This document shows, piece after piece, positions 1 to 24,073 of a DNA stretch of 24,073 bases. A program made the position numbers and the translations under genes. The notes under the pieces are model-generated. The model did no database searches, was not told where the DNA came from, and was given only the letters and a program-made list of their open reading frames with translations. This stretch comes from a virus, in the IMG/VR virus record IMGVR_UViG_3300033148_008094, positions 1 through 24,073 of that record, one strand, 5' to 3'. Within the stretch, counting starts at the first letter, position 1; every line of letters starts with the position of its first letter.

Positions 1-5
1 GCCAT
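1..5 (-). CDS. start codon of the next gene (partial)
   Basis: An ATG at 5..3 lies 2 nt past the TAA of the preceding gene and has an AGGAAG-type ribosome site about 9 nt upstream, inside the end of that gene. Only the start codon and two more bases are in the window, so nothing can be said about the product. It shows that the minus-strand operon continues leftward. Confidence 0.4.
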
Positions 6-7
6 AT

Positions 8-262
8 TTACGCTTCCTCATAAGTTACTCTCAAAACATAATCAGATAAAGGTGCAAAATACTTAAAAATTATTTCATTATTATTAATTTCAGTAAAATC
101 TTCGGGGCTATGTAGTGTCTGGCCATTACAACACAAACTAATCTCTCCTAATTTATAATTACTGTGTGTATTGAACACTTTATTTACCCCATCCAACTCA
201 CCAATTAGTTTTGCGTTTAAAACTACATTTGTAGCTTGTTTTTGTTTTATTAATACAATCAT
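8..262 (-). CDS. small beta-rich virion-type protein, 84 aa
   Basis: This 84-residue protein has the layout of a small beta module seen in phage tail, adaptor and fibre proteins: 'GELDGVNKVFNT', then a strand ending in 'CNGQTL', a turn with 'DFTE', then 'NEIIFKYFAPLSDYVLRVTY'. The C-terminus of the 428-residue protein at 806-2092 has a comparable pattern (VDGQLL ... GITFRFNV ... YIVRA), so the two may use related modules. A virion role is inferred from the fold pattern and the position downstream of the head genes. The ATG has only a weak GAG-type ribosome site, and a Cys-rich reading frame overlaps the start in another frame. Specific function unknown. Confidence 0.75.
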   Translation of the reverse strand: MIVLIKQKQATNVVLNAKLIGELDGVNKVFNTHSNYKLGEISLCCNGQTLHSPEDFTEINNNEIIFKYFAPLSDYVLRVTYEEA

Positions 263-365
263 TTTGTAACTCTCTTTTTATACAAAAACATAGTTCAGAT
301 ATACAAACAGCTACGTTGTGACAGGGTTTTCCAGAACAATATTCAAAACAATATACCTTAACCAT
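198..365 (-). CDS. candidate Cys-rich 55-aa protein overlapping the next gene
   Basis: An ATG at 365..363 opens a 55-codon frame with eight cysteines; six of them lie in one 23-residue stretch (CFEYC-SGKPC-HNVAVC-ISELCFC). That is a high density for chance translation and suggests a small metal-binding or disulfide-rich protein. Against it, the frame overlaps the 84-aa gene by 65 nt, and its nearest AAAGG ribosome site is about 12 nt upstream inside a small hairpin (375-387). A strong GGAG just after the upstream stop has no standard start codon within reach. It occupies most of the otherwise empty 263-405 gap. I regard it as possible only. Confidence 0.3.
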   Translation of the reverse strand: MVKVYCFEYCSGKPCHNVAVCISELCFCIKRELQNDCINKTKTSYKCSFKRKTNW

Positions 366-405
366 ATTTTTATAATACCTTTGGTATATCTTATATTTTA
401 TCTCC

Positions 406-723
406 TTAATTCACTTCTACAACTTCTGATTCAGGAGGATCAGTTCCTCTTATTCTGTCAATAGTCTCCTGTCGCGCTTTTGCTCTATTGGCAGCTGCAA
501 TCATGTTCTCGATTAAATGCACTATTATTTGTTCATTAATCTTTAATTGTGAAATCTGTCCTTCTAACATATGTAATTGTTTTATCTTTTTTTCAATATC
601 TACTCTATACCTATTGACTAAAGTTGTTATAAATCCCACCTCTTCTTTAGTCACTACCTCTTGTTCTTCTGCTTTCATGACTATCTGTCTTAATTTATTT
701 CCTTGTTCTTTATCTTCTATCAC
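406..723 (-). CDS. small coiled-coil protein, 105 aa
   Basis: No family recognised. The protein is almost entirely helical and charged, with heptad-like spacing of hydrophobics over residues about 8-90 and an acidic tail (PPESEVVEV). It starts with GTG at 723, and the ribosome site is an AGGAGGAG stretch just upstream, preceded by three 9-bp repeats that each carry an AAGGAAG core. Its place among probable connector or tail genes suggests a small assembly or structural factor, but this is inference. Confidence 0.7.
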   Translation of the reverse strand: MIEDKEQGNKLRQIVMKAEEQEVVTKEEVGFITTLVNRYRVDIEKKIKQLHMLEGQISQLKINEQIIVHLIENMIAAANRAKARQETIDRIRGTDPPESEVVEVN

Positions 724-733
724 AACTCCTCCT

Positions 734-760
734 CTTCCTTATCTTCCTTATCTTCCTTAT
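734..760 (-). repeat. three 9-bp tandem repeats upstream of the 105-aa gene
   Basis: On the minus strand the unit ATAAGGAAG is repeated three times without mismatch. Each copy contains a purine-rich Shine-Dalgarno-like core, and the array leads straight into the AGGAGGAG site of the gene starting at 723. It may be simple slippage, or it may tune ribosome loading. Confidence 0.8.
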
Positions 761-805
761 CTTAAAAAACACATATCTAAAGGATAAACCTTCAGGCATG
801 TTGTG

Positions 806-2092
806 TTATGCTCTTACTATATAAGTTACATTACTATTTGATCTCACATTAAATCTAAACGTAATTCCTGATGTGGTAATTTCTCCATAATCTCTATCAG
901 CATTAACTCCAGCCACACCTGTATCTGCAGCTAACAATTGTCCATCAACATATACATCCATATTATTACCTTCCTGTCCAACAGTAGAGAATGGTGTATA
1001 ACTAATACTATAAGGTAATGGATGTAAAACATTCTTAGGTATAATACCACTAATTTGTTCAATATATTTCTGTGGACTACATACAATAGAATCAGCTACA
1101 TCTTTAAGATTTTGGTCCAATTTATCTAATGAATCAGCAATATCTTCTCCACTAGAAATATAATTTTCCTCTAAATAATCACGATCACCTATCTCATCAT
1201 TAAGAAGATCTATCGCCGCCCATAAATTGTTTGGATCTGATTGAAGCGCGTAATATGCCGCAGTATTAGTCCACCCACTAGCATCATCAACATTATCTCC
1301 AGAACCAGTATATGACCATAGATTCACAATGTCTTCAATTAATTCAACATCCCCTTCCCAACTATCCACAAAATCTGTGCGCAGCCATTCGTATTCCTGC
1401 ATTTCAGACATAACCCTACGTAGGGGATATATAAATTTTACAGAAGTTACACCAGTTCCTGATAAATCACACGGTGAACCGTTTTTATAAAATCTAATAT
1501 ACGCATCAGTTCCTGTGCCAGTACCTGCAAAATCAGCACCATCATGAAACTTAGCATAAATTAAATCCGTACCATCGGTAAATTGAGCATCATTAATGGT
1601 ATTTAAAACATCTATACGACATACATTATCACTACCACCTTCGTCCCAATAACTACCAGTATTAACAACACTGGCAAAAATTGGTAAACCACGTCTATCT
1701 ATAGGTGTAGCATAAACGGCAGTTGTTGAAAGTAACACTCCTGTATCGGTTCCTGAAACAGTATAATAGGCACCTGAATTATCAGCAGACACAGCAACTA
1801 TTACTGTTTTAGAATCTACAGTATTGCTGGAAATATTACTTAAATTTAAATCTTTGTTGGTTGCATTCCCAGCATCTGTATCTGTGGGATCAAAATATTG
1901 TCCTAAATCACCAAACCAATTAGTGGTACCTTTTAAACCCTTCATTAGGGTTCTAAAAATATTTAAATCTTCTTCTAAAGTACCAGAAACAGTTGGTTCG
2001 GCTACATCGGATATAGTAGCATTAACAACTGAGTCACTATAAGTACTAGATCCTCTAATTTGAGTAAGTTGATCTAATAAACTTCTTGACAT
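806..2092 (-). CDS. probable virion (connector, tail or fibre) protein, 428 aa
   Basis: This is a large Thr/Ser/Gly/Asp-rich protein. The N-terminal third, after a short helix (SLLDQLTQIRG), includes 'GLKGTTNWFGDLGQYFDP'. The middle (about 90-220) is beta-rich and low in charge, typical of surface virion proteins. A more helical part (about 225-340) follows, and the C-terminal 50 residues form a small beta module (MDVYVDGQLL ... ITFRFNVRSNSNVTYIVRA) like those in phage tail and fibre proteins. The ATG at 2092 has a perfect AGGAGGT site 8 nt upstream, which a nearby complementary ACCTCCT could mask. Two genes downstream of the capsid gene, it is probably structural; the exact part of the virion is not determined. 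Confidence 0.8.
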   Translation of the reverse strand: MSRSLLDQLTQIRGSSTYSDSVVNATISDVAEPTVSGTLEEDLNIFRTLMKGLKGTTNWFGDLGQYFDPTDTDAGNATNKDLNLSNISSNTVDSKTVIVAVSADNSGAYYTVSGTDTGVLLSTTAVYATPIDRRGLPIFASVVNTGSYWDEGGSDNVCRIDVLNTINDAQFTDGTDLIYAKFHDGADFAGTGTGTDAYIRFYKNGSPCDLSGTGVTSVKFIYPLRRVMSEMQEYEWLRTDFVDSWEGDVELIEDIVNLWSYTGSGDNVDDASGWTNTAAYYALQSDPNNLWAAIDLLNDEIGDRDYLEENYISSGEDIADSLDKLDQNLKDVADSIVCSPQKYIEQISGIIPKNVLHPLPYSISYTPFSTVGQEGNNMDVYVDGQLLAADTGVAGVNADRDYGEITTSGITFRFNVRSNSNVTYIVRA

Positions 2093-2100
2093 ATGTAGGT

Positions 2101-2141
2101 ACCTCCTTTATTTTTACAGGAGGTGAAAATAATTACCTCCT
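2101..2141 (-). promoter_or_regulatory. alternative SD/anti-SD pairing element
   Basis: On the minus-strand RNA, AGGAGGT (2141-2135) overlaps the stop of the 154-aa gene (AGG AGG TAA). It is followed after 10 nt by its exact complement ACCTCCT (2124-2118) and then by a second AGGAGGT (2107-2101), the ribosome site of the 428-aa gene. The middle element can pair with either copy, perfectly over 7 bp. No U-run follows, so a terminator is unlikely. A translational switch is inferred. Confidence 0.55.
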
Positions 2142-2591
2142 TTGTGTTTCTAATTCAGTAACTCTCTTCTTTAAAATTCTACAAAGACTATCCTTACCTG
2201 GTCTAGGTTGAGCTTCTGCTAAAGAATACTTTAATAGTTTTAAATCAGTAACTCTAGGTATTATTTCTCTTGCACTCCTAACAGATAAAGAAATAACTTC
2301 CTCTATAGACATGTTTTTAGGATCTATTTTATTTACATCTACTTTTACTTCTTTCAGTAAGGTTTTATCTTCGGCAGGGGTCTGTTCTTTTCCTAATATA
2401 ATTTGCCATCTATTCTCATCCCTTAACTTTACAGTTTTAAGCCAACTGATAAACTCATCACCTTTAGTTAATTCATGTTTTTTACCATATTGATTATATA
2501 ACTCACTTAATGGTATCTTGCCGCCGGGCTTAATTGCTCTTTTCATAGCATGTAACCACATAGCGGATTTATTTAATACGTATCCTTCCAT
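2133..2591 (-). CDS. phage protein of unknown function, 152 aa
   Basis: No named domain recognised. The N-terminal half is basic and helical (NKSAMWLHAMKRAIKPGGK, then an ELYNQYG...HELTKGDEFISWL segment that could be a helix-turn-helix-like or winged fold). The C-terminal half is helical and charged and ends 'ETQRR'. Two in-frame ATGs lie close together; the second (2591) is chosen because AAGGAGA is 8 nt upstream of it but only 2 nt from the first (2597). Its stop overlaps the AGGAGGT hairpin arm described at 2101-2141. A head-completion or tail-assembly role would fit the position but is not shown. Confidence 0.8.
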   Translation of the reverse strand: MEGYVLNKSAMWLHAMKRAIKPGGKIPLSELYNQYGKKHELTKGDEFISWLKTVKLRDENRWQIILGKEQTPAEDKTLLKEVKVDVNKIDPKNMSIEEVISLSVRSAREIIPRVTDLKLLKYSLAEAQPRPGKDSLCRILKKRVTELETQRR

Positions 2592-2633
2592 TTTCATTCT
2601 CCTTCTCTTATGTTTTATTTAACAACCCTTTTC

Positions 2634-2963
2634 CTATTCTAAATTTATATCATAGTTCCTGTTAATTCTATCTATTAAATAGTGTAATATATTAGACAAC
2701 CTATGAATGACTATACCAATAAAAAATAGATTTAATATTATATTATCTACAAAAAGAAAAACACATGCAGAAAATAATCCAACCCATACAGACACACAAT
2801 ACCCACAATCAAGTAGGTCGTGTATAAATTTACTAATTATATTCTGTCTTCTGTCAAAAAAGAATTTTCTAATTGGACTAAATAATTCAGATTTAGTTAT
2901 TATTTCAGTAATAGCTTCTGTAAATACAACTAAAAATAGAATTACTACTAAACTTCTCAACAT
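2634..2963 (-). CDS. DUF1360-like small membrane protein
   Basis: The protein has an N-terminal hydrophobic helix (LRSLVVILFLVVFTEAIT), a cytosolic or loop part, then the motif LLDCGYCVSVWVGL followed by further hydrophobic segments (FSACVFLFV, IILNLFFIGIVI). Paired cysteines in a 'CxxCxxxWVG' setting next to a helix are typical of DUF1360 membrane proteins found in phages and spore-formers; their function is unknown. An upstream in-frame GTG at 2987 lies inside the hairpin stem that follows the capsid gene, so the ATG at 2963 is taken as the start, giving 109 residues. It separates the capsid gene from later virion genes. Confidence 0.75.
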   Translation of the reverse strand: MLRSLVVILFLVVFTEAITEIITKSELFSPIRKFFFDRRQNIISKFIHDLLDCGYCVSVWVGLFSACVFLFVDNIILNLFFIGIVIHRLSNILHYLIDRINRNYDINLE

Positions 2964-2980
2964 ATGTTTGCCTAAAAGAT

Positions 2981-3009
2981 ATCCCACGCCATTAAAAATG
3001 ACGTGGGAT
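2981..3009 (-). terminator. hairpin after the major capsid gene
   Basis: As minus-strand RNA, AUCCCACG-U-CAUU / UUU / AAUG-G-CGUGGGAU forms a 13-bp stem with one U-G wobble and a 3-nt loop, followed by AUAUCUUUU. On the plus strand the wobble becomes a C-A mismatch, so the structure favours the minus direction. It starts 9 nt after the capsid stop and probably acts as a terminator, partial attenuator or 3'-end stabiliser. Confidence 0.7.
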
Positions 3010-3018
3010 TAATTTATT

Positions 3019-4089
3019 TTATAAACTTCTATCAATTACACCTATTCCCATCATTCTACTATCTAAACAAGCGAAACCTAATTCGGCCCAGCCGAAGAAA
3101 CCTTGTTTTTGAACTCTAAGCAGTGTAGGATCATCATGAGCTTCATAATCTTTTCTAACAGGCATAACTAAAGAATCATTGAGACTCAAATCAAAACCAA
3201 TAATCTGTGTCTCACCTAATGTGCTGATTGTACCATCAGCAGAAGTTACATTAGGATTATCCAATGTATAATTGTTATAGGTATCATCACCATCGGCAAG
3301 GAACTTACCATATTCTGATGTACTGCCATTAATATTATACATACCAGTAGCTCCAAGATGTTGTACTTCATGGAGGCTAACATTCCAAATCATTCCCATA
3401 CCAGCAGCTTGGAATATTTCTCTTCTAGTCACAGGATCAATGTCTGTATCCGTCCATTCACGAATATCAGCGGCATCTTCTGGGGCTACATAAAGATCCG
3501 TAAGAGTTCTACCAGTTCTCTTGAACCCAACCATCATTTTATTGATAAGTTCTTTAGAAAGATATCCGGCTCCTGTAGAAGCAGGATTGATCTCATAAAT
3601 AGGAGCAGGTCTTGATCCTAACAGTCCTTTACCTGAAAAAGCTGATGTAGCCGCAGGCATAATTACTCGCCAGCCACACTCTTCCTCATAATTGGCAAGA
3701 TCTTTGGCTGCTCTAGCAGCTGCTCTTTGAGGAATATCAATACGAGAATCTCTCGCATAAGTAATCTTCCAATCCGCAGAGGCATCGATGGTAAACGTAG
3801 GAACGTAAACCTCTTCACCAATACCTTCGATGAAGTTCTGAGCAACATAACCAAGCCCAGGCAATACCCATACTGGAATTTCAAAATCTTCTGCAATTGG
3901 ATATACAGCTTGTGCACCAGGCGCAAGCCTCTCAACCGCAAATAATTGACGCATAATTGATTCCAGCTCAATTTTCTGCAGAATTGGAGTTGTCAAAGCT
4001 GCAGCAAAAGCTCTGTACGCAGCAAGCCCTTCCTGTGTCTGAATCTCAGCCGTAGCTTTGAAAAGATCCATCATTTCTTGTCTATCCAT
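3019..4089 (-). CDS. major capsid protein, HK97 fold
   Basis: This 356-residue protein forms the icosahedral shell. The N-terminal helix (about 1-55) leads into a strand region with 'GAQAVYPIAEDFEIPVWVLPG', followed by the long E-loop-like segment and 'EEVYVPTFTIDASADWKITY'. The helical P-domain part is 'IDIPQRAAARAAKDLANYEEECGWRVI', and the C-terminal beta part contains 'MPVRKDYEAHDDPTLLRVQKQGFFGWAELGFACLDSRMMG'. The last segment is typical of phage capsid proteins that end in a domain referring to a 'mode of packing' strand and a glycine-rich turn. Position after protease, scaffold and decoration genes, and the hairpin just after its stop, also fit. Expression is likely high: a 76-nt leader with its own hairpin precedes it, with an AGGAGGAG ribosome site. 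Confidence 0.9.
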   Translation of the reverse strand: MDRQEMMDLFKATAEIQTQEGLAAYRAFAAALTTPILQKIELESIMRQLFAVERLAPGAQAVYPIAEDFEIPVWVLPGLGYVAQNFIEGIGEEVYVPTFTIDASADWKITYARDSRIDIPQRAAARAAKDLANYEEECGWRVIMPAATSAFSGKGLLGSRPAPIYEINPASTGAGYLSKELINKMMVGFKRTGRTLTDLYVAPEDAADIREWTDTDIDPVTRREIFQAAGMGMIWNVSLHEVQHLGATGMYNINGSTSEYGKFLADGDDTYNNYTLDNPNVTSADGTISTLGETQIIGFDLSLNDSLVMPVRKDYEAHDDPTLLRVQKQGFFGWAELGFACLDSRMMGIGVIDRSL

Positions 4090-4123
4090 AATAACAACTC
4101 CTCCTCATTATCGTTAGTTTCGG

Positions 4124-4140
4124 AAGCACTATCTGTGCTT
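4124..4140 (-). other. hairpin in the capsid gene leader
   Basis: AAGCAC and GTGCTT form a perfect 6-bp inverted repeat around a 5-nt loop in the 76-nt gap before the major capsid gene. No U-run follows, so a role in RNA processing or stability is more likely than termination. Confidence 0.5.
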
Positions 4141-4165
4141 TAATCCGATTATAAATTCATTCAAA

Positions 4166-4810
4166 TTATACCAAAAGTTTAATTCTAATTGGATAAAGAG
4201 TAGTATTAGCAATATTAGCAGTTGCTTTAGCAACACTAGCGCCTTTAACCACTCTAGCTACCGTAGTAGTCACACCAGTAATATATTCACCATCATAATC
4301 AGTGGCATCCGAACCATTACTAACATCATTAGTAACCTTAGCTTCATCCGCTGCGACATATAATGTGGCTCCAGGAAGTATAGCAGCGCTAGGTGTCGTA
4401 GCTGTACTAGCATCTCCACCAGTACCTTCTGCTGTATAATGTACTGTATCCCAAATACCAAGATGCGCCACAGCTACTGGTACTTCTTTGGTACCATTAA
4501 TAGCACCAGAACTGTATGAAGGCTGGGCAATAACATCACTAGAACCCAAATCCCCATTCATCACAAAGCCTGCTGGATGTACTGAATGATATCCAGTTTT
4601 TACTTTCTGCATGGAAAAACCAAAAGGAATAATACCAGTATCTCCATGAGCCATTTTTGATACAATAGCTTCTTGATTAGTAGCACCAGAATTTAATTTT
4701 AAAACTGAGCCTGCATAACAAAGCACACCACCAACTCCAGTAGCATCACTAGTTTGAGATTCATAAGCACAAAATTGGTTTTCTATAACAGAGTGTCTAG
4801 GTATAAACAT
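4166..4810 (-). CDS. probable capsid decoration or cement protein, 214 aa
   Basis: This is a beta-rich, Gly/Ala/Thr-rich protein with no signal or membrane segment. It begins 'MFIPRHSVIENQFCAYESQTSD' and contains 'AHGDTGIIPFGFSMQKVKTGYHSVHPAGFVMNGDLGSS', followed by Thr/Ala-rich loops and a C-terminal strand 'TTLYPIRIKLLV'. Its place directly between scaffold and major capsid genes is where many phages encode head decoration or cement proteins, and size and composition match. The call is inference from context; an alternative is a minor head protein. It is 14 nt downstream of the scaffold gene and shares its transcript. Confidence 0.65.
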   Translation of the reverse strand: MFIPRHSVIENQFCAYESQTSDATGVGGVLCYAGSVLKLNSGATNQEAIVSKMAHGDTGIIPFGFSMQKVKTGYHSVHPAGFVMNGDLGSSDVIAQPSYSSGAINGTKEVPVAVAHLGIWDTVHYTAEGTGGDASTATTPSAAILPGATLYVAADEAKVTNDVSNGSDATDYDGEYITGVTTTVARVVKGASVAKATANIANTTLYPIRIKLLV

Positions 4811-4824
4811 ATCCGTCTTCCTCC

Positions 4825-5571
4825 TTAATCATTTTTCTTCGTCATTAAATTAGCCATTGCTTTTCCCATACTTTGATACTTAGATTGCATATCAGCTGAA
4901 GGAAAAATTTCAAAATTAAGTGCTGCTGAAACAGCTTGGCCAGGATCTACTTTAGCTGGAGGAACTACTTTAACCTCTTCTTCCGCATTCTCTAACTCTT
5001 CTTCTGCAGTCTCTAATACTTCTTCTTCTGCAGTTTCTTCTTCAGCAATCACTTCTTTCTTTTCCTCTTTCTCTACTGGAACTTTAGCAGCTTCCTCGTT
5101 AGATTTGGATAATTCAGCAATAACGGCTTCTCTAATAGAAACTAATTCATTTTTATAAGATGCAAATTCTTCATCAGACATTTCTCTAACTTTAGATGAC
5201 TGAACCTCTTTATCAGAAATTACGCCTGCTTCTTCAAGCTCAGCTACTCTGATTTCAGTGGCCCTGTCTTTTTTAATTTCTTCTAACGCACTTTCTGATT
5301 CATCAGCTTTTGTTTTAACTTCCTCTATCTTGGTTCTGGCTGCCTCAAGCTCAGTTTCAAGATTTTGGATAGTGTTTTTGGCTGTAGAAAGTTCTTCACT
5401 GACTTCTGAAACTTCAGTATTACTTGATTCAAGAGAGGTGGTTAATTCATCAATAGTATTTGCCGCCTCCTGTAAAGCAACCTCAGTTTGTTTACGAATA
5501 TCAGCATCTTCCTTTTCAGAAAATATCTTAGCCACTACGGCTTCGACATCAGTCTTTAATTTTTCATCCAT
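4825..5571 (-). CDS. head scaffolding protein
   Basis: An acidic, helical protein of 248 residues. Residues about 25-110 form a long coiled coil (heptads through TIDELTTSLESSN ... NLETELEAARTKIEEV). A second helical part follows with 'ELEEAGVISDKEVQ' and 'MSDEEFASYKNEL', then a Glu-rich low-complexity stretch (about 160-205) and a C-terminal 'DMQSKYQSMGKAMANLM' that could bind capsid protein. Composition, length and position between protease and capsid genes are those of phage scaffold proteins, which are digested or expelled during maturation. A TTG start one codon upstream (5574) is possible, but the ATG at 5571 has AGGAGG 9 nt away. Confidence 0.85.
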   Translation of the reverse strand: MDEKLKTDVEAVVAKIFSEKEDADIRKQTEVALQEAANTIDELTTSLESSNTEVSEVSEELSTAKNTIQNLETELEAARTKIEEVKTKADESESALEEIKKDRATEIRVAELEEAGVISDKEVQSSKVREMSDEEFASYKNELVSIREAVIAELSKSNEEAAKVPVEKEEKKEVIAEEETAEEEVLETAEEELENAEEEVKVVPPAKVDPGQAVSAALNFEIFPSADMQSKYQSMGKAMANLMTKKND

Positions 5572-5643
5572 CAAACATTACCTCCTATATATTTTTGTTC
5601 CAATATACAAAATAATTATACATTTACGTACCAACCTGAAGTG

Positions 5644-5660
5644 TTCCTAATTCTTAGGAA
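5644..5660 (-). other. hairpin in the scaffold gene leader
   Basis: TTCCTAA and TTAGGAA form a perfect 7-bp inverted repeat around 3 nt in the 172-nt gap 5575-5746, the longest clear gap of the window. A further TTAGGAA copy lies about 20 nt away on the minus strand. A TATAAT-like box is present downstream but lacks a convincing -35. Nothing else is recognised in the gap. Confidence 0.45.
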
Positions 5661-5746
5661 TTTTGGATTTAATTCCTTTTCCTAAACAAAAAATACACGT
5701 ATAATTAAATTAATATTTAGAAACCAGATATAAAAGCTTTTTTTAA

Positions 5747-6187
5747 TTACGGTAAATTAGCTCTAATATTATCTTTACTCCAAGTACCACATGAAATACC
5801 AGTTATGTCTGGATCTACACCTAACATAAACATAACATCAACTGTAGATAAACCATCATTAGCACCAGCATTTTCAACCGTCAATTTGATATCTCCATCA
5901 CCTGTGGGGTCTTTAGTAACATAAAAATCACCAGCATCATAGTTAGGTGTTACTTGTACATTAACATAAGTTACTAAATCAAATCCATGAAATTTAGTTC
6001 CACTAGCAACAAGTGTAATCTCTGAAGAACCAGATGCTACAGTAGCAGTTACTCCCCACACAAATGGGTATGCATGGTTATTACCCATGTTTCTCCAGAT
6101 AACTTTGAGATTGTCATCACCATTAATTCTAGTAAGTTTTGGGGTACTTTTTAACAGCCCTACTTGGGCTTGTCCTAATTGTGACAT
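5747..6187 (-). CDS. beta-rich head-module protein, 146 aa
   Basis: Family not recognised. The sequence is made of short strands and loops (GVTATVASGSSEITLVASG, TYVNVQVTPNYDAGDFYV, GDGDIKLTVEN), with few charged helices and one Cys near the end. This looks like a virion surface or joining protein. It lies between the maturation protease and scaffold genes, so a head decoration or head-fibre role is reasonable. AGGAGG is well placed before the ATG. Confidence 0.75.
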   Translation of the reverse strand: MSQLGQAQVGLLKSTPKLTRINGDDNLKVIWRNMGNNHAYPFVWGVTATVASGSSEITLVASGTKFHGFDLVTYVNVQVTPNYDAGDFYVTKDPTGDGDIKLTVENAGANDGLSTVDVMFMLGVDPDITGISCGTWSKDNIRANLP

Positions 6188-6240
6188 ATTAAATCCTCCT
6201 TTTACGATGTTTGTTTAAACTGACTCGTATCAATCAGCTT

Positions 6241-7335
6241 TTAAAGCAATTTTTTTAATTCCTCCAACAATTTCTTTCTTTTATCTTTTTTAGATCTTTC
6301 TTCAAAAAGCTTTTTAGCTACGGTAGTAGCGGCTTTTGATACCTGATTCCTCAAACACTTAGGATCAGTAACATCCCTAGAGAAAGATGTACATCCTCTT
6401 TCATATAGGGTGCACCAATCTGTGTGTAAAATTTTATTTCTATCTTCAGAAGCACTATCAAAAACTGTTTTTCTATAATTTACACAAATTCCAACGGTAT
6501 CGTTGTATTGTAATTCAGCTTCTTCTGAAATAGATGTGTCTGTAATATTAGAGGTTACATTATTATTTTTTTCTTCCTTTGATATTTTATCATAATCTAT
6601 AATTAGAATATCGTTATTATTTTTCATATTTACTCCCTTATCTGCAGCCGTCTCTAATACTACTGATGGTGGATTGGCGGGTTTCTCTACAAAACCACAA
6701 CCAGAAAATGTAATACCACGTAATACCCTATCAATTTTACCTACAGCCAACTCTACTCCAGATTTAAGTACCTTACCAATTCTTCCAAATATATTAGGAT
6801 CATTAGCTATACCTAAAGCTTCGGCTTCCTTACGACTTATAATTAAATCTCCTATTTTCACATCAAAACTATTAAAATAAGCTTCCATACTAACACACCA
6901 TTTTCCTGATGCTACTTCATCTGCTAAATCTGGAAAACGATTTTTATAAACAATACCAGCTATTGCTACATGAAACTTCTTCTTATCCAAACTAGCTTCC
7001 TCAATAGAAGCTAATTCATCTAAAGAAATTTCTGCTCCCTTATCATCCATAAAAGCTCTTTTATAAATATGACCTACTATCTCCTCTTCCTTATGTTCAA
7101 CATCCATAGCTTTGTTTATAATTGTACCTTCAGCTTTTATTAATTCTGATGGAAGAAAATAAGCATGATTTAAATTAGCCCCAGACGACACAAAAACAGC
7201 GGAAAAATATTGTAAATCAATCTGTTTTTCTCCTTCTTTGGGTAACTCTATAATAGATGCTGCTTCTTTTAACTCATTAGTTTCATCATGTAATTGAATA
7301 TCAGCTTTTAAATAAATATGATCATTCTTTTCCAC
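6241..7335 (-). CDS. prohead maturation protease
   Basis: It is a phage head protease that would cut scaffold and capsid protein after assembly. The N-terminal half carries the fold pattern: 'NLNHAYFLPSELIKA', then 'NKAMDVEHKEEEIVGHI' with probable catalytic His81, and 'GKWCVSMEAYF' with probable nucleophile Ser149, followed by 'GITFSGCGFVEKPANPPS' (residues 207-224), a common end motif of the domain. Residues about 230-364 form an extension beyond the usual domain, with Cys-rich spacing (CVNY ... WCTLYERGC ... KC) and a Lys-rich helical end. It starts with GTG at 7335, 7 nt after AAGGAGG. The portal gene is immediately upstream. Confidence 0.8.
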   Translation of the reverse strand: MEKNDHIYLKADIQLHDETNELKEAASIIELPKEGEKQIDLQYFSAVFVSSGANLNHAYFLPSELIKAEGTIINKAMDVEHKEEEIVGHIYKRAFMDDKGAEISLDELASIEEASLDKKKFHVAIAGIVYKNRFPDLADEVASGKWCVSMEAYFNSFDVKIGDLIISRKEAEALGIANDPNIFGRIGKVLKSGVELAVGKIDRVLRGITFSGCGFVEKPANPPSVVLETAADKGVNMKNNNDILIIDYDKISKEEKNNNVTSNITDTSISEEAELQYNDTVGICVNYRKTVFDSASEDRNKILHTDWCTLYERGCTSFSRDVTDPKCLRNQVSKAATTVAKKLFEERSKKDKRKKLLEELKKLL

Positions 7336-7405
7336 TTTGAATCCTCCTTATAAACTACTATGTCTTTTTCTTATATGGTAACCCTCTACTTATTATGTAG
7401 TTAGT

Positions 7406-9340
7406 TTATTTATCTAATCTTAATTTCTCTAACTCATACTTAAAATCTAAAAAATCTTCTTTACTCATTCCTTTAACCACATCACTTATAGTTTGACCAG
7501 ATGTTGCTTTTTTAGGTTTAGGTGTTTTTGCTGTCGGGACTGGTTCAGGTGTTTTCTTTTTTGCTGGTTGACTCTTTGGTCTACCAGATGATGGTGTTCC
7601 AGTAGGAGATTTTTGTACTGGCTGTACAGTTCCTCCTCCCTCACCAAGAGGACTTTTTGATTGTTGCCATGGTGAACCAATAATACCAAATAAACCATCT
7701 TGTACAATTGGAAACTCTTCCTCCATATTTTTCTTTTCGTTTGGAAAATCAAAACCTAAAGCTTCAAGTGCAGTTCTATAACTTAACATACGACGATCAA
7801 CAAGTTGTGATAATGTATTCATATATAATACTAGATCTTGTAACACTCCCTCATCCCATCTAATTTTTGGAAAACTATCGAAACCTACAGCTTCAGCTAT
7901 TTGTTGATATTCCCTATACAACCATCTAGTAACCTGCCTTCTGGCATAATTTATCTCTTCCATAAGACCTTTAATAACTAATCCTGCTTCTGCTACATTT
8001 AAGTCAGAAATACCATCTATCAAAGCTCTAGACATAGCTAAACCACCAGATATATCATCATTAACCTGAGCATACTTATCTTGTCCTAATATAGCTTCAA
8101 TTTCTGGTGATACTACTTTTTCTATCTTTAATGTATGATTCCACACCACGTCAAATGATTTACTTGGTGTATTAAATAATTGAGCTACTGCCTCAAGCTC
8201 TGTTTGTGTAGTAACAGGGTACTCATCAGAACCAATTGTTACTTTTAAAATATAATTAGATATACCATCTAAAGTACTCAAGTCAGCTTGTCTTAAAGAT
8301 TTTTTATAATCTAAGCTTTCAAACACACGTGTAGTTCTAGGTTTGGCATATCTTTCATACGGTTGTTTTCTATAAGTAATACTACCCACTAACCTAGAAT
8401 CCAATGCATACTCTCCGCCTTTTTCAGCAGCTTTTTTCAAATCACCTGGTAAAGCTTTTATAAGAGCACGTTCTTCCTCGGTTTGATCTTTAGTGGGTTT
8501 CTTTAATAGTGTGGTTAATTCTGGGGGTGGTCTTAAGGTTATTGATGTTTTATCAAATAGTAAATTACCAGTAACACTGACTAATTGAGGATTTAAAACT
8601 GTGTATGCAACAGGTAAGTGTCCTTTTGACCATATATTTTTCTTTGCGCCCTCTTCAAGTTCTTTTATTTCTTTGCTAGTTTTACCAAGCTTTTTTGCTT
8701 CTTCTCTGAGAGCTTTTAAAACCTCTTCCACCTCTTGTTCGGCTAATTCTTTTAACATTTCTCCGGTAGCTTTAGATTTTTTTGTAGATTTAGTTAATTT
8801 TTTTCCTGGAATGGGTGAAAGATAGGATACTCTTGGTTCATATTTAGCTAAAACTTTATATGTAACAACATGTCCTATCTTAAAAAAATCTAGAAAAATC
8901 CATTCTAATATCTCAAGTAAATTAACATCGAAAGCCCAAGCATCATAAAACTGTTTAATATTAGCATCGTCTATATCATTTTCAAATCCTTTCGTACATA
9001 AGGTAGTTAATAAATTTATAACCGTACCCACTAAAGGATCAGTATAATAATATCTATCAGCTCTTTTAAATAAATTTTGTGGTGTATCTTCATACGGATC
9101 TTTCTGAACTAAATCTAAACTTGTCCTATCAACAGTATCTCTTGTAATAGTAGCAGCTGTCTCTCTGAAAACATGAGGAACTGCAGCTCTACCTTTATCA
9201 AGAAAAGCTAATGTTTTATTAGTAGGATTTAAGTAGAACGATGAACTTCCATTCTCATGAACTTCTATCTTTTTTAATCCTACTTCAGGATATTTTTCTT
9301 GTAATGTAGTAGTTATTTCATCAAGTGTACCTTTTTTCAT
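7406..9340 (-). CDS. portal protein
   Basis: The 644-residue protein forms the dodecameric DNA entry ring at one capsid vertex and docks the terminase. Portal-like features are 'FKRADRYYYTDPLVGTVINLL', the 'FYDAWAFDVNLLEILEWIFLDFFKIGHVVTYKVL' clip/wing region, a Lys/Glu-rich insertion around 180-235, and the 'SFDVVWNHTLKIEKV' and 'GLAMSRALIDGISDLNVAEAGLVIKGLMEEINYARRQVTRWLYREYQQIAE' helical core. The C-terminal 100 residues are a Pro/Lys/Gly-rich, probably disordered tail (KSPTGTPSSGRPK ... PKPKKATSG). It starts at an ATG overlapping the stop of a 37-aa gene (ATGA), so the two are likely translationally coupled. Confidence 0.9.
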   Translation of the reverse strand: MKKGTLDEITTTLQEKYPEVGLKKIEVHENGSSSFYLNPTNKTLAFLDKGRAAVPHVFRETAATITRDTVDRTSLDLVQKDPYEDTPQNLFKRADRYYYTDPLVGTVINLLTTLCTKGFENDIDDANIKQFYDAWAFDVNLLEILEWIFLDFFKIGHVVTYKVLAKYEPRVSYLSPIPGKKLTKSTKKSKATGEMLKELAEQEVEEVLKALREEAKKLGKTSKEIKELEEGAKKNIWSKGHLPVAYTVLNPQLVSVTGNLLFDKTSITLRPPPELTTLLKKPTKDQTEEERALIKALPGDLKKAAEKGGEYALDSRLVGSITYRKQPYERYAKPRTTRVFESLDYKKSLRQADLSTLDGISNYILKVTIGSDEYPVTTQTELEAVAQLFNTPSKSFDVVWNHTLKIEKVVSPEIEAILGQDKYAQVNDDISGGLAMSRALIDGISDLNVAEAGLVIKGLMEEINYARRQVTRWLYREYQQIAEAVGFDSFPKIRWDEGVLQDLVLYMNTLSQLVDRRMLSYRTALEALGFDFPNEKKNMEEEFPIVQDGLFGIIGSPWQQSKSPLGEGGGTVQPVQKSPTGTPSSGRPKSQPAKKKTPEPVPTAKTPKPKKATSGQTISDVVKGMSKEDFLDFKYELEKLRLDK

Positions 9341-9450
9341 ACAATTCTCCGTTTATATTTTAAAACCAGTCTTTTATTATACCAATTAAAATTATTTTCC
9401 CCAATAAATCTTCCACAATCACTACATCTTTTTATTGTTCTTGATTTCAT
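9337..9450 (-). CDS. 37-aa CxxC protein overlapping portal and upstream gene
   Basis: This very small frame (38 codons including stop) fills the gap before the portal gene exactly. Its ATG overlaps the TAA of the 64-aa gene (TAATG), and its TGA overlaps the portal ATG (ATGA). The product is basic and has one CxxC pair (KRCSDCGRF) and a Trp; it could be half of a zinc site or a dimerising knuckle. The double stop/start overlap is strong evidence that it is translated and couples portal synthesis to the upstream gene. Function unknown. Confidence 0.65.
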   Translation of the reverse strand: MKSRTIKRCSDCGRFIGENNFNWYNKRLVLKYKRRIV

Positions 9451-9644
9451 TATATTAAAATTGTGCCTTCTGTACCAGAAACAGTACCACCTGGTTCTAC
9501 TGCAAAATCAACAATAGTTTTTGCCTTCACATAATCTGATCTTCCAATTTTATCTACTACCTCTGGAGGTGCTTCACCAGACCATGTAGTAGCCCATTGG
9601 TTGGCTCTATACTTACTTTTATCATCCAAATAGCTAGTCGCCAT
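9450..9644 (-). CDS. small protein of unknown function, 64 aa
   Basis: No family recognised. The N-terminal half is polar and helical (YLDDKSKYRANQWATTW); the C-terminal half (VDFAVEPGGTVSGTEGTILI) looks like strands and loops. The ATG has a GGAG ribosome site. It ends in a 2-nt overlap with the 37-aa gene, so it belongs to the translationally coupled set leading into the portal. A minor virion or assembly role would fit. Confidence 0.7.
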   Translation of the reverse strand: MATSYLDDKSKYRANQWATTWSGEAPPEVVDKIGRSDYVKAKTIVDFAVEPGGTVSGTEGTILI

Positions 9645-9671
9645 AATTATTCTCCTTTATTCATCTTTAGT

Positions 9672-10514
9672 CTATTTATATACACTAATAATACCTTTCT
9701 CATGTCTGGCTTTCTTCAAAAACTCCACAAATTGTTCAGTGGTGTTCCCACGAAATCCAAATTGATAATGAAAACTGTTATGACAGCACTTACACATCGT
9801 AATTCCATTATCTAAATTGATTCTTAACTCCTTGTTCTTACTATATGACTCCAAATGATGTGCATTTAAATTACCACCTTTATTGTCACCGCAACATTGA
9901 CAAGTGTAATTATCTCTTTCATAAATAGCCAAACGCCATTCGTGATATCCTGGAATATGACGTCTATTTACTCTTTCAGCATCAGTTATATTTGGATTCC
10001 AAGCTGGATTATTTTCGCCATACAAACCAACATGATTCTTGGACATCTTATTTCTTGACGCAATAGAGTGTTTTTTACCAAAGAATGGGCCCTTTTCACC
10101 AAATCTTTTTAAACAACTCTCACTTGATGTTTCTCTACGAAAACAACCACAAGATTTAGTGCTTGTGCTTCTTAAATCCCGTCCAACAACTACTTTTTTA
10201 TTTCCACAATCACATCCACATAGCCATTGAATATGACCGTCTTTACTATTGCCTGCCTCTTTTAGCACCATAAGTCTACCATATCTATTACCAATTTCAT
10301 CAATTTTATGAATTTTACTTGATTTTTCTATATTAATACAGCCACAAGAAGAAGTATTGCCTTTTCTTAAACTATAACCACGAACAATTTTATAGTTTCC
10401 ACAATCACATTTGCAGTTCCAGATAACTTGATTGTATTTATCTCGCCCTACTTCTTCTAGTACAACCAACCTACCATATCTATTACCAACTTCATTTTTA
10501 ATTTGTCTGGCCAC
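9672..10514 (-). CDS. free-standing HNH homing-type endonuclease
   Basis: This is a DNA endonuclease of the HNH class. Two tandem zinc modules form the N-terminal half (about 10-60 and 75-128), each with 'GNRYGRLxVLxE ... CxCDCGN ... SCGC'. Next is a NUMOD3-type DNA-binding segment (about 139-175, FFGKKHSIASRNKMSKNHVG ... NNPAWN). The nuclease follows: 'YERDNYTCQCCG' (Cys205, Cys208), 'NAHHLESY' (His219/His220), 'NLDNGITMCKCCHNSFH' (Cys241, Cys244, His245, His249). Start is GTG at 10514 with GAGG 7 nt upstream. Such genes are mobile in phages and spread by cutting genomes that lack them; it sits between the spanin-like gene and the portal cluster. Confidence 0.9.
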   Translation of the reverse strand: MARQIKNEVGNRYGRLVVLEEVGRDKYNQVIWNCKCDCGNYKIVRGYSLRKGNTSSCGCINIEKSSKIHKIDEIGNRYGRLMVLKEAGNSKDGHIQWLCGCDCGNKKVVVGRDLRSTSTKSCGCFRRETSSESCLKRFGEKGPFFGKKHSIASRNKMSKNHVGLYGENNPAWNPNITDAERVNRRHIPGYHEWRLAIYERDNYTCQCCGDNKGGNLNAHHLESYSKNKELRINLDNGITMCKCCHNSFHYQFGFRGNTTEQFVEFLKKARHEKGIISVYK

Positions 10515-10535
10515 TTGCTTACCTCAACAGTTTTA

Positions 10536-11501
10536 TTAAAATGGAATTGAAAAGTTTAATCCAAACGAAGTTCCTTCTTCCCCCCATGCAAAAGTTGGCC
10601 CTATAAAAGCATTTTTTACTATTGGAATTACAGTGCCAAAATTCCATTGGGCAGGTGTAAAAGAAAAAATAACATCACTATCACCTTCATCATCATTACC
10701 TATTCCTATACCAAGAACCAAGAATCTGTAGTCTATATCCCTATCAGTTTTACCATAAGAAGAAATACTTATATCCAATGAAGGTGCAAAATAATCACCT
10801 GTAAAAACACCACCCAGACCTAACCTTGGGTTTAAAAAACTAAAACTTTTAGTATTAAGAGGGTTTTTAACCCATTTAACATCTGATATTTTAATAGGAT
10901 AAGAGTTCCCTTTTGTTTCTTTCATCTGATTATTTTCAGCATTAACCTCTACATATCTATTATATATACCCGTCTTGTCTTCGGTCTCAATTACATTTAC
11001 TTTTAATTCTATTGGATAGGTACCTGTTTTCCATAATTTGTTTGGATCTGGTTGGTTTGGATGAAACATCGCCCACGCTACTGGAAATTCAGTACCGTCT
11101 GATGCTTTTTTATATATTTTTATAAAATGATGATCTGTTATTTTTCCTTTTAAATAAACATGACTTGAAGATTGTTGAAGTCTAACTGTTTGCTCTAACT
11201 TGGCTGTAATCATACCTATTTCATCTATTTTTTCATTACGTTCTTCTACAACTTGTAATATTTTACTATTTTGTTTTTCTAATCGTTTCCTTAAATCTGC
11301 TATTTCTATTTTGCTAGCTTCGAAAGACACTCTCCAAGCATTATCTTCTATTTTTATTATTTGTGGTGGGGTTGGTATTGTTGGTTTAATCATACCCATT
11401 AAATCGCCCCACTTATTAAACATGAATACCATAACAACTATTAACGCTATTGTTTTTGCTATGCCGAATATATCCCATTTATATTTAGACTCTCCACTCA
11501 T
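10536..11501 (-). CDS. membrane-anchored coiled-coil/beta protein, spanin-like
   Basis: The 321-residue protein has an N-terminal cytoplasmic tail, one transmembrane helix (about 11-28), a Pro-rich spacer (PTIPTPP), a coiled coil (about 58-108) and a C-terminal beta domain. The last 100 residues alternate polar and hydrophobic residues in short strands (NPRLGLGGVFTGDYFAPSLDIS ... FIGPTFAWGEEGTSFGLNFSIPF) and end in Phe, as outer-membrane strands often do. An inner-membrane anchor with periplasmic coil resembles inner-membrane spanins, which help break the outer membrane at lysis. The gene follows a two-helix membrane protein gene by 3 nt, supporting a lysis or envelope pair. The call is structural inference; a different envelope function is possible. 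Confidence 0.65.
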   Translation of the reverse strand: MSGESKYKWDIFGIAKTIALIVVMVFMFNKWGDLMGMIKPTIPTPPQIIKIEDNAWRVSFEASKIEIADLRKRLEKQNSKILQVVEERNEKIDEIGMITAKLEQTVRLQQSSSHVYLKGKITDHHFIKIYKKASDGTEFPVAWAMFHPNQPDPNKLWKTGTYPIELKVNVIETEDKTGIYNRYVEVNAENNQMKETKGNSYPIKISDVKWVKNPLNTKSFSFLNPRLGLGGVFTGDYFAPSLDISISSYGKTDRDIDYRFLVLGIGIGNDDEGDSDVIFSFTPAQWNFGTVIPIVKNAFIGPTFAWGEEGTSFGLNFSIPF

Positions 11502-11504
11502 ATT

Positions 11505-11810
11505 TTATCTATCCGTGTCTAATCCCCTACTATCAACATCATCATCACTTTCCTTTAAACTTGTTCTAGTATATATTCTTCCTAAAGCTAATGTTATAAA
11601 ACCACCACCTATAAAACTTAATCCTAATGTAGGAGATATCCACCTTTCAAGTGGTTTAACATCTGGTATTGTATTAAACATTCCCCATATAATAGGAATA
11701 TATAACAATGTCAACCATTGGTATTTCACAGACGCAAAATTTCTAAAAATTTTTTGAAGCCATAAATCCCAAAACGAAATTTTAAAAAACGAAATGTTTT
11801 TAGTATCCAT
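11505..11810 (-). CDS. small membrane protein, holin candidate
   Basis: A 101-residue protein with an amphipathic basic N-terminus, two hydrophobic segments (about 32-46 WLTLLYIPIIWGMFN and 60-80 PTLGLSFIGGGFITLALGRIY) and a charged hydrophilic tail (KESDDDVDSRGLDTDR). Size and two-helix layout match class II holins, and the neighbouring spanin-like gene supports a lysis role, but no specific family is recognised and no endolysin is in the window. It is separated from TerL by a 93-nt gap with no convincing promoter. Confidence 0.6.
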   Translation of the reverse strand: MDTKNISFFKISFWDLWLQKIFRNFASVKYQWLTLLYIPIIWGMFNTIPDVKPLERWISPTLGLSFIGGGFITLALGRIYTRTSLKESDDDVDSRGLDTDR

Positions 11811-11903
11811 ATTATTCCTCCCCTTAATTAAAAAACTACTATAGTTCCCCTGGCCATAATTAAAGATACTTCTATAATTAGAGAGGTTACATTATTATTT
11901 TAA

Positions 11904-13643
11904 TTATTTAATTTTTTTCTTTAAAACAGCAGACTGAAGATACTGATTACCAAATGTTGTTCTTACTGCAATCGGATTATCTTTCATATCTAAAGGGCTC
12001 CAGGTATTACTACCGGTACGTGATCTGACCATACCACCAGTACTGTGTAAAACAGGAGCACCATCATCCTCCATCTCTTTTTCAATCATTCTTACACCAT
12101 AAGCGGCCAATATTAAAGCTGAATATAAATCTTTGTTTTGACCTTTTTTAGGTGTATCAAAATGCAGTAAACCGCTTGACGTTTGAGTTACTATTATACT
12201 TAATATTTGAGATTTCAAAACATTAAAAACATCATAAGTAATACCATACCTATCATCTGATATAGATATTGGTGGTTCAGGAAATCTTAACCTTTTATCT
12301 TCTAATAAAGCTAAAGTAGCAAAATTAGCATCTGCTATCCAAGATGGGGCGAAATTAATCATCTCCAATATATGATTTCCTTTTCTATTTACTTTATCTT
12401 TATCAGTTCTATCTATAATGGGCTCGAAACCATCATAACCATCGTCTAATAAATCCATTATAGCTTTACCACCACCACCTTGATCCATGAATATTCTTAC
12501 AACATTAAATGTCTTACATATATTTTGTATAGCTTTGGTCAATCCTTGAGTGGTTTTACTTTTTAATTCCAACACACTAACTATTTTATTAATAGCACCT
12601 ATTTTTATAATTAGCACACCACAACTTGCACTACCACCTTGATTAGGATCTATACCCACAACATATTTAGCTGCCGGATCACCACGTAGTTCTATATTAA
12701 AACCACTATCAGTAGTACATTCTTCCAACAACGATGCTTTGAAAAAACCCTCTGAGTCTGATATCATAGCAGCTTCATACTCCATTCGAAACTCATAACT
12801 AGACATAGTACGTTTAGCTTCTTCAATATTATCATTTTCTAGGAATCCTGAAGGCATAAACCAATAAGGAACCTGATAAACAACATGCATTGCATCATCA
12901 CCAAGTCTGTCCATCATTTCCCAATGGTCTTTCATACGTCTCCACATATGATTAAATTTAAAAAATCCAGATGAGGTCATTACCATTTTATTAACAGTCT
13001 CATCTTCAAAATCATCCTCTGTAGCTAAACCTTCCTTTATCAACTTCCTTTGTTGTTCCAACCTTCTAACTTTTTCCATAGGTTCTAAAGAAACTGATGC
13101 AAACGGTCTAATAACCAGGTCAATGATTTTATCAGGTACTTGTGCTAACTCATCTATACATATTAAATAAAAACGAGACCCTCTAATTTTAGCACCATCA
13201 ACACCTAACGGAAGTGCCTCTATATATGACCCACTACTACCCCCTATAGCTTTAAACCTCAGGAAACACGTATCTGTTCCTCTGGTAGGCCTTTTTTCAC
13301 ACGCCTGCCTGACTATATCAGATTTGCTATATAATTTTTCTACTTCAGAAAACATCATTTTGGATTGGCGGAAGGTGGGTGCTATTAATCCAACTCTATA
13401 ACCTGGATATAATAAACAATGTAAAACGGCAAGTAAACCCTGCAGATAGGTTTTACCACAACCACGGCCCATAACCCCTATAACATAATTTTTAAACCAC
13501 ATATCTTCAAAAACTACTCTCTGTATAGGAGCTAAATCTGCTCTACAAAGATCAAACGCAGCAACACACGGGTTCTGACGATAATATTCTACTAATTCAG
13601 CACCTTGGCTCATTACCATCTTCATGTTCTTATTAGCAGCCAT
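11904..13643 (-). CDS. terL: terminase large subunit
   Basis: This 579-residue motor and nuclease drives DNA into the prohead and cuts the concatemer. The ATPase has Walker A MGRGCGKT (58-65), Walker B FYLICIDE (158-165) with catalytic Glu165, and coupling motif MTSSG (222-226). The RNase H-like nuclease has its three acidic residues in GIDPN (Asp332), FMDQGG (Asp387) and KDLYSAL (Asp505). Length is usual for the family. The ATG overlaps the stop of the small subunit by 1 nt (TAATG), so the two are translated together. A Gly-rich 'DQGGGGKAIMD' loop is characteristic of this terminase group. Confidence 0.95.
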   Translation of the reverse strand: MAANKNMKMVMSQGAELVEYYRQNPCVAAFDLCRADLAPIQRVVFEDMWFKNYVIGVMGRGCGKTYLQGLLAVLHCLLYPGYRVGLIAPTFRQSKMMFSEVEKLYSKSDIVRQACEKRPTRGTDTCFLRFKAIGGSSGSYIEALPLGVDGAKIRGSRFYLICIDELAQVPDKIIDLVIRPFASVSLEPMEKVRRLEQQRKLIKEGLATEDDFEDETVNKMVMTSSGFFKFNHMWRRMKDHWEMMDRLGDDAMHVVYQVPYWFMPSGFLENDNIEEAKRTMSSYEFRMEYEAAMISDSEGFFKASLLEECTTDSGFNIELRGDPAAKYVVGIDPNQGGSASCGVLIIKIGAINKIVSVLELKSKTTQGLTKAIQNICKTFNVVRIFMDQGGGGKAIMDLLDDGYDGFEPIIDRTDKDKVNRKGNHILEMINFAPSWIADANFATLALLEDKRLRFPEPPISISDDRYGITYDVFNVLKSQILSIIVTQTSSGLLHFDTPKKGQNKDLYSALILAAYGVRMIEKEMEDDGAPVLHSTGGMVRSRTGSNTWSPLDMKDNPIAVRTTFGNQYLQSAVLKKKIK

Positions 13644-14179
13644 TATAAAACCTCATTATCGTCTTTTATTTTAACATCTATATCATTTTTATTTCCTTCA
13701 AACTTTTTATATTCAACCAATGCTTCAGCTTCTTCCTGTTTATTTGCCTTGACCCGTTCAGCGAACCTCTTCTTTCTCTGTTGATCATAAGCTACCGCGA
13801 GGTCAACTATGGAAAAACCTTTATGTTCATGTGGATTTATTCTATCTTTTCTACGACTTGATAAATTGTCTTTTATTTTTTCAGTTTGTTTTCTTATTTT
13901 TTCTATAGCATTTGATACATCTAACTGTTTATCAGCATTTCCTTTACTACTTTTTAATAATCTTATTTCTAAAACTTTATTAGTAGCAAGGCTCATTATA
14001 TCATCTACGTCACTGGAAGTAAGATCATCTTTATCAAAATCATTTAAATATATATCAACCAATGAATAATATATTTTTTTTTCGTCTTCCTCAAATATAT
14101 CATCAAACGGGATTAATTCTTTTAACATTTCTTGTGGTTTTGGAGGGTTCTTAGGTCTTCCCATCTTCTTCTTACTCAA
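13643..14179 (-). CDS. terS: terminase small subunit (probable)
   Basis: Probable DNA-recognition subunit for packaging. It starts with a basic 'KKKMGRPKNPPKP' tail, followed by helical segments 'YSLVDIYLNDFDKDDLTSSDVDDIMSLATNKVLEIRLL', then a coiled helix with 'LDVSNAIEKIRKQTEKIKDNLSSRRKDRI' and a charged C-terminus. This layout and the 1-nt overlap with TerL are typical of small subunits in large phages. A TTG at 14194 lies within the ribosome site itself, so the TTG at 14179, with GGAGGTG 6 nt upstream, is taken as the start (178 residues). Confidence 0.7.
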   Translation of the reverse strand: MSKKKMGRPKNPPKPQEMLKELIPFDDIFEEDEKKIYYSLVDIYLNDFDKDDLTSSDVDDIMSLATNKVLEIRLLKSSKGNADKQLDVSNAIEKIRKQTEKIKDNLSSRRKDRINPHEHKGFSIVDLAVAYDQQRKKRFAERVKANKQEEAEALVEYKKFEGNKNDIDVKIKDDNEVL

Positions 14180-14196
14180 TAGCTTCACCTCCAAAA

Positions 14197-14646
14197 TTAT
14201 TCTATTGTATCATATATTTCATCCATATTTAAATTATTAATTTCACAGAACTCCTTAAACAAAACAAGTATTTCAGGTGTCAAATTATGACTGAAATACT
14301 CTATATCGTTACCACAAGTAATCTCTGTTCTATTTTTATTGAACATAGATTTACTTGTTAAAACATCATCTAAATTATCTAACTCATACCTTACACTTTG
14401 AACCCACCCACAAGTAACATCATCATCTGCTCTACAATACTTATTCTCTATCTCCTCTGAAAAAGGATTTAATTTTCTAAAATATATTATTAAAGACCTA
14501 GAAATTTTATCTTTAGTTTCTTGTTTGTGTCTCTGTCCTCTTTTTGATTCGCTTATAGCTCTTTTACTTTCTTCACTTAACTTAAAACCTAAAGGACGTC
14601 CTCTTGGTCTATGTTTATCTTCATGGCCATTATTATTACTTTCCAC
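14197..14646 (-). CDS. NUMOD3-like DNA-binding protein, 149 aa
   Basis: The N-terminal part has 'RPRGRPLGFKLSEESKR' and 'ISESKRGQRHKQETKDKIS', the repeated SEExKxxISexxxG pattern of NUMOD3 DNA-binding motifs found in phage endonucleases. An AT-hook-like GRP core precedes it. No HNH or GIY-YIG catalytic motif follows; instead there are about 100 acidic residues of unknown fold with three Cys. It may be a nuclease remnant or a DNA-binding protein acting with the terminase. The start is GTG with AAGGAGGTG 8 nt upstream. Confidence 0.7.
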   Translation of the reverse strand: MESNNNGHEDKHRPRGRPLGFKLSEESKRAISESKRGQRHKQETKDKISRSLIIYFRKLNPFSEEIENKYCRADDDVTCGWVQSVRYELDNLDDVLTSKSMFNKNRTEITCGNDIEYFSHNLTPEILVLFKEFCEINNLNMDEIYDTIE

Positions 14647-14651
14647 TCAAT

Positions 14652-14948
14652 TTACACCTCCTTGACATTTACATATGCCTTACAGTTGTTACAAATAATA
14701 CCAACAGTATTTATAGAAACATGTATAATTTTACCACATTTAGCACATTTCATATACTGTTTACGTCCGCCACGTTTTGGTTTAGAAAAAGTAAAAGGTA
14801 AATTTTTATGATGATCTATATAATTACTTTCCCTATGAACCCTTTCATTGTGTTTATTTATTCCACCCTCAGGTTCCCAACGTCTTTTAGTGGAACCTGG
14901 GGAAAGTTCTCCAATACCTAAATCTTCTTCTATTTTAAACTCAGCCAT
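14652..14948 (-). CDS. small zinc-ribbon protein, 98 aa
   Basis: The C-terminal third has two CxxC pairs (Cys68/Cys71 in MKCAKCG; Cys86/Cys89 in IICNNCK) spaced like a zinc ribbon. The N-terminal part is polar with several His (NKHNERVHRESNYIDHHKN). Such proteins may bind nucleic acid or RNA polymerase, but no specific function is recognised. The ATG has AGGAGGT 4 nt upstream, and the gene starts 1 nt after the HD-domain gene ends. Confidence 0.8.
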   Translation of the reverse strand: MAEFKIEEDLGIGELSPGSTKRRWEPEGGINKHNERVHRESNYIDHHKNLPFTFSKPKRGGRKQYMKCAKCGKIIHVSINTVGIICNNCKAYVNVKEV

Positions 14949-14949
14949 A

Positions 14950-15516
14950 TTACCTCCTGTAATTTACCTCCACACATCTTTTGGAAGCAACATAATCAGA
15001 TATATAAACACATAGTTCTTCTGGTGTAAATTTATTTAAAGGTTTTCGCCATTTACCAGAAGACCACAAACCATAATGATACCCTACCATATTTTTCATT
15101 AAATTAAACGATTTATCACTTAAAAGCATGGTATCTCTTTGAACTTCCTCTACTAATTTAGCGGCTAAATCAGGATGATTCTTTGTTGTGTGTCCAGATT
15201 TAGTTAATCCCTGTTTTCTTAAATCATGTATAATACATGCACCTAAAATTTCATCTCTATGTTGTTCACAATCCAGACCTCTACACAACTCATAAGCTAT
15301 AGTAAAAACCTTTTTTGTGTGTAATATAGTCCCATCAGGGCCTAACTCTGAAACTGGATGGTATTTCCCCGTAGAGCTAGCCGGGCAATCTATGAAAAAA
15401 TATCCCGGAGCGGCAAGCACGCATAACCTTGTAAACTCTCTTACATTATCATCAAATATTAACTTCAATTCTTCTTTAAAAGTATTTTCCTTTTCCTTAA
15501 GCGTTATCATAATCAT
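14950..15516 (-). CDS. HD-domain phosphohydrolase
   Basis: A metal-dependent hydrolase of the HD superfamily. Metal ligands can be read in order: His66 (ILHTKKVFTIAYEL), His97-Asp98 (ACIIHDLRKQG), His147 (GYHYGLWS) and Asp174 (YISDYVASK), with His114 (TKNHPDLAAK) between. In phages, HD proteins act on nucleotides, cyclic dinucleotides or (p)ppGpp; the substrate cannot be told here. The neighbouring P-loop and MazG-like genes favour nucleotide metabolism. Two ATGs are close; the first (15516) has AGGA too near, so the ATG at 15510 may be the true start. Confidence 0.8.
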   Translation of the reverse strand: MIMITLKEKENTFKEELKLIFDDNVREFTRLCVLAAPGYFFIDCPASSTGKYHPVSELGPDGTILHTKKVFTIAYELCRGLDCEQHRDEILGACIIHDLRKQGLTKSGHTTKNHPDLAAKLVEEVQRDTMLLSDKSFNLMKNMVGYHYGLWSSGKWRKPLNKFTPEELCVYISDYVASKRCVEVNYRR

Positions 15517-15556
15517 TTCCTTTTTTTATTTAATTTTTATACTCTATCTCGTTTTA

Positions 15557-16072
15557 CTATAATAATAAGTTTTTAATAACATCAGGTGCAGTTTCGTCGC
15601 CATTAACTTCATGGTATTTTATATTATTATTATCTAAAAAATTTTTAATGTTTATATATAATTCATCGGATTCTTTTTTACTATGATTTCTACCATACTC
15701 TTTATACTCTTTAACCCTATTTATAAAAATATTAAAATTATTAAAAGAATAGTGTAGTTCTTTAAGTAATGGTATAAAAGAACTATAATAGTCTTTAGGT
15801 GCGTATATAGCACCTAAAATTATTGGTGAATCTGTTATTATTAAATCAACTTGACCTCTTAAACGTTCCATTCTATTATATTGTTTAGAAGTCACATATA
15901 ATTGGTTAGAACTTAACTCTTTAAATCTACCAGCATATACTAACTCTTTAGCAAACTCTGTAATTAACTCTACACTTTTAATATGTGTATCAGTTTTCAT
16001 CTTAAAAAATAAACCAGCGGCAGTAGTAGATTTCCCAGCACCTGGGGCGCCAAATAAATTAATAACTTTCAT
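15557..16072 (-). CDS. P-loop NTPase, AAA/kinase-like
   Basis: The 171-residue protein opens with Walker A GAPGAGKST (8-16) directly after its first strand. It then has 'SVELITEFAKELV', 'QLYVTSKQYNRMERLRGQVDLIITDSPIILGAIY' (Walker B-like strand ending in Asp) and 'NNFNIFINRVKEYKEYGRNHSKKESD' with the Arg-rich lid typical of nucleotide and NMN/ribosyl-type kinases. It resembles the AAA_28/NadR-kinase-like phage NTPases. The likely role is small-molecule or nucleotide phosphorylation. Its ATG overlaps the previous stop by 1 nt (TAATG). Confidence 0.75.
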   Translation of the reverse strand: MKVINLFGAPGAGKSTTAAGLFFKMKTDTHIKSVELITEFAKELVYAGRFKELSSNQLYVTSKQYNRMERLRGQVDLIITDSPIILGAIYAPKDYYSSFIPLLKELHYSFNNFNIFINRVKEYKEYGRNHSKKESDELYINIKNFLDNNNIKYHEVNGDETAPDVIKNLLL

Positions 16073-16320
16073 TATCTTCTCACCTTATCACTGTCTTCAT
16101 GGTTTTCCAAACATCTAATACCTATAGCCACCACTTTCCTTATACGATCTAATGATAATCTTTCTCCCATAACACCAATATATGAATTAATAGCCCTGTT
16201 TAGATAACTGTGCATTAATAATAATTCATCTGCTACTGGTAATTCTGGTCTGTGCTTCCATTTTTTATCTTGATAGTCTCTTTCATTATTGATAATCTTA
16301 TAAACATCTTCCCTATCCAT
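16072..16320 (-). CDS. MazG-like protein (possible nucleotide pyrophosphohydrolase)
   Basis: A short, all-helical 82-residue protein with 'INNERDYQDKKW', then 'VADELLLMHSYLNRAINSYIG' and 'LDRIRKVVAIGIRCLENH'. This pattern (ERxYQDxKW, a helix with Glu, then IRKxxAxxxRCLExH) recurs in phage MazG-like proteins, which include dATP/dGTP diphosphohydrolases. Catalytic Glu/Asp positions cannot be assigned with confidence. It is translationally coupled to the P-loop gene downstream. Confidence 0.55.
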   Translation of the reverse strand: MDREDVYKIINNERDYQDKKWKHRPELPVADELLLMHSYLNRAINSYIGVMGERLSLDRIRKVVAIGIRCLENHEDSDKVRR

Positions 16321-16335
16321 AAATAAATCCTTTCC

Positions 16336-16566
16336 TTAATACGGTTTAAGTGTTAAACTATCGTTCCTTAAATTTATTCTTTCTATACGAGTAGATTGGT
16401 GATTTGGGTTATACCCAGGCCTTTTTATATCTCCACCCCTGTAATTACGAGGATAATCCTCATAATTTATAAATCTTGCCTTACTATCTTCAATACCAGC
16501 TATAGTATATCTTTTTCTAAGCCTAATCCATTTTGGCTCGCTGAATTCCTCTATACTAATCGGCAT
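16336..16566 (-). CDS. small basic protein of unknown function, 76 aa
   Basis: Not recognised. It is Arg/Asn/Tyr-rich (PKWIRLRKRYTIAGIED ... YPRNYRGGDIKRPGYNPNHQSTRIERINLRND), with little helix after residue 30. The ATG overlaps the end of the upstream gene by 11 nt, suggesting coupling. Composition would suit nucleic-acid binding, but that is a guess. Confidence 0.65.
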   Translation of the reverse strand: MPISIEEFSEPKWIRLRKRYTIAGIEDSKARFINYEDYPRNYRGGDIKRPGYNPNHQSTRIERINLRNDSLTLKPY

Positions 16567-16909
16567 CAGATTTACTCCTTTCTTTTATATAAGTAATCTC
16601 ATAATTACCATTTAAAAATTTACTAATACGCTTTAAATTATCTTGCCAACGTTTTAAATCTTCTTCTTTTCCAGAAGTATGGACTCTAAATAATACCATA
16701 TCCTTTCTATCAATACCCTCAATAAAATTCTTGGTTTGGATTCTGGCTAAATCCACGTCAACTAAAAATTCTGGACTTGAAAGAATTTTAATCCAATTAA
16801 AAAATACATCTTTCTCTTCTAGTAGCACTGCAAACTCATAAGTTATCTTATTTCCTGATTTTAATAAGTTAAAAACTTTTCCTTCTTTATCGAAATTAAA
16901 TTTAAACAT
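16556..16909 (-). CDS. protein of unknown function, 117 aa
   Basis: An alpha/beta protein with 'KFNFDKEGKVFNLLKSG', 'YEFAVLLEEKDVFFNWIKIL', a strand 'DMVLFRVHTSG' and a helix 'EEDLKRWQDNLKRISKFL', ending in a basic/acidic tail. No motif identified. A GGAG ribosome site precedes the ATG. It lies among nucleotide-metabolism genes. Confidence 0.7.
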   Translation of the reverse strand: MFKFNFDKEGKVFNLLKSGNKITYEFAVLLEEKDVFFNWIKILSSPEFLVDVDLARIQTKNFIEGIDRKDMVLFRVHTSGKEEDLKRWQDNLKRISKFLNGNYEITYIKERSKSDAD

Positions 16910-16946
16910 TACCCTTCTCCTTTTCTATTTAGTAACTACTCATCTC

Positions 16947-17324
16947 TTATTTTTTATCTTCTTTTTTTGTCTTCTTTTCTTTTTTAGTCTTTTTTCCCTT
17001 TTTATCTTCTTTATCTTCTTTTTTATTTTTTTTAAGATCTTCAAAATTGAACTTCGCGCCTTCTTCCATACACTTTGCATAAGCTTCTTCATCTACTATA
17101 GAGTTAGGTGTAATTTCATTTGCTTGCATGAATCCCATAAGATCCATTGCAAATCCTGGCACACCATCACCCTCCCACTCATAACTAATACTCATGTACT
17201 CTTTATCCCCGCGCTTAACAACAACACGAGCTGAGTTATAACCATCTTTTGATTTATTTATCGAAGTATACATAACTTCATCTTTACTTATACTTATAGA
17301 TAACCCTTTATTTTTTGCTGCCAT
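16947..17324 (-). CDS. protein with Lys/Glu-rich tail, 125 aa
   Basis: Residues 1-95 form a compact alpha/beta domain (LSISISKDEVMYTSINK, ARVVVKRGDKEYMSISYEWEG, GFAMDLMGFMQANEI). The last 30 residues are nearly all Lys with Glu and Asp (KKNKKEDKEDKK repeated), encoded by a long purine tract that looks slippage-prone. The tail may bind nucleic acid or be a flexible tether. The ATG overlaps the dNMP-kinase-like gene by 17 nt. Function unknown. Confidence 0.7.
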   Translation of the reverse strand: MAAKNKGLSISISKDEVMYTSINKSKDGYNSARVVVKRGDKEYMSISYEWEGDGVPGFAMDLMGFMQANEITPNSIVDEEAYAKCMEEGAKFNFEDLKKNKKEDKEDKKGKKTKKEKKTKKEDKK

Positions 17325-17988
17325 TTTTAATCTCCTTTTTACTTAATTTATTTACCATTTTTTCACTACTAATTAAAAATCTTACTACATCTTTAACTCT
17401 GTTTCTTAACTCATCTAATGTACCATTATTTGAAACTTTAAAATCTATTCTATGTGCGCTATCTAATGCTGTCTCAGATATATGTTGGGTATTATGAACT
17501 CTATAATCTTTAGTGTCACGCTCTACTCTAATATGATAACCACCCCTATCAACTATAGCATCAACCTCATTAATGTGTCTTGAGTCTGTTATTATTACAT
17601 TTTTATATTCCTTTTCCTCAATAACTCTGAACAAATATTTCACCCAAAAATGATAATCTATTTCTCTAAAAAACTGCCCATAACTTTGCATTATTTCTCG
17701 TGAGGTCCAATAAATATCTTTTTCAGGTTTTCCTCCATAAACTTTCACAGACGGGCTGAGTTCCGCTTTAATTCTTATATATCTTTTATCGGGAATTTCT
17801 TTTTCATCACCCCAAAGTTGTTCATAAGATAAATCAAAGTCTCGTTGAATTTTTAATTTAAGTTCATTAGCATATGCCATAAGAATATATGCCTGACCTG
17901 TTTCCTTTTGTAATTCCTCTGCTAACATTTGTGCAAACGTGTCTTTTCCCGTTCTTGCTTTACCACTAATACCTATTAAAAATCCCAT
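17308..17988 (-). CDS. deoxynucleoside monophosphate kinase-like protein
   Basis: The 226-residue P-loop protein starts 'GFLIGISGKARTGKDT', with a Walker A of the GxxxxGKDT type (G9-T17) used by T4 gp1-type dNMP kinases. Other marks are 'MAYANELKLKIQRDF', 'SREIMQSYGQFFREID' and 'VIITDSRHINEVDAI', the last a strand/Arg motif typical of this kinase group. Such enzymes phosphorylate dNMPs to feed phage replication. The last about 25 residues are Lys-rich and overlap the next gene by 17 nt. The ribosome site is GGGGAGGAG. Confidence 0.8.
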   Translation of the reverse strand: MGFLIGISGKARTGKDTFAQMLAEELQKETGQAYILMAYANELKLKIQRDFDLSYEQLWGDEKEIPDKRYIRIKAELSPSVKVYGGKPEKDIYWTSREIMQSYGQFFREIDYHFWVKYLFRVIEEKEYKNVIITDSRHINEVDAIVDRGGYHIRVERDTKDYRVHNTQHISETALDSAHRIDFKVSNNGTLDELRNRVKDVVRFLISSEKMVNKLSKKEIKNGSKK

Positions 17989-18004
17989 TTTATTACTCCT
18001 CCCC

Positions 18005-18175
18005 TTAAACCGTTAATTTTATCTTTTCCTCACGCTTATCTATAGGATCTTTAACAGCTTTATGTGTTTTATTATAAATGTCTTGTAGGTGATCACGATG
18101 TTGTTGCTTTCTTTGTTTAAGAATAACATCTCTACGGGCATATGGATCTTTTATATTTTTAGGGTCTTCAGCCAA
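18005..18175 (-). CDS. small basic helical protein, 56 aa, TTG start
   Basis: A 57-codon frame starts at TTG (18175) with a near-perfect AAGGAGGTG 6 nt upstream, overlapping the stop of the 87-aa gene, and ends 16 nt before the dNMP-kinase-like gene. The product (AEDPKNIKDPYARRDVILKQ ... QDIYNKTHKAVKDPIDKREE) is polar, charged and probably helical. No other gene can explain this 200-nt stretch. Function unknown. Confidence 0.7.
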   Translation of the reverse strand: MAEDPKNIKDPYARRDVILKQRKQQHRDHLQDIYNKTHKAVKDPIDKREEKIKLTV

Positions 18176-18188
18176 AGATAACACCTCC

Positions 18189-18452
18189 TTAATGTATTCT
18201 AAACTTCTTAATACTTTTTGACAATTCTGTTTCAGATCTTTTTAATTTTCTAATAGCTTGTTTTAGTCTTTGTTCTGAGTTGTCTGATTTAATAATGGGT
18301 ACTTCCGCTCTTTTTATCTCGATAAATCTAACAACATATTCTCTACATTCCTTATCTCGACATTTACGATTATTCTCATTACAGAAACACTCGACATCCA
18401 TATCGGCAAATTTTACCCATAACTTTCTAATCAATTTCATTACTCCACTCAC
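18189..18452 (-). CDS. Cys-rich small protein, about 80-87 aa
   Basis: The middle has a Cys cluster (ECFCNENNRKCRDKECREYV) with four Cys in about 16 residues, a likely metal site. The rest is a basic helix (EQRLKQAIRKLKRSETELSKS). The start is uncertain: GTG at 18452 has no ribosome site, ATG at 18440 has GGAG only 2 nt away, and a TTG two codons further has GGAG at 9 nt. It overlaps the end of the upstream gene. Function unknown. Confidence 0.65.
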   Translation of the reverse strand: MSGVMKLIRKLWVKFADMDVECFCNENNRKCRDKECREYVVRFIEIKRAEVPIIKSDNSEQRLKQAIRKLKRSETELSKSIKKFRIH

Positions 18453-18831
18453 TTATTTTAATAACCCCATAAACTAACATATATTCTTCTATTAATTTTG
18501 ATCTCTGTGATAGTAAATTAAAAATATCTAATGATTTGTTATTCACACTTATTAAATCGCTGAGAATATTAATTTTATTATCAAGATTAATCATCAACTC
18601 AATTGCAGTAGCTAAAGACACTTTACTATTAGCTACTGTAACTTCTATCTGATCATTGGCTTTTTTTATTAATATTCTATGTTTCTGATCTTTATCCTCT
18701 AAATCATATAATTTATTTAACGCCTCATTTACACTGACTGCTTCATCATTATTATTAAATAAATAACCTTTTAACTCAGCTATCTGTAATTCTATATATT
18801 TTTTTCTCATTAATAATTCTGCCAAAAGCAT
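18427..18831 (-). CDS. DIP1984/septicolysin-like helical protein, 134 aa
   Basis: An all-helical protein with the family's pattern: 'LAELLMRKKYIELQIAELKGYL', an acidic loop, 'LNKLYDLEDKDQKHRILIKKANDQIEVT' and 'SLATAIELMINLDNKINILSDLI', then a final helix ending in a Trp followed by a short acidic end (ISEWSNEID), equivalent to the usual 'IQxxNWxxEL'. DIP1984 proteins occur in bacteria and phages; their role is unclear. The assignment is by eye. AAGGAG precedes the ATG. Confidence 0.5.
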   Translation of the reverse strand: MLLAELLMRKKYIELQIAELKGYLFNNNDEAVSVNEALNKLYDLEDKDQKHRILIKKANDQIEVTVANSKVSLATAIELMINLDNKINILSDLISVNNKSLDIFNLLSQRSKLIEEYMLVYGVIKISEWSNEID

Positions 18832-18845
18832 TTTTAACTCCTTGT

Positions 18846-18862
18846 ATGTAACTGCCTATTCT
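18846..18862 (+). repeat. inverted repeat copy 1 flanking the zinc-ribbon gene
   Basis: ATGTAACTGCCTATTCT reads here on the plus strand. Its partner at 19717-19733 is the reverse complement with one difference. The two copies enclose only the gene at 18869-19654, lying 7 bp past its stop and 63 bp before its start. Confidence 0.7.
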
Positions 18863-18868
18863 GTTATT

Positions 18869-19654
18869 TTAATTTAATGCTGTGGAACAATTTCCACAAA
18901 ATTTCATTGAAGATCTCCATTTTTTACCACATGTAGGACATTGTATTTTAGTTCTAACTGTAATAGGTTTTATGACTTTAAAAACTCTATTTACTTTTTT
19001 AGTCTCACCAACTAATTTAATAATAATTACTGATGAATTATTTTCTAAAGTACCAACACATCCATATTGAAACTTTTGATTGGTCTTTGAACCTTTTACA
19101 GTGATACCCTCATCAGATGCTGGTGATGTATTATTGTATAAACAACTAACTACAGCATCTAAATCACCGTCAGTAAAACTAGTTGTATTTGACATATAAT
19201 AAAGTCCACTTGTATCGTTGGTAAAACCCCTATTAGAGTTTTTATAATTACCTAAATCTATATTAAGTGGCCAATCATTTTTATACGTAATCCATGGTTG
19301 CTCTTGTTTTTGTTCATACCAAAACTCAATCCTAACCAAACCATCATCTAATCTATCACCTCTGAATTCTGAGATCTCCTTGGTCTTCTTAATAAATCTA
19401 AATTTATTTTTAGCATTCATACCTTTAAGAAAACCTTTTAACTCTCTAGTAGAATTAGCAGGAACTATATATTTATGGCCGGACATAACGTCCTCCCCAT
19501 CAATTTCAATATTAGCTACTGCTGTTCTAGAGTCTTTGTTCTTTAGTAAAATAGAGTATTCTGAACCAAATGGTAGTTTTACACTACCATCCAATTCTCT
19601 CATTATTTTACCCTTGTTTTTTATTACTACTATAAAATTATCTTTATACACCAT
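18869..19654 (-). CDS. protein with C-terminal zinc ribbon, 261 aa
   Basis: The first about 225 residues form a beta-rich region of unknown fold (SEYSILLKNKDSRTAVANIEIDG, YIVPANSTRELKGFL, GLVRIEFWYEQK). The end is a zinc ribbon: Cys239 and Cys242 (CPTCGKKW) with Cys253 and Cys256 (FCGNC). The 'DGEDVMSGHKYIVPANSTREL' segment resembles small beta-sandwich domains. Function unknown; a regulatory, tail or host-binding role are all possible. The gene has its own structured 86-nt leader with AGGAGGAG and is bounded by an inverted repeat, so it may have been acquired as a unit. Confidence 0.75.
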   Translation of the reverse strand: MVYKDNFIVVIKNKGKIMRELDGSVKLPFGSEYSILLKNKDSRTAVANIEIDGEDVMSGHKYIVPANSTRELKGFLKGMNAKNKFRFIKKTKEISEFRGDRLDDGLVRIEFWYEQKQEQPWITYKNDWPLNIDLGNYKNSNRGFTNDTSGLYYMSNTTSFTDGDLDAVVSCLYNNTSPASDEGITVKGSKTNQKFQYGCVGTLENNSSVIIIKLVGETKKVNRVFKVIKPITVRTKIQCPTCGKKWRSSMKFCGNCSTALN

Positions 19655-19671
19655 TATTACTCCTCCTTTTT

Positions 19672-19710
19672 CAGACTACAGACTAAAGCCTCGGTTTATT
19701 TTAAAGTCTG
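19672..19710 (-). promoter_or_regulatory. repeat-containing leader of the zinc-ribbon gene
   Basis: On the plus strand CAGACTA occurs twice in tandem (19672-19685), and the complement AGTCTG is at 19705-19710. Either copy can pair with AGTCTG, giving two alternative 6-bp stems just upstream of the ribosome site. It may be an operator or a switchable leader; the function is inferred only. Confidence 0.4.
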
Positions 19711-19716
19711 TTAGAT

Positions 19717-19733
19717 AGAACAGGCAGTTACAT
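19717..19733 (-). repeat. inverted repeat copy 2 flanking the zinc-ribbon gene
   Basis: Reads ATGTAACTGCCTGTTCT on the minus strand, 16 of 17 identical to the copy at 18846-18862 in opposite orientation. It lies between the cold-shock gene stop and the zinc-ribbon gene leader. Confidence 0.7.
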
Positions 19734-19740
19734 TTGTTAT

Positions 19741-19956
19741 TTATCCTTCAATTCTAACTTCTTTGGCTTGTAAACCTTTTTCCTCTTCTACGAGAATAAA
19801 AGACACTTTCTGTCCAGCTTTTAATGTTTTAAATCCATCCATTTCAATACTGGAAAAATGTACAAAGTATTCTTCTTCATTCTCATCTGTGATCAAAAAA
19901 CCAAAACCTCTTTCGTTACTAAACCATTTAACTTCTCCTAAAAATCTCTCACCCAT
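19741..19956 (-). CDS. cold-shock protein, CspA family
   Basis: A 71-residue single cold-shock domain that binds single-stranded nucleic acid and can act as an RNA chaperone. RNP1 is RGFGFL (16-21) and RNP2 is YFVHFSSI (30-37), with the usual aromatic Trp11 and the 'LKAGQKVSFILVEEEKGLQAKEV' end. Length is normal. AAGGAG precedes the ATG, and a TATAAT box at 20005-20000 in the leader could be a -10, but I see no good -35, so it may belong to the actin operon transcript. Confidence 0.95.
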   Translation of the reverse strand: MGERFLGEVKWFSNERGFGFLITDENEEEYFVHFSSIEMDGFKTLKAGQKVSFILVEEEKGLQAKEVRIEG

Positions 19957-20043
19957 AATTCTAAATCTCCTTTAAAAAATATTTATTATTTTAATTATCA
20001 TTATAAAACGTTTGTTTATTTCTTATCATCAATAATCTTTTCT

Positions 20044-20271
20044 TTACTTGCCGGTTTTTTTTAGATTCAAAAACCATTTTATAGGTTTAATAACTAAGTA
20101 GGCTATTGTGTTATCTATTGCGCTCATTATTAATTTTGTTATTTTTTTCGCTGATGTAACAATCAAATCGTCCCAAGGAACCGGTGTTATAGCAACTATT
20201 TTATCTGCTATAAGAATAACCAAAAGTATGGTATACCAGGCTTTCACTGGCCAAAGAATTATATCTAACAT
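20044..20271 (-). CDS. small membrane protein, 75 aa
   Basis: It has one clear hydrophobic helix (about 11-30, AWYTILLVILIADKIVAITP), a short loop, and a second amphipathic or partly embedded segment (about 45-68, with Lys at both ends), ending in a basic tail. No family recognised. Its position immediately after the actin-like gene, 36 nt away, suggests it could anchor or interact with the filament, which is speculation. Confidence 0.7.
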   Translation of the reverse strand: MLDIILWPVKAWYTILLVILIADKIVAITPVPWDDLIVTSAKKITKLIMSAIDNTIAYLVIKPIKWFLNLKKTGK

Positions 20272-20307
20272 TTATTTTCCCCTTTCTATAATGATAATTA
20301 ATTCTTA

Positions 20308-21303
20308 TTACAATTGTGCTGCTAAAAGTGCACCATTAGCCACAGCTGTCATTGGGTTGCCGGCTCTTCTAACATCACTAACTTCTATAGGAAAATTCAA
20401 ATTACCTAAACTTTTTTCAACCTTAGTTACAAACCCTTTTGCAAGTGACAATCCACCAGATACAACTATAGGAACTGGGGATCTAAATTTAGGTAATTCA
20501 TTTTTCTTACTATTTAATTCATAAATTATATTTTCAAGTGTATAATTTATTATAGATGAATAGTAAACTGACACTGCTTCCATAATTTTATTATTTGGGT
20601 TAATTAAATCCACACCTGATTCTTTTTCTAACTGAATAAGACTTGGTGATTCATCTAAAGCGTCTCCAACCGCCTTATCTATAAAATCACCACCACGTGT
20701 CATTGAAAACTCAATAAGCGGATCACCCTCGTGAAGGACAGCTGCATTAGTCATACCAGCACCATAAGATAAACACACACCAGTTAAATGGTCTGTATCT
20801 AAAAGTTCACTTAAACCAATAGCAAAAGCCTCATTTATTGGCATAGCATTGTATCCCATTTCTTTAAAGTATCTTTTCATCATTTCTGTATGATAAACTA
20901 TATCAAAACTGGTATCGATTGGTTTTGCTGGTACGGAAAATATAATAGTATTACCATCACCCTCTCCTACCAAATTCTTAATTATTAATTTTAACATAGG
21001 CAACGAATCTTTTTCTTTTGGTGATAAAATTCCTCTTCTAAGAGGTCTTTTTACAACATCATTTCGTTCGATAGCAATCTCTAAAGCTTCTTGCCCTACA
21101 ACTACAAAATCAACACCGCTAATTATAAAATTAGCACCTCTTTTTTCTAATGCTGTTCTTATGCTATTTCTATTAACTTCTGATTTAGGAGTAATTTTAT
21201 AAAAAGCATCCCGCTGCATTTTAAAATGAGCTTTACCTTCTTCATCCATTTCGGCGGCCACAATCATATTAGTTCCTATATCTAAACCTCTTCCATTTGC
21301 CAT
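20308..21303 (-). CDS. actin/Hsp70-fold ATPase (phage actin-like protein)
   Basis: A 331-residue member of the actin/MreB/ParM superfamily, expected to bind nucleotide and probably polymerise. Phosphate-1 is GLDIGTN (6-12); the connecting helix is 'INEAFAIG' (156-163); phosphate-2 is CLSYGAGMTNAAV (177-189), in which the usual Asp is Ser179; the adenosine motif is VVSGGLSLAKGF (280-291). 'SVPAKP' and 'TRGGDFID' are also characteristic. It fits ParM or MreB in length. Phage actin-like proteins such as AlpC and Alp6A are known and move or segregate phage DNA. It follows a coiled-coil gene by 16 nt and precedes a membrane-protein gene. Alternative: a chaperone-like or regulatory ATPase. Confidence 0.85.
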   Translation of the reverse strand: MANGRGLDIGTNMIVAAEMDEEGKAHFKMQRDAFYKITPKSEVNRNSIRTALEKRGANFIISGVDFVVVGQEALEIAIERNDVVKRPLRRGILSPKEKDSLPMLKLIIKNLVGEGDGNTIIFSVPAKPIDTSFDIVYHTEMMKRYFKEMGYNAMPINEAFAIGLSELLDTDHLTGVCLSYGAGMTNAAVLHEGDPLIEFSMTRGGDFIDKAVGDALDESPSLIQLEKESGVDLINPNNKIMEAVSVYYSSIINYTLENIIYELNSKKNELPKFRSPVPIVVSGGLSLAKGFVTKVEKSLGNLNFPIEVSDVRRAGNPMTAVANGALLAAQL

Positions 21304-21319
21304 TATATCTTTCCTCCTA

Positions 21320-21916
21320 TTATTTAGGTGGGATTTTTCCTAACATTCCCTTTAACTTATCAATCTTATTAAATATATTATCATCCTTATTTGTAGAAAC
21401 ATCTTCTTTTATATCTAAAAATGGTTCTAACGTTTTACCAGCATCTTCCTCTAAAGGATCAATAAATTTAGTTTGTATCTTAGGTCTACCCTCTTCTTGT
21501 TGATCATCTTCAAAATCTTGTTTTTGTGTTCCGCTTTTTATAAAAGATGCTGTTAATTTTTCTATTTTTTCACTATATTCTCTCATTAAATCTTTTATCT
21601 CTTTAACATGCTTATCTTTAATTTTTTCTAATTTATCGTTTTTTTCTTTTAATTCCTTCTTTAATTTACCAACAGCTTCTGTTACTGCAACCCTAATTTC
21701 ACTATCCATTTGCTCACCAGAAAAACCACCAATCACAGGTCTATCTCTTAATTCTAATGTTAATTTATTTATTTCGTTCTTTAATTCTTTTATAACATCA
21801 CTATTATCGACAACAACTCCTATTTGTTGTTGTCGCCTTTGTAAATCTCTTGGTCCGCTGCCGGTTAATCTTCTACCATCTGCTTTTATATGTTCTTTTT
21901 TATATTTCACAAACAA
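21320..21916 (-). CDS. coiled-coil protein between clpP and actin-like gene, 198 aa
   Basis: The N-terminus is short and basic (KYKKEHIKADGRRLTGSGPRD). A long coiled coil (about 40-125) is broken by a Gly-rich hinge (RPVIGGFSGEQM). The rest is acidic and probably disordered, ending in a small Lys-rich helix (IFNKIDKLKGMLGKIPPK). The start TTG directly follows the clpP stop (TAATTG), so the two are translationally coupled; a GTG two codons on is an alternative. Partner genes suggest an adaptor for the actin-like filament or for ClpP, but no family is recognised. Confidence 0.75.
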   Translation of the reverse strand: MFVKYKKEHIKADGRRLTGSGPRDLQRRQQQIGVVVDNSDVIKELKNEINKLTLELRDRPVIGGFSGEQMDSEIRVAVTEAVGKLKKELKEKNDKLEKIKDKHVKEIKDLMREYSEKIEKLTASFIKSGTQKQDFEDDQQEEGRPKIQTKFIDPLEEDAGKTLEPFLDIKEDVSTNKDDNIFNKIDKLKGMLGKIPPK

Positions 21917-22498
21917 TTACCTTTTTGTTAAAATCCGATCTATAATTCCATACTGTAAAGCCTCATCAGCTTTCATAAAATAATCTCTGTCTGCATCTTT
22001 TAATATACTTTTCTTGTTTTTATTGGTATGTTTAGATAAAATATCATATAATGTGTCCCTTAACCCTAATATCTCATTAGCTTGGATTTCAATATCAGAT
22101 GCTTGTCCTTGAAAACCACCAAGAGGTTGATGAATCATAACTCTTGAATGAGGCAACGCACTTCTTTTACCCCGCGTACCGGCAGCTAATAAAACAGCAC
22201 CCATACTGTAAGCCTGTCCTACACAAATGGTATTAATATCTGGTTTAATATATTGCATAGTATCATAAACGGCCAAACCAGCATCTACTACACCACCATT
22301 AGAACTAATATACATAAAAATATCCGCTTCTGAATCCTGTGATTCTAAAAATAATAATTGAGCCACAATAGAATTTCCTACTTGATCATCTATTATACCA
22401 TTCAAAAATATAATCCTATCTTTTAAAATTCTACTGTATAAATCATAGACTCGTTCATTTCCGCTTTCACCTTCAATCACATATGGTATCCTTGTCAT
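21917..22498 (-). CDS. clpP: ClpP-type serine protease
   Basis: A 193-residue serine protease that normally forms a double heptamer and needs a Clp ATPase for unfolding. The triad is complete: Ser98 in GQAYSMGA, His123 in MIHQPLGG and Asp172 in DADRDYFM. The start ([18 protein letters not shown]) and '[19 protein letters not shown]' match bacterial ClpP closely. The usual SPGG loop reads SNGG (66-69), keeping the oxyanion glycines. No ATPase partner (ClpX or ClpA) is in the window, so host partners are likely. It is first in an operon with a good promoter and is distinct from the prohead protease at 6241-7335. Confidence 0.95.
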
Positions 22499-22542
22499 AA
22501 ATCGTCTCCTTAATTCTTTAAATTGTTTTTATCATGGTCATT

Positions 22543-22559
22543 CTCTATCTAATATAGAG
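22543..22559 (-). other. 5' leader hairpin of the clpP operon
   Basis: CTCTAT and ATAGAG form a perfect 6-bp stem around 5 nt, about 10-25 nt after the expected transcription start and 45 nt before the ClpP ATG. It may stabilise the 5' end or regulate translation. Confidence 0.5.
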
Positions 22560-22576
22560 GTTACTTTATTATACTG

Positions 22577-22605
22577 AATATAATCATCATTTATATATTT
22601 GTCAA
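22577..22605 (-). promoter_or_regulatory. sigma70-type promoter for the clpP-actin operon
   Basis: On the minus strand there is TTGACA (22605-22600), a 17-bp spacer and TATATT (22582-22577). Both boxes and the spacing match the sigma70 consensus well. The -35 overlaps the last codons of the 83-aa gene, and the start would lie near 22570, about 72 nt before the ClpP ATG. Confidence 0.75.
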
Positions 22606-22853
22606 GTAATAACCATTGGATTACTATAAAAAACCTTATAAAAATTATTTATAATGAAAGTTAATGTACCTAAATCATTAACTGCTACCACATCATTAGG
22701 CCAAATCTGAACAACTTCCCCAGCAACATTATTCCAAAGAATATATATAAAACTACCTTTCCAGATGGTAGAGAATGATGAACTAAATCCGCTGGTATTA
22801 GTCAGTCTTAATTTCTGTTCTGCTATATGAAGATCTATATCTGTTGTTTCCAT
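22602..22853 (-). CDS. small protein of unknown function, 83 aa
   Basis: Not recognised. It has a polar N-terminus, then a hydrophobic, aromatic strand-rich part (IWKGSFIYILWNNVAGEVVQIWPNDVV) and 'GTLTFIINNFYKVFY'. No clear transmembrane helix. The ribosome site is weak (only GGA near the ATG). It is separated from the upstream gene by 127 nt and a hairpin, and its stop overlaps the clpP promoter. Confidence 0.6.
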   Translation of the reverse strand: METTDIDLHIAEQKLRLTNTSGFSSSFSTIWKGSFIYILWNNVAGEVVQIWPNDVVAVNDLGTLTFIINNFYKVFYSNPMVIT

Positions 22854-22942
22854 TTTTTTTCCAATTTATCATTAAGTGTTAATTTTTCACTGCGAAGGCC
22901 CAATGTTTGTTTTTATAAGATAAGAAAAATCATTCTAATTAG

Positions 22943-22968
22943 GATTTCTTTTATTTATAAAAGAAATC
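22943..22968 (-). terminator. perfect AT-rich hairpin between winged-helix and 83-aa genes
   Basis: GATTTCTTTTAT and its exact complement form a 12-bp stem with a 2-nt apex (4-6 nt in practice). It starts about 12 nt after the winged-helix gene stop. No U-run follows directly (UUUUU comes about 13 nt later), so it is a likely but imperfect terminator. Confidence 0.55.
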
Positions 22969-22980
22969 TTCTTATATATT

Positions 22981-23205
22981 CTAGATCTTATATATTCTAT
23001 TATATGCCAATTGCTCCCCAGGCAATTGGCCAATGACCTGTGAAGCAATCGGCCGATCTTCCACCAGGAGATTAGATATTGTTTTTTCAGCCTTTAATTG
23101 TATGAAATAATTAAAAACATGAAGTGACTCATATTTATATGGTTCACCTGTGTGATCACCAAATTCATATATGTTTATCGATCGTCTATTTAATTTATCT
23201 TTCAT
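22981..23205 (-). pseudogene. C-terminal part of a split winged-helix gene
   Basis: This frame begins with ATG inside the end of the upstream frame (11-nt overlap) and carries 'SINIYEFGDHTGEPYKYESLHVFNYFIQLKAEKTISNLL'. That is the wing and C-terminal segment normally fused to helix-turn-helix parts like the one just upstream. The last about 25 residues (DRPIASQVIGQLPGEQLAYN) come from a GC-rich palindromic stretch and look like read-through of inserted DNA. I infer a frameshifted or deleted gene rather than an independent one; a separately translated fragment is possible. Confidence 0.5.
23004..23057 (-). repeat. cluster of related palindromes, GC-rich
   Basis: On the plus strand, GCAATTGGCCAAT (23022-23034) and GCAATCGGCCGAT (23045-23057) are direct repeats 23 bp apart, each ending in a 10-bp palindrome. 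An inverted half copy ATGCCAATTGC is at 23004-23014 and pairs with the first (GCCAATTGC/GCAATTGGC, 9 bp). It is clearly richer in G+C than its surroundings. It may be protein-binding sites or a small mobile palindromic element. Confidence 0.65.
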
Positions 23206-23452
23206 TTAGACCTATCATTTTAGCTATAGTTTTCTGATTATAACTGGAGGCAAGTATTTTTTTCTTATAATATCTATAATATATTAATTTACCTATTCTA
23301 GTTGTAACTTTACTCGATCTCACTATATATGAATATAAATATAAATAAATTTTTCCTTCTGAACTACCTAACCATTTTAGAAATTCTTTATCTCTCAAAA
23401 ATATTAAAGGTATTTGAAAATGCTCTGTTTTTTTCTGTCCATCAAAATTCAT
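23195..23452 (-). pseudogene. N-terminal part of a winged-helix DNA-binding protein
   Basis: The sequence matches a known phage/plasmid winged-helix pattern: 'FQIPLIFLRDKEFLKWLGSSEGKIYLYLYSYIVRSSK', 'IGKLIYYRYYKKKILASSYNQKTIAKMIGL'. This is followed in normal proteins by the recognition helix and wing, then 'NINIYEFG'. Here a stop comes right after 'IGLNER', and the 'INIYEFG' part continues in another frame. About 15-20 residues of recognition helix appear missing, so the pair probably descends from one gene with a small deletion. It starts 3 nt after the MetAP stop, coupled to it. Confidence 0.55.
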
Positions 23453-23455
23453 TCC

Positions 23456-24073
23456 TTAACCCCTTTTTGTAAGTATTTCCGGCCCATCCTCTGTAATAGC
23501 TATTGTATGTTCGAAATGTGCAGATAAACCATTGTCTTTTGTTACTACAGTCCATTTCCCTTTTCTTATGTTTTTTGAACTCTTTTCAGTTACCATTGGT
23601 TCTATTGCTATTATCATTCCAATTTTTAGCATTAACCCTTCCTTAGCTTTACCATAATTTAAGATTTGTGGGTTTTCATGTAATTCACGTCCTATTCCAT
23701 GTCCTCCATAATTTCTTATCACATTAAATCCATTGTCCTCTACACATGTCTGTATTATACTCGACAAATCCCCCAGACGCTTATTACAGGTAGATCTCTC
23801 TATGGCACTATACAATGCCTTCTCCGTTATAGATACAAGCTTCAGCGCACTCTGAGACACTTTACCTATAGGAATAGTTATTGCCGTATCAGAATACCAG
23901 CCTTCCCAAATTGCGCCTACATCAACGCTTAGTATATCACCTTCAATTAATTCTCTATCAGAAGGTAATCCATGTATAACTTCTTCATTTATAGAAGCAC
24001 ACATTGTAAAAGGAAATCCCTTGTAACCTAAAAATGCAGGAATAGCTTTATGCTGTCTTATAATTTTTTCAGC
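23456..24073 (-). CDS. map: methionine aminopeptidase type I (5' end outside window)
   Basis: A metal-dependent enzyme that removes the initiator Met from new proteins. The 205 residues visible begin 'KIIRQHKAIPAFLGYKGFPFTMCASINEEVIHG', as expected for the family, and cover nearly all the catalytic domain. The five metal ligands are present (fragment numbering): Asp51 (SVDVG), Asp62 (SDTA), His125 (GGHGIGRE), Glu158 (AIEPM) and Glu189 (HFEHT), plus the catalytic His34. About 50 residues upstream lie outside the window. An internal ATG at 24004 is not the start, since upstream codons match the family. It is uncommon in phages and close to bacterial enzymes, suggesting capture from a host. Confidence 0.95.
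   Translation of the reverse strand, partial: AEKIIRQHKAIPAFLGYKGFPFTMCASINEEVIHGLPSDRELIEGDILSVDVGAIWEGWYSDTAITIPIGKVSQSALKLVSITEKALYSAIERSTCNKRLGDLSSIIQTCVEDNGFNVIRNYGGHGIGRELHENPQILNYGKAKEGLMLKIGMIIAIEPMVTEKSSKNIRKGKWTVVTKDNGLSAHFEHTIAITEDGPEILTKRG

Follow-up and report, generated by a model that had tools for sequence, protein, structure and literature searches.

A candidate three-element RNA switch at the p154/p428 gene junction of a phage, predicted to be operated by ribosomes terminating on the upstream gene

The stretch of DNA analysed here, called the window, comprises 24,073 nucleotides of the IMG/VR virus record IMGVR_UViG_3300033148_008094, and the genes of interest lie on its minus strand. 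A major capsid protein gene (3019-4089, minus strand; phrog_2522 major head protein, E 1.2e-11) forms the upstream context of a 154-aa ORF (p154; 2133-2597, minus strand) and a 428-aa ORF (p428; 806-2092, minus strand), which are the upstream and downstream partners of the junction under study. No PHROG match was obtained for p154, and its only Pfam match was far under the cut-off; its predicted structure is fair (mean pLDDT 77), and a fold search with the model had no match at an E value of 0.001 or below. For p428, no PHROG, Pfam or PDB sequence match was found, nor any match among phage records, and its predicted structure is poor (mean pLDDT 51), with named fold matches, mostly to tail-fibre, tailspike and adaptor proteins, whose low TM-scores make them a hint only. 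A first-pass annotation of the sequence had called p428 a virion gene; its position behind the major capsid gene and these weak fold matches lend weak support to a virion protein, possibly a tail-fibre-like one. Other features were seen in the window: a terminator-like hairpin of 13 pairs on the coding strand directly behind the capsid gene (2981-3009), a gene for an actin-like protein in this phage genome (20308-21303; Volactin family match, PF25216, E 3.6e-59), and genes for a ClpP-like protease (21917-22498; PF00574) and an M24 metallopeptidase (23456-24073; PF00557).

Read along the RNA, the p154/p428 junction has the order SD1-10 nt-ASD-10 nt-SD2-8 nt-ATG. SD1, an anti-anti-SD of sequence AGGAGGT (2135-2141, minus strand), is made up of the last two arginine codons of p154, AGG AGG, plus the T at 2135 that opens its stop codon TAA (2135-2133). 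Loop 1 (2125-2134, minus strand) includes the last two bases of this stop codon, and it is followed on the same strand by the anti-SD, or ASD, ACCTCCT (2118-2124), by loop 2 (2108-2117) and by SD2, a second AGGAGGT (2101-2107) that is the ribosome-binding site of p428, whose ATG lies at 2092-2090. The three-element observation is thus real in the window, and the first-pass annotation was right in its description of this minus-strand segment (2141-2101): the three motifs occur in the order it gave, the first overlaps the upstream stop, the last is the true ribosome site, and the middle one pairs perfectly with either copy, seven of seven positions with SD1 (helix 1) and seven of seven with SD2 (helix 2). 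The two local hairpins are near-equal in energy, with -9.9 kcal/mol for SD1:ASD and -10.7 kcal/mol for ASD:SD2. ACCTCCT has no second occurrence on the coding strand of the entire window, and the chance of an RCCTCCT between the two SDs is about 2 in 10,000 when only base composition is considered; the number of AGGAGGT motifs in the window is only mildly raised (7 against 2.67 expected, with 4 of 100 shuffles equally high). The segment was also considered as an intrinsic terminator and rejected, since no T run lies behind either helix on the minus strand of the window; a terminator scan covering loops of 3-8 listed none at the junction on this strand, and a weak site on the plus strand (2118-2141) lies where no gene is visible. 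No Rfam match at gathering score was found anywhere in the window.

Related loci were collected through scans that used the p428, p154 and capsid proteins as queries (for the last, the best 80 of 169 relatives) and through two pattern scans, with repeated contigs merged. The full triple was detected at seven distinct homologous junctions of uncultured phages, those of the window, L007, L022, L024, L039, L043 and L149, and p154 identity to the window copy is 57-83% in the triple-bearing relatives. Mean pairwise identity over the seven junctions was 0.96 for SD1, 0.92 for the ASD and 0.92 for SD2, against 0.51 for loop 1, 0.60 for loop 2 and 0.35 for the SD-to-start spacer with gaps left out; in the first figures for these segments (0.43, 0.38 and 0.31) the loops seem more diverged than they really are because gaps were scored as differences. 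The last 12 nt of p154 ahead of SD1 showed an identity of 0.79 (gaps left out). Loop 1 measures 9-13 nt and loop 2 10-36 nt. The first base of the ASD is G in L039, L043 and L149; L043 carries CGGAGGT as SD1, with TAG as the stop codon, and GGGAGGT as SD2, and the SD2 of L149 is AGGAGGA. The final two arginine codons of p154 are AGG AGG at six and CGG AGG at one of the seven p428-adjacent junctions, while AGG accounts for 12 of the 67 remaining arginine codons of the p154 genes, and in the genes of the window AGA is four times commoner than AGG (215 vs 54).

Among 39 distinct p428 junctions, seven bear the full triple, three bear weak forms of it and 29 have neither an ASD nor an upstream GGAGGT, in such a way that the conservation which the first-pass annotation had proposed as a check holds for the nearest relatives and does not extend to most of the p428 set. 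In the p154 tree (37 rows, with L022 placed through its complete p154 copy) all seven fell in one branch of nine rows (support 90/91), together with the triple-less L168 and L194, and two changes are needed to account for the triple; a second clade groups the weak forms L072, L183 and L190 with L161, in which no form is seen. In the p428 tree (35 rows, L039 and L072 not being detected) three changes are needed, and the triple-bearing rows do not make one group. Apart from the weak forms (L072, L183 and L190), the triple is restricted to a single branch of the p154 tree. A covariance model covering 74 loci recovered the three weak forms only at E 0.12-0.27, and they were outscored by L104, L107 and L090 (E 0.0015-0.012), which are plain SD starts without an ASD. 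The weak forms were not counted as members, with the exception of L072, which enters the class with SD1 plus ASD by the sorting rule given below. In genome contigs a single p154 relative was found (L159, a WOR-3 MAG), and no ASD was seen there.

Several observations were made by eye in these loci. In L039 (3516-3800) p428 is cut down to a short N-terminal piece plus decayed remains, with the three-element junction intact and with different, repeat-rich genes downstream. In L184 and L188, just upstream of 2501, another possible stem (GCCAG...CTGGC) lies over the p154 stop and the triple is absent. Homing-endonuclease-like ORFs are found in or beside the capsid gene in L149 (1541-2578), L024 (1542-2981) and L001 (2499-3971), and in L149 the C-terminal half of an 802-aa ORF behind p428 (5887-8295) holds another stretch resembling p428.

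The p154 3' end and its leader occur twice in L022, at 1114-1623 and at 4375-4532, the gene order being complete p154, a gene with its own SD, three more genes, a short p154 tail and p428. The short copy, directly ahead of p428, holds about 80 nt of the p154 3' end within an open frame of 32 codons, and its triple is intact, with AGG AGG as the final arginine codons. In the complete copy these codons are AGA CGA, and the triple is degenerate (AGACGAT, ATCTTTT, AAGAGGT); both helices can still form weakly, helix 1 with two compensated pairs plus one mismatch and helix 2 with one compensated pair. Nine of 27 compared codons differ between the copies, seven of them silently. As the intact triple is found only in the short copy before p428, the element goes with p428, and the AGA CGA of the complete copy indicates that the SD-like codons are not required by the p154 protein. 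The presence of the second copy behind four other genes suggests that the leader is able to move, or to be retained, as one unit. The SD of the ATG that opens the 32-codon frame is weak and distant (by eye), so that translation of this frame is a guess.

The relation between SD1 and the ASD was analysed in 64 distinct p154 ends, namely L149, both L022 copies and 61 ends obtained from the best 80 of 169 capsid relatives plus the p154 and p428 scans. They were sorted by the presence of GGAGGT over the stop, of a next ORF of at least 40 codons starting no more than 13 nt from the stop, and of RCCTCC within 37 nt. SD1 lies over the stop in 19 of the 64 ends. In 11 of these the next gene starts directly behind, and the ASD is absent from all 11; in the remaining eight no gene starts there, and all eight have the ASD (the seven junctions plus L072). 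The 45 ends without SD1, which include the complete L022 copy and the near-variants L066 and L081 (on the contigs of L190 and L183), have no ASD. Among the p154 ends examined, a strict association between a geneless SD1 and the ASD is shown by these sequences, with the ASD in 8 of 8 such ends and in 0 of 56 others, although the ends are related by descent and do not count as independent trials. A scan of viral contigs that asked only for the p154 tail plus SD1 returned eight contigs with six distinct junctions, none of them new, and all six bear the ASD and SD2.

This association can be read in another way than as part of a switch. In the 11 ends with an ORF start within 13 nt, SD1 looks like the ribosome site of the next gene, and where no gene is left behind it SD1 could be a leftover site, with the ASD serving to hide it from useless initiation and the pairing with SD2 arising as a by-product. 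The 11 of 64 ends that have GGAGGT over the stop, a gene start immediately behind it and no ASD fit this explanation, which accounts for an ASD found only where SD1 has no gene as well as the switch does; the short and even loop of helix 1 (9-13 nt) and the start codon found 4-12 nt behind SD1 in four of the seven junctions also agree with it. A silent change could however remove SD1, as has already happened in the complete L022 copy (AGA CGA), and one would expect a site without a use to disappear, yet AGG AGG or CGG AGG is kept at 7 of 7 junctions before p428 in spite of the preference of the window for AGA. Moreover, masking SD2 as well would be a cost to p428. On these grounds we consider the covering of a leftover site doubtful, while giving it real weight. 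A small ORF served by SD1 and crossing the ASD was also considered and dropped, as the starts found in four of the seven junctions are in differing frames and encode no common peptide; by a rough estimate, such starts are about as frequent as expected in AT-rich DNA.

That the triple arose by chance, or as a by-product of SD-rich sequence, is very unlikely. The bare triple pattern does have 29 matches in the viral collection, 26 of them elsewhere than at the p154/p428 junction, and a looser pattern has 27 matches, of which seven contigs (five junctions) correspond to this junction; several of the off-junction matches resemble repetitive coding DNA by eye. Against chance stand the conservation of the elements next to diverged loops and the 8 of 8 versus 0 of 56 association, with the related ends being non-independent. 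A control on starts points the same way: of 522 distinct starts with a strong SD in these loci, only seven have RCCTCC 14-75 nt upstream, and all seven precede p428 (L072 being among them, and L039, with its broken p428, not being counted). A further SD-ASD-SD arrangement was seen in L015 (2903-2943, minus strand), between a capsid-like 312-aa gene (by eye) and the next gene, where hairpin 1 seems, by eye, to reach over the stop; this contig is absent from the protein-scan matches.

The two helices were then compared by folding. All energies are equilibrium values for short stretches, and are silent on rates and on a ribosome that scans at a later time. In the free RNA helix 2 is dominant in the window, L007, L024 and L039 (probability 0.87-1.00) and narrowly ahead in L022, and helix 1 is ahead in L043 and L149. 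The cost of opening SD2 in the free RNA of the window was 5.0, 6.6 or 6.8 kcal/mol, depending on the stretch folded, and by the last value none of the other SDs, in the 26 SD-bearing genes of the 36 in the window, costs as much to open as that of p428. The p428 relatives without an ASD (29 control junctions less L177, which has no SD) gave a median opening cost of 1.9 kcal/mol, with a range of 0.35-7.4 that overlaps the triple-bearers; 8 of these 28 exceed 3.5 kcal/mol, L003 reaching 7.4, and a buried SD is therefore not peculiar to the triple.

The footprint of a ribosome standing on a stop codon reaches from position -18 to position +12 relative to the first stop base. At all seven junctions the distance from the first base of the p154 stop to the start of the ASD is 10-14 nt, which would place that start at about the leading edge of such a ribosome. 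The terminating ribosome, with the stop in its A site, was modelled by barring pairing from -18 to +12 nt of the first stop base, clipped at the ASD. Under this condition the predicted cost of opening SD2 rose at all seven junctions, from 2.4-5.5 to 6.0-11.1 kcal/mol, the rise being small in L039 (5.1 to 6.0), and when the ASD was barred too the cost was 2.6-5.4 kcal/mol, that is, the rise was abolished. The cost also rose in the three weak forms, and it fell in the complete L022 copy (4.8 to 3.3). These predictions agree with the proposal of the first-pass annotation that pairing moves from SD1 to SD2 when a ribosome occupies the upstream stop; that annotation gave no sign for the resulting coupling, and the folding model predicts a negative one.

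The same calculations bear on ordinary positive coupling, in which helix 2 would hold p428 off until a ribosome from upstream opened it by scanning or melting. SD2 is mostly masked in the free RNA of several members, and RNA unfolding is one of the two explanations given for coupling where the downstream ribosome site is masked (PMC12548453). But the ASD lies outside the translated part, 10-14 nt past the first stop base, covering SD1 strengthens the predicted masking at 7 of 7 junctions, and such coupling would give no role to SD1 in spite of the 8 of 8 co-occurrence of geneless SD1 and ASD; we regard it as unlikely. Smaller still is the probability we give to helix 1 being a hairpin for RNA processing or stability at the 3' end of p154, with no part in p428 initiation. 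Its energy of -9.9 to -11.6 kcal/mol at the seven junctions would suit that role, which leaves unexplained why one arm copies an SD and overlies the stop, and the hairpin is absent from most other p154 ends and has no T run after it on the coding strand of the window.

Covariation was also scored. For helix 1, 96.4% of the cells were paired, with two both-side changes, and 4 of 500 shuffles were equally high, while helix 2 was not clearly above the shuffles (62 of 500 equally high); when the ASDs were re-dealt among the eight distinct triples, p was 0.06 (helix 1) and 0.38 (helix 2). The both-side changes are all contributed by a single row, the complete L022 copy, whose helix 1 also contains a mismatch; being so few and from one row, they were not accepted as proof of pairing.

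Taken with the conservation and the association, the folding suggests, and does not prove, that ribosomes finishing p154 control the amount of p428. We tentatively favour the p154/p428 junction as a candidate three-element RNA switch operated by ribosomes, a reading that could about as easily prove wrong as right. Pairing of the ASD with SD1 would leave SD2 free and p428 on, and pairing with SD2 would mask p428. A ribosome terminating on p154 would cover SD1 and end just short of the ASD, in such a way that the ASD would be pushed onto SD2 and p428 initiation would drop while p154 is being finished, whereas RNAs without p154 translation could form helix 1 and permit p428 synthesis. Where helix 2 is dominant without a ribosome, the "on" state would depend on kinetics or on folding during transcription, in which helix 1 would have to form first. 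The switch would then act as a governor, preventing p428 output from increasing in parallel with that of the upstream genes. The model predicts that ribosomes at the p154 stop repress p428, the reverse of ordinary translational coupling; its sign is the weakest step, as a ribosome scanning into the ASD after termination could reverse it. The wider notion of a portable leader cassette (p154 tail, SD1, ASD and SD2), with p428 translation inverse to p154 termination and the ribosome as the ligand, is possible and, on the present evidence, somewhat doubtful. If true, the switch would be a compact means of setting the ratio between two phage proteins without a protein regulator, in which the ribosome that finishes one gene shuts the next.

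In erm/cat translational attenuation, mutually exclusive hairpins are chosen by the position of an upstream ribosome. The p154/p428 junction resembles it in its alternative hairpins, one of which is predicted to mask the SD of the regulated gene, and differs in lacking a short leader ORF, since the upstream reading frame of the window is an entire gene of 154 aa, and a frame of 32 codons is found only in L022; neither a known stalling signal nor a known inducer is seen here, and the position on the stop is predicted to be repressive and not inducing. In the E. coli btuB riboswitch, an SD-like sequence pairs with an anti-SD and releases the SD (PMC11162775). As in switches of this type, the junction has an SD copy, an anti-SD and an SD in order with mutually exclusive pairing, but no known ligand aptamer was found (no Rfam family reaches gathering score in the window; an undescribed aptamer is conceivable, but the upstream arm is p154 coding sequence), and the anti-anti-SD sits on the stop codon, so that the terminating ribosome would be the effector. 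If experiments bear this out, the arrangement would be a known anti-anti-SD logic in a new setting, a gene junction run by ribosome position.

PMC12548453 describes translational coupling as usually positive, translation of one gene helping the next, and gives f1 VII/IX, MS2 coat/lysis and rpmI-rplT as examples of coupling by RNA unfolding. Like these, p154 and p428 are neighbours, and the downstream ribosome site is predicted to lie in a structure swayed by upstream translation; unlike them, there is an extra SD over the stop, and the predicted sign is negative. In the open-licence literature, as far as its accessible text goes, no phage element of the SD1-stop/ASD/SD2 type was found, which does not imply its absence from print. 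An SD that overlaps the upstream stop codon is itself a described arrangement (PMC2784483), shared here by SD1, which serves the next gene in 11 relatives; unlike the overlaps treated there, SD1 is geneless at the seven junctions and the real SD is the second copy. The duplication in L022, together with the relatives that use SD1 for another gene, suggests how a ribosome site may join a switch.
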